A DNA stretch of 64,000 nt from Terripilifer ovatus (GTDB lineage Bacteria; Pseudomonadota; Alphaproteobacteria; Rhizobiales; Beijerinckiaceae). The stretch spans positions 124,001-188,000 of the forward strand of contig JARHVB010000085.1 in NCBI GenBank assembly GCA_029222685.1, written 5' to 3'. Numbering within the stretch: position 1 is the first letter of the stretch; the number at the start of each line of letters is the position of its first letter. The notes beneath the pieces are model-generated. The model was not told the origin of the DNA and searched no databases. It saw nothing but the letters and a program-made list of their open reading frames with translations. Position numbers and translations under genes: made by a program. Below, one piece after another: positions 1 through 64,000 of the stretch.

Positions 1-683
1 AAGCCGATCACGGCGCCGGGCTCGGAAATCTGCACGTCGCCTAGCATGGCGTAGGAGGCGGTGACGCCGCCGGTGGTCGGATTGGTCAGCACCACGATAT
101 AGGGAAGGCGCGCCTCGCGAAGGCGGCGCACCGCGACGGTCGTGCGCGGCATCTGCATCAGCGAGAACATGCCTTCCTGCATGCGCGCGCCGCCCGAGGC
201 GGTGAACATGATGAACGGCGTCTTGCGCGCCACGGCCGCTTCCATGCCGGTGATGATCGCCTCGCCGGCCGCCATGCCGAGCGAACCGCCGATGAAGTCG
301 AAATCCTGCACGCCCACCGTCACGTCGAGGCCGCCGAGCTGGCCGGTGGCGAGCGTCACGCAATCGGGCTTGCCTGTCTTGGTGCGATATTCCTTGAGCC
401 GGTCCGTGTAGCGCTTCATGTCGCGGAATTTCAGCGGATCGGTCGGCACCTCCGGCAGCGGCAGCTCTTCATAGGTGCCGCCGTCGAAGAGGCTCGCGAG
501 CCGCGCCTTGACCGGGAAGCGCATGTGATAGCCCGAGCCGGGAATGACATAGAGATTGGCTTCGATGTCCTTGTGGAAGACGAGCTGACCGCTTTCCGGG
601 CATTTCACCCACAGGTTTTCCGGCGTTTCCCGCTTCAGGAACGAGCGGATCCGCGGCGGAACGACATTCGACATCCAGTTCAT
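1..683 (-). CDS. accD: Acetyl-CoA carboxylase carboxyltransferase subunit beta, 3' end cut by the window
   Basis: With AccA it transfers the carboxyl group from carboxybiotin on BCCP to acetyl-CoA, giving malonyl-CoA for fatty acid synthesis in the cytoplasm. The window holds 227 codons from the ATG at 683; the C-terminus lies beyond base 1. The crotonase-fold stretch [20 protein letters not shown] is clear. The N-terminal zinc ribbon is degenerate: of the four cysteines expected near residues 28, 31, 47 and 50 only Cys28 is kept, the others being Ser, Ile and Ser. The gene follows trpA by 14 nt, the usual trpA-accD arrangement of alphaproteobacteria, so the two are probably cotranscribed. 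Identification is secure. Confidence 0.95.
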
Positions 684-697
684 AGGCAACCCTTACT

Positions 698-1537
698 CTA
701 CTCGGCGGCAGCCTGGCGCGCGGAGCGCACGCCGCCGGCGAGTTCGCTGACCAGTTTCGTCACCGCGGCAACAGTGCCGGCAGTCGGCCGGTCCGACGCA
801 TCGAGGGAATTCTTCAGGGCGTCGACCAGCGCCGTGCCGACCACTACACCATCCGCATGTGCCGCAATTGCGGCGGCGGACTGCGCGTTCTTGACGCCGA
901 AACCGACGGCTACCGGCAGATCCGTATGGCGTTTGATGCGCGTCACCGCCTCGGCGACCCTGGAATAGTCCGGGATCGACGCGCCGGTGATGCCGGTAAT
1001 CGAGACGTAATAGACGAACCCGGAGGTGTTGGAGAGCACCGAGGGCAGCCGCTTGTCGTCCGTCGTCGGCGTCGCCAGGCGGATGAAGTTCACGCCGGCC
1101 TTGAGCGCCGGCAGGCACAGTTCCCTGTCTTCCTCCGGCGGCAGGTCGACGATGATCAGGCCGTCGACGCCGATGGCGCGCGCATCGGCCAGAAACTTGT
1201 CGACGCCGTAGATATAGATCGGGTTGTAATAGCCCATCAGCACGATCGGCGTGTTGTTGTCGTGCTTGCGGAAGTCGGCGACGACGCCGAGCGTCTTGCG
1301 CAAGGTGGTGCCGGCCTTCAGCGCCCTGAGCCCTGCCGCCTGGATCGACGGCCCGTCGGCCATCGGATCGGTGAACGGCATGCCGATTTCGATCACATCG
1401 GCGCCGGCAGCCGGCAGGGCCTTGATGATCTCGAGCGAGGAGGCGATGTCCGGGTCGCCGCACATGAGGAATGTGACGAGGGCGGCGCGGCCTTCAGCCT
1501 GGCAATGAGCGAAACGCTGGTCGATACGGGTTGTCAT
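698..1537 (-). CDS. trpA: Tryptophan synthase alpha subunit
   Basis: Cleaves indole-3-glycerol phosphate to indole and glyceraldehyde 3-phosphate; indole then tunnels to TrpB. The catalytic acids are visible as Glu50 in [16 protein letters not shown] and Asp61 in the same stretch, and the length of 279 residues fits the family. I take the ATG at 1537 (MTTRIDQRF), where alignable TrpA sequence begins; a GTG at 1555 in the same frame would add six unlikely residues. The gene lies 14 nt before accD. Its usual partner trpB is about 7 kb away at 8655-9872, so trpA must have its own promoter in 1538-1752 or be read from the SDR gene. Confidence 0.96.
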
Positions 1538-1610
1538 GGCCGCAGGGGTTAGCACGGCGCGCCGAAAATCGGAAGTTCACAGACGCGGAGCCACCGGCCG
1601 CAGCCAGTGT

Positions 1611-1724
1611 CATTCCCGATGCGCGCAGCGCGAGCGGGAAACCAGGCATTTCAGCGGTTTGCTGCGGGGCGTTGAACCGCTAGGCCTGGATTCCCGCTCG
1701 CCCGCTGCGCGGTCGTCGGGAATG
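1611..1724. repeat. Long imperfect palindrome (REP-like intergenic element)
   Basis: The outer arms begin CATTCCCGA at 1611 and end TCGGGAATG at 1724. They run inward through GAGCGGGAA..CCAGGC (1632-1647) and GCCTGGATTCCCGCTC (1684-1699), then an inner stem AGCGGTT/AACCGCT. The whole 114 bases can fold into one extended hairpin with a few bulges. It sits between the 3' end of the SDR gene and the start of trpA and overlaps no gene. Such palindromes are common between genes in Bradyrhizobium relatives. Confidence 0.75.
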
Positions 1725-1752
1725 CTTTGCTCAATGGGCGGCGTGCACCGCG

Positions 1753-2697
1753 TCAGGCTGGGGCCGACGACAGAAAAGCGCGCGTCTCGGCAACGACGCG
1801 ATCCTGGAACTCTGGGTCGCGCACAAGCGCGGAGCCGAGCATCGGGTGGCCGCCCTCGTCGTAGTAGACACCAGTCCGACCGGAGGTATCGATCAGGATC
1901 TTGGTGATCACGCGAGCGGCTCGCTTTGGGGTACTCAAGACCTTGATGAAGAGCATGAGTGGCGGCACAAGGAGCGGGATAACAAATCTCTGCAGAACGC
2001 GCACGAAGGCACCCATATCGCCCACGCCGAGCCCGGTGGTTGGATTCAAGCCCGGCTCGACAGCGTTGAAGCGCAGCCGCGGAGTTTCACGAGCGAACGC
2101 CATCGCCGCAGCAAGGATGGCTTGTTTGGAAGTTGCGTAGGCATCGAAGCCCGGCCGTTTGGCGCCGCCTGCTTTCCATACACCCCGCGCACTCGCTTCT
2201 GCGGAGATGTAGCGACCACCTCGAAAGCCTGCAGCCACGGCTGGCTTGCGTTCGGGATCCTCCACGGCGGAGACGACGAAGACAATGTTCGCGCCATCCG
2301 GGATGTGCGGCACGAGCGCCTCCGTCAGAGCAAACGGACCGAGATGGTTCGTCACAAACGACATGTCCCATTCCAGCGCGTTCCTGGTCGGACGCATTTG
2401 CATGATGCCCGCGTTGTTGAGCAGTCCGGCGATCGTAAGATGCAGCGCGATGATCTCCGTGGCCGCGCGCCGCACGCTGGCAATATCTGACAAGTCGCAC
2501 ACAACCGATATCGCGCGCTGTCCTTTTTGCTCGATGGTCGCCTGCACCTCGTCGAGCTTCTTGCGGTCTCGTCCGACCAGGACGACCGTGCCGTGCTTGG
2601 CTAGTTCGAGTGCCGTGAGGCGGCCGATACCGGAGGTTGGGCCGGTGATGATGTAGGCCTTGAGATCGGCAGGATTTTTCAAAGACACGTTCGGCAT
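1753..2697 (-). CDS. SDR family NAD(P)-dependent oxidoreductase
   Basis: A classical-type short-chain dehydrogenase of 314 residues, probably cytoplasmic, reducing a carbonyl or oxidising an alcohol with NAD(P)(H). The cofactor glycine motif TGPTSGIG is at residues 18-25, NNAG at 94-97, a serine near 143 and the catalytic YATSK at 187-191. It is longer than the usual 250 residues, with a C-terminal part resembling retinol dehydrogenase/protochlorophyllide reductase-like SDRs. It is divergent from the AraC-type regulator at 3115, which suggests that regulator controls it. The substrate cannot be inferred. Confidence 0.9.
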   Translation of the reverse strand: MPNVSLKNPADLKAYIITGPTSGIGRLTALELAKHGTVVLVGRDRKKLDEVQATIEQKGQRAISVVCDLSDIASVRRAATEIIALHLTIAGLLNNAGIMQMRPTRNALEWDMSFVTNHLGPFALTEALVPHIPDGANIVFVVSAVEDPERKPAVAAGFRGGRYISAEASARGVWKAGGAKRPGFDAYATSKQAILAAAMAFARETPRLRFNAVEPGLNPTTGLGVGDMGAFVRVLQRFVIPLLVPPLMLFIKVLSTPKRAARVITKILIDTSGRTGVYYDEGGHPMLGSALVRDPEFQDRVVAETRAFLSSAPA

Positions 2698-3114
2698 GAC
2701 ATTCCCCTAACTTTGAACGCCGCGCATGGTTTGGTCCGCCGGGCGTTGACCCGGCTGAAGAGCTGGCGGCGCGCGATCACATGGCCGGGAGCACCGGTTT
2801 CCGCAGCAGGCACCACGAGGCGATCGGCTTTTGTCCGATTGGAGTACGCGCGAATATCGAGCGGGTACCCTGTTTGCCGAGGCGGAAGCCGATATTGCGG
2901 TCGTGTCCTCAGTCAGCGCAGGCAGCAAACGGCCAATTTACTATCTGATATATATAGCTTTTCTGTTTCCATCCTGTGCTTCAGTGGCGATCAGACCGGT
3001 GCATTATGACAGCCGCAGGCAGGCGGATGGAATGCCGAAACATTCCTCTTTCTTGCCTATTCCTGTTCGACAGCTACATGTGTCCTCGTCGTAACGTGAG
3101 AGGAACGGCAGGCC
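2698..3114. other. Intergenic region between divergent SDR and AraC genes
   Basis: About 417 bases without a convincing gene. Short open frames here have no ribosome site or family resemblance. The centre near 2940-2960 is AT-rich (CTGATATATATAG) in an otherwise GC-rich stretch and is the likely location of the divergent promoters and the regulator's binding sites. No clear -35/-10 pair can be assigned. Confidence 0.5.
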
Positions 3115-4050
3115 GTGCTCGATCAGTTGGCAGCAGCGCTTCTGCGCTACACGGATACTCACCCCGGCGAGGGCCTGTTTAGAACGGCGATCGACAGATT
3201 GGCCGTTCTGCGATCGGATCATCCGAAGCCGCCGACGCACATGATTTCCAGGCCGGCCCTGTGCATCGTGGCGCAGGGCGCCAAGTGGGCGACGTTCGGT
3301 GGCAATCGACTTGAGTACAGGGCGGGGCAAGCCCTTGTGGTCGGCGTCGAGACGCCTTCGACGGGCCAGGTTTTCGAAGCCAGCCCTGGCGAGCCCTGTC
3401 TCGTCCTCGCGTTCGAGCTGGACCTCGCAATCGTGCGGAGCGTCGCGGAGGGGCTGGATGCGCCGCCAAGAGCAAGCGGGGAGCCCGGCCGCGGCGTTTT
3501 CGTGGCGGACTTCCAGGGGCCGCTCGCCGACTGCGCGCTGCGCCTGGTCCGTCTGCTCGATACGCCCAAGGCAATTCCGACGCTCTACCCAGTCATCATG
3601 CGCGAGATTTGCTACTGGCTTCTCACCGGACCTCATGGCGGAGATGTCGCCAGAATGACCTTGGCAAACAGCCCATCGCAGCAGGTGATGAACGCAATAA
3701 GCAGTTTGCGGGCTCGTTTCAGGGAAACGGTTCGGATCGGGGAACTGGCCGCGATAGCGCAGATAAGCCCCTCAGCCTTCCACCGTCAGTTCAAAGCGCT
3801 GACATCGCTGACACCACTGCAATATCAAAAACAGCTTCGTCTGCTGGAGGCGCGCCGGCTGATGATTTCAAGCGCCGTCAACGTCGAGACGGCATCCTTT
3901 CAGGTCGGCTATGAAAGCCCGTCGCAGTTCAGCCGCGAATATGTCCGGATGTTCGGCGCGCCGCCAAAGCGTGATGCGCTGAAAATGCAAGCCATGCGCC
4001 GAAACGATCGCGCCATTGCGAGCGCCGGATTGATGGCTGAAGGTAGGTGA
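3115..4050 (+). CDS. AraC family transcriptional regulator (AraC_N type, YqhC-like)
   Basis: A 311-residue regulator starting at a GTG preceded by GAGAGGAACG. The N-terminal part (about residues 25-180, PALCIVAQGAKWATFGG...) matches the AraC_N sensor domain found in YqhC-like regulators. The C-terminal part (about 195-300) holds the two AraC helix-turn-helix motifs, including IGELAAIAQISPSAFHRQFK and the second helix region ESPSQFSREYVRMFG. Members of this group often sit beside and control an oxidoreductase, and here the SDR gene is divergent from it. The effector, perhaps an aldehyde, is inferred from the family only. Confidence 0.92.
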   Translation: MLDQLAAALLRYTDTHPGEGLFRTAIDRLAVLRSDHPKPPTHMISRPALCIVAQGAKWATFGGNRLEYRAGQALVVGVETPSTGQVFEASPGEPCLVLAFELDLAIVRSVAEGLDAPPRASGEPGRGVFVADFQGPLADCALRLVRLLDTPKAIPTLYPVIMREICYWLLTGPHGGDVARMTLANSPSQQVMNAISSLRARFRETVRIGELAAIAQISPSAFHRQFKALTSLTPLQYQKQLRLLEARRLMISSAVNVETASFQVGYESPSQFSREYVRMFGAPPKRDALKMQAMRRNDRAIASAGLMAEGR

Positions 4051-4155
4051 GACGTGTTAGGCCGCGAAGCCTCGGTTTGCCTGCGGACACGAGAAACGGC
4101 ACCATGGCGTGGCCGATGCCTTGCGCCGCTTCTGTAATGATGGCCTTTCGGCCGG

Positions 4156-4953
4156 CTAATCCATCAGCGCTGCAACGCAGCGCCGGGCCAGCACGCCCAC
4201 GATATGGGCGCGGTACTCGGCGCTGAAATTGACGTCCGTGTTCAGCCCGTCGGCATCGACTGCGATAGCGGCGATGGCGTCTGGGGAGAAATTCTTCTCC
4301 AGCGCGGTCTCGAAGGGAGTGACGCGGAAAGCACAGGGGCCGGCCCCGGTGACGCCGACGCGGACCTTGCCGCCGGTCCTCGACACCATGACGCCGACGA
4401 CCGCATAGCCGGACGCGGGATGCTTGAACTTGATGTAATGCGCCTGGTCGGGGATCGGGAAGCGCACCGAGGTGATGAGCTCGTCGGGCTCCAGCGCCGT
4501 CTCGAACAGGCCGAGAAAGAAGTCATCGCCCGCGATCGTGCGCCGGTCGGTGACGATGGTCGCGCCCAGCCCCATGACGCCGCCGGGATAATCCGCCGCC
4601 GGGTCGGAGTTGGCGATCGAACCGCCGATGGTGCCGCGATGGCGCACGGCCGGATCGCCGATGCCGCCGGCGAGCACCGCCAGCGCCGGAATCGCCTTCT
4701 TCACCACGTCGGACGCACCGACATCGGCATGGATGGTCATGGCGCGGATGACGACGTCCTTGCCTTCGATGGCAATGCCACGCAAGGTGTCGATACCGCC
4801 GAGATCGATGAGATCGGACGGCGCGGCGAGGCGCTGCTTCAACGTCGGCAGCAGGGTCATGCCGCCGGCGACGATCTTGCCCTCCTCGGAGTTGCGCAGC
4901 GCTTCGATGGCGGACTGCACGTCGGTCGCGAGATGATAGTCGAAGTCCCGCAT
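4156..4953 (-). CDS. FAD-binding subunit of a molybdenum hydroxylase (CoxM-like)
   Basis: The medium subunit, 265 residues, passes electrons between the 2Fe-2S protein and FAD. FAD-binding stretches are visible as KIVAGGMTLLPTLKQR near residue 30 and GGSIANSDPAADYP near residue 110. Its ATG overlaps the stop of the 2Fe-2S subunit gene by one base (TGATG), so it is the last gene of a three-gene unit transcribed leftward in the order L-S-M. No maturation genes (coxD/E/F/G or xdhC types) are nearby. Confidence 0.92.
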   Translation of the reverse strand: MRDFDYHLATDVQSAIEALRNSEEGKIVAGGMTLLPTLKQRLAAPSDLIDLGGIDTLRGIAIEGKDVVIRAMTIHADVGASDVVKKAIPALAVLAGGIGDPAVRHRGTIGGSIANSDPAADYPGGVMGLGATIVTDRRTIAGDDFFLGLFETALEPDELITSVRFPIPDQAHYIKFKHPASGYAVVGVMVSRTGGKVRVGVTGAGPCAFRVTPFETALEKNFSPDAIAAIAVDADGLNTDVNFSAEYRAHIVGVLARRCVAALMD

Positions 4954-5441
4954 CAGTGATGATCCTTCCGCACGGCATCGGGATTGGCCACCGACAGGAT
5001 CGCCTCGACGATGCCTTGATAGCCGGTGCAGCGGCAGATATTGCCTTCGAGTTCATGCCGCACGAGTTCTTCGGTCGCGCCCGGATTGCGGCGTGCGATA
5101 TCGGCGCCCATCATCACCATGCCCGGCGTGCAGAAGCCGCATTGCAGGCCGTGATGTTCGCGAAACGCCTCCTGCATCGGATGCAGGGTGCCGTCGGGCT
5201 GCGCCAGCCCTTCGATGGTCGTCACCGAACGCCCCTTCGCCTGCACCGCCAGGATGGTGCAGGACTTGATGGCCTTGCCGTCGAGATGCACGACGCAGCA
5301 GCCGCATTGCGTCGTATCGCAGCCGACATGGGTGCCGGTGAGCTTCAGGTGGTCGCGCAGCAGTTCGGCGAGCAGGGTGCGGGCTTCAACCTTCGCACTG
5401 CGTTCGACGCCGTTGACTTTCAATGTCACGTCTATGGTCAA
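4953..5441 (-). CDS. 2Fe-2S subunit of a molybdenum hydroxylase (CoxS-like)
   Basis: The small subunit, 162 residues, carries two 2Fe-2S clusters. The plant-type ferredoxin motif [16 protein letters not shown] and the second cluster motif CGFCTPGM...NICRCTGYQ are both intact. The start appears to be TTG at 5441 with GGAGG five bases upstream (GGAGGCAGAATTG); the first ATG alternatives would remove the family's conserved start. It lies 40 nt after the large subunit gene and overlaps the FAD subunit gene by one base. Confidence 0.93.
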
Positions 5442-5481
5442 TTCTGCCTCCGTCTCATCAGCGGATTTGTTCTGGAATGCA

Positions 5482-7815
5482 TCACGCGGCCTTGCCGGTG
5501 CGCGCAGCCTGGATCGCCCGCCAGATCTTCTCCGGCGTCAGCGGCATGTCGATATGGCGGATGCCATAGGGTGTCAGCGCATCGCAAAGCGCCGAGACGA
5601 TGGCTGGCGGCGCGCCGGTGGCGCCCGCTTCGCCGGCGCCCTTGACGCCAAGCTCGTTGGTCTTCGCCGGCACCACATTGAACAGGGCCTCCACATGCGC
5701 CATGTTCTTGGCGCGCGGCATGCCGTAATCCATGTAGGACGCGGTCAGCAATTGCCCGTCGTCGTCATAGAGCACGTCTTCGGTCAGCGCCTGGCCGACG
5801 CCCTGTGCGACGCCGCCATAGACCTGGCCATGCACGATGAATGGATTGAGCACGGTGCCGCAGTCGTCAACCGCCACATAGCCGACGATCTGCAGCACGC
5901 CCGTCTCGGGGTCGACTTCGACCTCGACCACATGCGCGCCGTTGGGGAAGTTCTCGACGTCGTTCTCGTAAGTGACTTCTTCGTCGAGCCCCGGCGTCAC
6001 GCCGTCCGGCAGTTTCTTCGGATCGCGAGAAGCCTGAGCCACTTCCCCGATCGTCATGGTGCCGGCACCGGCCTTGAATACGCCGGCCTCGAACGCCACG
6101 GCTTCGGGATCGGCCTGCAGCAGATGGCCGGCGATCTTCTTGCCCTTGGCGATGATCAGTTTCGACGCCCGGTTGATGCCGCCGCCGCCGACCATCGACG
6201 AGCGCGAGCCGAACGAGCCGTTCGACATGGCCGGCGAATTGGCGGTGTCGCCGTTGATGAGTTTCACCCTGTCGTAGTCGACGCCCAGGAACTCGTTGAC
6301 GAGCTGCGAATAGACCGTCGCATGGCCCTGTCCATGCGAATAGGTGCCGGCGATGACGCTGACGTCGCCATTCTCCTCGAAGCGCACGCGCATGCCTTCC
6401 ACCGGCCGGCTACCGGCGCCTTCGATGAATACGGCAAGGCCGATGCCGCGCAGCTTGCCGCGCGCTTCCGCTTCTTTACGGCGCTCGGCAAACGTGTCCC
6501 AATGCGCCGCCTTCAGCGCCATATCCATCGTGCCGGCGAAGTCGCCGGAATCGAGCACGAAGCCCAGATGCGTCGCGTAGGGCATCTGCTCCTGCGTGAC
6601 GAAATTGCGTCGGCGGATTTCCTCGCGCGATAGCTTGCAGGCATCGGCGGCCGCGTCCATCAACCGCTCGGTGATGTAATTGGCTTCCGGCCGGCCGGCG
6701 CCGCGATAGGTGTCCGTGCAGACCGTGTTGGTGAACAGCGGCCGCACTGAGAAGTAGAAATCCGGCACATGATAGACGCCCGGAATGATGCGTCCACCGC
6801 CTTCCATGGGCAGGCGCACGCCGTTCTCCGACAGATAGGCGCCGACATTGAGCAGGGTCTCGAGTTTGAGCGCGACGATGCGGCCCTCGGCGTCGAGGCC
6901 CATTTCGGCATGGTTGATCTGGTCGCGGCCGTGATAGTCGGACATGAAGGTCTCGACCCGGTCGCCGCGCCATTTCACCGGGCGGCCGAGCTGCTTGGCC
7001 GCGAAAGCGACAGCCACAGTCTCCGGATACATCTTGCTGCGCACGCCGAAGCCGCCACCGGTGTCGTGCGAGATGATGCGCACCTTGTCCATCGGCATTT
7101 TCAGCAGGTTCTTCGCCAGCATGGTCTGCAGCCTTCGGCCGCCCTGGGTCGGCGAATAGACCGTCAGCATGTTGTCGGCGGCTTTATAGGTCGCCACCAC
7201 GCAGCGCGGCTCCATCGGGCTCGGCGCGACCCTGTTGTTGACCAGGTCGACTTTGACGCGCGTGTGCGCGGCCTTCAGTTTGGCTTCGACACTGCTTTCG
7301 TCGCCATATTCCCAATGTACGACCTGGTTGGTGCCGAATTCCGGCCAGACCTTCGGCGCATCCGCATCGAGCGCCCGCGCCGTGCTGGCGATAGCGGGCT
7401 GGGATTCGAAATCGAACTCGACGGCTTCGGCGGCCTCCCGCGCGAGTTCGGCGCTTTCGGCGATGACGATGGCGAGCACTTCGCCGACAAAGCGCGTCTG
7501 CGCTGTCGGCATCACCTGCCGCGGCGGCTTGTGCATCGAGGAGCCGTCGCGGTTCTTGTAGGCGGCTTCATTGATCAAAACGCCGACGCCGGCAGCCTCG
7601 AGATCCTTGCCGCTGAAGATCGCGACGACGCCGGGCAGTTCCAGCGCCGCCGAGGTGTCGACGCCGAGAATCTTCGCATTGGCGTGGGACGAGCGCACGA
7701 AGGCGGCCCAGGCCTGGCCTTCGATATTGATATCGTCGGTATACTGCCCCTGGCCGGTTAGCAGCCGCACGTCTTCCTTGCGCCTGACCGGCTGCCCGAT
7801 GCCGAACTGTCCCAT
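5482..7815 (-). CDS. Molybdopterin-binding large subunit of a molybdenum hydroxylase (CoxL form II-like)
   Basis: The 777-residue catalytic subunit binds the molybdenum-molybdopterin cytosine dinucleotide cofactor. Near residue 370 it has YRGAGRPEA. That is the AYRGAGR signature of form II CoxL-like proteins; true CO dehydrogenases have AYXCSFR, so CO is probably not the substrate. The active-site glutamate region [16 protein letters not shown] is present near the C-terminus. I chose the ATG at 7815 ([15 protein letters not shown]), where family similarity starts; the open frame to 7947 adds a proline/arginine-rich extension without support. It is the first gene of the L-S-M operon and divergent from lysE. 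Likely role: hydroxylation of an N-heterocycle, aldehyde or similar compound. Confidence 0.92.
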
Positions 7816-8007
7816 GCGATTTCGCCCGTAATTGTTGCATTTGGCTCGGCTAAATCGCGCGCCAGGGCGACGCTTCAGCCGGCGACTTCGTATAGGGGCC
7901 GGGGGGATGGCGCGCAAGGTCGGGAATGGGGCGAAGGGCCGCAGCATAGAGTAGACAGCGCACCGGCCTCCCGGCTAGGGGAGGGAGGTTGGAACAAAGC
8001 GGGGACA

Positions 8008-8637
8008 ATGCCTGAGATAGTAAATATAGCTGCTTTTGCCCTGGTGGCGCTGGGCATGGTACTGACGCCGGGCCCGAACATGATTTACGTGATCTCGCGC
8101 TCGGTCTGTCAGGGGCCGGTGGCGGGTCTGATTTCCGTCTGTGGCGTCGCGTTGGGGTTCGTCTTCTACCTGCTATGCACGGCGCTCGGCATGACCGCGC
8201 TCATTTTCGCGGTGCCGCTTGCCTACGACGCGCTGCGCATCGCCGGGGCGCTTTATCTGCTCTATCTCGCCTGGAACGCGGTCAGGCCCGGCGGCAGATC
8301 GCCGTTTCGCGTCGCGGCCTTGCCTCCCGATAGTCCCCGCAAGCTCTTCGCCATGGGCTTTCTGACCAATTTGCTCAATCCGAAAATCGCCATGCTCTAT
8401 CTCGCGCTACTGCCGCAGTTCGTCGATCCCGCCCACGACGTATTGATGCAGTCACTGGTGCTTGGCTCGGTGCAGATCGCCATCAGCGTTAGCGTCAATG
8501 CGCTGATCGCGCTATCGGCAGGATCGCTGGCGCTGCTGCTTGCGCGCCATCCCACAGTCGCGACCGTGCAGCGCTGGTTGATGGGCGCAGTGCTGACGGC
8601 ACTCGCTTTTCGCCTCGCAAGCGAAGCGCGCCGCTGA
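8008..8637 (+). CDS. LysE family translocator (amino acid/metabolite exporter)
   Basis: A 209-residue inner-membrane protein with about six hydrophobic segments and the N-terminal family signature LTPGPNMIYVISRSVCQGP near residue 20. LysE/RhtB proteins export amino acids or related small molecules by proton exchange. The start ATG is preceded by GCGGGGAC. It converges on trpB with only 17 nt between the stops and is divergent from the molybdenum hydroxylase operon. The substrate is unknown. Confidence 0.9.
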   Translation: MPEIVNIAAFALVALGMVLTPGPNMIYVISRSVCQGPVAGLISVCGVALGFVFYLLCTALGMTALIFAVPLAYDALRIAGALYLLYLAWNAVRPGGRSPFRVAALPPDSPRKLFAMGFLTNLLNPKIAMLYLALLPQFVDPAHDVLMQSLVLGSVQIAISVSVNALIALSAGSLALLLARHPTVATVQRWLMGAVLTALAFRLASEARR

Positions 8638-8654
8638 GCAACTTCAAGCCCGGA

Positions 8655-9872
8655 TTACATTCCGCCCAGATGTTCGGCTACGCTGAAAATATCCTTGTCG
8701 CCGCGTCCCGACAGATTGATCACCATCAGATGATCCTTCGGCTTTCTCGGTGCCATTTCGATCATCTTCGCCAGCGCATGCGAGGGCTCCAGCGCCGGGA
8801 TGATGCCCTCGAGCTTGCAGCAGAGCTGGAAGGCGGCGAGCGCCTCCTTGTCCGTCGCCGACAGATAGGTCACGCGGCCGGTTTCCTTGAGCCAGGCATG
8901 CTCGGGGCCGATGCCGGGATAATCGAGGCCGGCTGAAATGGAATGGCCCTCGTTGATTTGCCCGTCGTCATCCATCAGCAGATACGTTCGGTTGCCGTGC
9001 AACACGCCGGGGCGTCCGCCGGCCAGCGAGGCGCAATGGCCGTCGGGCACGTCGAGCCCATGGCCGGCCGCCTCGACGCCGTAGATTTCCACCGACGGAT
9101 CGTCGAGGAAAGGATGGAACAGGCCGATGGCATTGGAGCCACCGCCGATGCAGGCCATCAGAGAATCCGGCAGGCGGCCTTCGGCCTCCTGCATTTGCTG
9201 GCGCACTTCGTTGCCGATGACGCTCTGGAAATTGCGCACCATGGCCGGATAGGGGTGCGGGCCCGCCGCCGTGCCGATGCAGTAGAAGGTATCGGCGACA
9301 TTGGTCACCCAGTCGCGCAGCGCATCGTTCATCGCGTCCTTCAGGGTCCGCGCGCCCGATTGCACGGCGACGACCTTGGCGCCGAGCATTTCCATGCGAA
9401 ACACGTTCGGCTTCTGCCGCTCGACGTCGACAGCGCCCATGTAGACCACGCATTCGAGGCCGTATTTGGCGCAGGCCGTGGCCGTGGCGACGCCGTGCTG
9501 GCCGGCGCCCGTCTCGGCGATGATACGTTTCTTGCCCATGCGCCGCGCCAGCAGGATCTGGCCCAGAACATTATTGATCTTGTGCGAGCCGGTATGGTTC
9601 AGCTCTTCGCGCTTGAAATAGATCTTCGCGCCGCCGAGATGCTCGCTCATCCGCTCGCAGAAATAGAGCGGGCTCGGGCGGCCGACGTAATGGGTGGCGA
9701 GGTGATCCAGTTCGGCCTGGTAGGAGGGGTCCGCCTGCGCCGCCTTGTAAGCCTCTTCCAGCTCCAGAATCAGCGGCATGAGGGTTTCAGCGACGAAACG
9801 GCCGCCGAAAATGCCGAAATGCCCGGTGGCGTCCGGGCCGGATCGGAAGGAATTGGGCTTCTGGTGTTGCAA
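8655..9872 (-). CDS. trpB: Tryptophan synthase beta subunit
   Basis: Condenses indole with L-serine using pyridoxal phosphate. The PLP lysine is Lys98 in HTGSHKINN and the phosphate-binding loop GGGSNAIG is present. The choice of start matters: the open frame reaches a GTG at 9947 that would overlap trpF. TTG at 9872 ([13 protein letters not shown] follows) has an upstream CCCGGAGA, gives 405 residues as usual for TrpB, and lies 25 nt after trpF. It ends convergent with lysE instead of leading into trpA, which is unusual. Confidence 0.95.
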
Positions 9873-9897
9873 GACTGTCTCCGGGATTCCGCCTCTC

Positions 9898-10584
9898 TTA
9901 GGCCGGATTGGCCGCAGAACCAAGCGAAAGCAGCGCCACGGCGGCACGCGCCCGCGCGACGAAATCGGCGATCAGCCCCTCGTCCTTGACGCCCGGCGCA
10001 CGCTCGACCCCCGACGACACGTCGACGCCCGGTGCGCGGGTGATCCGCAGCGCCTCGCCGACATTGTCCGGGCCGAGTCCGCCAGACAGCATCCACGGCG
10101 CCTGCAGGGACAGATTTTCCAGAATGGTCCAGTCGAAGGCCGCGCCATTGCCGCCCGGCAGGAGCGCCCCCTTCGGCGGCTTGGCGTCGAACATCAGGCG
10201 ATCGGCGACGCCGTCATAGGCGGGGATGGCGGCGAGATCGTCGCGGGTGGAGATGTGGAGCGCCTTCATCACCGGCAGGCCGAAGCGGGCCTTGATCGCG
10301 CTGACACGCTCCGGCGTCTCCCGGCCGTGCAACTGCAGCCAGTCGGGCGCCAGCGCCGCGACAATGCCGTCGAGCAGGGCGTCGTCGGCATCGACCGAGA
10401 GCGCCACTTTCAAGGCCCTGCCGCCGACCTGCGCGCTCAAGGTCCGGGCCGTTTCCAGCGAGAGATGGCGCGGGCTCGGCGAAAAGAACACGAAGCCAAC
10501 CATGTCGGCGCCGGCGTTGAGCGCCGCCGCCAGGGTGGGGGCCGTCGAGAGACCGCAGATTTTGACCGTGAGGGGCGTGGGCAT
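9898..10584 (-). CDS. trpF: Phosphoribosylanthranilate isomerase
   Basis: Converts N-(5-phosphoribosyl)anthranilate to CdRP, the third step from chorismate to tryptophan. The catalytic cysteine is Cys10 in VKICGLS and the C-terminal catalytic aspartate lies in GVDVSSGVE; 228 residues is normal. The ATG at 10584 ([10 protein letters not shown]) fits the family; the frame upstream to 10695 is translated repeat DNA. It is the first gene of trpF-trpB. Confidence 0.95.
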
Positions 10585-10664
10585 GCGGAGGTCTATGGCA
10601 TATTTGGAGGAGAGCATCCAGCGAGAGCTGAGGGGACTTAAGATCGGCCTCGCAACCTCCTCGC

Positions 10665-10699
10665 CGTCATGCCCGCGCTTGTCGCGGGCACCCACGCCG
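10665..10699 (+). repeat. REP-like hairpin repeat, copy 1 (upstream of the GIY-YIG gene)
   Basis: A 35-base unit that opens CGTCATG, contains a 7-bp stem GCCCGCG/CGCGGGC around the loop CTTGT, and ends ACCCACGCCG. The same unit occurs at 38608-38642 and, inverted, at 38706-38740. Its first 25 bases recur inverted and without mismatch at 11069-11093 on the other side of the GIY-YIG gene. Confidence 0.85.
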
Positions 10700-10780
10700 G
10701 GGTGCGCCGGTGCGGCTCAGAAGGCACGTTAAGCGTCGCGGCCGCTTGCCGGCAAGACGCCTGAATCTTAGCATCTCCTG

Positions 10781-11068
10781 ATGAAGGGTGGCTTCGTTTA
10801 TATCATGACCAACAAGGCCAACAGCACGCTCTATCTTGGCATGACGAGCGATCTGGCTCGCGCTTGGGAGCATCGTGAAGGCACTGCGCCCGGCTTCACG
10901 CGGCAGTACAAACTGAAGCGGCTGGTCTGGTACGAGGCACACCATGACATTCGTGATGCCATCCAGCGCGAGAAGACCATGAAACATTGGTCTCGCGCGT
11001 GGAAGGTGCGCATGATCCTCGATCTGAATCCGGAATGGCGAGATTTGTACGAGGATCTAAATTTGTAA
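10781..11068 (+). CDS. GIY-YIG nuclease family protein (UPF0213-like)
   Basis: A 95-residue single-domain GIY-YIG endonuclease-like protein. The signature reads FVYIMTN...TLYLGMTSDL; an arginine follows in LARAWEHREG and the catalytic glutamate is probably in AIQREKTMKHW, so the active site looks intact. I see no DNA-binding domain. The ATG at 10781 lacks a strong ribosome site; CTCC, not GGAG, precedes it. The gene lies between two inverted copies of a REP-like hairpin, the downstream copy starting on the base after the stop codon. This suggests the gene and repeats form one unit. The cellular role of small GIY-YIG proteins of this type is not established. Confidence 0.88.
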   Translation: MKGGFVYIMTNKANSTLYLGMTSDLARAWEHREGTAPGFTRQYKLKRLVWYEAHHDIRDAIQREKTMKHWSRAWKVRMILDLNPEWRDLYEDLNL

Positions 11069-11093
11069 GCCCGCGACAAGCGCGGGCATGACG
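11069..11093 (-). repeat. REP-like hairpin repeat, inverted partial copy 2 (directly after the GIY-YIG stop)
   Basis: These 25 bases are the exact reverse complement of 10665-10689: stem GCCCGCG/CGCGGGC with loop CTTGT read on the minus strand, followed by CATGACG. The first base abuts the TAA stop of the GIY-YIG gene. The ACCCACGCCG tail found in the other copies is absent. Confidence 0.85.
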
Positions 11094-11130
11094 TCGCGGA
11101 GGGGGAAGGTGGCAGCGTAAATTGTGAGAC

Positions 11131-13353
11131 TTACGCCGCCTTCTTCGCCGCCCCGAACCGCCCGTAAAACGTCTCGCCCTTCGCTGCCATATCCAGCAGC
11201 AGCGCACACGGCTTGAAGCGGGCGCCATATTTGGCCTCGAGCTTCTGACACAGCGCCACGAACTTCGCTGCGCCCATGCCGTCGATCATGCTCAGCACGC
11301 CGCCGGTGAAGGGGGCGAAGCCGAAGCCAAGGATCGAGCCGACGTCGGCCTCGCGCGGGTCGACGATCACGTGGTCCTCGACCGTGCGCGCGGCTTCCAG
11401 CGCCTGTGTCACCAGCAGGCGCTGCTGCAATTCCTCGCGGTCGAGCGTGTCGGGATCGAGATGCTTCGGCTGCAGCGCCCCAAGGCCGGGCCACAGCTTC
11501 TTCTGGCCCTTCTCGGGATAATCGTAGAAACCCTTGCCGTTCTTGCGGCCGAGGCGGCCCTGCTTGACCACCATTTCCTCGAGCAGCTTTTCCTGATTGG
11601 CGTCGACCGCCTGCGGGCCGAGATCCTTCTTGGCCGCCTGCAGAATCTTCCAGCCGAGATCGAGCGCCACCTCATCGTTGAGCGACAGCGGGCCGACCGG
11701 CATGCCGGCTTTCTTGGCGATGTTCTCGATCATCGCCGCGGGCACGCCTTCCATCAACATCAGATGGCCTTCGAGGATATAGTTGAGCACGCAGCGGTTG
11801 GCGAAGAAGCCGCGGCTGTCGTTGACGACGATCGGCGTCTTGCGCACGGCGCGCACATAGTCGAGCGCCATCGCCAGAGCCTTGTCGCCGGTCTTCTTGC
11901 CGAGGATCACCTCGACCAGCATCATGCGCTCGACCGGCGAGAAGAAATGCACGCCGATGAAATGATCCGGCCGCGAATAGTTCTCGGCCAGCGACGTGAT
12001 CGGCAATGTCGACGTGTTGGAGGCGAAGACGGCGTCGGGCGACAGGAATTCCTGCGCCTTCCTGGTTGCCTCCGCCTTCACCGCGCGATCCTCGAACACC
12101 GCCTCGATCACCATCTGGCAATCCACGATCTTCGAATAGTCCGGCGTTGCCTCGATGCGCGCCAGCAGTTCGTCGCGCTGGGCGGTCTTGGCGCGGCCTT
12201 TCATGATCTGGTCGGTCATCAGCTTGTGCGAGAGCTGCTTGCCCTTGTCGGCCGATTCCTGGTCGCGATCGATCAGCACCACCTCGATGCCGGCGAGTGC
12301 GCTGACATAGGCGATCGACGCGCCCATGAAGCCGGCGCCGAGCACGGCGATCTTCTTCGGCGCCGATGGCGGAATGTTCGCCGGCCGCCGCGCGCCCTTG
12401 TTGAGCTCACCCATGGAGATGAACAGGGTGCGGATCATGGCGCGCGCTTCCGGCGAGCGCAGGATCTTGGCGAACCAGCGGCTCTCGACCTTCAGCGCCA
12501 GGTCCATCGGCAATTGCAGGCCTTCATAGACCGCGTGCAGGATCGCCTTGATGGCGGGGTAATTGTCCTGCGTCTCGCGGCGGTAGATGGCGTTGGCGGC
12601 AGGCCACACCATCATGCCGGCGGGCGAGAACACCTTGCCGGACGGATTGCGGAACTTCGGATCGTCCCACGGCGCAATGCCTTTGCCACCGGCGGCGATC
12701 CAGGCTTTCGCCTTGGCGACGAGATCCGCAGCCGGCACGACCTCGTGCACAAGGCCCATGCTCTTCGCGGCGGCGGGCCGCAACTGATCGCCCTTGAACA
12801 GCATCTGCAGGGCATCGCCCGTCTGCATCAGCCTCGCCACGCGCTGCGTGCCGCCGGCGCCGGGGAAAAGGCCCACCTTCACTTCCGGCAGGCCGACGCG
12901 CGTCTTGTCGGAATCCGACAGCACGCGATAGTGGCAGGCGAGCGCCATTTCGAACGCGCCGCCGAGCGCCACGCCGTTGATCGCGGCGACGAAGGGTTTG
13001 CCGCAGGTCTCGAGCTTGCGGTAGAGCACCGACAGCGAGCGCGTGCCGTCGAAGAAGAACTGCATCGCTTTCTCGTAGCCGTCCGACTTGATCATCTTCG
13101 CGAGCTGGCCGCCGAAACCTTCCATCATGGTCAGGTCGGCGCCGCCGGAGAAACTGTCCTTCTTGCCCGAGACGATGACGCAGCCCTTGATGGCGGCATC
13201 GGCCACGACGGTATCGATGACCTGTTCGAGTTCGCTCATCACCTCCTGGGTGATGACGTTCATCGAACGGTCGGGCATGTCCCAGGTGAGGAGCGCAATG
13301 CCGTCGGCGTCGGTTTCGAAGCTGAAGTTCTTGAGGTTCAAGGTGGTGCTCAT
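11131..13353 (-). CDS. Multifunctional fatty acid oxidation protein (enoyl-CoA hydratase/3-hydroxyacyl-CoA dehydrogenase, FadJ/FadB-like)
   Basis: Carries out two steps of beta-oxidation: hydration of trans-2-enoyl-CoA and NAD-dependent oxidation of the 3-hydroxyacyl-CoA. The N-terminal third (about 1-190) is a crotonase domain (SGGADLTMMEGFGG, AINGVALGGAFEMALAC). Near residue 335 the NAD-binding fold starts (IAVLGAGFMGASIAYVSA), followed by the C-terminal dehydrogenase domains. The ATG at 13353 (MSTTLNLKNF) gives 740 residues, normal for FadJ; the open frame beyond belongs to antisense of the GFA gene. It is the last gene of the operon that starts at 16859. Substrate chain length cannot be told. 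Confidence 0.94.
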   Translation of the reverse strand: MSTTLNLKNFSFETDADGIALLTWDMPDRSMNVITQEVMSELEQVIDTVVADAAIKGCVIVSGKKDSFSGGADLTMMEGFGGQLAKMIKSDGYEKAMQFFFDGTRSLSVLYRKLETCGKPFVAAINGVALGGAFEMALACHYRVLSDSDKTRVGLPEVKVGLFPGAGGTQRVARLMQTGDALQMLFKGDQLRPAAAKSMGLVHEVVPAADLVAKAKAWIAAGGKGIAPWDDPKFRNPSGKVFSPAGMMVWPAANAIYRRETQDNYPAIKAILHAVYEGLQLPMDLALKVESRWFAKILRSPEARAMIRTLFISMGELNKGARRPANIPPSAPKKIAVLGAGFMGASIAYVSALAGIEVVLIDRDQESADKGKQLSHKLMTDQIMKGRAKTAQRDELLARIEATPDYSKIVDCQMVIEAVFEDRAVKAEATRKAQEFLSPDAVFASNTSTLPITSLAENYSRPDHFIGVHFFSPVERMMLVEVILGKKTGDKALAMALDYVRAVRKTPIVVNDSRGFFANRCVLNYILEGHLMLMEGVPAAMIENIAKKAGMPVGPLSLNDEVALDLGWKILQAAKKDLGPQAVDANQEKLLEEMVVKQGRLGRKNGKGFYDYPEKGQKKLWPGLGALQPKHLDPDTLDREELQQRLLVTQALEAARTVEDHVIVDPREADVGSILGFGFAPFTGGVLSMIDGMGAAKFVALCQKLEAKYGARFKPCALLLDMAAKGETFYGRFGAAKKAA

Positions 13354-13379
13354 TGGCTCGGCCCTCTCTCTGAGCGAAA

Positions 13380-13811
13380 TCAGGATGCTTTTGCTGGTGG
13401 GGGTGGAAAGTCGCCCGGGAATGTATCGGCGCCGGGCACGAACATGTGCCAGGCCGGCGCCGAGGCGGCGAAGATATGCGCCTTCACCGCAAAACTGTCG
13501 AAATCGTCGATGGCGCCTGCGGCCATGACGATATGGCGCGGCAGTTTCTCCAGGTGGACATAAAGCGGCGCGCCGCACTCGGCGCAGAAATGCCTGACGA
13601 TGCCGCGGCCGCTGTCGCCCTTGATGGCGTATTCGCGTGGGCTTCCTCGTGTGAGTTGGAACGCGGTACGCTCGAACACCGCTTCATAGGCTGGCGCGCC
13701 GCCGTTGTAGCGCGTGCAATCGCTGCAATGGCAGGCGAGGTTCATCCGGCTGTCGCCATCGAGCGAAAACCGGATTGCGCCGCAAAGACATCCGCCGTCG
13801 AAACGCGCCAT
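13380..13811 (-). CDS. GFA family protein (glutathione-dependent formaldehyde-activating enzyme/CENP-V fold)
   Basis: A 143-residue zinc-binding protein. Cysteine motifs typical of the family are present: Cys8 and Cys10 in GGCLCG, CHCSDC at 27-32, and Cys76/Cys79 in FCAECG. Members bind structural zinc, and some a second catalytic-like zinc; most have no proven function. It is embedded in the beta-oxidation operon, 13 nt after thiolase and 26 nt before the FadJ-like gene. Cotranscription is likely but a role in fatty acid oxidation is not known. Confidence 0.9.
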
Positions 13812-13824
13812 TAAAAGCCCCGCT

Positions 13825-15033
<1,209 letters not shown>

Positions 15034-15065
15034 GTCGCTCCTCCAATTCCTTACACGCTTCGTTT

Positions 15066-16859
15066 CTAGAATGCTTCAGCAGGCATCGCCATCATCGTGT
15101 CGGCGCCGGACGAGATACGGGCGAGATGGCTTGCTGTTTCCGGCATCATTCGTTCCATGAAAAATTTGCCGGCGATGAGCTTGGCGTCCATCGCCGCTGC
15201 CTGGGAGGCGTCGGCGGCCTTTCTGGCCATCGCCGCCTTGGCGATCCTGCACCACATATAGCCCAGCGCGACCAGGCCGAAGAGGTGCATATAGTCGTAT
15301 GAGCCGGCGCCTGCATTGTCCGGCTTTGCCATGGCGTTCTGCATCAGCCACACGGTCGATTGCTGCAAATGGCTGACGCCCTGTTTCAGGCCGGACGTAT
15401 ATGGCTTCATCGCCGCGTCCGCCTCTTCTTCCTTCAGATAGGCATTCACTTCGCTGAGAAAAGCTGTCAGCGCGCGACCGCCGTCTTTCGGCAGTTTACG
15501 GCCGACGAGATCAAGCGCCTGGATGCCGTTGGCGCCTTCGTAGATCATGGCGATGCGGGCATCGCGGACGAACTGCTCCATGCCGCCCTCGGCGATATAG
15601 CCGTGGCCGCCGAACACCTGCTGGGCCTTCACCGCATTGTCGAAGCCGCGGTCGGTGAACACGCCCTTCAGCACCGGCGTCAACAGGCCCAGAATGTCCT
15701 CGGACGTCTGGCGCAGCTTTTCGTCCGGGTTGCGGGTCGCCATGTCGGCATGCAGCGACGCCCACAGGATGAGCGCCCGCGCCGCCTCGTTGAACGAGCG
15801 GATTTCCAGCAGCATGCGCCGGATGTCGGGATGCACGATGATCGGATCGGCCGGCTTGTCGGGTGCCTTCGGGCCTGAGATGGAGCGGCCCTGCAGCCGG
15901 TCGCGGGCGTAGGCGGCGGCGTTCTGATAGGCCACTTCCGACTGGCTGAGGCCCTGGTTGGCGACGCCCATGCGGGCCTCGTTCATCATCACGAACATGG
16001 CGTTGAGGCCGCGATTGGCCTCGCCCACCAGCCAGCCCTTGGCGCCGTCGTAGTTCATCACGCAGGTGGAATTGGCGTGAATGCCCATCTTGTGCTCAAT
16101 CGAGCCGCAGCTCACCGGATTGCGCGCACCGGGGTTGCCGGTGGCGTCAGGCAGGAATTTCGGCACGATGAACAGGGAAATGCCGCGGGTGCCGGCCGGC
16201 GCGCCCTCGATGCGGGCCAGCACCAGGTGGACGATGTTCTCGGTCAGGTCCTGTTCGCCGGCGGAGATGAAGATTTTCTGGCCGGTGATCGCATAGCTGC
16301 CGTCGGCCTGCGGCACGGCCTTGGTCTTGAGCAGGCCGAGATCGGTGCCGCAATGGGGCTCGGTCAGGTTCATCGTGCCCGCCCAGGTGCCGGCGATCAT
16401 CTTTGGCAGATAGATCTGTTTGAGATTGGTGGAGGCATGCTTGTCGATGGCGGCGATGGCGCTCTGGGTCAGGCCCGGATACATGGTGAAAGCCATGTTG
16501 GCGCTGGCGCTGAACTCGTTGACCAGGGTGGCGAGCGTATAGGGCAGGCCCTGGCCGCCGTATTCGGGATTGGTGGCAAGGCCGATCCAGCCGCCCTCGG
16601 CATAAGCCTTGAAGGCTTCCTTGAACCCTTTCGGCGTCGTCACCGAGCCGTCGGCGTTGCGCACGCAGCCTTCATGGTCGCCGGAGAGGTTGATCGGCTG
16701 CAGGATTTCCTCGGAAATCTTCGCCGCTTCCCCTAGAACGGCCTCGACGACGTCAGGCGAAGCGTCTGAAAAACCTGGGAGATTGTTGTAGCGGTCCCAG
16801 TGCAGCACGTCGTTGAGGAGAAACAGGGCATCGGCGACGGGGGCCTGATAGCTGGGCAT
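15066..16859 (-). CDS. Acyl-CoA dehydrogenase with C-terminal extension (DmdC/FadE-like)
   Basis: A 597-residue FAD enzyme that makes the alpha-beta double bond in acyl-CoA. The probable catalytic base is Glu441 in [17 protein letters not shown], and the acyl-CoA binding stretch [13 protein letters not shown] is clear. It is longer than the usual 380-residue enzymes, with the extra C-terminal domain seen in DmdC-type enzymes. The start ATG at 16859 ([13 protein letters not shown]) fits the family. It is the first gene of the acd-thiolase-GFA-fadJ operon, and an AT-rich palindrome about 85 nt upstream probably regulates it. Medium- or long-chain substrates are equally possible. Confidence 0.93.
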
Positions 16860-16943
16860 GGTCGTTCCTCGTTTCGCGATTAAGCGCTGCGCAGACAAAG
16901 CATTCTGCGCGATTTGCGGCGTCTGTGCGACAGCGCGATGCGC

Positions 16944-16974
16944 ATGGCTTATATATCGTTCATATATAAACCAT
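16944..16974. promoter_or_regulatory. Candidate operator: AT-rich palindrome upstream of the acyl-CoA operon
   Basis: The arms ATGG-c-TTATATAT and ATATATAA-a-CCAT surround the 5-base centre CGTTC. Twelve of thirteen arm positions pair, in DNA that is otherwise about 60% GC. Size and symmetry suit a TetR- or GntR-type dimer, and fatty acid oxidation operons are commonly held by such repressors. No regulator gene is adjacent. Confidence 0.65.
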
Positions 16975-17145
16975 CTTGCAGATCGTCAAGGCCGGCTCTG
17001 CAACCATTCACGATCAACAAGAAGTGAATTCAGCCGTCTGCTTCGGCTTTCCGGCACATTTGCACGAAGCGGGCGCGCAACATGCCTTCAACGTTTGGCA
17101 ATCTCTTGGCGCTTCCTTAACTCTTTGTCTCAAAATCGATCACTC

Positions 17146-17160
17146 TTAACCGGTTGTTTA
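17146..17160 (+). promoter_or_regulatory. Possible CtrA-like site upstream of the PodJ-like gene
   Basis: TTAA, seven bases, then TTTA matches the alphaproteobacterial CtrA half-site arrangement TTAA-N7-TTAA at seven of eight positions, about 107 nt before the start codon. PodJ of Caulobacter is cell-cycle controlled, which makes the site plausible, but a match of this quality may be chance. Confidence 0.3.
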
Positions 17161-17266
17161 CCATAGCCGCCCGAAAGTCGGCTTACTGGCCGGGTGGGTG
17201 ATTCACCAAGTCCGCTTTGCCAAATGCGTTTGATTTCATGACGGGATAGCCCCGGCGAGCGACCTG

Positions 17267-20200
17267 ATGAACAAAGCGGTTCCCTGGAGCATAAAAGGGG
17301 TCGATTTCAATGCGCGCGAGGCCGCCAGGGAGGCGGCGCGCCGTTCCGGAATGTCCTTGGGGGAATGGCTCAACAGCGTCATTGCCGATCAGGCAGACGA
17401 ACTGGGTATCGATCCCGAAGACATCGATGACACCCAGCGCGTCGAAGCCGTCAGCCGCCGTCTGGCGCACATGGCGCCGCGCGATCATTACCGTGGCGCG
17501 CCCAGCGTCGAGCGCAATGAGCCTTCGTTCGACGAAGACCAGGAAGAGCAGGAAGAACAGAACCAGCGCGTGGCCCGGCGCAGCGAGCGCCGCGCAGCGG
17601 TGCGGATGCGTTACGAGGACGCCCGTTCCGCGCCGGAACCAGAACCCGCCCAGGGCAACGATTACCCGCGCGGCCAGCGCCGCGCCGCGCCGCGCGACAG
17701 CTACCGGCAAGAGCGCCGTTCTCCCGATCAGGAGCGCCGCGCGCCCGCTTATGACGCGCCCTATGATGAGGCACCCGATCTGCGCGCGCAGCGCGATGCC
17801 GATGCCTTGCTCGATGAAGCGGTGCGCGGCCTCGAGCGCGGTTCGCGCCGGCATCAGGCGCAGACCAATGCGACGCTCGACAAATTCTCGCAGCGGCTCG
17901 CCGAACTCGAAGCGCATCTCAACGAACGCGCCGAACAGGTCGCCGCAAGGCGCGATGAAAGCCGCGAGGAGCGCCGTGCGAAATACAAGGCCGCGAAGCG
18001 CGACGAGTCGCAGCCGGTCAATTCGCCGAGCGAAGACCATATGGCCGCCATCGACCGCAAGCTGTCGCGGCTGGTTGCGCGCCTTGAAAGCCGGGACGAG
18101 CCGGCGCCTGCCCGCACCTCGCCGCATGCGCTCGACTTCGCGCGCATCGAGGAAAAGCTCAACGCGCTGCTGAGCCAGCAATCGGTGGCGCCGCCGGCCG
18201 AGCCGGCAGGTCCGCGCTTCTCGACGCCGCGTCCGCCGTCGCGTCAACCGCTTGCCGATGCGCTGTCGCAGATCACCCGCCGCCAGCGCGATCTGGAAGA
18301 CCAGGCCGGCACGACGCTCGCCGCCCGCGGTTCTCCGGCCCCGCGTCTGCAAGACACGTATTTTCCCGAGCCGCGCCTGCAGCAGGACCTCGCGGCCGAC
18401 CTCAGGCCGCCGCAGGAGTCTCCGCAGCTTACCGCGCTGCAGAAGGACATCGCCAATCTTGCCGCCAGCATCGAAACGATCCGCACCGAGCTGAGCCAGC
18501 GCGCCAGCGTGGTCCAGGCGGCGCCGTCGGAAATCGATCTTCTGCGCAAGCAGATCGGCGAAATGAACGCGGCCGTCGCGGCGCTGGCGCCGCGCGAAGC
18601 TTTCGCCTCGCTCGAGAGTGCCACGCGCGAACTCATCCAGCGCGTCGAAAGCTCGCGCCAGGAAGGCGTGCGCGAAACCATATTGGAGCCGATCGAAACG
18701 CTCGTTTCGCATCTGCAGCGCGCCATGGCGGAATTCTCGCCGCGCGCCACGATCGACACGATCAAGCGCGAGATCGGCGTCATCGCGCAGAATGTCGCGA
18801 CCGTCGGCAGCGCCAGCGTCGATACGGCGACCCTGGCGAAACTCAACGATCAGACCCGCGAAATCCGCGATCTGCTCGTCGCCGCCGCGGCGCGCCCGAT
18901 GCCGATCGACAATATCGAGCGGCAGGTGACGGGCCTTGCCCAGCGCATGGACCTGATCGCCCAGCGCGGTTCGACGCCGTCGGGCTCGCAGGCAGTCTCC
19001 GAAAGCGTCGAGGCCATCCGCGCCACGATCGAGCGCACCCTGCCGACGGCGCTTCTGCACACGCTCGAACAGCGGGTCGAAGCGCTCGGCCGCAAGATCG
19101 ACGAAGCCGTCTACGCCGAGCAGCAGCCGGCGGCGCCGATCGAGACGCGCGCGCTGGAAGAGATGATGCGCGACATCGCCGCGCGGCTCGACCGACCCCA
19201 GACCGTCGTCAACAACGATCTGTCCCAGCTCGAAGACTCCATGCGCGAACTGGCGCGCCGCGTCGACACGGCCGGCCAGCAGGGCGCGACGCCGGCGGCT
19301 TTCGATGCCTTGCAGGAGCAGATCGAGCGGCTCGCACACCGGCTCGACCAGTCCGACGCAAGCCTCGGCAAGCTGCCTGACCTGCACCGCTCGATCGCCG
19401 ACATCATCGGCATGCTCGAGGAGAACCGCGTCGCATCGGTGAACGCCGCCGAAAAAGCGGCGCGCGAAGCCCTGTCGCAGATCGGCGCCGTCGGTGCGCA
19501 AGACAATGCCTTGCGCGCCCAGATCGCCCAGGAGATCGCCAGTCTTCGCAACGGCCAGGACGCGACCGACCGCAAGACCCGCGCCACCCTGACGGCAGTT
19601 CACGAAACTCTCGAAAAGGTCGTCGACCGGCTGGCGATGATCGAGGACGGCATTGACCACAAGCCATCGTTGCCGCGGGCGACCCTGGATCCGCTGGTCC
19701 AGGCATCGAACGCGCCTGCCGACTTCGATGATCCGTCTGCGACCCTGGCGTCAGGCCAGGCGCCGTCCTTCGCACGGCCCGCCTCGACATCCGCCTATGC
19801 CGACGAGCCGAGCGCCAAAGGCCTGGGGCGTCAGGTTTCCGGCGACGATATCCTGCGCGCCAGCCGCGTCGATCCGGCCCAGCGCCCCATGCGCGCGCCG
19901 CCCGCCGAAGCGCCGCCGGTCAACCTTGAAGACAATATCCTGCTCGAACCCGGCAGCGGCTCGACACCGCCGCGCCGGTCCCAGGCCGCTGCCGGCCGGA
20001 GCGAGAGCACCCGGGGCGTCCAGCAGGCTGCGGCGCAGGCGGCGGCGTTTGAACTCGATGAGACGCCGGGATCGGCCCAGCAGAGCTTCATCGCCGCTGC
20101 CCGCCGTGCCCGTGAAGCGGCGATTTCGGAATCCGCCGGACAGGCGCGTTCGAGCGCACGCGGCGAGGCCCCCCAACGTGCGTCGAGCGACAATACGCTG

Positions 20201-21490
20201 GCCGAGGCCCGCGCCCGCGCCAAGGCCGCGGCCGCGGCTCTGGCGGCGGCGGAAACGGTTGACGAGACCAGGAGCCTTGGCGCCATCGGCCGTGCCCGCG
20301 CCTTCCTCAATCAGCGCAAGCGGCCGATCCTGCTGAGCCTTGCGGGCATCGTGCTGGCGCTCGGCGCCTTGACGGTGATGCGCTCTATGAGCGAGGCGCC
20401 GCCGCCTGATCGCGCGACGGTCGGGGCGCTGCAACCCATCCAGCGCGACGCGTCGCAAAAGATTCAAACGCAGGCCTGGACGAAGGGGCGTCCGGCATCG
20501 GCTGGCAACAGCTCGCCGGTCACGGCGGACGAAGTCGCCGCGCTCGGCAATAATTTCGTCCGCGATCCAAATCCGGTCGCACCGAGCGAAACCTCGTCGT
20601 TCAAGCTGCCGCCGCAGCAACAGGCTTTGGCTAAGCCCGACGCCAAGACTGATGCGGCCAAGACTGATGCGGCAAAGACTGATGCGGCCAAGCTCGATGC
20701 ATCACCCGTCGGTTCGATCCCCGAGGAAACCAAGGGATTGCCGATGGCGCTGCCGTCGGCGCCCAAGGGCACCGATCTTCGCACCGCTGCCACGGGTGGA
20801 AATCCGGCCGCCCAGTTCGAACTTGCCGCGCGTCTGTTCGAAGGCCGCACCATGCCGCGCGATCTCGCCCAGGCGGCGCAATGGTTCGAGAAGGCGGCCC
20901 TGCAGGATTTCGCGCCGGCGCAATACCGGCTCGGCTCGCTTTATGAAAAGGGCCTCGGCGTCACGCGTGATACCGCCCGGGCGAAAACGCTCTATCAACG
21001 CGCCGCCGATCACGGCAACATCCGCGCCATGCACAATCTTGCGGTACTCTACGCCGAAGGCGCCGACGGGAAGCCTGATTATGCTGCCGCCGCGCAATGG
21101 TTCCGCAAGGCTGCGGAATATGGCGTACGCGACAGCCAGTACAATCTCGCCATTCTCTATGCCCGCGGTCTCGGCACAGCGCAGGATATCTCGCAATCAT
21201 GGGTCTGGTTCTCGCTGGCCGCCGCGCAGGGCGACGAGGATGCCGGCAAGAAACGCAACGATGTCGCCGCGCGTCTCAATGCGCCGCAGCTCGCTGCCGC
21301 CAAGGCGATCGTCGACAATTTCAAGCCGCGCGTCGGCGACAAGGCGTCGAACGAAGTCACGGCACCAGCGGGCGGCTGGGATCAGCAACCGGCGACCGCG
21401 AGCAGCCCCAGGCCTGAGAACAAGCCAGAGACCAAAACCGAGAAGCGCTCGGCCCAACCGGCGCCGCGTCCGAGGATGACGGCGCTCTGA
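17267..21490 (+). CDS. PodJ-like polar localisation factor with Sel1 repeats
   Basis: A 1407-residue membrane protein. The N-terminus MNKAVPWSIKGVDFNAREAA is the typical start of rhizobial PodJ-like proteins. Residues ~30-1000 are charged, alanine-rich and largely coiled-coil, with many LEQRVE-like heptads. A single membrane segment at about 1018-1037 (PILLSLAGIVLALGALTVM) follows. After a low-complexity linker with a repeated 5-residue unit (~1126-1142), about four Sel1/TPR-like repeats occupy ~1165-1340 (AAQFELAARLFEGR, APAQYRLGSLYEKGLGV, IRAMHNLAVLYAEG, RDSQYNLAILYARGLGT). Expected orientation is N-terminus in the cytoplasm and Sel1 part in the periplasm, as in Caulobacter PodJ, which organises a cell pole. 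No enzyme domain is seen. Confidence 0.85.
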   Translation: MNKAVPWSIKGVDFNAREAAREAARRSGMSLGEWLNSVIADQADELGIDPEDIDDTQRVEAVSRRLAHMAPRDHYRGAPSVERNEPSFDEDQEEQEEQNQRVARRSERRAAVRMRYEDARSAPEPEPAQGNDYPRGQRRAAPRDSYRQERRSPDQERRAPAYDAPYDEAPDLRAQRDADALLDEAVRGLERGSRRHQAQTNATLDKFSQRLAELEAHLNERAEQVAARRDESREERRAKYKAAKRDESQPVNSPSEDHMAAIDRKLSRLVARLESRDEPAPARTSPHALDFARIEEKLNALLSQQSVAPPAEPAGPRFSTPRPPSRQPLADALSQITRRQRDLEDQAGTTLAARGSPAPRLQDTYFPEPRLQQDLAADLRPPQESPQLTALQKDIANLAASIETIRTELSQRASVVQAAPSEIDLLRKQIGEMNAAVAALAPREAFASLESATRELIQRVESSRQEGVRETILEPIETLVSHLQRAMAEFSPRATIDTIKREIGVIAQNVATVGSASVDTATLAKLNDQTREIRDLLVAAAARPMPIDNIERQVTGLAQRMDLIAQRGSTPSGSQAVSESVEAIRATIERTLPTALLHTLEQRVEALGRKIDEAVYAEQQPAAPIETRALEEMMRDIAARLDRPQTVVNNDLSQLEDSMRELARRVDTAGQQGATPAAFDALQEQIERLAHRLDQSDASLGKLPDLHRSIADIIGMLEENRVASVNAAEKAAREALSQIGAVGAQDNALRAQIAQEIASLRNGQDATDRKTRATLTAVHETLEKVVDRLAMIEDGIDHKPSLPRATLDPLVQASNAPADFDDPSATLASGQAPSFARPASTSAYADEPSAKGLGRQVSGDDILRASRVDPAQRPMRAPPAEAPPVNLEDNILLEPGSGSTPPRRSQAAAGRSESTRGVQQAAAQAAAFELDETPGSAQQSFIAAARRAREAAISESAGQARSSARGEAPQRASSDNTLAEARARAKAAAAALAAAETVDETRSLGAIGRARAFLNQRKRPILLSLAGIVLALGALTVMRSMSEAPPPDRATVGALQPIQRDASQKIQTQAWTKGRPASAGNSSPVTADEVAALGNNFVRDPNPVAPSETSSFKLPPQQQALAKPDAKTDAAKTDAAKTDAAKLDASPVGSIPEETKGLPMALPSAPKGTDLRTAATGGNPAAQFELAARLFEGRTMPRDLAQAAQWFEKAALQDFAPAQYRLGSLYEKGLGVTRDTARAKTLYQRAADHGNIRAMHNLAVLYAEGADGKPDYAAAAQWFRKAAEYGVRDSQYNLAILYARGLGTAQDISQSWVWFSLAAAQGDEDAGKKRNDVAARLNAPQLAAAKAIVDNFKPRVGDKASNEVTAPAGGWDQQPATASSPRPENKPETKTEKRSAQPAPRPRMTAL
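20645..20692 (+). repeat. 15-bp tandem repeat inside the PodJ-like gene
   Basis: Three consecutive copies of AAGACTGATGCGGCC (the middle one ending in A) and a partial fourth. They encode repeated KTDAA units in the linker between the membrane segment and the Sel1 repeats. In-frame length variation between strains is likely. Confidence 0.85.
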
Positions 21491-21699
21491 ACAGAAGCTG
21501 TATTTGTCGACTTGTTTGATCAGATTATTGGTCGATAAATAAACTTAGCGAAGCTTGCGAAGGGGGCTTGCTTTCGCCTGGGTGTTCTTGCATTGCCGGC
21601 GCGCGCGTCAGGCGTTTCGTCATTGAAGCATCGTCCGGATCGTGCCTTTCTGGCGGCCGTTCAACGAGCGGGCCGCAGCGCTGTATCGCGGGACGTCGC

Positions 21700-22623
21700 G
21701 TGGAAATCTATCTGCCTATTGCCGAAATGCCGGTGGATGTTTTTCTCATTCTCGGAATGGGCGTTGCCGTCGGCTTCATCTCCGGCATGTTCGGTGTCGG
21801 CGGCGGCTTTCTGCTGACGCCGCTCTTGATCTTCGTCGGCATTCCGCCTGCCGTGGTTGTCGCCACGCAGGGGCCGCAGATCGCCGCATCGTCGATGACG
21901 GGCGCGCTCGCCTACTGGCGGCGCAAGGCGATCGACTTCAAGCTCGGCGGCGTGCTGCTCGCCGGCGGCCTGATCGGCACTTTGCTTGGCGTCCTGTTCT
22001 TCAACCAGATGCGACGCATCGGCCAGTTGGAGACGGTCATCACGATTTCCTATGTCGTTCTGCTCGGCGGCGTCGGCACTCTGGTCTCATGGGAGAGCCT
22101 GCGGGCCGTCGCGATGGCCCACAAAGGCCCGGTCAAGCGGCGCCGGGCCGGGCGACATGCCTGGTATGAAGGCCTGCCGCTGAAATGGCGGTTCCAGCGC
22201 TCCGGACTCTACATCAGCGTCATTCCCATCCTTTTCATCGCTGCCCTGATCGGCTTCGCCGGCGCGGTGCTCGGCATCGGCGGCGGCTTCATCCTGGTGC
22301 CGGCGCTCATCTACATCTTCCGCGTTCCGGCCCAGATCGTCGTCGGCACCAGCCTGTTCCAGATCCTGTTCACCATGCTGGCCGCGACCGTCCTGCATGC
22401 CTCGACCAATCATTCGGTCGATCTGTTCCTCGCTTTGATTCTGATGGTCGGCGGCGTCTTCGGCGCACAGTTCGGCGCCCGCACCGGCGCGCAGATCCGC
22501 AGCGATTACTTCCGTGTGCTTCTTGGCCTGCTGATCCTGTCCGTCGCCGTGCGTTTCGCCACCGATGTCCTGACAACGCCGAAGGAACCCTTCTCGGCGA
22601 CGTTGACGGAAACGGTGCGATGA
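21700..22623 (+). CDS. Sulfite exporter TauE/SafE family permease
   Basis: A polytopic inner-membrane protein of 307 residues with about eight hydrophobic segments. The two family hallmarks are visible as FISGMFGVGGGFLLTPLLIF near residue 28 and FAGAVLGIGGGFILVPALIY in the second half. TauE/SafE proteins move sulfite, sulfonates or other organic anions. I chose the GTG at 21700 (then EIYLPIAEMPVDVF), preceded by GGGAC; frame further upstream reads like non-coding sequence. Its stop overlaps the ATG of the next gene (ATGA), indicating translational coupling. Confidence 0.88.
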   Translation: MEIYLPIAEMPVDVFLILGMGVAVGFISGMFGVGGGFLLTPLLIFVGIPPAVVVATQGPQIAASSMTGALAYWRRKAIDFKLGGVLLAGGLIGTLLGVLFFNQMRRIGQLETVITISYVVLLGGVGTLVSWESLRAVAMAHKGPVKRRRAGRHAWYEGLPLKWRFQRSGLYISVIPILFIAALIGFAGAVLGIGGGFILVPALIYIFRVPAQIVVGTSLFQILFTMLAATVLHASTNHSVDLFLALILMVGGVFGAQFGARTGAQIRSDYFRVLLGLLILSVAVRFATDVLTTPKEPFSATLTETVR

Positions 22624-23378
22624 AGAGCCTGCGCGCGCTTGTTCTGCTGTGTCTGGTCGCAAGTCCGATGGCGCATGCCGAAACGCTCGTCACTTCGTTG
22701 TCACGCGAGAATGTTCTCATCCAGTCGAATTTTGCCGGCGAACGCCTGTCGCTGTTCGGCGTCATCGATCGCGGCGGCGACAATCGCGCGCCGCCTGGCG
22801 CATATGATGCCGTCGTCACCGTGCGCGGACCGCGCGGTGCGGTCACGGTGCGCCGGAAAGATCGTTTCGGGCCGATGTGGCTCAATCTCGACGAGCGCCG
22901 CTATATCGCCATTCCGGCTTTCCTCGAAGTATTGTCGAACCGCGCCCTGCCGTTGATCGCCCAGGCGCCGCTGCGCGAGGAACTGCGCCTCGGCCTCGAT
23001 GCGCAGGTGCCGCAGCAGATCGCCTCGCGCGCCGCCAACGATCCGCGTTTCCGCGACGCGCTGCAGCGTCTGCGCAAGGAGCAGGACCTGTTCCGCGAAA
23101 GCGCCAGCGGAGTGAAGTTCATCGCGCCGAACGTGTTTCAGGCGGCGATCGAACTTCCGGGCAAGGCGCCGATCGGCAATTACGACATCGACGTCGCCGT
23201 CTTCGTCAACGGTGCGCTGGTGGCGCGCGGCACGTCCAGTTTCCGCGTCGCCAAGACGGCGGTCGAACAGACGGTCGCCACTCTTGCCGCCGACCATGGC
23301 GTGCTGTTCGGCATCGGCATGTCGATCCTCTCGCTGTTCATCGGCTGGCTCGCCAGCGTCATCTTCAGGCGCGATTGA
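22620..23378 (+). CDS. TIGR02186-type exported membrane-anchored protein
   Basis: A 252-residue protein of unknown function with a signal peptide (residues 1-20, ending MAHA), an extracytoplasmic domain and one C-terminal membrane segment (GIGMSILSLFIGWLASVIF) with a short cytoplasmic tail. It resembles the alphaproteobacterial TIGR02186 family, which is usually found directly after a TauE/SafE permease, as here. The 4-base ATGA overlap suggests the two proteins work together, perhaps as a permease and its accessory subunit. That function is inferred from neighbourhood only. Confidence 0.8.
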   Translation: MKSLRALVLLCLVASPMAHAETLVTSLSRENVLIQSNFAGERLSLFGVIDRGGDNRAPPGAYDAVVTVRGPRGAVTVRRKDRFGPMWLNLDERRYIAIPAFLEVLSNRALPLIAQAPLREELRLGLDAQVPQQIASRAANDPRFRDALQRLRKEQDLFRESASGVKFIAPNVFQAAIELPGKAPIGNYDIDVAVFVNGALVARGTSSFRVAKTAVEQTVATLAADHGVLFGIGMSILSLFIGWLASVIFRRD

Positions 23379-23381
23379 TCT

Positions 23382-23401
23382 CGCCGATAGCGGCGGTTTT
23401 T
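23382..23401 (+). terminator. Short intrinsic terminator after the TauE/TIGR02186 pair
   Basis: Stem CGCCG/CGGCG with loop ATAG, then G and five T, beginning four bases after the stop codon. The stem is short but position and T-run fit. Confidence 0.6.
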
Positions 23402-23474
23402 AAGAAAATTCAACGCGAGCGGGCAAATCTGGCAGGCTGTCGTCAAACTTGACTCGGAGAAACCTACTTTACAC

Positions 23475-23480
23475 TATAAT
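23475..23480 (+). promoter_or_regulatory. Candidate -10 element for the Gly/Ser-rich nuclease-like gene
   Basis: A perfect TATAAT about 93 bases before the start codon. The nearest -35-like hexamer, TTGACT at 23449-23454, has a 20-base spacer instead of 17, so the promoter is uncertain. It indicates the gene is transcribed on its own after the terminator. Confidence 0.4.
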
Positions 23481-23572
23481 CAGCCGGCGCGCTGATCTCC
23501 GGCATATGCAAAGGTGCTGTCAGGGCACTCCTGCGGCATCCCTCCTTCATTCGTTCAACTGACGAGGCTCCC

Positions 23573-25252
23573 ATGCCCCCAGTTAATGCGGTCATGCTCG
23601 GTTATGAAGGAACGACGACCATCTACGAGGAATCGTCGGAAGAAAAGGAGGGGAGCGGTGGCTCCCTTGGCAGCGCGGGTTCAAGTTCAGGCGGGTTTGG
23701 TGAAGAGGTAACGGTTTACGCCGGCAGCTCCGGCAGTTCCGGTGGCGGCTCGTCATCATCCAGCAGTGGCGTTGAGATTACCGCGAGCCCTGCCGATGCC
23801 GCTGAAGAGGCGCTGGAGCGACGGCTGGCGGAGGGAAACGGGACACCGGACGAAGCCCTGGCTTTCTTTCAGCGATACGGCCATCCCGAGTTATCAACCC
23901 TCCCGACGTGGGATTCATCCATTCGCAAATGGGTGTTTCCACAAGCGACCGCCAGAGGGTCTTCCGGCTCCATCGGCTTTGCGACCACCGGCTCGTCAGG
24001 TTCCAGGTCTGGCTCCTCGTCCGGTCCAGGCGGCAATACCGGAGGCGGGGAAAGTACGGCTTCTGGAAACGGCGGCGGTGCCGAGGTCAATCCACATGGA
24101 TCGTGGGGCCCCATCGCCGGTCCCGATGTTGGGATAAAGGGGCCGGGTTCAGATGGCTCGGGGGCCACCGGCTCATCGAAGGGAACGGACGGACCTCCGC
24201 ATGACAATTTCAAAACCGGCACGGGACTGGGCACCTCGATCGGCAGCACGGACGGTTACGAGGGCGGACCGGCCATTGTGGATCCTGACAACGGTGGCGA
24301 CGCCAAGGGCGGCGACAAGCGCGGAGACGATGGCGGAGATAAGGGCTCTGGCGCCGATGGTTACGGTGTCGTGGATGCGGAAGGTTTCGAGGGGCTGAAA
24401 GCGCCCGACGGATCGCCGCTCGTTCCATACCAGGTTCATTTCGCGGATCGCCAGATGGACGGCCTCTTCAGGGATATTCTCGATGAGAACAACCCCATGC
24501 TGGCTCGACTGGCATTGGGATATTTGATCGCCCCCGCCAGCATGGGCGTCCTCGTCGAACGCTATTTCGTGAATGCAATGCTGGCTGCTCCGGCTCATCT
24601 GTATGGCGCTCTGGCATTGGAAAAGGCTGCGGCCGATGCCCTTGCCAGGGGCGATGTCGTTGGCGGCATGGCGGATCACGATGCCGCGACAAAACATTTT
24701 CGGGAGGCGGCGCTCGCGATCGCATCGGTCCTGCCGTTCGGCAGCGAGGCGAAGGCGGCTGAGAAGGGCGTTGTTTATGCCGGGGAACGGTTGATCGATA
24801 TGACGATGCCGGAATGGGCCAAAGCTCAGTCCTGGGTGACAAAAAGCATGTTCGAACATGTGTTCATCGTCGATGGCCAGAAGATCATGGTCGACGGAAT
24901 AATGAGCCGAACAGGAGAAACATTCGTCCAGAATGCCGGTGCGATCATATTGGTCGAAGTAAAGACCAACGGTGCCATCGCCTGGGCTCTGAGAGATTCC
25001 GCCAAAATGGCGGATTTGCTGTGGCAGCTCGACATGTATGTCGGCCTTGCGCAGCGGCTTGAGGTTGGAGGTGTGCGCTATGTCATCGTGGAAGCCACGG
25101 AAGGGGCGCCAATGATGCAGGCGATGCGAGATATTATTGCTCAGCGATATGGGGCGTTGCTTGAATCAGGCTTTATCGAGGTCATTTTCGAACGCCCGCC
25201 GCCGCCCAACTGGCGGGGCCCGAAATGGGTTCCAAAGAAATTCCTTAAGTAG
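23573..25252 (+). CDS. Unrecognised Gly/Ser-rich protein with C-terminal PD-(D/E)XK nuclease-like domain
   Basis: I do not recognise this 559-residue protein as a whole. Residues ~27-66 and ~128-265 are Gly/Ser/Asp-rich and probably disordered, separated by a short helical stretch (72-104). Residues ~285-400 are alpha-helical and alanine-rich. The C-terminal domain (~425-540) has what looks like a PD-(D/E)XK nuclease core: Asp441 in MVDGIMSR, Glu462-Val-Lys464 in ILVEVKTN, and Gln485-Leu-Asp-Met-Tyr489, which matches the QhXXY motif of RecB/Cas4-like nucleases. There is no signal peptide and no RHS, VgrG or haemagglutinin repeat. GC content appears lower than in its neighbours, suggesting transfer. 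GAGG lies five bases before the ATG. No gene follows on this strand, so no immunity partner is visible. It might be a polymorphic-toxin-like effector or a DNA-processing enzyme. Confidence 0.6.
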   Translation: MPPVNAVMLGYEGTTTIYEESSEEKEGSGGSLGSAGSSSGGFGEEVTVYAGSSGSSGGGSSSSSSGVEITASPADAAEEALERRLAEGNGTPDEALAFFQRYGHPELSTLPTWDSSIRKWVFPQATARGSSGSIGFATTGSSGSRSGSSSGPGGNTGGGESTASGNGGGAEVNPHGSWGPIAGPDVGIKGPGSDGSGATGSSKGTDGPPHDNFKTGTGLGTSIGSTDGYEGGPAIVDPDNGGDAKGGDKRGDDGGDKGSGADGYGVVDAEGFEGLKAPDGSPLVPYQVHFADRQMDGLFRDILDENNPMLARLALGYLIAPASMGVLVERYFVNAMLAAPAHLYGALALEKAAADALARGDVVGGMADHDAATKHFREAALAIASVLPFGSEAKAAEKGVVYAGERLIDMTMPEWAKAQSWVTKSMFEHVFIVDGQKIMVDGIMSRTGETFVQNAGAIILVEVKTNGAIAWALRDSAKMADLLWQLDMYVGLAQRLEVGGVRYVIVEATEGAPMMQAMRDIIAQRYGALLESGFIEVIFERPPPPNWRGPKWVPKKFLK

Positions 25253-25262
25253 GAGGCGGATC

Positions 25263-25979
25263 TTAGTCAGGCGCGCAGGCGTGATGCCCAATGCTATACA
25301 CGCGGCGCATGCCCAGCACATGCGCTGTCGGACGGCGCTTCGGAAACAGCGGCGCAAACGCAACATCACGAATGTTCAAGCCGCCCGTATAGGCGCCGAA
25401 CGCCGGCATCACGCAGCGCGATCCGTCGCTGACGAAGCAGCGGCGGCGCACGCTGCCCGAGGGTGAGAACACGCGCGCGGCCGGATGCAGATGCCCGGCG
25501 ATCTCGCCGGGCGCGGCACCGGGCAGCGGCTCGTGGCGCAAGGTCAATGGTCCGACAGCAAGACTGTCGCAAGTTTCGCCGCCGATGCCGGCCGGCGGCG
25601 CGGGATCATGATTGCCGGCGATCCAGACCCACTCGCGGCCGGCCTGCAGCGTGGCGAGTGTTGCCCTGTCGGCATCGCGGATGCGCTCGCCGGCCCGCAT
25701 GTCGTGAAATGAATCGCCCAGCGCGACGATGACTTTCGGCGCATGACGCACGATCAGCGCCGCCAGCCGCGCCAGCGTCGCCGCGGTGTCGTAGGGCGGC
25801 AGCAATTGCCGTCGTGCGGCAAAAGCCGAGCCCTTCTCGAAATGCAGGTCGGCGACGATGAGCATCCGTTCCGCCAAGTGCACGAAGGCGCCGGCCGGGT
25901 CCACATGCAGGCGCACGCCGGCGAGCGTGATCCCGCTCTCGCCGGAATCCCTCTCCTGAACGCCCGCCGCCATGCTCAT
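25263..25979 (-). CDS. pdeM: Ligase-associated DNA damage response phosphoesterase/endonuclease PdeM
   Basis: A 238-residue calcineurin-type metallophosphoesterase of the bacterial ligase-associated repair set. Metal ligands are visible in ADLHFEKG (Asp44, His46), LGDSFHD, GNHD and GHLHP. Its ATG at 25979 overlaps the stop of the helicase gene (ATGA); a second ATG lies two codons later. It is convergent with the Gly/Ser-rich nuclease-like gene, ten bases apart. The physiological substrate is not known, though homologues act as phosphodiesterases. Confidence 0.92.
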   Translation of the reverse strand: MSMAAGVQERDSGESGITLAGVRLHVDPAGAFVHLAERMLIVADLHFEKGSAFAARRQLLPPYDTAATLARLAALIVRHAPKVIVALGDSFHDMRAGERIRDADRATLATLQAGREWVWIAGNHDPAPPAGIGGETCDSLAVGPLTLRHEPLPGAAPGEIAGHLHPAARVFSPSGSVRRRCFVSDGSRCVMPAFGAYTGGLNIRDVAFAPLFPKRRPTAHVLGMRRVYSIGHHACAPD

Positions 25980-28606
25980 TCGCCCAATGCCTCGCGTACT
26001 AGATCCTCGGCCGCCTCGGCCAGGACATGCTCCTGCGCCTCGCCGTAAACCGGTTCGCGGCCGATTTCCAGCATGATAGGCACCGCGAGGGGTGAAATGC
26101 GATGCAGAGGCTTGTGGATGATTCGGCCCTTCACCCGCGCCAGCATATCTGCCAGGCGCGAAAGGTCGAGCAGGCCGGTCAGCGCGTCGTCGCGTGCGCC
26201 GCGCAGCAGAATGTGGTCCGGCTGGTGCCGGCGCAGCACGTCGTAGACCAGATCGGTCGAAATCGTCACCTGTCGGCCGGATTTCTCCTTGCCGGGATAG
26301 CGCCGCTCGATGAGGCCGGCGACGACGGCGCAATTGCGGAAGGTGCGCTTCATCAGCGCCGATTCCTGCAACCATTCTTCCAGATCGTCGCCCAGCATGT
26401 CTTCGCCGAACAGGGCGTCGGCGCTCAACTTGCCCGATGCGAGCCGGCCGCCGACATCGCCCAGCGACCACACGGCGATGGCATAGTCATTGGCGACAAA
26501 GCCCATCGGCTTCAGCCCCAGCCGCTCCATGCGCCGGGTCAGCAGCATGCCGAGCGTCTGATGCGCCAGCCGCCCTTCGAATGGATAGGCGACAAGGAAG
26601 AACCGGTTGCCGCGCGGAAACGTCTCGAGCAATAGGTCGCCGGCCGGCGGCAGCATGGAGAAATGCCGCTGCAGTTCCAGCCATTCGGCGACCTGTCCGG
26701 GCAGGGTACTCCAGGCTTGCGGGCTCGACAGCAACTGCCGCACGCGCTGCGCCAGCCAGGTCGAGAGCGGAAACTTGCCGCCGGCGTAGGACGGCACCTT
26801 CGGCGCATCGGAATTGGCGCGCGCCACCAGGGCCTCGTTCTCGACGATGCCCTGCAGCGACAGGATTTCGCCGCCGAACAGGAACGTATCGCCGGGACTG
26901 AGCGTCTCCAGGAAATATTCCTCGATCTGGCCGAGCACACGCCCGCCGCGCGTCAACGGTCCCGTATAGGTCGGCTTGCCGGAACTGCCCTGCAGCTTTG
27001 CCGGGTACCACAGGTTTCCAAACACGGGCGAAGGCTGGCGAACCTGCGCCGGCGCCGCCTGTTTGCGGCCGCGCACGAGCCTCACTTTCAGCATGTCGGA
27101 TTCAACGATCGTGCCGACATTCATGCGATAGGATTGCGCCACCTTCTGGTTCGCGACCCGCCACAGGCCGTCCTTTGCCCGCTTGATCTTCGCGAACCGG
27201 TCATAGGTCTTCAGCGCATAGCCGCCGGTGGCGACGAAATCGACGGCATCGTCGAAGTCCTTGCGCGGCAGATCGGAATAGGGTTCGGCCGATATCACCT
27301 CGCCATAGAGATCGTCGGCATCGAACGGCGCGGCACAGGCCATGCCGAGGATGTGCTGACACAGCACGTCGAGGCTGCCGGTGCGGCGCGGCGGCGTATC
27401 CTGCTCGCCGGCCTTGGCCGCATCGATGGCGGCGCGGCATTCCAGCACTTCGAACCGGTTCGACGGCACGAGCAGAGCACGCGATGGTTCATCGAGACGG
27501 TGATTGGCGCGGCCGATGCGCTGCGCGATGCGGCTCGCGCCTTTCGGCGCGCCGACATTGATGACGAGATCGACATCGCCCCAGTCGATGCCGAGATCGA
27601 GCGTCGAGGTGCAGACGACAGCTTTCAGGCGGCCCTGCACCATGGCTTCCTCGACCCGCCGCCGCTGGCCGGCATCGAGCGAACCGTGATGCAGCGCGAT
27701 CGACAGATTGTCTTCGTTGATCGTCCACAACTGCTGGAACACCGCTTCGGCCTGCGCGCGCGTGTTGACGAAGACGAGGCTCATTCGCGCGCTCTTGATG
27801 GCCGCATAGATCTCCGCCATTGCATGGGCGCCGCCATGGCCGGACCATGGCAGGTGCTCGCGCGTGTCGAGCATCCTTATGTCGGCGGCAGCTCCGGCCG
27901 GCGTGGTGACGAGGGCAGAGAGCGCGGGGTTGCCGGGTGTCTGCGCCACGAGATAGCGGCGCAATTCATCCGGGTCGCGCACCGTGGCCGACAGGCCGAC
28001 GGTCGTCATGGCGGGCGCGATCCGGCGCAGCCGGGCGAGACCCAGTGCGAGGAGATCACCGCGTTTCGAGGTGACGATGGAATGCAACTCGTCGAGCACC
28101 ACGCGCCGCAGCGTGCTGAACAGATAGTCCGCATCGGCGGTCGCCAGCAGCAGCGCCAGTTGCTCGGGCGTGGTCAGCAGGATGTCGGGCGGATGGCGAC
28201 GCTGGCGCATGCGCTTCGACGCCGACGTGTCGCCTGTGCGCGTTTCGATGCGCACCGGCAGATGCATGTCGGCGACCGGCGTTTCGAGATTGCGCGCCAC
28301 GTCGACCGCCAGCGCCTTGAGCGGCGAAATGTACAGCGTGTGCAGGCCGCTGCGGTTGCGCGGCGTCTGCAGGTCGACAAGGCTCGGCAGGAAACCGGCC
28401 AAGGTCTTGCCGGCGCCCGTCGGCGCGATCAGCAGCGCGCTTTCGCCGCCGCGCGCTTTTTCCAGCAGTTCGAGTTGATGCCGGCGCGGCTGCCAGCCCC
28501 GGCTGGCGAACCACTCGACGAAGCGCGGCGGCAAGTTCGCCGCGGCATTGCCGGCGGCAGCCTTTCCGGACGTCGTTTTCCGAGAGGTAGCTTTGGGTTT
28601 ATTCAC
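25976..28606 (-). CDS. Ligase-associated DNA damage response DEXH box helicase (Lhr-like)
   Basis: An 876-residue superfamily 2 helicase. Walker A is APTGAGKT at 61-68, the DEXH box is DELH at 172-175, and the C-terminal RecA domain has QRIGRANHR. The Lhr-core winged-helix and beta-barrel part follows. Members occur with an ATP-dependent ligase, an exonuclease and PdeM, and the group is assigned to DNA repair. Here it forms a two-gene unit with pdeM, divergent from the exonuclease-ligase pair at 30199-32897. Confidence 0.93.
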   Translation of the reverse strand: MNKPKATSRKTTSGKAAAGNAAANLPPRFVEWFASRGWQPRRHQLELLEKARGGESALLIAPTGAGKTLAGFLPSLVDLQTPRNRSGLHTLYISPLKALAVDVARNLETPVADMHLPVRIETRTGDTSASKRMRQRRHPPDILLTTPEQLALLLATADADYLFSTLRRVVLDELHSIVTSKRGDLLALGLARLRRIAPAMTTVGLSATVRDPDELRRYLVAQTPGNPALSALVTTPAGAAADIRMLDTREHLPWSGHGGAHAMAEIYAAIKSARMSLVFVNTRAQAEAVFQQLWTINEDNLSIALHHGSLDAGQRRRVEEAMVQGRLKAVVCTSTLDLGIDWGDVDLVINVGAPKGASRIAQRIGRANHRLDEPSRALLVPSNRFEVLECRAAIDAAKAGEQDTPPRRTGSLDVLCQHILGMACAAPFDADDLYGEVISAEPYSDLPRKDFDDAVDFVATGGYALKTYDRFAKIKRAKDGLWRVANQKVAQSYRMNVGTIVESDMLKVRLVRGRKQAAPAQVRQPSPVFGNLWYPAKLQGSSGKPTYTGPLTRGGRVLGQIEEYFLETLSPGDTFLFGGEILSLQGIVENEALVARANSDAPKVPSYAGGKFPLSTWLAQRVRQLLSSPQAWSTLPGQVAEWLELQRHFSMLPPAGDLLLETFPRGNRFFLVAYPFEGRLAHQTLGMLLTRRMERLGLKPMGFVANDYAIAVWSLGDVGGRLASGKLSADALFGEDMLGDDLEEWLQESALMKRTFRNCAVVAGLIERRYPGKEKSGRQVTISTDLVYDVLRRHQPDHILLRGARDDALTGLLDLSRLADMLARVKGRIIHKPLHRISPLAVPIMLEIGREPVYGEAQEHVLAEAAEDLVREALGE

Positions 28607-28651
28607 AGAGGCGCCGGTTTGCGGACAGTGTTGCCCGATCAGACAGCTAAA

Positions 28652-29602
28652 TTAGGCCTTGAGCAGCACACAAACCAGCCCCGGCACATCGCGTCCGGCA
28701 TCCCGGCGGACCGACGCTGCCTCCAACAGGACGATGTCGAAGCCGGTTTGCGCCGCCAGCCGGCGCAAATAGTTCTCCGAATGGGCATAGCGCAGGTCCT
28801 TTCCCAGAGCCCAACCATCTTCCGAAACCGAAACGGAATCGTCTCCGGTCTGGACGCTGAAGGCGAACAGGCCGCCTTGTCCGAGCACGCGCGCGGTCTC
28901 GCTGAAAACCTCGTCGAGACTGCCGAGGTAGATGAAAACGTCAGCGGCAATGACAAGATCGGCCGAGCCTGTGGATTCGTTGCGCAGAAACGCTGCCAGG
29001 TCGCCTGTTTCCAGCCGCGCGTAAAGTCCGGTTTTGCGCGCTTTCCCGATCATCAGCGGCGCCAGGTCGACGCCCGCCGCGTGGTCGAAGTGCGGTGACA
29101 ATGCTCGCGCCATCAAGCCGGTGCCGCAACCCAGATCGATGAAATTGCGAAACTGAAACCCGCCGTCGCCTGCCGCCCGGCGCAAGGCGTCGCGCAGCAG
29201 TGCCGGACCGCAATAGCCGAGTTCGTCGACGAGATGCATCTCGAAGCGCGCAGCATACTGATCGAAGAGCCCGCGCACATAGCTTTCAGGAGCCCGCTCC
29301 GGCGTTGCCGTCACGCCGAGCCGGGCAAGATGAAGGAGTGCGCCGAACAAACCTTCGGCGTCGAGTTCGGCCAGCCGTTGGAAAGCGACAGCCGCGCCTT
29401 GCTTGTCGCCGGCCTTCTCCCGCGCCACGCCAAGCGCGAACCAGGCGGCGGCCCATCGCGGCGCTTCCGCTACGATCTGATCGAGAATATCGGCGGCTGC
29501 GGCATGCGCGCCGTCTTCCGCTTCCGCCTTGGCCCAGGCGTAGCGGCGGTCGAGGACGATATTGCCGGAAGATTGAATCTGCGCTTCGAGGTTTGCTGCC
29601 AT
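28652..29602 (-). CDS. Class I SAM-dependent methyltransferase with N-terminal TPR-like region
   Basis: A 316-residue cytoplasmic protein. Residues ~25-90 look like two TPR-type helical repeats (WAAAWFALGVAREKAGDKQGAA). The methyltransferase domain begins with motif I FIDLGCGTGLMARAL near residue 155, followed by AAGVDLAPLMIGKAR. The substrate is unknown; similar TPR-methyltransferases are annotated as ubiquinone- or nodulation-type without proof. It lies between the two halves of the ligase-associated repair set and 45 nt before the helicase gene on the same strand, so it may be cotranscribed with it. Confidence 0.85.
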   Translation of the reverse strand: MAANLEAQIQSSGNIVLDRRYAWAKAEAEDGAHAAAADILDQIVAEAPRWAAAWFALGVAREKAGDKQGAAVAFQRLAELDAEGLFGALLHLARLGVTATPERAPESYVRGLFDQYAARFEMHLVDELGYCGPALLRDALRRAAGDGGFQFRNFIDLGCGTGLMARALSPHFDHAAGVDLAPLMIGKARKTGLYARLETGDLAAFLRNESTGSADLVIAADVFIYLGSLDEVFSETARVLGQGGLFAFSVQTGDDSVSVSEDGWALGKDLRYAHSENYLRRLAAQTGFDIVLLEAASVRRDAGRDVPGLVCVLLKA

Positions 29603-29791
29603 GCAGCATCAGTCAGGCAAAGTCGCCGCCGTATCAATGCTCAATTTTCGATGAAGTAAAAGCCAACGTTTTCATATGGTTTCGCTGGCCCGGCAGGCTG
29701 GTGCGCCAGCGCACATCCGCGTGATCGGGGAACCGGCATGGTGTTGCTGCGTTGATTGCGCAGAGACCCGGACAGGGCAGAGGGCGGTAAC

Positions 29792-30094
29792 ATGGAAAAG
29801 TCATTCAAGGACACATCAGCCAGAATTCCCGCGGTGCGCATGATTCTGCCCGTGGCTCTAGGCATGGCCTTCGGCATAGGTGTCGGCGCCGCCGCTCTGG
29901 CCCACGGCCTGTTCCCCATGCCGCCGGCCGCGCCTCAGGTTCTCGTCGCACAGGCTTCCGTCTCGCAGCCGGCGCAGATCAAGCCGTTGTCGAGCGCGCC
30001 GGGCATCCGCTTCGTCCGCGCCAACCGCGAAGCGAGCCCCTGCTGGACCGCCATCGAGGGCGGCCGGAAGCAGGCCGACTACTGCCGCGACTAA
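29792..30094 (+). CDS. Small membrane-anchored protein of unknown function
   Basis: A 100-residue protein with one hydrophobic segment at about 18-39 (MILPVALGMAFGIGVGAAAL) and a short C-terminal domain with two cysteines (84 and 98) that could form a disulfide outside the cytoplasm. The ATG at 29792 has AGAGGGCGG upstream; the frame extends to 29756 without support. It is monocistronic, with a strong terminator 37 bases after the stop. No family recognised. Confidence 0.65.
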   Translation: MEKSFKDTSARIPAVRMILPVALGMAFGIGVGAAALAHGLFPMPPAAPQVLVAQASVSQPAQIKPLSSAPGIRFVRANREASPCWTAIEGGRKQADYCRD

Positions 30095-30131
30095 GAGTTC
30101 TTGCAGCCGCGTCCTCCAGCGCGGTCTGCAA

Positions 30132-30170
30132 AAAACCGCCATCCGAACCCCCGGATGGCGGTTTTGCTTT
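30132..30170 (+). terminator. Strong intrinsic terminator after the small membrane protein
   Basis: A perfect 14-bp stem AAAACCGCCATCCG / CGGATGGCGGTTTT with a 6-base loop, followed by GCTTTAT. It separates the small gene from the exonuclease-ligase operon. Confidence 0.9.
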
Positions 30171-30198
30171 ATCTGTTCGCATGCCTATTTGAAGGATC

Positions 30199-31227
30199 AT
30201 GGCAGCGCCCATTCTCACGCTAGCGCCCGAAGGCCTCTATTGCCCGGCCGGCGATTTTCACATCGATCCGATGCGTCCGGTGCCGCGCGCGCTGATCACC
30301 CATGGCCACGCCGACCATGCCGGCGCCGGCCACGGCGCGGTGATGGCGACGCCGGAAACCCTCGCCATCATGGCCTTGCGCTATGGCGAGGGTTTCGCAA
30401 GATCGCAGCAGATCGCCGGCCTGGGCGAGACGGTTCAGGTGGGCGGCGCCTCCGTCTCGTTTCATCCGGCCGGGCATGTGCTCGGCTCGGCCCAGATCGC
30501 GGTGACGCAAGGTTCTGAGAAGATCGTCGTGTCGGGCGATTACAAGCGCGCCGCCGATCCGACATGCTTGCCGTTCGAGCTGGTGGCCTGCGATATTTTC
30601 ATCACCGAGGCGACTTTCGGCCTGCCGATCTTCCATCATCCCGCCGCCGCCGCCGAAGTGGCGAAACTGCTCGAATCCGTCGCCATGTTTCCCGAGCGCA
30701 CTCATCTCATCGGCGCCTATTCGCTCGGCAAGGCGCAGCGGCTGGCGGCGCTCATCCGCCAGGCCGGCTGGGACCGCCCGCTCTATATCCATGGCGCGAT
30801 GGACAAGTTGATGGGCTTCTACGCTGCGCAGGGCGTGGCGCTGGGCGAAGTGATCAAGGTGGCGGATACCGGCCGTGCCAAGCTGCCGGGCGAGATCGTC
30901 CTGTGCCCGCCGTCGTCGGTGGGCGATGCCTGGTCGCGGCGCTTCGCCGATCCGGTCGCCTGTTTCGCCTCGGGCTGGATGCGCACGCGCGCCCGTGCCC
31001 GCCAGCGCGGCGTCGAACTGCCGCTGATCGTTTCCGACCATGCCGACTGGGCCGAACTGACGGCGACGATCCGCGAGACCGGCTGCCGCGAAGTCTGGGT
31101 CACCCATGGCGAGGCGGATGCGCTGGTCCATTGGGCGGGCACGCAAGGCATCGGCGCGATGCCGCTCCATATGCTGGGCTATGGCGACGAGGACGAGGCG
31201 GTTGACCAGACGGTACAGCCGGCATGA
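30199..31227 (+). CDS. Ligase-associated DNA damage response exonuclease
   Basis: A 342-residue metallo-beta-lactamase/beta-CASP-type nuclease. The metal site HGHADH is at residues 35-40, with further family motifs SGDYKRAADP near 115 and VSDHADW near 280. It belongs to the group encoded with ATP-dependent ligase, Lhr-like helicase and PdeM; homologues have DNA exonuclease activity. The ATG follows GAAGGATC. Its stop overlaps the ligase start (ATGA). Confidence 0.92.
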   Translation: MAAPILTLAPEGLYCPAGDFHIDPMRPVPRALITHGHADHAGAGHGAVMATPETLAIMALRYGEGFARSQQIAGLGETVQVGGASVSFHPAGHVLGSAQIAVTQGSEKIVVSGDYKRAADPTCLPFELVACDIFITEATFGLPIFHHPAAAAEVAKLLESVAMFPERTHLIGAYSLGKAQRLAALIRQAGWDRPLYIHGAMDKLMGFYAAQGVALGEVIKVADTGRAKLPGEIVLCPPSSVGDAWSRRFADPVACFASGWMRTRARARQRGVELPLIVSDHADWAELTATIRETGCREVWVTHGEADALVHWAGTQGIGAMPLHMLGYGDEDEAVDQTVQPA

Positions 31228-32897
31228 ACAGGTTCGCCGAACTTCTCGACCGGCTCGCCTATGAGCCATCGCGCAACGGCAAGCTGCGGCTGCTGGCGCA
31301 TTATTTCCGCACCACCGGGGATCCCGATCGCGGCTATGCCCTGGCGGCGCTGACCGGCGCGCTCAGCTTCACCAACGCCAAGCCCGCCCTCATCCGCGGC
31401 CTGATCGCCGAGCGTGTCGATCCGGTGCTGTTCGGCCTTAGCTATGATTACGTCGGCGACCTGTCGGAGACGGTGGCGCTGCTGTGGCCAGCGGCAAACG
31501 TGCCGGCGCAGAATGATACGGATCGCCGCAATGCCGAGCGCAACACGCTCTCCGACATCGTCGAGACATTGGCCGCGACCGGCAAGGTGCAATTGCCGCG
31601 TACCATCGCGCTCCTGCTCGACCGGCTCGACGAGAAAGGCCGCTGGGCGCTGCTCAAGCTGATCACCGGCGGCCTGCGCATCGGCGTGTCGGCGCGTCTC
31701 GCCAAGACCGCTCTGGCGACCTTGCGCGATTGCGAAGTCAACGAGATCGAGGACATCTGGCCGGGACTGTCGCCGCCCTATCTGCCGCTGTTCGCCTGGC
31801 TCGATGGCCATGGCGAGCGCCCGGCGAGCGACACCGCCGCACAGTTCCGCACGCCCATGTTGGCTCATGCCATCGAGGATAAGGATTTCGCGGCGCTCGA
31901 TCCAGCGGACCATGTCGCCGAATGGAAATGGGACGGTATCCGCGTACAGGCGGCGGCCGGCGTCGGCGCCGACGGCATCCGCATCGCACGACTCTATTCG
32001 CGCACCGGCGAGGATGTCTCCGCCGCCTTCCCCGATCTCATCGACATGCTGGTCGACGCGCGCTTCGGCGATGCCGCGCTCGACGGCGAATTGCTGATCC
32101 TGCGCGACGGCAGGGTGCAGAGCTTCTCGGTGCTGCAGCAAAGGCTCAATCGCAAGACGGTGTCGGCGAAACTCCTGCTCGACTATCCAGCCCACATCCG
32201 CGCCTACGATCTGCTCTACGACAACGGCGAGGATCTGCGGCCGCTTCCATTTGCCGAACGTCGCAAGCGGCTAGAGGCATTTGTCGCGCGGGCGACGAAT
32301 GAGCGGCTCGACCTGTCGCCGCGGATCGCCTTCGCAAGCTGGGATGAGCTTGCCGCGGCGCGCGCCGATCCGCGCAGCGCCGGCGCCGGCGAGGATGCCG
32401 AGGCCGTCGAAGGCGTCATGCTCAAGCGTGCCGACGGCCCCTATCTGCCCGGCCGGCCCAAGGGCCAGTGGTGGAAATGGAAGCGCGATCCCTTCGTCCT
32501 CGACGCGGTGCTGATGTATGCCCAGCGCGGCCACGGCAAGCGCTCATCGTTTTATTCCGATTACACCTTCGGCCTGTGGCGCAAGGGGTCTGCGGGCGAC
32601 GAGATCGTGCCCGTCGGCAAGGCCTATTTCGGCTTCACCGATGACGAGCTCAAGCAACTCGACCGCTATGTCCGCGACCATACCACCAATCGTTTCGGCC
32701 CGGTGCGCGAGGTCGCCGCGACCGTGGACGAAGGCCTGGTGCTGGAAGTGGCGTTCGAAGGCGTGCAGCGCTCGACCCGCCACAAGTCCGGCGTCGCCAT
32801 GCGCTTCCCGCGCATCTCCCGCATCCGCTGGGACAAGCCTTCGCGCGATGCGGACAAGCTGGAGACATTGGAAGGGTTGATTGCGGTCAGCGAATGA
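31224..32897 (+). CDS. ATP-dependent DNA ligase
   Basis: A 557-residue ligase that seals nicks using ATP. The adenylated lysine is Lys235 in AEWKWDGIR (motif I). EGVMLKRADGPYLPG and WWKWKRDP near 395-425 correspond to motifs IV/V, and the N-terminal DNA-binding domain and C-terminal OB fold are present. It is the stand-alone repair-type ligase of the ligase-associated set, not the NHEJ LigD type, since no primase or nuclease domain is fused. It overlaps the exonuclease gene by four bases and ends directly against the stop of the convergent symporter gene. Confidence 0.94.
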   Translation: MNRFAELLDRLAYEPSRNGKLRLLAHYFRTTGDPDRGYALAALTGALSFTNAKPALIRGLIAERVDPVLFGLSYDYVGDLSETVALLWPAANVPAQNDTDRRNAERNTLSDIVETLAATGKVQLPRTIALLLDRLDEKGRWALLKLITGGLRIGVSARLAKTALATLRDCEVNEIEDIWPGLSPPYLPLFAWLDGHGERPASDTAAQFRTPMLAHAIEDKDFAALDPADHVAEWKWDGIRVQAAAGVGADGIRIARLYSRTGEDVSAAFPDLIDMLVDARFGDAALDGELLILRDGRVQSFSVLQQRLNRKTVSAKLLLDYPAHIRAYDLLYDNGEDLRPLPFAERRKRLEAFVARATNERLDLSPRIAFASWDELAAARADPRSAGAGEDAEAVEGVMLKRADGPYLPGRPKGQWWKWKRDPFVLDAVLMYAQRGHGKRSSFYSDYTFGLWRKGSAGDEIVPVGKAYFGFTDDELKQLDRYVRDHTTNRFGPVREVAATVDEGLVLEVAFEGVQRSTRHKSGVAMRFPRISRIRWDKPSRDADKLETLEGLIAVSE

Positions 32898-34748
32898 TCA
32901 GTTCGTCCCATCCGTATTGAGAATCTCACCTTCGCCGTGCAGCACGCCTTCGACGAAAATGCGGCCGGCGCGCGATTGATCCCTGCTGTGGCGGAAGCTG
33001 GTGCCGACGCCGACGGCGAAGGCGACGACGCAGCCGCTCAAGGCGCTTGCCGCTAATCGCTCGATGGAAGGAATGACGCCGCCCAGCGCAATAATGCCGC
33101 CGGCCGTGCACAGGCCGGCGAGCAGGGCGAGAGATGCGTCGGGCGCCGAGACGCGCGGCCAGAGCGCCAGCGCCATCAGCGGCGCAACAGCCGCCGCCGA
33201 GAACACGATCGCCATGCCGATCATCGCCGCCGGATAGAAGGTCATCTGTATCATCGTCACGCAGAGCATGACGATGGCAAGGGTCATCGTCAGCCGGGTC
33301 GCCGCCAGGCGCCGGCTGGTCAGCGCGCCGGTGTCGCGTACGCGGTAGAACATGTCATGGCCGATGGCGGTGCCCAGCGCCTGGATGCCGCTCGCCGCCA
33401 GGATCACACCGATGGCGATGAGGCCGGCGGCGACCAGGCCGCTGAACGCGACGCTGAAGCCGCGCAGTTCCGGCAGGCCGGCGACGAGCCAGCCGCCCGA
33501 TACCGTAATGTCCTGTGGGCGCAGGATGCCGGCATGGCCGGGCAAGGCTTTGCAGGCAGCCAACGCCGCCTCAGGCGCCGACGCGGCCTGGCCGCAGATC
33601 GTCAGCAGGCCCTTGGCGGCAGCCCGATAGGCATAGTCCGGCAACGCATCCGCGGCCCGGCCGATCAGGGCGCTGTCGATGGTCAGCGTCGAATAGGCCA
33701 TGGTCGCAGCGACGATGGCGATGAGCGACAGCCACCAGGCCAGCGACGACAGCCCGGCGCGCCGCGCTGCCGGCACATCGTTGCAGGTCATCGCCGGCGT
33801 CAGCAGCGGCCCGAGCGCCGCCACGCCGACGGCGATGGCGGCGATCAGCAGCAGGCCCGTGCCGCTGAAGGCGGCCGGCGCCGCGCCGTGCCAGGCGACC
33901 ATGTCGGACAGGGCGTGATCCCACAGCACGCGCTGGCCGAGGACCGGCAGCGGCAGCGGCTCGCCGCGCAGGATCAGCAGCGCCAGCGGCAGCAGCAGGC
34001 TCGCCAGCAGGATGCCGGCCGCCCCCGTCGCCGCCCAGACGACGCCGGACACGCCGCCCGGCACGACGACGAGCAGGAGAATGACCGCGACCAGGAAGCA
34101 GGCGAAGCCGCGCGGCATGGCGAGCGCGGTCATCAGCCCGCGCACCGCGCTCTCATAGCCGGCCAGCGCGATCAGCACGGCCACGGCGCCGACGACGGCA
34201 ATGGCGCCCAGCCGCAGCCCCAGTTGCGGAAACCGGGCGGTGAGAAGATCTGGCAACGAGAAGGCGCCCGTCTTGCGCAGCAGCGGCCCGGTGACCAGCG
34301 CCGCCAGCAGGTAGCCGAGCCCGAAGCCGGTCAGCAGCCCGGTGAGCGAGGCGCCGCCGGGCACCGGCGGCAGGAACGGCAGGAACAGGCCGGTGCTCAG
34401 CGCCATGAAGGCAAGACCCGCATAGGGCGCGGGCACGGCCCGGCCGGCGGCGTGAAAGCGCGACACGCGCATGCCGTGCAGCAGGACGCCGACGACGGCG
34501 AGGCCCGCCAGCACGCAGATCGGACCGAGGATGCCGACAATGCGCTCGGGCACGCCGACCCGGTCGAGCAGCGCCACCAGACCGGCGGCCAAAGCGAAGG
34601 CGGCGACGGCGAAGGCGACGCGGCCGTCGATGCTGGCGCGCTCAAACAGGTCTTCGTCGGTCAGGGGCTTCTTCAATTCAGGCTCCGCTCCGGCTGCGGC
34701 AATTCGGATTGGCGATCCGCCCGGCGGCGTGAGTTTCCCCGCTTGCAC
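32898..34748 (-). CDS. Sodium/solute symporter family protein
   Basis: A 616-residue inner-membrane transporter with about 13 hydrophobic segments and a cytoplasmic N-terminus. It resembles the SSF group of ActP/VC_2705-type symporters, for example GFGLGYLLAALVTGPLLRKTGAFSLPDLLTAR, in which a pathway signature LPDLLTARF is seen near residue 165. In VC_2705-type systems a DUF4212 small subunit usually precedes the gene; none is present. A short-chain carboxylate is the likely substrate but this is inferred from the family. The gene is divergent from the response regulator at 34861. Confidence 0.82.
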   Translation of the reverse strand: MQAGKLTPPGGSPIRIAAAGAEPELKKPLTDEDLFERASIDGRVAFAVAAFALAAGLVALLDRVGVPERIVGILGPICVLAGLAVVGVLLHGMRVSRFHAAGRAVPAPYAGLAFMALSTGLFLPFLPPVPGGASLTGLLTGFGLGYLLAALVTGPLLRKTGAFSLPDLLTARFPQLGLRLGAIAVVGAVAVLIALAGYESAVRGLMTALAMPRGFACFLVAVILLLVVVPGGVSGVVWAATGAAGILLASLLLPLALLILRGEPLPLPVLGQRVLWDHALSDMVAWHGAAPAAFSGTGLLLIAAIAVGVAALGPLLTPAMTCNDVPAARRAGLSSLAWWLSLIAIVAATMAYSTLTIDSALIGRAADALPDYAYRAAAKGLLTICGQAASAPEAALAACKALPGHAGILRPQDITVSGGWLVAGLPELRGFSVAFSGLVAAGLIAIGVILAASGIQALGTAIGHDMFYRVRDTGALTSRRLAATRLTMTLAIVMLCVTMIQMTFYPAAMIGMAIVFSAAAVAPLMALALWPRVSAPDASLALLAGLCTAGGIIALGGVIPSIERLAASALSGCVVAFAVGVGTSFRHSRDQSRAGRIFVEGVLHGEGEILNTDGTN

Positions 34749-34860
34749 CGACGCCCGGCACGTTCAACAATAGAATAATAGGCTGAAATGCAAGGGCCGC
34801 ATCGGGTCTGGGGCATGGATGCCGGCAGGCGGGTGGTTTCGCCGGCTGTGGGGGGACCGA

Positions 34861-35526
34861 ATGGACCAGGGCACCAGAATATTGATCGCCGATGATCATC
34901 CGCTCGTGCGGGGCGCCTTGCGCGAGGCCGTGGCCAGCGCCGTGCCCGGCGCAAACATTGTGGAATGCGGCGATCTCGAGCAATTGACCGCGGCGCTGGA
35001 GAAATCCGACGAGGCCGATCTCGTGCTGCTCGATCTCGCCATGCCGGGCGTGCGCGGCTTTTCCGGCCTGCTCTACCTGCGCGCCCAGCATCCGGATGTG
35101 CCGGTCGTCGTCGTGTCCGGCAACGAGGACCGGGCGGTGATTCGCCGCTGCATCGATTTCGGCGCCGCCGGCTACGTGCCCAAGACGACGGATATCACCG
35201 GCATGCGCCAGGCGATCCGCGACATTCTCGACGGCAAGACGTGGACGCCGCCGGATGTCGACCTGTCGACGCCGGCCGACAAGGACACCGCCGACATCCT
35301 GCGCCGGCTGGCTTCGCTGACGCCGCAGCAGGTGCGGGTCCTGATGATGCTGTCGGAGGGGCTTCTCAACAAGCAGATCGCCTATGAATTGACGGTGTCG
35401 GAAGCGACGGTGAAAGCCCATGTCTCGGCAATCCTGCAGAAGCTTGACGTCGACAGCCGCACCCAGGCGGTCATCGCGGTCTCGAAGATCGAGGGCCAGT
35501 GGCAGGGCGGAAAGGTCAAGGAGTAG
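34861..35526 (+). CDS. NarL/FixJ family response regulator
   Basis: A 221-residue two-domain regulator. The receiver domain has the acidic pair Asp11-Asp12, the phosphoacceptor Asp58 in LVLLDLAMPG and a lysine in YVPKTTD. The C-terminal LuxR-type helix-turn-helix is LTPQQVRVLMML...NKQIAYELTVSEATVKAHVS. The ATG at 34861 follows GGGGGGACC. No histidine kinase is encoded nearby, so it is an orphan. It is divergent from the symporter gene, and regulation of that gene is possible, as with acetate-permease regulators. Confidence 0.9.
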   Translation: MDQGTRILIADDHPLVRGALREAVASAVPGANIVECGDLEQLTAALEKSDEADLVLLDLAMPGVRGFSGLLYLRAQHPDVPVVVVSGNEDRAVIRRCIDFGAAGYVPKTTDITGMRQAIRDILDGKTWTPPDVDLSTPADKDTADILRRLASLTPQQVRVLMMLSEGLLNKQIAYELTVSEATVKAHVSAILQKLDVDSRTQAVIAVSKIEGQWQGGKVKE

Positions 35527-35604
35527 CGGTTCGTCACCGTTTCGCCGCGAGGTTGCGGCAGATTGCGTCTGCTCGCCATGCCGTACCGCAATGGAGAACC
35601 GCTC

Positions 35605-36057
35605 ATGCGCAAGATCGTTATCGCCCCCAGGGTCGCCTTCCTGGCTTTCGCCGCCGCTGCCGCCACAGCCGTGCCCGCGCTGGCGCAGCAGGCCGACAGT
35701 GCCGACCAGCAGAACGGACGCTATACGATGACGCCGGCGCCTGACGGTTTCCTGCGTCTCGATACCCGTACCGGCGCGGTATCGCTGTGCACCTCGGCCG
35801 CAGGCAATGTGCAGTGCCGGGCCAGCGCCGATGAACGCGGTGCCCTCGACCAGGAAATCACCAGGCTTTCCAACGAAAACGCCGATTTGCGCAAGAAACT
35901 CGCGGCGGCGACCGATCAGGCGCCGTCGGCGCGCCTGCGCAACGCCCTGCCGACCGACGCCGAGGTGAACGGTGCGCTCGACCAGATGGAGAAATTCATG
36001 CGGCGGATGATGCGCATCATGCGGGAGGAAGCGCCGGCACCGCGCGATCGGACCTGA
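35605..36057 (+). CDS. Exported protein with short coiled coil, unknown function
   Basis: A 150-residue protein with a signal peptide (residues 1-28, ending ALAQ). A small domain of about 35-75 has Cys62 and Cys71, a coiled-coil stretch covers 77-101 (LDQEITRLSNENADLRKK), and the C-terminus is methionine/arginine-rich (EKFMRRMMRIMRE). It is likely periplasmic. The ATG follows GGAGAACC. Proteins of this look are common in rhizobia but have no known role. Confidence 0.7.
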   Translation: MRKIVIAPRVAFLAFAAAAATAVPALAQQADSADQQNGRYTMTPAPDGFLRLDTRTGAVSLCTSAAGNVQCRASADERGALDQEITRLSNENADLRKKLAAATDQAPSARLRNALPTDAEVNGALDQMEKFMRRMMRIMREEAPAPRDRT

Positions 36058-36065
36058 TATATACA

Positions 36066-36090
36066 CTTTGCTATAATGGCTTTAGCAAAG
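36066..36090 (+). promoter_or_regulatory. Extended -10 promoter inside an inverted repeat
   Basis: TGcTATAAT at 36069-36077 is a perfect extended -10 element. It lies in the inverted repeat CTTTGCT...AGCAAAG (7-bp arms at 36066-36072 and 36084-36090), so the -10 itself forms part of a possible operator. It drives the small membrane protein at 36125. Confidence 0.55.
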
Positions 36091-36124
36091 ACGGCTCGAC
36101 GCCGTTCCACGAAGGGTTGCTGCG

Positions 36125-36496
36125 ATGAATGAACGTCTCGATCCGCCCAACAGCCAGGGTCCCTCCGGCTGGACCGGCGCAAGCTGGCAAAGTTCAAAGG
36201 GGCAGGCGACCGATGCCACGCCGGGCAATTCCCTGGAGCGCTTTCTCGGCGGCACGCCGGCGGCGGTCTTCCTGCGGCTTCTGCTGATTTCGCTGATCGT
36301 CGGCGCCCTGCTGATGTGGCTCGACATCCGTCCGGCGGATGTATTCTACGCCCTCAACCGCTTCATCAACCGCCTTTGGAATCTCGGCTTCGACGCCATC
36401 CGCGAAGTGTTGCAATATGTTCTCGTTGGCGCGGTGATCGTGGTTCCGATCTGGCTGGTCATGCGCATCTTCAACACCCGCGCCGGCACGCGCTGA
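36125..36496 (+). CDS. Small integral membrane protein (DUF6460-like)
   Basis: A 123-residue protein with a hydrophilic N-terminus and two hydrophobic segments, about 46-66 (AAVFLRLLLISLIVGALLMW) and 95-115 (VLQYVLVGAVIVVPIWLVMR). It resembles the rhizobial DUF6460 family from memory. The function is unknown. It is preceded by an extended -10 promoter and has no operon partner. Confidence 0.72.
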   Translation: MNERLDPPNSQGPSGWTGASWQSSKGQATDATPGNSLERFLGGTPAAVFLRLLLISLIVGALLMWLDIRPADVFYALNRFINRLWNLGFDAIREVLQYVLVGAVIVVPIWLVMRIFNTRAGTR

Positions 36497-36621
36497 AGCA
36501 TTGCCATCCCGGGCCTGGGGCCTTCCCCACGCCCGCAGGCTCATGCGGTTGCAAGGCGCGGCGCGCTTCTATACTTCCTTGAACGCACGCACGTATAAGC
36601 GATGCGAACGGGGAGGAAGCG

Positions 36622-37404
36622 ATGGCGTTCGAAACAATCCTGGCCGAGATATCACCGCGCGGCGTCGCGACGATCACGCTCAACCGTCCCGATCGCGGCA
36701 ATGCCTTCAACGCCACGATGCAGCGCGAAATCGTCTCCTGTCTTGCCGAGCTTGCCGGCAACGATGACGTGCGCGTGCTGTTGATCCGCGCGGCCGGAAA
36801 GCATTTCTGCGCCGGCGCCGATGTCTCCGGCCGCGGCAGTGACAGCGGCGCGGCCCCCGGAGCAACGCCGGCGACCCTCGCCGACATGCTGGTCGATATC
36901 GATCGCTTTCCCAAACCGACGATCGCTCTCGTCCAGGGCGGCGCCGTCGGCGGCGGCGCGGGCATTGCCGCCTGTTGCGACGTCACCCTGGCCGATGCAC
37001 AGGCCTTCTTCTCGATTCCGGAAGTGCGCATCGGCGTCGCGCCGGGCGGTCTCGTCCCGATCCTGGTGCGGACCATGGGCGAGCGCAATTTCCGCCGCTA
37101 TGCGCTGTCGGGCGAGCGGATCAAGGCTCTCGATGCCCTGCGCGTCGGCCTCGTGCACGAAATCGTCGACAGCGCCAATTGCGATGCCGTGCTCGATGCG
37201 CTGATCGATTCCTTCCTGCTCGGTGCACCGGGCGCGCAGCGCGACACCAAACGCGCGGTCGCGGCTTTGGAGGTGCCGACGCTCGAGGGCATGAAGGAAG
37301 CCTCCCATAAGCCCGGCTCCGGCCACACCATGACGACGCCCGACGCGCTCGAGGGCATTGCCGCGTTTCGCGAGAAGCGCAAGCCCAACTGGTATCGTGG
37401 CTGA
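36622..37404 (+). CDS. Enoyl-CoA hydratase/isomerase family protein
   Basis: A 260-residue crotonase-fold protein. The oxyanion-hole regions are AGKHFCAGADVSGRG near residue 60 and GGAVGGGAGIAACCDVTLAD near 110; IPEVRIGVAPGG supplies a Glu at the usual catalytic position. The substrate is uncertain: hydration of a 2-enoyl-CoA or another crotonase reaction. It is followed after 33 nt by the MetE-like gene in the same direction. GGGGAGGAAGC precedes the ATG. Confidence 0.88.
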   Translation: MAFETILAEISPRGVATITLNRPDRGNAFNATMQREIVSCLAELAGNDDVRVLLIRAAGKHFCAGADVSGRGSDSGAAPGATPATLADMLVDIDRFPKPTIALVQGGAVGGGAGIAACCDVTLADAQAFFSIPEVRIGVAPGGLVPILVRTMGERNFRRYALSGERIKALDALRVGLVHEIVDSANCDAVLDALIDSFLLGAPGAQRDTKRAVAALEVPTLEGMKEASHKPGSGHTMTTPDALEGIAAFREKRKPNWYRG

Positions 37405-37437
37405 CCGCCGCCACGGCCATCCAACGGAGAAGCATTG

Positions 37438-38565
37438 ATGACGCAGCCGACAGCACCCTTCCGCGCCGACCATGTCGGCAGCCTTTTGCGCCCGGCCGAA
37501 TTGCGCGCCGCGCGTGAACTCGCCATCCTTGGTCAGCGCAGCTATGAAAGCCTGCGCGCACTCGAGGACACGAGCATCCGCGCTGCGGTGAAACTGCAGG
37601 AGGACGCCGGCCTCTCGTCCATCACCGACGGCGAGTTCCGCCGCACCTCGTTTCACTTCGATTTTCTCGGCAAACTCGCCGGTGTGGAGGCAAAGCTCGC
37701 CGACCGGGCCCAGGGCGCCGACTCCCCGAAAGTCTTCCGCCCGCCGCAACTCGCCATCACCGGTAAGGTCGCGCATGTGAAGCCGATCGAGCTCGACGGC
37801 TTCAATTTTCTGAAGTCAGTGACCAAGCGGACGCCGAAAATCACCATGCCGTCGCCGACCATGTGCCTGCGCGGCGGCCGCGCGGCGATCAGCCAGGAAG
37901 CCTATCCCGATCTTGAGGTCTACTACGAAGACGTCGCCAAGGCCTATGGCGCCGAGATCCGCGCACTGGCCGAGGCCGGCTGCACCTACATCCAGTTCGA
38001 CGACACCAATTTCGCCTATCTCTGCGACGAGAGCATGCGCGCCGACATGAAGGCGCGCGGCGACGAGCCGGCCGATGTCCTGGCCCGTTACATCAAGCTG
38101 TTCAACATGGTGCTGGCGCAAAAGCCGAAGGGCATGACGTTCTGCACGCACATCTGCCGCGGCAATTTCCAGTCCGCCTGGGCGGCGCAGGGCGGCTATG
38201 AGCCGATTGCCGAAAAGCTGTTCGGCGAATTGAACGTCGACGGGTATTTCCTGGAATACGACAGCGAGCGCGCCGGCGGCTTCGAGCCGCTGCGCTTCGT
38301 GCCCAAGAACAGCGGTAAGAACGGCAGCAAACGCGTTGTTCTGGGCCTCATCTCCTCGAAAGTGCCGGAGATGGAAGACGCCGACGTCATCCGCCGCCGC
38401 ATCGACGAAGCGGCGAAATTCGTGCCGATGGACCAGCTCTGCCTGTCGCCGCAATGCGGCTTCGCCTCGAGCTTCCGCGGCAATCAGCTCGGCGAAGACG
38501 TCGAGCGCCGCAAGCTCGAACAGGTGGTTGCGATCGCGACGAAGGCCTGGGGCAGCGCGGCGTAA
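37438..38565 (+). CDS. Cobalamin-independent methionine synthase II family protein (MetE C-terminal-like)
   Basis: A 375-residue protein matching only the catalytic C-terminal barrel of MetE. Zinc ligands expected for thiol activation are visible: His238 and Cys240 in THICRGN, a glutamate likely at 273 in FLEYDSERAGG, and Cys340 in LSPQCGF. Short proteins of this type are often annotated as methionine synthases, but many lie in catabolic clusters and may use other thiol or methyl donors. The ATG at 37438 follows AACGGAGAAGC. It is paired with the enoyl-CoA hydratase gene. Confidence 0.85.
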   Translation: MTQPTAPFRADHVGSLLRPAELRAARELAILGQRSYESLRALEDTSIRAAVKLQEDAGLSSITDGEFRRTSFHFDFLGKLAGVEAKLADRAQGADSPKVFRPPQLAITGKVAHVKPIELDGFNFLKSVTKRTPKITMPSPTMCLRGGRAAISQEAYPDLEVYYEDVAKAYGAEIRALAEAGCTYIQFDDTNFAYLCDESMRADMKARGDEPADVLARYIKLFNMVLAQKPKGMTFCTHICRGNFQSAWAAQGGYEPIAEKLFGELNVDGYFLEYDSERAGGFEPLRFVPKNSGKNGSKRVVLGLISSKVPEMEDADVIRRRIDEAAKFVPMDQLCLSPQCGFASSFRGNQLGEDVERRKLEQVVAIATKAWGSAA

Positions 38566-38607
38566 ACTGCACTGGCGGATTTGTGATGCGCCTCATGTCC
38601 TCTACAA

Positions 38608-38642
38608 CGTCATGGCCGGGCTTGTCCCGGCCACCCACGCCG
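38608..38642 (+). repeat. REP-like hairpin repeat, copy 3
   Basis: The same 35-base unit as at 10665: CGTCATG, stem GGCCGGG/CCCGGCC with loop CTTGT, tail ACCCACGCCG. The stem sequence differs from copy 1 but every change is matched on the other arm. It lies after the MetE-like gene and faces the inverted copy at 38706. Confidence 0.85.
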
Positions 38643-38705
38643 TGGGGCGCCGTCATGTTTCAGAAGAATGTATTCGCTGAATTCTGCAGCACCGACGCAG
38701 CTTCA

Positions 38706-38740
38706 CGGCGTGGGTGCCCGCAACAAGTGCGGGCATGACG
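38706..38740 (-). repeat. REP-like hairpin repeat, copy 4 (inverted)
   Basis: The minus-strand version of the 35-base unit: CGTCATG, stem GCCCGCA/TGCGGGC around loop CTTGT, tail ACCCACGCCG. With copy 3 it makes a head-to-head pair about 63 bases apart between two convergent genes, like a BIME of enterobacteria. Confidence 0.85.
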
Positions 38741-38764
38741 CTGTTGAGGTGGTAAGGCTGCGAT

Positions 38765-40162
38765 CTATTCCACCGTCGCCTTCACAGACGCCCGCGCCGC
38801 GCGCACGCCGGGATGGGCATCGCTCAGCCTGTCGCCGTGCCCGAACAGCTTGTTGCGCAGCGATCCTTCCCGATAGGCGGTCTTGTAGGCGCCGCGGTTC
38901 TGCAATTCCGGCACGACCAGATCGACGATCGCCGCAAGCCCGACGGGTTCGGCGGTGCGCACCAGGTTGAAGCCGTCGATGCCGGTTTCCTCAACCCATT
39001 CGATCATCTGGGCGGCGATCGTCGCCGGCGAACCGACCAGAAATATGCCGGCGGTTGGAGAGCCCGCCTGAAAGGCGGTCAGGTCGCGGACGCTCCACTT
39101 CTTGCCTTTGCTGAGAATGGTGATGCGCTCGACGAAGGACTGGTTGGCGTCGTTCTTGATATATTCGATCGGATCGTCCGGATCGTATTTCGAGAAATCG
39201 ATGCCGGCCAGCGCCGAGAAGATCGACAGGCTGCCGCGCACGTCGAGGTATTCGCGCAGCTCCCGATGTTTCTCCTGCGCCTCCCTGTCGGTCGGCGCGG
39301 TGATGACCGTCGAGCCGACGATGATGGCGACATCGTTCGGGTTACGGCCATTCGCTATGGTGCGGGCGCGAATGTCGTTGACGTGATTGCGCACCATCTC
39401 CTTGGAATAGCTCGTCAGGAAGACGCATTCCGCGTGCTTCGCCGCGAAAGCGCGGCCGCGCGTCGAGGCGCCGGCCTGATAGAGCACGGGCGTGCGCTGC
39501 ATCGAGGGTTCGCACATGTGCACGGCCGACATGCGGAAATGTTCTCCGGCATGATCGACGCGATGCACCTTCCGCGGATCGGCGAAAACCGCATTGGCAC
39601 GATCGCGTTTCACCGCGTCGTCCTCCCAGCTCGCCTCCCACAGCTTGTAGACGACTTCCATATATTCGTCGGCCATGTCGTAGCGCTCGTCATGGGCGCG
39701 CAGCTTCTCGTTGCCGATGGCGCGCGCGCCGGAATCGACGAAGCCGGCAACGATGTTCCAGCCGATGCGGCCTTTGGTCAGATGATCGAGCGTCGACATC
39801 CGCCGCGCCATGATGAAAGGGTGCTCGTAGGTAAGATTGGCCGTGACGCCGAAGCCGAGATTTTTCGTCACCATGGCCATGGCCGGTATGACCAGGGTCG
39901 GATCGTTCATCGGCGCCATTCCGCCGGCGCGGATCGCCTCCCACGGGCCACCACCGTATTTGTCCATCAGCCCGATCGAGTCGGCAAAGAAGATGCCGTC
40001 CAGCAGGCCGCGCTCGGCGGTCTGCGCGAGCTCGACATAATATTCGAGCGTGTTGTAGTCGGTCCCGTGGTCCTTGGGGTGCTTCCAGGTTCCGGCCCAT
40101 TGCTGGCTCGGCGTGCACATGTGAAAAGCGTTGAGGATGATTTTCTTGCGCGCCTCGGTCAT
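38765..40162 (-). CDS. LLM class flavin-dependent monooxygenase (NtaA/SnaA/DszA family)
   Basis: A 465-residue bacterial-luciferase-like monooxygenase that uses FMNH2 and oxygen. It shows the family stretches GTWKHPKDHGTDYN near residue 25, EHPFIMARRMSTLDHLTKGR near 110 and NIVAGFVDSGARAIGN near 135. Relatives oxidise nitrilotriacetate, EDTA, dibenzothiophene sulfone or pristinamycin precursors; the substrate here is unknown. A separate flavin reductase would be needed and none is in the window. It follows the amidohydrolase gene by 70 nt on the same strand, with a GC hairpin in the spacer. Confidence 0.9.
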   Translation of the reverse strand: MTEARKKIILNAFHMCTPSQQWAGTWKHPKDHGTDYNTLEYYVELAQTAERGLLDGIFFADSIGLMDKYGGGPWEAIRAGGMAPMNDPTLVIPAMAMVTKNLGFGVTANLTYEHPFIMARRMSTLDHLTKGRIGWNIVAGFVDSGARAIGNEKLRAHDERYDMADEYMEVVYKLWEASWEDDAVKRDRANAVFADPRKVHRVDHAGEHFRMSAVHMCEPSMQRTPVLYQAGASTRGRAFAAKHAECVFLTSYSKEMVRNHVNDIRARTIANGRNPNDVAIIVGSTVITAPTDREAQEKHRELREYLDVRGSLSIFSALAGIDFSKYDPDDPIEYIKNDANQSFVERITILSKGKKWSVRDLTAFQAGSPTAGIFLVGSPATIAAQMIEWVEETGIDGFNLVRTAEPVGLAAIVDLVVPELQNRGAYKTAYREGSLRNKLFGHGDRLSDAHPGVRAARASVKATVE

Positions 40163-40232
40163 GCGCTTCTCCCGTCTTATTCTTGATTGTTGTTGACGGG
40201 CGCGGACCGGTTCGCGATCCGCGCCGCCTTCT

Positions 40233-41330
40233 TCAGCCCTTCAGGGCAGGAATAAGCTTTTCGGCATTGACGTATTCGATCGCCTTGACATCGTCGTCGC
40301 TCAACCCATTGGCGCGCAGGTTCGCCAGATTGTATTGCGACGTCACGTAGGGAAAATCCGAGCCGTACATGACCTGTGAGATTGGCACGAGTTTCAGCAG
40401 CCCGGCGATGGCAGGCGCCGAGGCGGCGTTGGCGGTCTCGTAGTGCAGGCGCTTGAATTCGGCGAGGACGCCTTCCGGCGCAATCTCCTTGATGTTCTTG
40501 ACCGGGCGGCTCTGCCAGTCGACCCGGTGCGAGAGATAGGGGAGCGCGCCGCCGCTGTGGGAAAAGATCCAGTTGATGTCGCGGAACTTCGCCAGATTGC
40601 CATTGAACAGCAGGCTTAGGATCGCCCGGCCCGTATCATAGGGATATTCGATCCAGGAATCCTGCACGCCGGTCACCAGATTGCCGCAGCAGAACGGCGC
40701 CAGCGGATGAAAGTAGACGATCGCCTTGCGGCGGTTGAGCTCCTCGAAGACGGGAACGAAGGCGGGGTCGCCCGGCCATTTGTCGCCGAAACTGGTCGAC
40801 ATTTCGATGCCGTCCGCCTTCAGTGTATCGTAGGCATAGGCGATCTCGCGCAACGAGCCCTCGACGTCGCTGCAGGAGACATAGGCGAAGAGACCATGTC
40901 GGCCCTTGTTGGTCTGCACCAGCTTGGCGCCTTCCTCGTTGATCCCGCGGATCAGCGGTCGCAATTCGTCCGGCTTCATGCGGAACCAGCCGACCGGAAC
41001 CGAGGCGAGCGACAGCACGCTCTTCTCGATATTGTTCTTGTCCATCTCCTCCAGCATGCGTGCGGCCGACCAGTCGCGCACGAACGGCGGCAGCGGCCCT
41101 TCGCGCCCCGACGAGTCCTTGAATGCCTGCGGAAAGTAATGATGGTGAACGTCGATCACGCGGCGTTTGCCGGCCGCCGGCTGCTGGGCGAAGGCTGTCG
41201 CGGGTATCGCGCTGGCTGCGCCCGCGGCCGCGAATGTCTTGAGAAATCCGCGGCGGGAAACGCCGCAGCAAGGACCGGAACAGGCAATCGTCTCGTCCGC
41301 GCCGGCGGCGCTGGCGGTAAATCTCGACAT
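40233..41330 (-). CDS. Tat-exported amidohydrolase family protein (ACMSD/decarboxylase-like)
   Basis: A 365-residue amidohydrolase-2 type protein. The metal site starts with VIDVHHHYFP (His62-64), typical of ACMSD-like decarboxylases and hydrolases. Unlike most relatives it begins with a twin-arginine signal, SRRGFLKTFAAAGAAS at 25-40 with Arg26-Arg27, cut probably after ATAFA, so it should fold in the cytoplasm and work in the periplasm. The ATG at 41330 follows GGAGGATG; frame upstream is not supported. It is first in an operon with the LLM monooxygenase. Confidence 0.88.
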   Translation of the reverse strand: MSRFTASAAGADETIACSGPCCGVSRRGFLKTFAAAGAASAIPATAFAQQPAAGKRRVIDVHHHYFPQAFKDSSGREGPLPPFVRDWSAARMLEEMDKNNIEKSVLSLASVPVGWFRMKPDELRPLIRGINEEGAKLVQTNKGRHGLFAYVSCSDVEGSLREIAYAYDTLKADGIEMSTSFGDKWPGDPAFVPVFEELNRRKAIVYFHPLAPFCCGNLVTGVQDSWIEYPYDTGRAILSLLFNGNLAKFRDINWIFSHSGGALPYLSHRVDWQSRPVKNIKEIAPEGVLAEFKRLHYETANAASAPAIAGLLKLVPISQVMYGSDFPYVTSQYNLANLRANGLSDDDVKAIEYVNAEKLIPALKG

Positions 41331-41541
41331 CTCATCCTCCCTCAAGGGCGCGGCTCCTCGCCGGCGCGGCAATCTAGGTCTTTCCGGTCGAGTCTGGCAA
41401 TGTCCGCGGCAGGACATGACCAAACGCGCGATGATACGCTCTTGGCCGGTCTGGACTGTATCGACTTCCGGTCATGAAATGCTTTAGAACCTGTGCCAGA
41501 AATTGCGCGGGCGGGACCTCGCGCGGGAGGAGTGACGTGGC

Positions 41542-42432
41542 ATGATTCAGGTCAAGCGTCTCGGGCATGGCACATTTGCCACCCCCGATCTCGAACAGCA
41601 GGTCGATTACTGGACCAATGTTATCGGCCTGCAGGTCATAGAACGCGGTCGCGACAAAGTTTTCCTGGCGACCAAGCTGGGGCAGGAGGCGATCGCGCTC
41701 GAGCGTGGCCCGGAGCCCGTGATGTCGAGGATAGCCTTTCAGGTGGCGCCCGGCAGCGATCTCGGTGAGATCGCTGCAAAGCTGCAGACGCTCGGCGTTG
41801 CCAGCGAGAAGCGTTCGGGCATTTCGCCGGGCGTCGACGAGGCCGTGGTGTTCACCGACCCGAAGGGGACGCAGGTCGAGGTCTATGCCGAATACCGCTT
41901 CTACAAGCAGGACATGTCGGACACCGGCATCGGTCCGTTCAAGTTCGGCCATGTGGCGCACAGAGTCGAGAACGTCCAGAAGACCGTCGATTTCTACACC
42001 GACGTCCTGGGCTTCCGCACCTCGGACTGGATGGGCGATCACTTTGCCTTCATGCGCTGCGGCGTCGATCATCACACGGTGAATTTCGTCCGCTACGATA
42101 CCCCGGCGCTGCACCACATTGCCTTCGAGGTGAAGGACTGGTCCGAGCTGCACCGGGCCTGCGAAGTCCTCGCCAAACACAAGATTCATCTGGTCTGGGG
42201 GCCGTTGCGCCATGTCGTCGGGCACAATGTCGCCGCCTATCATCGCAATGCCGATGGCGTGCGCGTCGAAATGTTCTGCGAGATGGACCTGATGAAGGAC
42301 GAGGAGCTGGGCTATTGGGAGCCCCGGCCTTGGCACGAGGAGATGCCGCTGCGTCCCAAGCGCTGGCCCAAGGACACGTTGCGCAGCGCCTGGGGCTTCG
42401 GCTCGTTCGGCACGTTCCCAGGCTATCCGTAG
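41542..42432 (+). CDS. VOC family protein, extradiol dioxygenase-like
   Basis: A 296-residue protein with two vicinal-oxygen-chelate domains. The first starts LGHGTFATPDLEQQVDYW and the second FGHVAHRVENVQKTVDFY. Possible metal ligands are the histidine in FGHVAHRV (about 136), one in LHHIAFEV (about 190) and the glutamate in RVEMFCE (about 240). This is the arrangement of type I extradiol ring-cleavage dioxygenases such as 2,3-dihydroxybiphenyl 1,2-dioxygenase or catechol 2,3-dioxygenase. A ring-cleavage role fits the neighbouring catabolic genes but substrate and activity are inferred. Confidence 0.85.
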   Translation: MIQVKRLGHGTFATPDLEQQVDYWTNVIGLQVIERGRDKVFLATKLGQEAIALERGPEPVMSRIAFQVAPGSDLGEIAAKLQTLGVASEKRSGISPGVDEAVVFTDPKGTQVEVYAEYRFYKQDMSDTGIGPFKFGHVAHRVENVQKTVDFYTDVLGFRTSDWMGDHFAFMRCGVDHHTVNFVRYDTPALHHIAFEVKDWSELHRACEVLAKHKIHLVWGPLRHVVGHNVAAYHRNADGVRVEMFCEMDLMKDEELGYWEPRPWHEEMPLRPKRWPKDTLRSAWGFGSFGTFPGYP

Positions 42433-42474
42433 CCTCACGCCTGTTTGCAATCAACGAAAAGAAAGTCATCAGGG

Positions 42475-43530
42475 ATGAGAAATCTTGCAGTGTCGCCGGT
42501 TCGCCTTGCGCTCGCCGCCGGCTTCGCCGTGCTTGCCGCCGCGCCGGCCTTGGCACAAACCCAAGCCCTTGCCAAAGTGAAGGTCGGCAACGTCAATACC
42601 GTCAGCGATATCTCGATCTACATCGCCGACAAGAAGGGCTATTTCAAAGCTGAGGGGCTGGATATCGAATTCATCGGCTTCCAGTCGGCGGCCCGCATGA
42701 TCGCGCCGCTCGGCACCGGCGAGCTCGATGTCGGCGGCGGCACGGTCGGCGCCGGTCTCTATAACGCCTACTCCCGCAAGATCGGCATCGCCATCGTCGC
42801 CGACAAGGGGTCGAGCAAGCCGGGCTATAATTTCTCGCAGCTCATGGTGCGCAAGGACCTTGTCGACAGCGGCCGCTACAAGACCTTCGCCGATCTGAAG
42901 GGCTTGAAGATTGCTACCGTCGCCAAGGGCACCGGCAATGCGGCGACATTGAACTTCGCCCTCAAGCTCGGCGGCCTGACCTTCAAGGATGCCGACATCG
43001 TCGAGCTCGGCTTCCCCCAGCATGTGCCGGCCTATGCCAACAAGGCGATCGATGCCAGCATCACTAACGAGCCGACATTGACCCTGATCGAGCGCCGCGG
43101 CCTCGCAGTGCGCGTCGACAAGAAGGAGCAGGTCTATCCCGACCATCAGACGGCGGTGCTGCTTTATTCCGACAAGTTCCGCAAGGAGCGGGCAGGGGAT
43201 GCGCTGAAGTTCATGCGCGCCTACATCCGTGGCGCCCGCGACTATAATGATTCGCTGAAAGACGGCCACATCGCCGGGCCCAATGCCGACGAAGTCATCG
43301 CGACCCTGGTGCAGTATACCGAAGTCAAGGACCCGGCCCTGCATCGCGACACGACGCCGAATGCCTGCGATCCGAACGGCAATATCAACATCGCGAGCCT
43401 CGAAGACGATCTCAACTTCTTCAAGGCCGATGGCCTGATCGAGGACAAGAACATCAAGGCGACCGACGTGATCGACCTGAGCTTCGCCCAGAAGGTCCAG
43501 GCCGAACTTGGCCCCTATGTGAAGAAATAG
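42475..43530 (+). CDS. ABC transporter substrate-binding protein (NMT1/SsuA-like), orphan
   Basis: A 351-residue periplasmic binding protein with signal peptide (residues 1-27, ending PALAQ) and the NMT1/TauA-type fold (ISIYIADKKGYFKAEGLDIEF near residue 45, GTGELDVGGGTVGAGLYNA near 80). Such proteins serve NitT/TauT importers for sulfonates, nitrate, pyrimidine precursors or aromatic acids. No matching permease or ATPase gene lies in the window, so it either uses a distant ABC transporter or acts as a sensor. CATCAGGG precedes the ATG. It lies 42 nt after the VOC gene. Confidence 0.88.
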   Translation: MRNLAVSPVRLALAAGFAVLAAAPALAQTQALAKVKVGNVNTVSDISIYIADKKGYFKAEGLDIEFIGFQSAARMIAPLGTGELDVGGGTVGAGLYNAYSRKIGIAIVADKGSSKPGYNFSQLMVRKDLVDSGRYKTFADLKGLKIATVAKGTGNAATLNFALKLGGLTFKDADIVELGFPQHVPAYANKAIDASITNEPTLTLIERRGLAVRVDKKEQVYPDHQTAVLLYSDKFRKERAGDALKFMRAYIRGARDYNDSLKDGHIAGPNADEVIATLVQYTEVKDPALHRDTTPNACDPNGNINIASLEDDLNFFKADGLIEDKNIKATDVIDLSFAQKVQAELGPYVKK

Positions 43531-43643
43531 CGTCGCAGCCAGCGGCGGGTGCATGAGCTTCCGCTGCGTCCCTGCCTTGCCTAAACGCGACCATTGCGCC
43601 AAAGTCCGGCGCAGGGATCGGGTTGAGGTTGGGAGGACGGCTG

Positions 43644-44612
43644 ATGTTGACGAAGCGTGAACTTATGGCGGGGTCCGCCGCTTTCGGGGGGCTGTCCCTG
43701 CTCGGCGCCAGCAGCCAGGCGCAGACCGTCGATCTTCTCAAGATGTTCGTGCCGGCGGCGCCCGGCGGCGGCTGGGACCAGACGGCGCGATCGCTGGAGG
43801 CCGCGCTGCGCGCCACCAAACTCGTCAACGGCGTGCAGATCACCAATGTGCCGGGCGCCGGTGGCGCCGTGGGCCTGCCGCAGTTCCTCAATCAGTGGAA
43901 GGGCCAGGGCAATGCGCTGATGGTTGCCGGTATGGTCATGGTCGGCTCGCTTCTCGCCAACAAGAGCCCGCTCAGCCTCACCCAGGTGACGCCGATCGCG
44001 CGCCTCACGGGCGAGGCTGAGGCGCTCTGCGTGCCGCAGGGTTCGCCGTTCAAGACGGCGATGGATTTTGCCCAGGCGCTGAAGGCCGATCCGGCGAAGG
44101 TGCCGGTGGCTGGTGGTTCGGCCGGCGGTACCGATCACATCCTGCTCGGCATGATCGCCAAGGCCATGGGCGTAGCGCCGTCGAAGGTCTCCTACGTCGC
44201 GTTCTCCGGCGGCGGTCCTGCGACGGCGGCTCTGCTCGGCAGTCAGGTCGCTGCCGGCATTTCCGGCTATGGCGAATTCGGGGAGCAGATCAAGGCCGGC
44301 AAGCTGCGCGTGCTCGCCGTCTCGTCCGACAAGCGCATCGAGGGCATCGATGCTCCTACCCTGAAAGAACAGGGCATCGATGTCGAACTGTTCAACTGGC
44401 GCGGCGTCTTCGCGCCTCCCGGTGTCAACGATGCCCAGCGCAACGCGATGACCGCCATGATCGAGAAACTGGCGGCATCGAAAGAATGGGCCGAGGTCTG
44501 CAAGCGCCAGGAATGGACGCAGATCACCCTGACCGGCCCCGACTACGGCAAGTTCATCGCCGAGGAAACCACGCGCATCGGCGGCATTCTCAAAGAGCTC
44601 GGGCTCGCCTGA
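43644..44612 (+). CDS. Tripartite tricarboxylate transporter substrate-binding protein (TctC/Bug)
   Basis: A 322-residue periplasmic protein with an N-terminal export signal (MLTKRELMAGSAAFGGLSLL, cut near AQT) and the Bug fold (MFVPAAPGGGWDQTARSLEA, VPGAGGAVGLPQF). Bug proteins capture carboxylates for TctAB. The ATG at 43644 follows GGGAGGACGG. Its stop overlaps the tctB-like start (TGATG), making a C-B-A operon through 46702. The substrate, probably an organic acid, is unknown. Confidence 0.92.
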   Translation: MLTKRELMAGSAAFGGLSLLGASSQAQTVDLLKMFVPAAPGGGWDQTARSLEAALRATKLVNGVQITNVPGAGGAVGLPQFLNQWKGQGNALMVAGMVMVGSLLANKSPLSLTQVTPIARLTGEAEALCVPQGSPFKTAMDFAQALKADPAKVPVAGGSAGGTDHILLGMIAKAMGVAPSKVSYVAFSGGGPATAALLGSQVAAGISGYGEFGEQIKAGKLRVLAVSSDKRIEGIDAPTLKEQGIDVELFNWRGVFAPPGVNDAQRNAMTAMIEKLAASKEWAEVCKRQEWTQITLTGPDYGKFIAEETTRIGGILKELGLA

Positions 44613-45172
44613 TGACGGCGCCGCAGGTGATTGAGCCTGTGTCTCAGCCCGAGTCCCAGGCTGCGTCTCCACGCAGCGGGCTGGCGGTCGGCGAGTTCTG
44701 CATCGCGCTCGGCGCTCTCGCGCTGGCGGCGGTCATCCTCTGGCAGACGTTCGAAATCCCGGTCTCGCCGCTCTATGCCAAGGTCGGCCCGACGGTGATG
44801 CCGCTGTTTACGGCCTTCGGCATGGGCCTGCTCGGCGCGCTACTGATGGTTTCCGCGCTGCGCGGCGGCTGGCAGACGGACGACGAAAAGGAAACCACGC
44901 CCGACAAGGTCGCGCTCGTCTGGGTCGCGGCCGGGTTGATCCTGAACGTCCTGCTGATCAGCCAGACCGGCTTCGCGCTCGCCTCCATCGTGCTCTTCGT
45001 CTGCACGGCGCGCGGCTTCGGCTCGCGCGCCATCGTCCGCGATGCGCTGATCGGACTTGCTTTCGCACTGGTCGCCTATTTCGGTTTCGCCAAGACGCTC
45101 GGCATCAATATCGGTGCAGGCATCATCGAAAACCTGCTCGAACGCGTTTTCTTCGGAAGCACGCCAAACTAG
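44612..45172 (+). CDS. Tripartite tricarboxylate transporter small membrane subunit (TctB family)
   Basis: A 186-residue protein with four predicted hydrophobic segments, for example FCIALGALALAAVILWQTFE and the C-terminal LIGLAFALVAYFGFAKTLGI, matching the TctB family. It partners the large TctA permease. The ATG overlaps the stop of the binding protein gene and the stop is 12 nt before the TctA gene. Confidence 0.9.
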   Translation: MTAPQVIEPVSQPESQAASPRSGLAVGEFCIALGALALAAVILWQTFEIPVSPLYAKVGPTVMPLFTAFGMGLLGALLMVSALRGGWQTDDEKETTPDKVALVWVAAGLILNVLLISQTGFALASIVLFVCTARGFGSRAIVRDALIGLAFALVAYFGFAKTLGINIGAGIIENLLERVFFGSTPN

Positions 45173-45184
45173 GGACGCCGTGAC

Positions 45185-46702
45185 ATGCATGCGTTCGAGC
45201 AATTGCTTCATGGCTTCGCGGTCGCGCTGACCCCGGTCAATCTGATGTGGTGTCTCGTCGGCACCACGCTCGGCACGGCGATCGGCGTGCTGCCGGGCCT
45301 GGGTCCGGCGCTGACCATCGCCCTGCTGCTGCCCATCACCTTCAAGGTCGAGCCGACGGCCGCTTTCATCCTGTTCGCCGGCATCTACTATGGCGCCATG
45401 TACGGCGGCTCGACCACATCGATCCTGCTCAACACGCCGGGCGAAAGCGCCACCATCGTCACTGCGCTTGAGGGCAACAAAATGGCCCGTTCGGGCCGCG
45501 CCGGCGCGGCGCTGGCGACCTCCGCCATCGGCTCGTTCGTCGCCGGCACCATCGGCACATTGGGCATCACCTTTCTGGCGCCGATCGTCGTCGACTGGGC
45601 GCTGAAATTCGGGCCGGCGGATTATTTCGCGCTGATGCTGCTCGCCTTCGTCACGGTCACGGCCGTGCTGGGCTCGTCCGCCGTGCGCGGCATGGCGGCC
45701 CTGTTCTTCGGCATCTGGCTGGGCCTGATCGGCGTCGATCTGCAGACCGGCCAGGCGCGCTTCACCTTCGGCGTGCCGGAACTGCTCGACGGCATCAATG
45801 TCATCATCGTCGCTGTCGGTCTCTTCGCTGTCGGCGAGACGCTCTATGTCGCCTCACGCTACAAGAGCGGCACTGACGAAATCATTCCGCTGAAGGGCTC
45901 TTTGTGGATGACGCGCGAGGAATGGGCGCGCTCATGGAAGCCCTGGCTGCGCGGCACGGCGCTCGGCTTCCCTATCGGCGCCATGCCGGCAGGCGGCGCC
46001 GAGATCCCGACCTTTCTGAGCTATTTCCTCGAGAAGAAACTGTCGACCAAGCCGGAGGAGTTCGGCCGTGGCGCCATCGAGGGCGTCGCCGGGCCTGAGG
46101 CGGCAAATAATGCGTCGGCTGCCGGCGTGCTGGTGCCGATGCTGACGCTCGGCCTGCCCACGTCGGCCACGGCGGCGATCATGCTGTCGGCCTTCCAGAG
46201 CTACGGGATCAATCCAGGGCCGCTGTTGTTTGAATCCCAGGCACAATTGGTCTGGGGGCTCATCGCCTCGCTGTTCATCGGCAATGTCATGCTGCTGGTG
46301 CTGAATCTGCCGATGATCGGCCTGTGGGTGAAGATGCTGCGGATTCCGGCGCCGCTGCTCTATGCCGGCATTCTCGTCTTCGCCACAATCGGCACCTATG
46401 GCATCACCCAGTCGCCGGTCGATCTGGTCCTGCTCTACCTCATCGGCGGGCTTGGCTATCTGATGCGCCGCTACGACTTTCCCACGGCGCCGGTGATCAT
46501 CGGCATGATCCTGGGGCCGCTGGCGGAGCAGAATTTCCGCCAGGCAATGACCATCTCGGCGGGTGACTGGACCGTGTTTTTCACCCGGCCGATCTCGGCG
46601 ACGATCCTGGTGCTGGCGCTCCTGGCCCTTGCCGGACCGAAACTGCTAGGCTTCTGGCAAAGCTTCAGAATGCCGGCCGAGCCGATGGGCGGGGATGCCT
46701 AA
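45185..46702 (+). CDS. Tripartite tricarboxylate transporter permease (TctA family)
   Basis: A 505-residue permease with about 11-12 membrane segments. Family motifs include [20 protein letters not shown] near residue 30, [20 protein letters not shown] near 70 and [20 protein letters not shown] near 300. It forms the sodium-driven importer with the TctB-like and binding proteins encoded just upstream. Substrate unknown. Confidence 0.95.
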
Positions 46703-46763
46703 AACTACATTAACTTTTAGTCATGTTCTCAGATCATACCTCAGCGCATGTCTGACTTGTCAT

Positions 46764-46788
46764 GGCAGCGTTTGCGCATAACGCTGCC
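46764..46788. other. Perfect 9-bp inverted repeat with nearby -10-like sequence
   Basis: GGCAGCGTT and AACGCTGCC flank a 7-base loop, 61 bases after the TctA stop. No T-run follows, so it is either a weak terminator or an operator. A TATATT at 46793-46798 just downstream could be the -10 of the 30-residue peptide gene. Confidence 0.5.
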
Positions 46789-46854
46789 ACGTTATATTTA
46801 AGGCTCAGCTGCCGGATATGATTCCGGGGCACATGACTCCATGGAGTGGAGGAT

Positions 46855-46947
46855 ATGGCCATGTCCCATGCTGCAGATGTTGGTCTGAAGACCGGCGCAA
46901 TCATCGCAGGTCTGGCAATTCTGGCGATCGGTCTTTTGATCGGCTGA
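46855..46947 (+). CDS. 30-residue single-span membrane peptide
   Basis: A short open frame, MAMSHAADVGLKTG then AIIAGLAILAIGLLIG to the stop. Eleven polar or short residues precede one hydrophobic segment that ends at the C-terminus. It has a strong ribosome site, GTGGAGGAT directly before the ATG, and a strong intrinsic terminator 27 bases after the stop. These signs together argue for a real gene although it is far too short for ordinary gene calling. Function unknown; small membrane peptides often modulate a transporter, and a TctA permease gene precedes it. Confidence 0.6.
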   Translation: MAMSHAADVGLKTGAIIAGLAILAIGLLIG

Positions 46948-46974
46948 AATTCGAAACTCGGTTGAGCTGGACGG

Positions 46975-47006
46975 GCAGGCGCTGGGGCGCCTGCTTTTTG
47001 CTTTTT
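46975..47006 (+). terminator. Strong intrinsic terminator after the 30-residue peptide
   Basis: Perfect 8-bp stem GCAGGCGC/GCGCCTGC with loop TGGG, followed by TTTTTGCTTTTT. It faces the 3' end of the intradiol dioxygenase gene on the other strand. Confidence 0.9.
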
Positions 47007-47027
47007 GGGATCCGGTTACGGGCCCTA

Positions 47028-47918
47028 TTACTTGATCGGCGGCCGCGGCAGCCGCGATTCGCCGGGCTCGATCGTGAAGTTGAAATCGAGCGAATACCAT
47101 GGGGAAGGCACGCCCGGCTCCGGAGCCGCTTCGTCATGGCGCACATAGTCGCCGACCAGGGCGCGGGTCACGCCGAATTGCGGGTCCTTGTCGAGCAGCG
47201 GGTCGTCGTGGACGTAGACCTGGGAGATGAGCGTCTTGAAGCCGGGCTTGACGATCATCACGTGCAGGTGCGCCGGCCGGTAATGCTGGCGCTGCTGGGC
47301 GCGCAGCAGATCGCCGACGACGCCTTCCACCGGCAGGGGATAGCCGGCCGGCCTCACTGAGCGAAACCAGAAACGGCCTTCCTCATTGGTCTTGAACATG
47401 CCGCGCAGGTTCCATTCCGCCTGCTCGGGGTCCTGCTGCTCGTAGAGGCCCACCGGCGACGAGTGCCAGATGTCGGCATCGGCGCCGACGACCGGATTGC
47501 CCTGCGGATCCTTCACCTGCCCATTCACGAACATCGGCGGTCCCGGGGTCGGGCTGCGCAGCAGCGTGTCGCCGTTCTCGACTCTCGGCGCATTCATCCG
47601 CCAGAACGGGCCGAGCAGATTGGCGGTCGTCTCGGTCGTGCCGTTGTTTCCATTGTTGAGCAGGCAGACCAGCGGCGACACGCCCAGCGATCCGGCGAGA
47701 ACCGAGGCCTCGTTGTGGGTGTCGCTCGATTGCTGGCCGATGGAGTTGATGATGGCGAGCGCGTTCTGGAATTCCGGCTCGGTCAGCTTCACTTCCCGCA
47801 CAAAGGAATGCAGGTGCTTGACCAGCGCGACCAGAATTTCGCGCAGACGCGGGTCAGGCGTCTTCTCCATCACCGCCAGCGCCGTTTCCGTCAGATGTTG
47901 ATGATCGCGAATGATCAT
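47028..47918 (-). CDS. Intradiol ring-cleavage dioxygenase (catechol/hydroxyquinol 1,2-dioxygenase-like)
   Basis: A 296-residue non-haem iron(III) enzyme that opens catechol-type rings between the hydroxyls. All four iron ligands are visible: Tyr159 in VGLYEQQ, Tyr213, His217 and His219 in HYRPAHLHV. An N-terminal dimerisation helix bundle (1-100) is present, as in hydroxyquinol and catechol 1,2-dioxygenases, and LLGPFWR is typical. The ATG at 47918 has TTGGAGG eight bases upstream; the TTG at 47933 is part of that site. A terminator separates it from the binding protein gene upstream. Hydroxyquinol is a likely substrate but not proven. Confidence 0.92.
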   Translation of the reverse strand: MIIRDHQHLTETALAVMEKTPDPRLREILVALVKHLHSFVREVKLTEPEFQNALAIINSIGQQSSDTHNEASVLAGSLGVSPLVCLLNNGNNGTTETTANLLGPFWRMNAPRVENGDTLLRSPTPGPPMFVNGQVKDPQGNPVVGADADIWHSSPVGLYEQQDPEQAEWNLRGMFKTNEEGRFWFRSVRPAGYPLPVEGVVGDLLRAQQRQHYRPAHLHVMIVKPGFKTLISQVYVHDDPLLDKDPQFGVTRALVGDYVRHDEAAPEPGVPSPWYSLDFNFTIEPGESRLPRPPIK

Positions 47919-47984
47919 GCGCGCCGCCTCCAAACCGGTTTCAAGTTTGGAATCGTTTTAGTGGGGCCTCTGACATCCGTCGAC

Positions 47985-48012
47985 AAAAAACGGCGGGCAA
48001 AACCTGCCGTTT
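47985..48012 (-). terminator. Intrinsic terminator after the second TctC/Bug gene
   Basis: On the minus strand a 10-bp stem AAACGGCAGG/CCCGCCGTTT with loop TTTTG is followed by a T-run (TTTTTT including the stem end), 24 bases after the stop of the binding protein gene. It isolates that gene from the dioxygenase gene. Confidence 0.8.
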
Positions 48013-48035
48013 ATGATCGCCGTCAAAAATGGCTC

Positions 48036-49010
48036 TTATTTCTTTCCAGCGGCCATGGCGGCCTTGAGAACCGGCGTCCAGCGCGCCAATTCTGATTCGA
48101 CAAGTTTCTGCAGTGCCTCGGGCGTGCGACCCGCCTTGTCGGGGATGACGCCGCCGAGTTCCAGCAGCCGGTCCTTCGTCTTTTGATCGTCGAGCGCCTT
48201 GTCGAGTGCATCGGCCAGCTTGGCGACAACGGCGGGCGGCGTGCCCTTGGGTGCGAAAATCGCATTCCAGGCGCTGACCTGATAGTCGAGGCCAAGTTCC
48301 TTGGTCGTCGGCACATCCGGCAGGGCGGGGGAGCGCTCCGGCAGGGCGATCGCATACGCTTTGATATTGCCGCCCCGGACCTGCGCCACGACATTGACGA
48401 TCTGGTCGGTCATGTAATCGACCTGACCAGAGATCATGTCGTTCAGCGCCGGGCCGGTGCCGGTATAGGGGATCATCGTCGGCTTGGTGCCGAGCACGGA
48501 GTTCAGCAGCACGCCGGTGATATGCGAAACCGAGCCGACGCCCGCGTAGGCGTGATTGGCTTTTTCTCCCTCTGCTTTCGCCCAGGCGATGAATTCCTTC
48601 AGGTCCTTGGCAGGCAGGGTCTTGCGCGCGACGATCAGGATCGGCGTGCCGGCGGCGAGCCCTATTGGAGCGAAATCCGTCGCCGGATTGTATTTCAGGT
48701 TCGGGTAGAGTGCTGGCGCCGCGCCGTGGGTTCCCATATGGCCCATCATGATCGTATAGCCGTCAGGGGTCGCAGCGGCGGCGCGCGCAATGCCGGTCGT
48801 GCCTCCGGCGCCCGCCACATTTTCCACGATGATCTGCTGGCCGATGACTCTCGACATGTGCTCGTTGACGATGCGCGCGATGATGTCCGTCGGGCCGCCG
48901 GCCGCGAACGGGACGATCATCGTGACGGACTTTGTCGGATAATTTTGCGCCAAGGCCGGGGCGATGGAGAGGCTCAGCAAGGCAGCAACTGCAGTCAGCA
49001 TACGGTTCAT
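48036..49010 (-). CDS. Tripartite tricarboxylate transporter substrate-binding protein (TctC/Bug), second copy
   Basis: A 324-residue periplasmic binding protein with a signal peptide (MNRMLTAVAALLSLSIAPAL, cut after ALAQ) and Bug motifs MIVPFAAGGPTDIIARIV and VENVAGAGGTTGIARAAA. It belongs with the TctA and TctB genes upstream at 49131-51137. It lies between two hairpins, at 49070-49096 and 47985-48012, and is therefore probably expressed as its own transcript or at a different level. Substrate unknown. Confidence 0.92.
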   Translation of the reverse strand: MNRMLTAVAALLSLSIAPALAQNYPTKSVTMIVPFAAGGPTDIIARIVNEHMSRVIGQQIIVENVAGAGGTTGIARAAAATPDGYTIMMGHMGTHGAAPALYPNLKYNPATDFAPIGLAAGTPILIVARKTLPAKDLKEFIAWAKAEGEKANHAYAGVGSVSHITGVLLNSVLGTKPTMIPYTGTGPALNDMISGQVDYMTDQIVNVVAQVRGGNIKAYAIALPERSPALPDVPTTKELGLDYQVSAWNAIFAPKGTPPAVVAKLADALDKALDDQKTKDRLLELGGVIPDKAGRTPEALQKLVESELARWTPVLKAAMAAGKK

Positions 49011-49069
49011 GACGCTATTCTTCCTCCCTCGCTCAGCCGTATGGCTTAGCCAGACATCTGCAAAATTAA

Positions 49070-49096
49070 GCCCCTTCCACCGAGGGTGGAAGGGGC
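49070..49096 (-). terminator. Perfect 12-bp hairpin between the TctA and TctC genes
   Basis: GCCCCTTCCACC and GGTGGAAGGGGC around a 3-base loop, followed on the minus strand by TTAATTTTG. It can end transcription from the TctB-TctA genes or protect an mRNA end before the binding protein gene. Confidence 0.7.
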
Positions 49097-49130
49097 AAAT
49101 CGTCGTACTACGCCTAAAGGCTAACGGAGG

Positions 49131-50630
49131 TTATTCGGTGAACACTTCCTCGCGCTGTTTGCTGAATGAAGGCAGCAAGGCGAGCAGGAGGATGACGACC
49201 GCCAGTATCAGCAGGCCCAGCGATACCGGCCGCTCGATAAAGGTGGTGAAGCTGCCGCGCGACAGGATGAGAGCCTGGCGCAGTTTCTCTTCCATCAGCT
49301 TGCCGAGCACGAAGCCGAGCAGCATCGGCGCCGGCTCGAAGCCGAACTTCAGCAGCACATAGCCGACGAAGCCGAAGAAGGCCGTGAAGAGAACATCCTC
49401 GGACGCGTTGTTGATGGAATAGATGCCGATGCAGCAGAAGATGCCGATTGCCGGAAACATCATCCGGTAGGGGACTTTCAGCAGCTTCACCCACATGCCG
49501 ACCATCGGCAGGTTGATGATGACAAGCATCAGGTTGCCGATCCACATCGAGGCGATCATGCCCCAGAACAGATCGGGGTTCTTGGTCATGACCTGCGGGC
49601 CGGGTATGATGCCGTGAATGGTCATCGCGCCGACCATCAGCGCCATCACGGCGTTGGGAGGAATGCCCAGGGTGAGCAGTGGAATGAACGACGTCTGCGC
49701 ACCGGCATTGTTCGCCGATTCGGGACCGGCGACACCCTCGATGGCGCCCTTGCCGAACCGGCTCGGGTCCTTGGCCACCTTCTTTTCGATGGCGTAGGAA
49801 GCAAACGGCCCAAGCACGGCGCCGCTGCCTGGCAGAATGCCCAGCAGGCCACCGATGAACGTGCCGCGCAACACCGGCATAATGGATTGCTTGATGTCCT
49901 CCCAGCCTGGCAGCAACCGGCCGATCTTGTTGCGCACAACATCGCGGGCCTCTGGATTCTCCAGGTTCTTGACGATTTCAGAGAAGCCGAAAATACCCAT
50001 TGCCAGTGGTGCAAAGTCGATGCCGTCGGAGAGCGACTGGATACCCAGTGTCATGCGCTCCTGGCCAGTTTCCAGATCGGTGCCGACGGTCGCCAGCAGC
50101 AGACCCAGAAGCACCATCAAGATCGCCTTGAAGATCGAACCGCGCGCCAGCACGGTCGAGAACACAAGGCCCATGACCATCAGCGAGAAATACTCGGCCG
50201 GACCGAACAATTGCGCCAGCTTGGTTAGCGGCTGGGCAAGGGCAGCAATGAACACGGTGGCAACACAGCCGGCGAAAAACGAGCCGATGGCGGCAACGCC
50301 CAGGGCAATGCCGGCACGACCCTGTTTCGCCATCTGGTGGCCATCGAGCGTGGTGACGACCGATGTCGCCTCACCCGGAATATTGACCAGAATGGCCGTG
50401 GTCGATCCGCCGTATTGGGCGCCGTAGTAGATGCCCGCAAGCATGATCAGCGCGCCTACCGGAGGCAGGCCGAAGGTAATCGGCAACAGCATCGCGATGG
50501 TGGCGACAGGACCGACACCGGGCAGCACGCCGATCAGCGTGCCGACCATACAACCGACAAAACAGAGACCGAGATTCTGCAGCGAGAGCGCGACACCGAA
50601 GCCGTGCGCGAGATTGGTAACAAGATCCAT
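49131..50630 (-). CDS. Tripartite tricarboxylate transporter permease (TctA family), second copy
   Basis: A 499-residue permease with about 11-12 membrane segments. Motifs [20 protein letters not shown] near residue 33, [20 protein letters not shown] near 70 and [20 protein letters not shown] near 300 identify it. It clearly differs from the permease at 45185, so the two systems are not a recent duplication. It follows the TctB-like gene by 12 nt. Confidence 0.95.
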
Positions 50631-50642
50631 GACACGCCCTGC

Positions 50643-51137
50643 CTAGAAGAAAGTGAAAATCGGAATCGGAAGCTGCAGGGCCGTCTTGAAAAGAAAGATA
50701 CAGCCGATTGTCATGCAGATCGAGAAGATGATCGATTCTTTCCAATAGAACTCGTCGCTGCCCATCGAGGCAAAAATCATCGAGGCGGGTCCGGCGATAG
50801 CCAGACCTGCGGTTCGGATCAGCAAGGCGAATACGATGACGCCGCCGAGGACGAAAAACGGTCCCCGCAAATGCCAAGTCTCCTGCCGCGCAGTGCCATC
50901 GCGCAATCCGAGGAGAACAAGAATAATTCCGCCAACAGCCAACAGCACGGCAATCGTAACCGGCAGCATGCCGGGGCCCATCGCCCGCAAACTACCTAAG
51001 GGTAAAGGAAACGCCTTCCAGTAGAAAAACGCCGCCACCGCGATCAGAAATAAGCCGCCGCAAAGGTCCTGCGAGACATTGTACGTTTTATTCGGCGAAC
51101 CTGCCGGTCCGCTGCCAGTCGTGCTGCTATCAGTCAT
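50643..51137 (-). CDS. Tripartite tricarboxylate transporter small membrane subunit (TctB family), second copy
   Basis: A 164-residue protein with about four hydrophobic segments (CGGLFLIAVAAFFYWKAFPL; MLPVTIAVLLAVGGIILVLL; FVLGGVIVFALLIRTAGLAI; SICMTIGCIFLFKTALQLPI). The ATG at 51137 (MTDSSTTGSG) is chosen because the frame beyond is not TctB-like. It starts the B-A unit of the second transporter, 209 nt after the dienelactone hydrolase stop. Confidence 0.88.
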   Translation of the reverse strand: MTDSSTTGSGPAGSPNKTYNVSQDLCGGLFLIAVAAFFYWKAFPLPLGSLRAMGPGMLPVTIAVLLAVGGIILVLLGLRDGTARQETWHLRGPFFVLGGVIVFALLIRTAGLAIAGPASMIFASMGSDEFYWKESIIFSICMTIGCIFLFKTALQLPIPIFTFF

Positions 51138-51290
51138 TGCTTGTCCACCCCTGCGCACCCGCCCGGTTCCCTCCCTCGACGGGATGCGTCCCGCAATCAT
51201 AGGGGGAGAGATGACCGAGGCCAACGCAAATTGTCATGAGACCGTAAGATTCTGAGCCACCTGGGCGGCGGTCGTGTTTGCAGTGCAGGA

Positions 51291-51331
51291 AAAAAGGGAA
51301 CGGACCTATGAGGTTCATGAGGCCCGTTCCC
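51291..51331 (-). terminator. Intrinsic terminator after the dienelactone hydrolase gene
   Basis: On the minus strand the outer stem GGGAACGG/CCGTTCCC encloses an inner imperfect stem (CCTCATGA/TCATAGG) and is followed by TTTTTT. It lies 16 bases after the stop at 51347, so the hydrolase and the TctB gene have separate transcripts. Confidence 0.88.
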
Positions 51332-51346
51332 GATTTGCGAGATCCG

Positions 51347-52018
51347 TTATAGCTGCTTGGCGAAGAAGTCCAGCGTGCGTGTGCGGGCAAGGTCCGCCGC
51401 TTCCTTCTGGAAACTGGCGCGCTCGTCGCAATTGAAGCCATGGCCCGCGCCAGGATAGACGTAGACGGGCACATCCGGGAACGCCGCCTTGATCTTTTCC
51501 ACGTCGGTCAGCGGAATGCCGTGATCGTTCTCGCCGAAATGCAGAATGACCGGTGCAGCAGGCTTCAGGTCAAGCATGGAGCCGGCGATCTGGCCGCCAT
51601 AATAGCCCGCAGCGGCCGCGACACCGGGAATCTTGCAAGCGGCAGCGAAGGTCAGCGAGCCGCCCCAGCAATACCCAACAACTCCAACCTTGCCGGCACT
51701 CTTCACGTGGTCGACGGCTGCCTCAATATCGAGCAATGTCTTCGGGAGTTCCGTCTTGGCGCGGATTTCCATGCCTTTTTTCGGATCATCGCCCGTATAG
51801 CCCAGTTCCACATCCGGTTCGACGCGATCATACAGCGCCGGCGCGATCGCCAGATAGCCGTTGGAGGCATAGAGGTCGGCGGTCTTGCGGATGTGCTGAT
51901 TGGCGCCGAAGATCTCCTGCAGCACGACCACGGCGCCTTTCGCCGTTCCCGCCGGCTTAGCTACATAGGCGCCGATTTTCTGGCCGTCCTTGCAGGTCAG
52001 AGTAATATGTTCTCCCAT
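51347..52018 (-). CDS. Dienelactone hydrolase family protein
   Basis: A 223-residue alpha/beta hydrolase. The triad characteristic of dienelactone hydrolase is visible: Cys117 in GYCWGG, Asp165 in GENDHGIP and His193 in GAGHGF, with Glu35 in LQEIFG as in the classical enzyme. It would hydrolyse dienelactone to maleylacetate in chlorocatechol or hydroxyquinol-type routes. With the intradiol dioxygenase nearby this is plausible; other lactones or esters are possible. The ATG at 52018 starts MGEHITLTCKDG. It is monocistronic, ending in a strong terminator. Confidence 0.92.
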   Translation of the reverse strand: MGEHITLTCKDGQKIGAYVAKPAGTAKGAVVVLQEIFGANQHIRKTADLYASNGYLAIAPALYDRVEPDVELGYTGDDPKKGMEIRAKTELPKTLLDIEAAVDHVKSAGKVGVVGYCWGGSLTFAAACKIPGVAAAAGYYGGQIAGSMLDLKPAAPVILHFGENDHGIPLTDVEKIKAAFPDVPVYVYPGAGHGFNCDERASFQKEAADLARTRTLDFFAKQL

Positions 52019-52192
52019 GATGCCCTCTTGTTGTGGTGAATGCCTTAGGTGAATGGCTTGCCCGCCGCCGGTGGGCGGAAAGTCGCGCGCATAAAAGTAC
52101 ATCCAAGCCTTGGACGCCAGCGATTTCTAAGGCAAAGCTCCTATGATTGTCGCCGGTGAAGATCAAGCCTGGCCGGGCCAGGAACCGGCAGC

Positions 52193-53725
52193 CTAGTCGG
52201 CGATGGCATGGCTTGCCGCGGGCGCCGCGCCCCTCGCAGGGCGGCGCATGAAAATCAGCAGTATTGCCGGAGGAATGCACACCGCCGCCATCAGCAGGAA
52301 ATCCTGTGAATAGGCGATGATCGTGGCCTGCCGCGTCACTTCCGCGTTGAGCGCCGAGCGTCCGTTTAGCGTCGCCGCGTTCCAGAACAGGTAGGCGCCG
52401 CCGGTCTGCATCATGCGGTTGAACGGCGTCAGCGTTTCGCCGATACGCGCATGGGCGAGCTGCGCGGCGTTGGACAGAACGAATGTCGTGACCGAGACGC
52501 CGACCGCGCTGCCGACATTGCGCACCAGGCTGAACAGGGCCGCGCCGTCGGTCCGGTATTGCGGGGGCATCGTCGCGAACGCCAGAACCTGCAACGGCAC
52601 GAAGATGAAGCCGAGCGCGAATCCCTGCACGATGGTGACCCAGATGACCGTGAATGTGTCGATGTCCGGAGTCCATGTCGACATCTGCACCATGCCGAAG
52701 ATGAGAATGCAGAAACCCGTCAGGATCATCAGCCTGGGATCGGCCCGGTCGGCAAGCCGGCCGGCGATCATCATCGAGAGCATTGTTCCGGCGCCGCGCG
52801 GCGCCAGCAGGATGCCGGCGTCGAGCACAGAATAGCCGCCCAGCGTCTGCAGATAGATGCCCAGCAACACGACGCTGGACACCAGCACCATGCCGATGAT
52901 GCACATGATCATTAGGCCAATGGTGAAATTCGAATTCTTGAACACGCCGGCGGGGATGAACGGTTTGTCGGCGAGCCAGACATGAACGGCGAACAGATAG
53001 AGGCCCAGACAGGCGATGACCGCCTCGGCGATAATTTCAAGCGACGAGAACCATTCGTTCTGCGCGCCGCGGTCGAGCATCAGTTGCAGCGCGCTTAAGC
53101 CGACGGCCAGCACCGCGAAGCCGGTCCAGTCGAATTTCAACGAGGCGTCGGCAGGCGGCGATTTGAGAAACGTCCAGAGGCCGGACACGGCGGCAATGCC
53201 CACCGGCAGATTGATGAAGAAAACATAGCGCCAGTCATAGGCATCGGTCAGGTAGCCGCCCAGCGTCGGCCCGATGATCGGACCCACCATCACGCCCATG
53301 CCCCACATGGCCATGGCGGCGCCGCGCTCTTGCGGCGGATAGAGATCCATCATGATGGACTGCGACAGGGGCACGATGGCAGCACCCGTCATGCCCTGGA
53401 TAACCCGATACAGGATGATCTGGTCCAGCGATTGCGCCAGGCCGCACATCACCGATGCCAGCGTGAAGCCGGTGAGGCAGAAGGTGAAGAAATTTTTTCG
53501 TCCGAAGCGCGTCGATAGCCAGCCGACCGGCGCCGTCATCACGGCAGTTGCAATGATATAGGAGGTCAGCACCCAGGTGATCTGATCCGCCGTCGCCGAC
53601 AGCGATCCTTGCATGTGCGGCAGCGCCACGTTTGCAATGGTCGTGTCCAGCGTCTGCATCAGCGTCGCGGCAATCGTCGAAGCGACGATGATGCCGCGAT
53701 GCGGAACAGGAGTGAATGTCGCCAT
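52193..53725 (-). CDS. DHA2 family MFS multidrug efflux permease (EmrB-like)
   Basis: A 510-residue inner-membrane antiporter with 14 predicted segments. Family motifs: LDTTIANVALPHMQGSL near residue 26 (motif D1), WLSTRFGRKNFF near 68 (motif A) and GPIIGPTLGGYLTD near 150 (motif C of exporters). It works with the HlyD-type adaptor encoded 36 nt upstream to expel drugs or toxic organics, probably with an outer-membrane channel encoded elsewhere. Last gene of the marR-hlyD-emrB operon. Confidence 0.94.
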   Translation of the reverse strand: MATFTPVPHRGIIVASTIAATLMQTLDTTIANVALPHMQGSLSATADQITWVLTSYIIATAVMTAPVGWLSTRFGRKNFFTFCLTGFTLASVMCGLAQSLDQIILYRVIQGMTGAAIVPLSQSIMMDLYPPQERGAAMAMWGMGVMVGPIIGPTLGGYLTDAYDWRYVFFINLPVGIAAVSGLWTFLKSPPADASLKFDWTGFAVLAVGLSALQLMLDRGAQNEWFSSLEIIAEAVIACLGLYLFAVHVWLADKPFIPAGVFKNSNFTIGLMIMCIIGMVLVSSVVLLGIYLQTLGGYSVLDAGILLAPRGAGTMLSMMIAGRLADRADPRLMILTGFCILIFGMVQMSTWTPDIDTFTVIWVTIVQGFALGFIFVPLQVLAFATMPPQYRTDGAALFSLVRNVGSAVGVSVTTFVLSNAAQLAHARIGETLTPFNRMMQTGGAYLFWNAATLNGRSALNAEVTRQATIIAYSQDFLLMAAVCIPPAILLIFMRRPARGAAPAASHAIAD

Positions 53726-53761
53726 GAACCAACTCTATCGGGACAACTCTATCAAACAGAT

Positions 53762-55069
53762 CTATTCCGCACTGGTCTTCTTGGCGCCCAGGCCGACAAG
53801 CTGCAGCAGGTCGTTGACCGAACGCACGTTGCCCGTGTCGATGTCGACCGTGACGCTCATGCCCGAACGCAGTTCCGGATCGGTCGGCTTGCGGTCGATG
53901 GCGATGCGAATGGGCACGCGCTGCACGATCTTGACCCAGTTGCCGCCGGCGTTCTGCGCCGGGAGGATGGAGAACTCCGAGCCCGTCGCCGGGAAGATCG
54001 TCGCCACATGACCCTTCCAGACATGGCCGGGATAGGCGTCGACGGTGAACTCGACCGGATTGTCAGCCTTGATGTTGGTGAGGTCGGTTTCCTTGACGTT
54101 GGCTTCGATCCACAGGCGTTCGTCGGACACCAGGCCGACAGCGCCGGTATTCGTCAGCGCAGCCGTCTGCGACACCAGGTAAGTGCCGACCTGCAATTGC
54201 TCGACGGCGGTGACGATGCCGCTGAAGGGCGCCCGGACGATCGTTCTGTTGAGCAGCCGCACGGCTTCGTCGGCCTGAACCTGGGCTTGCGCGACCTGCG
54301 GATTTTTCTCGATCGGCCCATCGATATCGCCGCCGAGCCGGGTGCGCGCCACCATCGCCTGCTGTTTGAGCGACGATAGCCGGCTCTGCTCGGCAGCCAG
54401 GGTGTAGCGGGTCTGGTCGAACTGGACCCGGGTCCCGGCATTGATCTTTACCAGCGCCGCTGCGCGGTCGTAAGCGACCTGGGCCAGGTTCACCATCGCC
54501 TCTTCTGCGGTGATGTCGGTCTGCAGGCGGATATAATCCTGGCGCAGCGCCTGGATGTTCAGTTTCGCCTGCTCAAGCTGCGCGCGCGCCGAATCGACGG
54601 CGTTCTGGAATTGCTGGCGGTCGAGCGAAAACAGAACGTCGCCGGCCTTGACCCGCTGCCCTTGCTTGACGTCGACGTTCGCCACCATTCCCGACACGTC
54701 GGTGGAGACCATGAGCTTCGCCGCCTTGATATAGGCGTCGTCGGTCGAAATGATCCGTCCGCCGCGCAGCCACAGGGTTGCCGAGATCACGGCAACCGCG
54801 ATGATCGCGCCGAGCATGAGGACGGCGCGCAGCGAGCCGCGGCCGTTGCGCGTGGAGGGCGGCGCTGGCGGCTGCTCTGCAGTCTGTTCCGGCGTGATAG
54901 GCGCGTTGCGGCTGGTCGCGTCGGCCCGCACGGGTTCGCTTGGCGGCGCGTCTTCCTTGGCCTCGCGCAATTCGACGACTTTGCCAGTAGAATCCCGGCC
55001 GGCAGGATCACGGTTGGCTGCATCGCGGTCGATGGGATCGCGCTGGGAATTTTCACGTATCATGGACAT
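53762..55069 (-). CDS. HlyD family efflux periplasmic adaptor (EmrA-like)
   Basis: A 435-residue membrane-fusion protein. A long acidic cytoplasmic N-terminus (about 75 residues) is followed by one membrane segment (VLMLGAIIAVAVISATLWL), a biotinyl-lipoyl-like half (VDVKQGQRVKAGDVLFSLD), a coiled-coil hairpin and the second half (RAPFSGIVTAVEQLQVGTYL). It bridges the EmrB-like permease and an outer-membrane channel. It starts 3 nt after the marR-type gene stop. Confidence 0.93.
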   Translation of the reverse strand: MSMIRENSQRDPIDRDAANRDPAGRDSTGKVVELREAKEDAPPSEPVRADATSRNAPITPEQTAEQPPAPPSTRNGRGSLRAVLMLGAIIAVAVISATLWLRGGRIISTDDAYIKAAKLMVSTDVSGMVANVDVKQGQRVKAGDVLFSLDRQQFQNAVDSARAQLEQAKLNIQALRQDYIRLQTDITAEEAMVNLAQVAYDRAAALVKINAGTRVQFDQTRYTLAAEQSRLSSLKQQAMVARTRLGGDIDGPIEKNPQVAQAQVQADEAVRLLNRTIVRAPFSGIVTAVEQLQVGTYLVSQTAALTNTGAVGLVSDERLWIEANVKETDLTNIKADNPVEFTVDAYPGHVWKGHVATIFPATGSEFSILPAQNAGGNWVKIVQRVPIRIAIDRKPTDPELRSGMSVTVDIDTGNVRSVNDLLQLVGLGAKKTSAE

Positions 55070-55072
55070 ATT

Positions 55073-55522
55073 TTATCCCAATTTCCGGGACGTTGCCGGC
55101 TCCTCGACCAAGTGCGACTTGATCTTGGCAAGAGCTTCGGTCAGCGCGGTAAGAGCCGGTTGCCCGAGAATATCGGCGAACTGTTCATTGAGACTGGTGC
55201 GGTAGGCCTGAATTTGCTCCAGCACCGGCGCGGCGGCGCTGGTCAGATGCAGGCGGCGGATGCGGCGATCCCTGGGATCGTTGCGGCGCTCGAGGATGCC
55301 GCGCGCCTCGAGCCGGTCGACGAGCCGCCCGACCGTGATCGGTTCGACCTCGACCAAAGCGGCGAGCTCATTCTGCGAAAGGCCAGGACGCATTTCGACC
55401 CAGGCCAGGATTACCCATTGCGCCCGTGTCATACCCATCAACCGGGCGTTCTGATCCGCACGGGTGCGCATGATGCGCGCCACGTCGTACAAGAGGAAAA
55501 GCGGCTCGTTTTCAAGCGTCAT
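55073..55522 (-). CDS. MarR family transcriptional regulator
   Basis: A 149-residue winged-helix regulator. The recognition part is LSQNELAALVEVEPITVGRLVDRLEARG and the wing DPRDRRIRRLHLT, both typical of MarR. It is the first gene of an efflux operon and is expected to repress it until an effector binds. The ATG at 55522 is preferred over a TTG at 55531; neither has a strong ribosome site. Repeated AACTTT motifs lie just upstream. Confidence 0.92.
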   Translation of the reverse strand: MTLENEPLFLLYDVARIMRTRADQNARLMGMTRAQWVILAWVEMRPGLSQNELAALVEVEPITVGRLVDRLEARGILERRNDPRDRRIRRLHLTSAAAPVLEQIQAYRTSLNEQFADILGQPALTALTEALAKIKSHLVEEPATSRKLG

Positions 55523-55529
55523 GGCAGAC

Positions 55530-55552
55530 AACTTTGCAAATAACTTTCAACG
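55530..55552. promoter_or_regulatory. Direct AACTTT repeats upstream of marR, possible operator
   Basis: AACTTTGCAAAT followed by AACTTTCAACG gives two similar half-elements 12 bases apart, about one helical turn, immediately before the marR start. The region between marR and glk also contains TATAAT at 55572-55577. Autoregulation by the MarR protein is the simplest reading, not shown. Confidence 0.35.
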
Positions 55553-55650
55553 TCAGCACTATATCGCACGTTATAATAACACAAACAGCTAAATTCTTTC
55601 TGACCCGCCCCGGGCAGGCAACCGTATAGCGATCCGCAAACTTATCGGGC

Positions 55651-56658
55651 ATGATTGATTCCATGGCGCGTTTTCCATTTCCTCTCCTGGTTTGCGATAT
55701 CGGCGGCACAAACATGCGTTTTTCGCATGTCGAACGCCCGGGGGAGGCGCCGCTTGCGGTCGAGAGCCTGGCGACGGCGGCATGGCCGGGCCTCGCCGAG
55801 GCCGCCGTCCATGTGATTCGGAGGCACGGCTTCGATATCCGCTCGTTCGTGGCCTGCGGCGCCGGCCCGGTCGCGGGAAAGGGCCTGCATCTTACCAATG
55901 CCGCCTGGGCGATCGACGGCCCGGCTCTGGCCGATCGCCTGGGCCTGCAGCAGGGGCTTCTGCTCAACGACTTCGAAGCCTTGGCTTTTACCCTGCCGAC
56001 GATCGAGCCGGACGAAGTCCGCCCGATCGGCAGATACGCCGCACTGCCGGGAACCCGGATCGTGCTTGGTCCCGGCACGGGGTTGGGAGTCGCAGCCTTG
56101 ACGGCCAGCGCCGGCGGTTACCTCGTGGTTCCAGGCGAGGCCGGCCATATCGATTTCGGGCCGCAAACCCCGGAGGAAGCGGCATTCTGGCCCCATATCG
56201 ATCCGGGCCTCGGCCGGGTTTCCGCCGAATGGCTGCTTTCGGGGCCGGGGCTGGCGCGGCTTCACCGGGCGCGTCTGGCAGCCGCGGGCTTGGTGCCGGA
56301 TGCGTTGGACGCCGCCGCCATAGCTGCCCAGGCCGGCGCAGATCGCAACAGCGCGGCGGCCGCGACCCTGCGCCTGTTCTGGCGCCTCGTTGCTCGTTTT
56401 GCCGGCGACATGGCGTTGACATTCCTGGCCAGGGGCGGCGTGACGCTGGCCGGTGGCGTGCTGCCGAAGATCACCGATTTTTTGGACGAGGCAGTGTTTC
56501 GCGCGATCTTTGAGGCCAAGGCCCCGATGCAGCCCTTGCTGCAAGCCATGCCGGTGCGCATCCTGATGGAGGAACATGCCGTGGCCAGGGGCATGGCGGC
56601 GATCGCCGCCAATCCGGATGCCTATTCCATAGACTATGCGGCCCGCTGCTGGCGCTGA
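55651..56658 (+). CDS. glk: Glucokinase
   Basis: A 335-residue ROK-distant bacterial glucokinase that phosphorylates glucose with ATP. Phosphate-binding VCDIGGTNMRF is near residue 16, with GPGTGLGVAAL near 140 and GEAGHIDFGP near 165 in the sugar-binding part. The ATG at 55651 is used; an ATG at 55663 (MARFPFPLLV) is equally possible. It is convergent with ptsN (12 nt between stops) and divergent from the marR operon. Confidence 0.92.
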   Translation: MIDSMARFPFPLLVCDIGGTNMRFSHVERPGEAPLAVESLATAAWPGLAEAAVHVIRRHGFDIRSFVACGAGPVAGKGLHLTNAAWAIDGPALADRLGLQQGLLLNDFEALAFTLPTIEPDEVRPIGRYAALPGTRIVLGPGTGLGVAALTASAGGYLVVPGEAGHIDFGPQTPEEAAFWPHIDPGLGRVSAEWLLSGPGLARLHRARLAAAGLVPDALDAAAIAAQAGADRNSAAAATLRLFWRLVARFAGDMALTFLARGGVTLAGGVLPKITDFLDEAVFRAIFEAKAPMQPLLQAMPVRILMEEHAVARGMAAIAANPDAYSIDYAARCWR

Positions 56659-56670
56659 ATGCGCAACAAT

Positions 56671-57129
56671 TCACGCCGCGTAAGGCGTCGCGTCCTGGGT
56701 CATCAGGGCATAGAGGCCGTCGGCATCGCGGGTGGCGCGCAGCTTGGCCGTCAGGGCGGGATCGCGCAGCGACCGGGCGATGCGCGACAGCGCCTTGAGA
56801 TGGTCGGCGCCCGCGGTTTCCGGCGCGATCAGCAGGAAGATCAGGTCGACGGGAACGCCATCGGGCGAATCGTAATCGATCGGTTTTTCAAGCCGCGCGA
56901 AGATGCCGAAAATCCGCGACGCATCGGCCAGCTTGCCGTGCGGGATGGCGACGCCGTTGCCGGCGCCGGTCGAGCCCAAGCGCTCGCGCTGCAGGATCGT
57001 GTCAAAAATGGCGCGCGCCGGCAGGCCGGAAACCCGCCCCGCCGCTTCGCTCAATTCCAGCAGAGCCTGCTTTTTGCTCGAAACCTTAAGCGCAGGCAAA
57101 ATAGCGTCTGCGGCGATCAAATCGGTCAT
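56671..57129 (-). CDS. ptsN: PTS IIA-like nitrogen regulatory protein PtsN
   Basis: The EIIA-Ntr protein of the nitrogen PTS, 152 residues. The phosphorylated histidine is His64 in GVAIPHGKL. It is phosphorylated via PtsP and NPr and influences potassium transport, nitrogen and carbon responses. The start MTDLIAADAILPALKV at 57129 matches the family; an ATG two codons earlier is possible. It follows hpf in the conserved rpoN-hpf-ptsN order. Confidence 0.95.
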   Translation of the reverse strand: MTDLIAADAILPALKVSSKKQALLELSEAAGRVSGLPARAIFDTILQRERLGSTGAGNGVAIPHGKLADASRIFGIFARLEKPIDYDSPDGVPVDLIFLLIAPETAGADHLKALSRIARSLRDPALTAKLRATRDADGLYALMTQDATPYAA

Positions 57130-57166
57130 GCGCATGATGGAGAATTCCGGCCTGGTTGAGGCGATG

Positions 57167-57763
57167 TCAGACGCTCTTGCTCTTGCTTGCATCTCCGCCG
57201 GCAGGATCAATCCAGCCGATATTTCCATCGCGGCGGCGATAGACGATGTTGACCCGGTCGCTGCCCGCATGCCGGAAGACGATCACCGGCGCGCCCGTCA
57301 GGTCGAGATCGATGACGGCTTCCGAGACTGAAATCTTTTTCAAGGCTGTCGTCTTCTCCGCGACGATGATCGGGTTGAATTCGACGGTCTCGTCGTGATC
57401 GTCTGCGGGAGGCTCAAGCACATAGCGTGCCATCGTCTCCAGCGCGTCGGCTCCGCCATTTGCATGGCCGTGACGATCGATCAGGCGCTGCTTGTGTCGG
57501 CGCAGGCGTTTCTCCAACCGCTCCGCCGCCTGATCGAATGACGCATAAGCGTCGTGCGCGCTGCCTTCCGAATGCAGGGTCGTCCCGGACGACAGATACA
57601 GCGTGCAGTCGGCCTTGTAGCCGGCGCCCTCGTGATCGACGATGACATGACCGGCGACCGAGCCGTTGAAGTACTTTCCGATCGCCGCGTTGACGCGCGA
57701 TTGTACGTGTTGACGCAAGGCTTCGCCGATGTCGAAATTTTTTCCGGAAACACGCAGGTCCAT
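57167..57763 (-). CDS. hpf: Ribosome hibernation-promoting factor, long form
   Basis: A 198-residue long-form HPF. The N-terminal domain (1-105) binds the 30S subunit and the C-terminal domain (~135-195, VIDLDLTGAPVIVFRHAGSDRVN) dimerises ribosomes into 100S particles. The start at 57763 (MDLRVSGKNFDIG) has AGGAG ten bases upstream; that site lies inside the six extra codons from 57781, so the shorter start is preferred. It lies between rpoN and ptsN. Confidence 0.95.
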   Translation of the reverse strand: MDLRVSGKNFDIGEALRQHVQSRVNAAIGKYFNGSVAGHVIVDHEGAGYKADCTLYLSSGTTLHSEGSAHDAYASFDQAAERLEKRLRRHKQRLIDRHGHANGGADALETMARYVLEPPADDHDETVEFNPIIVAEKTTALKKISVSEAVIDLDLTGAPVIVFRHAGSDRVNIVYRRRDGNIGWIDPAGGDASKSKSV

Positions 57764-58118
57764 GCGCTGTTCACTCCTCATTGCATTGATGCCAAGGCAC
57801 TACGCCAAGCATCAACGCGCCGTTTGCGATTCAGGTTGCCCGCATCGCAAAATATGATGCGCAAATCTTTACTTGGCGCTCTCTCCCGCCGGGATGATCG
57901 GCCCGGCCGGACAGCGCGTCAAGGTGGGCCGCTGCATAAGCGACCATCAGTCCGGATGCAAGCTGCACTGGATACAAGCCCACACTTTCAAGACCACGCC
58001 AAGACTACGCATGGAACACAACGAACCCGAAGGGAAGCAATAACTAGGCACTGTTACGGCTTCGCGTCTATCCGACTTTATACCACGGAATCGCAATGAA
58101 AAAACGGCCAGGCCCGCA
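57764..58118. other. Intergenic region between rpoN and hpf
   Basis: About 355 bases with no supported gene; short frames on both strands lack ribosome sites. On the minus strand six T (58099-58104) follow a weak GC stem just after the rpoN stop and may end part of the rpoN transcript. The hpf promoter must lie here; I cannot point to it, and I did not find a good sigma-54 -24/-12 pair. Confidence 0.5.
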
Positions 58119-59732
58119 TTATGATTTCTTCCGCAATGCAGCGATTTTCTCCCGGCGGCGTTCGACCGACGAGGCGATCCGCAAGCTTTCTCGATACTTA
58201 GCAACAGTGCGGCGGGCAATTTCCACATTGTGTTCCTTCAGCCGAAACACAATAGCGTCATCCGACAGCACGTCGTTCGGCTCTTCCTGATCGATCATCA
58301 GTTTGATCCGATGGCGGACCGCCTCGGCGGAATGCGCTTCGCCGCCGGAATGCGAGGCGATGGCGGCAGTGAAGAAATACTTGAATTCGAAAAGGCCGCG
58401 CGGCGTCGACATGTATTTGTTCGACGTGACTCTTGAAACAGTCGATTCATGCATGCCGATGACATCCGCTACCATTTTGAGATTCAGCGGCCGCAGATGT
58501 TCAACGCCCCTGGCAAAGAAAGCGTCCTGCTGACGCACGATCTCGGAAGCGACTTTGAGGATGGTGCGCGCGCGTTGCTCGAGACTGCGCGTCAGCCAGT
58601 TTGCGCTCTGCAGACACTCGGCGATATAGGTCTTGTCTTCTGCCTTGGACTTCATGCCCGAGACGCGCGCCGCATAGGTCTGGTTGACAAGCACGCGCGG
58701 CAGGCCTTCGGAATTCAATTCGACGAGCCAGCTTCCGTCCGATGCCGCGCGCACGGTGACGTCGGGAACGACGGGTTGTACAGGCGAGCCGCCGAAGGCA
58801 CGGCCGGGCTTGGGATCAAGCTGGCGGATTTCCTTCAGCATGTCGGTAAGGTCTTCATCGTCCACGCCACAGATCTTGCGCAACTGCGCGAAGTCGCGCC
58901 GCGCCAGCAGCGGCAGGTTTTCAACCAGCGCCTGCATCGCCGGATCAAAACGATCCTTCTCGCGCAACTGTATTGCGAGACACTCTGCAAGGTCCCGCGC
59001 GCCGATGCCGGTCGGCTCGAACGTGTGAATAACTTTCAGGATGTTTTCGACATGGCTCGGTTGCGCGCCGAGCCTTTCGGCGATCTCTTCGACGGGTTCG
59101 CGCAGATAGCCGGCCTCGTCGATGGCGTCGATCAGCGCATGGCCGATCATGCGATCCATGGCACCAGTGACGGCGACCGCGAGCTGCTGTTCAAGATAAT
59201 CCGGAAGCGACATCTGGCTGGCCACATAGGCCTCCAGATTGGGGCTCTCGCCGTCGCCGCCGCCCGACCCTTGCGTGCCGGTCCAGGACGTCGCCGACAG
59301 CCCGGGATCGTCGCTGGCGGTCCGCTCGGCCGGCGTCACAGGCTGGTCGGCGTCGAACGTATTGGAGATTTCGGTACCGAGGTCGGTCTCGATGGAATTG
59401 GCGGAGGTGGCAAGATTGTCCGTCGCCCAGTCCGGGGCCGACCCGTCGTAGTCACCGTCTTGCGAGGACTCATAGGAGGGCTCGTAGCCCTCGCCATCGG
59501 CCTCGAAATCGCCGCCCGACGTGCTGTCGTCCCCGCTCTGGCGGTCGCCTGTCTCGAACGGCTCGGACGTCTCTTCGGCGCGCTCCAGAAGCGGATTGCG
59601 CTCCAGTTCCTGTTCAACGAAAGCGGAAAGCTCGAAACTCGACAATTGCAGCAGCTTGATCGCCTGCAGAAGCTGCGGCGTCATCACCAGCGACTGCCCT
59701 TGACGCATGACGAGACGGGTTGAAAGCGCCAT
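58119..59732 (-). CDS. rpoN: RNA polymerase sigma-54 factor
   Basis: The 537-residue sigma-54 factor, which directs RNA polymerase to -24/-12 promoters with enhancer-binding activators. The glutamine/leucine-rich activator-interacting region is at the N-terminus (RQGQSLVMTPQLLQAIKLLQ), an acidic region follows (~55-150), then the core-binding and DNA-binding domains. The RpoN box ARRTVAKYRE is at about 506-515. The ATG at 59732 (MALSTRLVMRQ) is used. It stands downstream of lptB as in other alphaproteobacteria. Confidence 0.97.
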   Translation of the reverse strand: MALSTRLVMRQGQSLVMTPQLLQAIKLLQLSSFELSAFVEQELERNPLLERAEETSEPFETGDRQSGDDSTSGGDFEADGEGYEPSYESSQDGDYDGSAPDWATDNLATSANSIETDLGTEISNTFDADQPVTPAERTASDDPGLSATSWTGTQGSGGGDGESPNLEAYVASQMSLPDYLEQQLAVAVTGAMDRMIGHALIDAIDEAGYLREPVEEIAERLGAQPSHVENILKVIHTFEPTGIGARDLAECLAIQLREKDRFDPAMQALVENLPLLARRDFAQLRKICGVDDEDLTDMLKEIRQLDPKPGRAFGGSPVQPVVPDVTVRAASDGSWLVELNSEGLPRVLVNQTYAARVSGMKSKAEDKTYIAECLQSANWLTRSLEQRARTILKVASEIVRQQDAFFARGVEHLRPLNLKMVADVIGMHESTVSRVTSNKYMSTPRGLFEFKYFFTAAIASHSGGEAHSAEAVRHRIKLMIDQEEPNDVLSDDAIVFRLKEHNVEIARRTVAKYRESLRIASSVERRREKIAALRKKS

Positions 59733-59953
59733 ACACCTTTTCCACACTTACGCTATAGCGTTCCGATCCAGTCGGATCGGCGCAGAAATCGGCGCGCGGC
59801 CCATTTCTTGCTTGCCCTTATAGCACACGGAATCGGCGCGAGGTGAAGTGGAATGATTTTTGCCTGCGTCTTTTAGTCTGTATTAATGATCAGTGAAGAC
59901 GTAACCCTTTGGACTGTCGGCGTTTTGGCCGAATTTACCACCGAGGGAATTGC

Positions 59954-60874
59954 CTACATCCGGAAGTCCTGCCCCAGATAGTAGCGCCGCACATCCGGAT
60001 CGGCGACGATCGCCTCCGGCGACCCTTCCGTCAGAACATGTCCGGAATGGATGATATAGGCCCGGTCGATGAGGCCGAGGGTTTCGCGCACGTTATGGTC
60101 GGTGATCAGCACGCCGATGCCGCGCTGCGTCAAATGGCGCACCAGCGCCTGAATATCGCCAACCGCAATCGGATCGATGCCGGCGAACGGCTCGTCGAGC
60201 AGCATGAAGGAGGGCTGCCCCGCCAGCGCCCGGGCGATTTCGCAGCGCCGGCGCTCGCCCCCCGACAAGGCGATCGACGGCGCCTTGCGCAGCCGCTTGA
60301 TGTCGAACTCATCGAGCAGCGCCTCGAGTTCGGCTTCCCGTTCGTCCCGATCCTTGATCGCCACTTCCAGCACGGCGCGAATATTGTCTTCGACCGACAG
60401 GCCGCGGAAGATCGAGGCTTCCTGCGGCAGATAGCCGATGCCAAGCCGCGCCCGCTGATACATCGGCATTTCGGTGACATTGTAGCCGTCGAGTTCGATC
60501 GTGCCCTTGTCGGCCTTCACCAGGCCGGTGATCATGTAGAAGACGGTGGTTTTGCCGGCACCGTTAGGACCGAGCAGGCCGACGGATTCGCCACGCCTGA
60601 CGTTGAGGCTGACGTTGGCCACGACCTGCCGCCCCTTGTAGCTTTTGCCGAGATGGTAGGCGCCCAGCGAATCCTGGCCCAGATGCTCGATCTCGCCCGC
60701 CTGTGCCGCGCGAGCTTCGGCCAGCGCATCGAAGGCCGAGGTCTGCGTATCCTCCGGCTCAGGGGGATCTATCCAGCCCGAGCGAGTCGCGGTGTCGCGC
60801 AGGCGGTCCGCCAGGCTGCGTCCGAAGCGCACGACGGCAAGATCGGGTCGGGGAATTTGTGAGAGCAGCGACAT
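59954..60874 (-). CDS. lptB: LPS export ABC transporter ATP-binding protein LptB
   Basis: The cytoplasmic ATPase of the Lpt machine that lifts lipopolysaccharide to the outer membrane. Walker A is LLGPNGAGKTT, the signature is LSGGERRRCEIARAL, Walker B is SFMLLDEPFAGIDP, and the switch histidine lies in ITDHNVRETL. At 306 residues it has about 65 extra N-terminal residues compared with E. coli LptB. The start is uncertain: the frame is open to 60970, but DNA from 60875 to 60970 is AT-richer and holds a palindrome (60899-60914), so I prefer the ATG at 60874. It lies downstream of lptC-lptA. Confidence 0.93.
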   Translation of the reverse strand: MSLLSQIPRPDLAVVRFGRSLADRLRDTATRSGWIDPPEPEDTQTSAFDALAEARAAQAGEIEHLGQDSLGAYHLGKSYKGRQVVANVSLNVRRGESVGLLGPNGAGKTTVFYMITGLVKADKGTIELDGYNVTEMPMYQRARLGIGYLPQEASIFRGLSVEDNIRAVLEVAIKDRDEREAELEALLDEFDIKRLRKAPSIALSGGERRRCEIARALAGQPSFMLLDEPFAGIDPIAVGDIQALVRHLTQRGIGVLITDHNVRETLGLIDRAYIIHSGHVLTEGSPEAIVADPDVRRYYLGQDFRM

Positions 60875-60979
60875 GACGAACGGGGTGCAACCTGTGGCAG
60901 GCAGCAAGCTGCCTAGTTCATTTTCTGTGAAAGAGGAAATCGCCGCCCCCGAAAAAGGCGGCTTGCGCATGGCTGGGTT

Positions 60980-61558
60980 TCAGTTTGTCCGCCCGGACGG
61001 CTTTTGTGTTGCTTTTTCGCCGCAATTTCCGCCGCCGGGGATGAACGTGCTGGAGACGCGGCCGCTGATCTGGGCGCGATTGTTGGTGAGGTCGTAGATC
61101 AGCCGCGAATCCTTGTCGCCCTTCACCACATTGCCGCATTCGCTCAGGGTCGGATTGCCGATCAGGTAGACCTTGTTCTCGGCGCGCTCGTAAATGCCGC
61201 GGTCGCCGGTGCCGACGCGCTCCTTCTCGACGATGGTCACAGGTCCCGCCGCCTCGATGCGCTTCAACTGATTGCCGCTGGTCGCCGTGCCGCCCGTCGG
61301 CGAGGAATCCTTGTCGAAGAAGACGGTGAGGGTCGTCGCGCGCATGGTCCCGTCGCCTTGGCGCGCGACGACACCGCCGGAGTAGACCGCCTTCTGTTCC
61401 TTGTCGAAATATTCAAGCTTGTTGGCATCGACGTTGACGGGCGCCTTGGAATTGCCGCCGGGCAGCACCGGGCTTGCCGTCTTCTGCGCCAGCGCCGATC
61501 CGGACAGGGCTGCTCCGCAAAGCGCCAACAACACAATGGTCAACCGCACGCCGTTCAT
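60980..61558 (-). CDS. lptA: LPS transport periplasmic protein LptA (OstA-like)
   Basis: A 192-residue periplasmic protein with signal peptide (residues 1-25, ending ALAQ) and one OstA/LptA domain (VDANKLEYFDKEQKAVYSGG...). It forms the beta-jellyroll bridge carrying LPS across the periplasm. Its ATG overlaps the lptC stop by four bases (ATGA). Confidence 0.92.
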   Translation of the reverse strand: MNGVRLTIVLLALCGAALSGSALAQKTASPVLPGGNSKAPVNVDANKLEYFDKEQKAVYSGGVVARQGDGTMRATTLTVFFDKDSSPTGGTATSGNQLKRIEAAGPVTIVEKERVGTGDRGIYERAENKVYLIGNPTLSECGNVVKGDKDSRLIYDLTNNRAQISGRVSSTFIPGGGNCGEKATQKPSGRTN

Positions 61559-62274
61559 TTGCCGTCCTTTGATTCACTCGCTGCGGAATCGTCCGCCTTC
61601 ATGCCCGCATCGGGATAAAGCGTCGACTTCACATTGCCCGAGAACACCACGACAGTCCCTTTCTCGACGATGTCGAGACGATCCGACGCCACGGTGCCGT
61701 TGTTCATGCGCACGGTGACCGGTTCTTCCGAGGCCATCGTGCCTTCCTTGAATTGCATCGATGCGCTTTTCAGGAGGATATCGTAGCCGGACGAACTGGT
61801 GATCCTGATGCGCCCGTCGGAGGCGTCCGACATCAACTGCATGGTATCGGCAGCGCTGTCGTAAATGCCACGTGGCGCGTTGATGTTGACCGAGGCGTCG
61901 TCGGCCGTCCTGATGCGCGCCTCGATCTCGTTCAGCTCGATGACCTTCGGCTTGCGGATATCCTGCACGCCGGATTTGGCGCGAACCTCATAAGGTTTGC
62001 CGTCGGCGCGATAGCCGCTCAGTTTCGGCAATTCCATCGTCACTTTCGTCCCGTTCAGGGTCGCCGGGCCGATCGAGACATTCTGCGGCAATTGCGAAAA
62101 AGGATTGAAAAACAAGGCTGCGACGAAGCCGGCGACCGCCACGCTCGAACCCAGAATGATGACCCGGCGCCAGCGCCGCACGCGGCGCGAATGGCGGTCG
62201 GCCTGCGCGAACGCCCGCGCCCGGTCGACCCGCGTCCGCGAGCCATCGTCGTATTCAAGTGCTGTTCCGGTCAT
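61555..62274 (-). CDS. lptC: LPS export ABC transporter periplasmic protein LptC
   Basis: A 239-residue protein anchored by one membrane segment (about 40-58, VIILGSSVAVAGFVAALFF), with a periplasmic LptC domain (NVSIGPATLNGTKVTMELPK...VIELNEIEARI). It passes LPS from LptBFG to LptA. Position directly before lptA supports the call. The N-terminal 35 residues are basic and cytoplasmic. Confidence 0.92.
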   Translation of the reverse strand: MTGTALEYDDGSRTRVDRARAFAQADRHSRRVRRWRRVIILGSSVAVAGFVAALFFNPFSQLPQNVSIGPATLNGTKVTMELPKLSGYRADGKPYEVRAKSGVQDIRKPKVIELNEIEARIRTADDASVNINAPRGIYDSAADTMQLMSDASDGRIRITSSSGYDILLKSASMQFKEGTMASEEPVTVRMNNGTVASDRLDIVEKGTVVVFSGNVKSTLYPDAGMKADDSAASESKDGK

Positions 62275-62412
62275 TTGCAGGTGCGCGCTTTGGCGTATGC
62301 GGTCATAAGAAATGCGGTCTGGAGCGGGACATTACCCTGCCGCCGGTGGATGGCAAACTTGGGGCTGAACGCTGCAAATGGGGACGAAAATCCTCAGGGC
62401 AATCGTCAGCGC

Positions 62413-63027
62413 TCATTCGTGGGCGAAAATATCGTTCTCGGGCCAGCCCATCAGGTCGAGCCTGGCCCGCGCCGGCAGAAACTTGAAGCATTCGCCGGCG
62501 ATCTCGCGGCGATTTTCCCGCGCCAGCATGATGTCAAGCTTGCGCCGCAATTCGTGCAGGTAGAGCACGTCGGACGCGGCATAGGCCAATTGTGCGTCGG
62601 TCAGCTTTTCGGCCCCCCAGTCGGAGGATTGCTGCTGTTTTGACAGTTCGCTGCCGGTCAGTTCGCGCACCAGGTCCTTCAGCCCGTGCCGGTCGGTATA
62701 GGTCCTGGCCAGTTTCGAGGCGATCTTGGTGCAATAGACCGGCTCAGGCATGACGCCGAAGGCATGGTAGAGCACGGCCAGATCGAAACGGGCGAAATGG
62801 AAGATCTTCGTCACGGTCGGGTCGGCGAACAGGGCTTCCAGATTGGGCGCGCGGGTCTGCCCCTGGGCGATCTGCACGACCTCGGCCGAGCCGTCGCCGC
62901 GCGAAAGCTGCACCACGCACAGGCGGTCGCGGTGCGGCTGCAGGCCGAGAGTTTCGGTGTCGATTGCGACGGCGTCGCCGAACGAAATATTGGCGGGCAG
63001 GTCGCCCATATGCAGGCGGTTGGTCAT
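62413..63027 (-). CDS. rnd: Ribonuclease D (short, DEDD exonuclease domain only)
   Basis: A 204-residue 3'-5' exoribonuclease. The DEDDy residues are visible: Asp23 and Glu25 in AIDTETLG, an aspartate in FHFARFDLAVLYHAFG, and Tyr/Asp in AYAASDVLYLHELR. The HRDC domains of E. coli RNase D are absent, as is common for the short alphaproteobacterial version. The ATG at 63027 (MTNRLHMGDLP) is chosen; frame upstream lacks support. It lies 138 nt before lptC on the same strand. Confidence 0.92.
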   Translation of the reverse strand: MTNRLHMGDLPANISFGDAVAIDTETLGLQPHRDRLCVVQLSRGDGSAEVVQIAQGQTRAPNLEALFADPTVTKIFHFARFDLAVLYHAFGVMPEPVYCTKIASKLARTYTDRHGLKDLVRELTGSELSKQQQSSDWGAEKLTDAQLAYAASDVLYLHELRRKLDIMLARENRREIAGECFKFLPARARLDLMGWPENDIFAHE

Positions 63028-63118
63028 GAGGGCGCTTTTCGTGTGCCTTGTGACAGAATTCGGACCCTGCTTATCGCGTCCGCGGGCGCCAGCCGTCAAT
63101 GTCTGATTGGCGGGCTGG

Positions 63119-63397
63119 TTACCCCGCGACCTTCTCGCCGGACAGGAGGGCAACCGCCAGATAGACCAGCGCGCCGGCCATGAAGCCGCCGAAGCGCCAT
63201 TCCATCGCCAGCGGCGGCGCGCCGGTGCGGGCGGCCAGGCGCATCAGCCCGAGGTCGATGATGAAGGACACGATCAGCAGCCAGAACAACGGCGGCACCG
63301 GCCCGCTGGCAATGCCCGGATGGAATTTTGCCGCGACCGCCAGCACCAGGCCGGCGACGCACATGGCGGCAATATAGAGAATGCGGGGCGAGGGCAT
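63119..63397 (-). CDS. Small membrane protein of unknown function
   Basis: A 92-residue protein with three hydrophobic segments, about 6-24, 36-53 and 70-86. The ATG at 63397 (MPSPRILYIAAM) has CAGGAGTT upstream, which decides this start against the longer open frame to 63475. No family recognised. It lies between the LivF-type gene and rnd, all on the minus strand. Confidence 0.75.
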   Translation of the reverse strand: MPSPRILYIAAMCVAGLVLAVAAKFHPGIASGPVPPLFWLLIVSFIIDLGLMRLAARTGAPPLAMEWRFGGFMAGALVYLAVALLSGEKVAG

Positions 63398-63475
63398 GTG
63401 TCGGAACTCCTGATGAGGTTGGCAGGATGTGTCGAGATTCATGTTAGGCCCGGTATCACGTGAATATCGGCACAC

Positions 63476-64000
63476 CTAGTCCAGGCCGAGAAACTTCGCG
63501 CCGAAACTCTTGTCGTTGAGCAATTGGTCGCGCGTGCCCTCCAGCACCGAACGGCCGTTCTCGATCACATAGGCGCGATCGACGAATTCCAGCGCGCGAT
63601 GGGTGTTCTGCTCGACGAGCAGGATGGTGATGCCCTGCTGCGCGATGTCCCGCAGCGCCGCCATGACCTCCTGCACGATGATCGGCGCGACGCCGATGAA
63701 CGGCTCGTCGAGCAGCAGACAGCGCGGCCGCGACATCAGCGCGCGGCCGATGGCGACCATCTGCTGCTGGCCGCCGCTGAGCGTGCCAGCCGCCTGCGCA
63801 GACTTCGTCTGCAGGACTGGAAACATGGCATAGACCTGCGCCAGCGACTGAGCCAGTTGCTTGCGCGGCTGCGCAAGATAGGCGCCCATTTCGAGGTTCT
63901 CGCGCACCGACATGTCGGTGAACAGCCGGCGGCCTTCGGGGACGAGGCCGATGCCGCGCGCCAGCCGCGACGGCACCGGATCACTGGTGATGTCGCAACC
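63476..64000 (-). CDS. Branched-chain amino acid-type ABC transporter ATP-binding protein (LivF), 5' end cut by the window
   Basis: The C-terminal 174 residues of an ATPase of the HAAT family; the start lies beyond base 64000. LivF-typical GIGLVPEGRRLFTDMSVREN is followed by the signature LSGGQQQMVAIGRAL, Walker B CLLLDEPFIGVAP and the switch LLVEQNTHRALEFVD. LivF works with LivG, LivH, LivM and a binding protein to import branched-chain amino acids, amides or aromatic acids. The rest of the operon should lie further right. Confidence 0.92.
   Translation of the reverse strand, partial: GCDITSDPVPSRLARGIGLVPEGRRLFTDMSVRENLEMGAYLAQPRKQLAQSLAQVYAMFPVLQTKSAQAAGTLSGGQQQMVAIGRALMSRPRCLLLDEPFIGVAPIIVQEVMAALRDIAQQGITILLVEQNTHRALEFVDRAYVIENGRSVLEGTRDQLLNDKSFGAKFLGLD

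Follow-up and report, generated by a model that had tools for sequence, protein, structure and literature searches.

In this study, we analysed a 64,000-nucleotide stretch of the Terripilifer ovatus genome (the window, counted from its first letter) and found in it a small GIY-YIG nuclease gene standing exactly between two inverted copies of a CGTC-tagged REP. By comparing sequences across genomes, we showed that the association between such genes and CGTC REPs is general and extends over several phyla, that the pairing with a particular REP is specific to each nuclease, and that at two sites, the window's own locus and the sufB-sufC spacer of Azospirillum, the gene and its REPs are either both there or both missing. 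We consider it likely that the gene and its two flanking REPs form a mobile unit, one of a widespread family in which CGTC-tagged REPs have a minimal GIY-YIG nuclease as their dedicated enzyme. With somewhat less confidence, we favour the broader view that CGTC REPs, one of the two major super-families of bacterial REPs, owe their mobility to stand-alone GIY-YIG nucleases of a class not recognised before. Each would read its own stem, and a hydrolytic enzyme shorter than 100 residues would, together with host repair, stand in for the transposase. The initial annotation of this DNA had likened the locus to the RAYT/REP relationship with a GIY-YIG nuclease as the enzyme, and this comparison is now supported by the REPs at the gene borders, the control with other ORFs, the genome counts and the empty sites described below.

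The features of the locus are collected in Table 1. The inverted arms that enclose the gene (10656-10689 and 11069-11102) are 34 nt long and 94% complementary, and their inner 25 bases, which comprise the CGTC tag and the hairpin (10665-10689 and 11069-11093), match perfectly, as had been annotated; a weak outer box precedes the REP copies and extends the inverted match by about 10 bases outside the REP. The annotated abutment of the downstream repeat on the gene was also borne out, with the stop codon at 11066-11068 and the repeat starting on the very next base, 11069. Folding as single-stranded DNA gave a CTTGT loop in each copy and a stem of 8 bp in the left REP and 7 bp in the right one, so that of the originally described hairpin (CTTGT loop, 7-bp stem in both copies) the loop stands for both and the stem length for the right copy. 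None of 200 shuffles of the left REP and none of 200 shuffles of the right one folded as well as the real sequence, and none of 100 shuffled windows contained any match to the repeat. The further gene-less copies that had been reported in the window are an inverted pair, at 38609-38635 (+) and 38713-38739 (-). From their sequences, we take the neighbouring ORFs to be TrpF-like on the left of the unit and FadJ/FadB-like on the right; the true start of the left one is probably near 10584.

Table 1. Nuclease unit, its neighbours and the gene-less REP dimer, in window coordinates.
Feature	Position	Strand	Basis or remark
GIY-YIG nuclease gene, 95 aa	10781..11068	+	ORF list, PF01541 match, family alignment
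Left CGTC-tagged REP	10665..10695	+	CGTC 10665-10668, stem 10670-10677, loop CTTGT 10678-10682, stem 10683-10690, then CCCA tail
Right REP, inverted	11069..11093	-	CGTC tag 11090-11093; without CC tail
Weak outer box (CAACCTCY-like), just outside left REP	10653..10664	+	Information content upstream of own-genome REPs
Left half of dispersed ~130-bp REP dimer	10666..10723	+	Also part of gene-less copies at other places of this genome
Gene-less REP dimer, two convergent REPs	38609..38739	.	Common short form in this genome
Neighbouring ORF, left of unit	9898..10695	-	Listed start is the longest possible and overlaps the left REP
Neighbouring ORF, right of unit	11131..13578	-	ORF list, congener locus comparison

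The 95-residue protein matches PF01541 (E=3e-12) as its one Pfam domain, over residues 4-75, which confirms the annotated GIY-YIG gene, and its domain and conserved Tyr, Arg and Glu, shared with the GIY-YIG superfamily, predict nuclease activity. The family residues Y7, Y18, G20, R27, H31, E64 and N83 are conserved in it, and Y18, R27, H31, E64 and N83 are invariant across the 20 aligned rows of the family alignment (A1). Its nearest relative (P0001, 96 aa) is 97-98% identical; the window protein is one residue shorter, at the RR preceding R27 and the helix, where the invariant Arg is kept, and the loss of one residue of this RR might have weakened the window copy. A weak match (E=0.013) links it to the UPF0213-like small GIY-YIG protein of structure 1zg2, which is similar in size and distantly related. 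The window protein had no match in NCBIfam, no family among the PADLOC models of anti-phage defence at E≤0.01 and no close relatives in a scan of viral contigs. Rfam gave four matches, all far below the gathering scores. The matches in PHROGs were weak; the window protein hit a family of unknown function (E=0.0015), and P0001 hit homing-endonuclease families as well (best E=2e-4).

The REP of the window is a dispersed repeat of its genome (7.2 Mb in 86 contigs), where a degenerate pattern allowing up to three mismatches matched 73 times (39 forward, 34 reverse), against 2 matches (0 and 2) for the reversed control pattern. Forty-six of the 73 copies form 23 convergent pairs, and all REP pairs closer than 2 kb (23/23) are convergent, with none in another orientation. 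The start-to-start distance is 97-117 bp in 22 of the 23; the sole wider pair, at 402 bp, is the one that encloses the nuclease. The predominance of HH dimers, with tags outside, that characterises the CGTC super-family is thus seen in this genome. The half-element is conserved from the tag to about +58 and is common to the nuclease unit and the gene-less pairs (93% identity between window positions 10646-10714 and G000:C2:11261-11330), so that, judging by this alignment, the unit looks like half of a dispersed dimer on its left side and retains the hairpin only on its right. Among 37 own-genome copies, for which GTC belonged to the search pattern, a C precedes GTC in 36, CC occupies +26 and +27 in 36 and 35, and A stands at +28 in 35. 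A weak CAACCTCY-like box precedes the tag in these 37 copies, with information raised at -13 to -4 from GTC; this box, 4-13 bases outside GTC, may reflect either a target preference or the true end of the element. The nuclease gene is single-copy in this genome, so that recent copying of the long form is not visible there.

Comparisons of single sites bear on whether the gene and the repeats belong together. In two congeners (G001 and G014), the same two neighbours occur with neither gene nor REP between them, in line with the annotated idea that the gene and its flanking repeats form a unit; the spacing between the matched stretches is 120 bp in G001 and 111 bp in G014 compared to about 567 bp in the window, and both genomes carry members of the nuclease family at other places. 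In Azospirillum lipoferum 4B, sufB and sufC are separated by the gene together with two REP dimers, one on either side of it, and the spacer is short and free of REPs in A. oryzae, A. ramasamyi and Azospirillum sp. B510, which are ~95% identical there. The flanks have diverged at these sites, and insertion boundaries and target-site duplications are therefore not readable. The unit is also present on the Sphingobium plasmids TomTYG46, TomTYG73 and TomMM15, with an apparent one-base gap in the nuclease gene of TomTYG73. TomTYG64 (L253, the spacer from fnrL to a response regulator gene) has, in place of the unit, one hairpin of complete symmetry, GTCACCCCGGG-TCAAG-CCCGGGGTGAC; its sequence is what results when the left REP contributes its outer arm and the right REP its loop and outer arm. 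This one case could be an excision scar or the result of slippage between the 8-base arms. In five 50-kb pieces of related Sphingobium plasmids, the REP dimers are old and their flanks different. Symmetric GTC...GAC hairpins, with a GTC tag at both ends, were seen in TomTYG64 and in the downstream flank of another locus (L192), and are possibly excision scars between two inverted REPs.

Homologues of the nuclease were found in 20 of 51 genomes of the genus at E≤0.001 (4 of these with distant matches only) and in 139 of 385 genomes of the class at E≤1e-10. A further named set comprised the best 80 of 590 loci, with one genome per species, and is biased to the neighbourhood of the query; in a plasmid collection, the family gene occurred in 33 records, of which ten places were examined. 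Two sequences filed as plasmids, NZ_CP119142.1 (2.17 Mb; L185) and NZ_AP026896.1 (4.9 Mb; L193), resemble chromosomes in size. A first detector, defined as GTC, a stem of at least 7 bp and CC within 200 bp of the gene, found a REP in 122 of 153 loci and on both sides in 89 of 153 (three distant genes included; 10 of 163 loci left out for flanks below 200 bp), compared to 41/178 on either side and 1/178 on both sides for other ORFs of the same loci. REPs number 7.1 per kb in the first 100 bp from the gene, compared to 0.16 per kb at distances beyond 500 bp. With an extended detector, which adds the GTCATTGCGAG class, covers more loci and excludes the distant genes (10 of 199 loci dropped for short flanks), REPs lie within 200 bp of the family genes on at least one side in 159 of 189 cases and on both sides in 120 of 189, and in the named set the counts are 71/73 and 53/73. 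Eighteen distant GIY-YIG genes yielded no case with CGTC REPs (0/18), and other ORFs, chosen such that their flanks do not touch those of the nuclease genes, had REPs on either side in 20/148 cases and on both in 1/148. The expectation, set out with the annotation, that homologues would be flanked by inverted repeats therefore held, although not for a single CTTGT-loop type, since the whole super-family of CGTC-tagged REPs is involved; equal repeat density around other genes, which would have spoken against the idea, was not seen. A score for inverted repeats in the flanks that is agnostic to their sequence agreed, reaching at least 16 in 42 of the 77 named genes that remained of the 80 once three at contig edges were removed, and in 3 of 3,159 sliding controls.

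The arrangement is not uniform across the family. The tag of the nearest REP points outward in 90 of 137 left flanks and 98 of 142 right flanks, and inward in the remainder. Thirty of the 189 family genes have no REP by motif; by eye, some of these have other repeat types and some look bare. Inverted REPs accompany family members from alpha-, beta-, gamma- and deltaproteobacteria, from an elusimicrobium (L156) and from a candidate Uhrbacterium (L162). By inspection, the gene is also bordered by REP-like hairpins in Planktothrix (Cyanobacteriota) and Spirosoma (Bacteroidota), both of which the detector scores as negative. The Neisseria gonorrhoeae protein, 64% identical to query L055, is encoded among CGTCATTCCCGC-type REPs whose tags face the gene, and which we take to be dRS3.

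The REPs on the two sides of a gene resemble each other more than they resemble those of its paralogues. We compared left and right flanks for 79 genes of 31 class genomes with at least two fetched copies each, a subset of the listed copies (one locus without an upstream flank was dropped), and found a left/right REP score of at least 20 in 45/79 comparisons within the same gene versus 17/176 between paralogues of the same genome; none of 5,000 within-genome permutations reached the observed mean same-gene score. In one genome (G173) with eleven divergent nuclease copies, at least seven of the nine that were read have recognisable REPs, with stems that differ by eye. In total, 73 distinct stems stand beside family genes in a list of hairpins selected for GTC, CC and full pairing, one of them (L117) probably spurious. 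The tag is CGTC in 187 and TGTC in 58 of the 254 hairpin placements beside family genes (245/254 together), the CCA tail is present in 247/254, and the loops are mostly GNAN with 8-bp stems or CTTGA/CTTGT with 9-bp stems. Judged by these motifs, the repeats are a super-family, the CGTC-tagged REPs, in which the stem often differs between nucleases. The protein side varies along with the repeat. After two of 203 proteins had been dropped, a REP class could be assigned for 147 of the remaining 201. All 17 proteins with class C REPs (GTCATTGCGAG) have Gly at a certain position of a C-terminal motif, and 125 of the 130 with class A or B REPs have Trp or Tyr there, the other five being unparsed. 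On the protein tree, which has few columns and weak resolution, class C falls entirely on the same side of a branch, with 1 change as against 16.3 when shuffled, and all REP classes together require 17 changes versus 50.4 when shuffled.

An association is also visible in whole-genome counts. A loose pattern, CGTCATN{14,30}ATCCA, proved noisy over the 385 class genomes, with many matches like ordinary coding sequence, and was replaced by two covariance models, scoring up to 18-19 hits per genome and model. Both models derive from REPs found next to family genes, including genes of some genomes later scanned, and only from fully paired hairpins, so that pair counts on them would be uninformative about covariation. 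Leaving out 17 genomes with weak nuclease matches, 368 remained, and REP-rich genomes (at least 10 REP hits) made up 95 of the 122 with the gene versus 35 of the 246 without it. Lower thresholds gave the same picture, but they count in the REPs that gene-bearing genomes carry beside the gene by construction, and only the threshold of 10 is therefore informative. With one genome per family (130 genomes), 33/40 with the gene and 9/90 without it were REP-rich. The first class search had scored up to 13 candidates per genome; a second search of the 35 REP-rich gene-less genomes, in which all candidates were scored, brought up no full-length nuclease relative either, 27 genomes giving nothing and 8 giving weak partial matches, compared to 6 of 35 REP-free controls with weak matches. 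The anticipated absence of repeats from gene-less genomes was thus found as a strong depletion, with these 35 as exceptions, in which the REPs must therefore outlive the nuclease gene or be served in some other way. In 80 of the genomes, the Y1 transposase domain showed no significant link to these REPs (8/16 versus 18/64, p=0.14), whereas in 76 of those the nuclease did (19/26 versus 6/50, p=1e-7).

These results meet a gap left by earlier work on REPs. Di Nocera, De Gregorio and Rocco (2013, PMC3733652) divided REPs into GTAG and CGTC super-families and linked the former to RAYTs; according to the accessible text of that survey, CGTC REPs occur in 5 phyla and "apparently lack a dedicated transposase", CGTC REPtrons may have been lost early or various transposases may serve CGTC REPs, and the CGTC-1 elements of Neisseriae are equated with dRS3. 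The traits given there for the CGTC super-family (C/TGTC tag, stem of 8-9 bp, loop of 4-5 nt, CCA tail, HH dimers) are shared by the REPs described here, except that the window copies have lost the first A-T pair, and whereas that survey left the enzyme open (PMC3733652), we propose a nuclease partner. Among the listed matches of our searches, which covered the open-access literature, no paper joins GIY-YIG nucleases to REPs. As far as the accessible portions go, the 2006 GIY-YIG survey (PMC1564403) is free of the string "palindrom", the main text of a 2025 REP survey lacks the terms nuclease, transposase and GIY, and a paper on Bradyrhizobium REPs (PMC5082802) lacks "GIY", "nuclease" and "CGTC"; PMC9465073, the one paper among the matches with both phrases, names the two genes in a list of strain-specific genes. 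The 2006 survey does describe one HsdR protein into which a GIY-YIG domain was recently inserted and a close homologue that lacks it (PMC1564403), which would fit a mobile unit.

The closest known system is the RAYT (TnpA-REP) with its GTAG REPs (REPtrons, REPINs). Both consist of a small enzyme gene flanked by inverted REP hairpins, both have REPs dispersed as singletons and inverted dimers and an enzyme cognate to its REP, and both allow several pairs per genome. They differ in that the enzyme here is a GIY-YIG protein (PF01541 only) and not an HUH Y1 enzyme, in that the tags are CGTC rather than GTAG, and in that no covalent tyrosine chemistry is expected. HUH-type RAYTs process single-stranded REP DNA themselves, according to the accessible text of two sources (PMC8266576, PMC3733652). 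The unit works like a REPtron but is none, because the defining transposase and the GTAG tag were both looked for and neither was found, PF01797 (the Y1 transposase domain of RAYTs) being without a match in the window's genome; as proposed here, the nuclease would be RAYT-like in role and is unrelated as an enzyme. Homing endonucleases of the I-TevI type are likewise selfish GIY-YIG nucleases tied to DNA mobility, but no separate DNA-binding domain was found in the window protein, no intron or intein was seen, and the gene is flanked by its own hairpins. Pairs of bacterial MITEs and autonomous IS elements share with the present system a short gene-less form and a longer coding form with the same ends; here, in contrast, there is no known transposase. 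At the empty sites, the flanks are too diverged for a target-site duplication to show. What is new is the proposed partnership of a protein of the known GIY-YIG superfamily with repeats of the known CGTC super-family.

How such a unit might move can be outlined as follows. The nuclease would recognise its own hairpin, by the CGTC tag, the CCA tail, one of few loop types and the variable stem, in single-stranded or cruciform form, and would cut near the tag, on a cruciform or on a single strand exposed during replication. A pair of inverted REPs would delimit the moving segment, and the usual product would be the short gene-less REP dimer, with a rare long form carrying the nuclease gene. GIY-YIG enzymes are expected to act by hydrolysis, with neither a covalent intermediate nor a strand-transfer step, so that the joining step must come from elsewhere, that is, from host repair, which might re-insert or copy the segment. 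We infer, in short, that hairpins are cut, that this cutting drives the spread of the repeats and that host repair completes the insertion. The varied orientation of the tags, inward in some flanks and facing the gene in Neisseria, is a counterpoint to a uniform unit of this kind.

Other explanations of the association were weighed. Some other enzyme could spread REP dimers, with the small nuclease gene captured between two REPs, and both the 35 REP-rich genomes without the nuclease and the patchiness of the family (20/51 genus genomes, 4 of them by distant matches only, and 139/385 in the class) favour this; we nevertheless regard it as unlikely, since REPs on both sides are rare among the other ORFs at these loci (1/148), since at least seven of the nine paralogues read in G173 have recognisable REPs with different stems, and since capture does not predict the agreement seen across genomes between protein motif and REP class. 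Far from the gene, these REPs recur tens of times as dimers; they also flank it on both sides in 120/189 cases and not downstream alone, and at two sites they are there or missing jointly with it, all of which makes it improbable that they are RNA hairpins or terminators tuning the nuclease mRNA, or autoregulatory trimming sites, with mobility being incidental. Such a regulatory or protective role would agree with the right REP, which abuts the stop codon as a terminator might, and with the treatment of REPs as RNA elements in the 2013 survey (PMC3733652).

A role on behalf of the host appears very improbable to us: a Slx1-like structure-specific nuclease would resolve REP cruciforms and be kept near REPs by selection, a notion to which the large prokaryotic Slx1-like group, where the present family may belong, lends itself by including stand-alone GIY-YIG proteins, according to the accessible text of the 2006 survey (PMC1564403), whereas the patchy distribution, the divergent paralogues per genome and the insertion inside the sufB-sufC operon look selfish, and a generic resolvase would have no need for stem-specific pairing. 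That the gene is just another intergenic neighbour of REPs, which the 2013 survey describes as mainly intergenic (PMC3733652), has next to no probability, and we rejected chance and intergenic bias on the strength of the other ORFs (1/148 on both sides), the sliding controls (3/3,159), the distant GIY-YIG genes (0/18) and the permutations (0/5,000). If CGTC REPs are indeed moved by dedicated GIY-YIG nucleases, as we favour, the spread of REPs has arisen on at least two occasions, with nucleases unrelated to each other, and transposase chemistry is not required for a tiny GIY-YIG enzyme to mobilise DNA. A candidate enzyme makes the spread of CGTC REPs a testable question, and the many natural pairs of enzyme and stem, those of G173 included, are ready material on how a minimal nuclease reads hairpin DNA.

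Hairpins with a different tag were noted beside some GIY-YIG genes. In Sinorhizobium meliloti (L187), the gene lies between CCTC-tagged hairpins (CCTCATCCCTGTGCTCGTCACAGGGATCCAG) that are invisible to a GTC-based detector, and four distant GIY-YIG genes (L048, L049, L050 and L243) are flanked by an inverted CCCTCATGCTGAGGAGC...GCGTCTCGAAGCACGAGGG-like repeat that also bears a CCTC tag. The sequence-agnostic inverted-repeat score reached at least 14 in 4 of the 18 distant GIY-YIG genes, compared to 0 of 231 controls, and these distant genes and their repeats perhaps represent a second nuclease/REP class.
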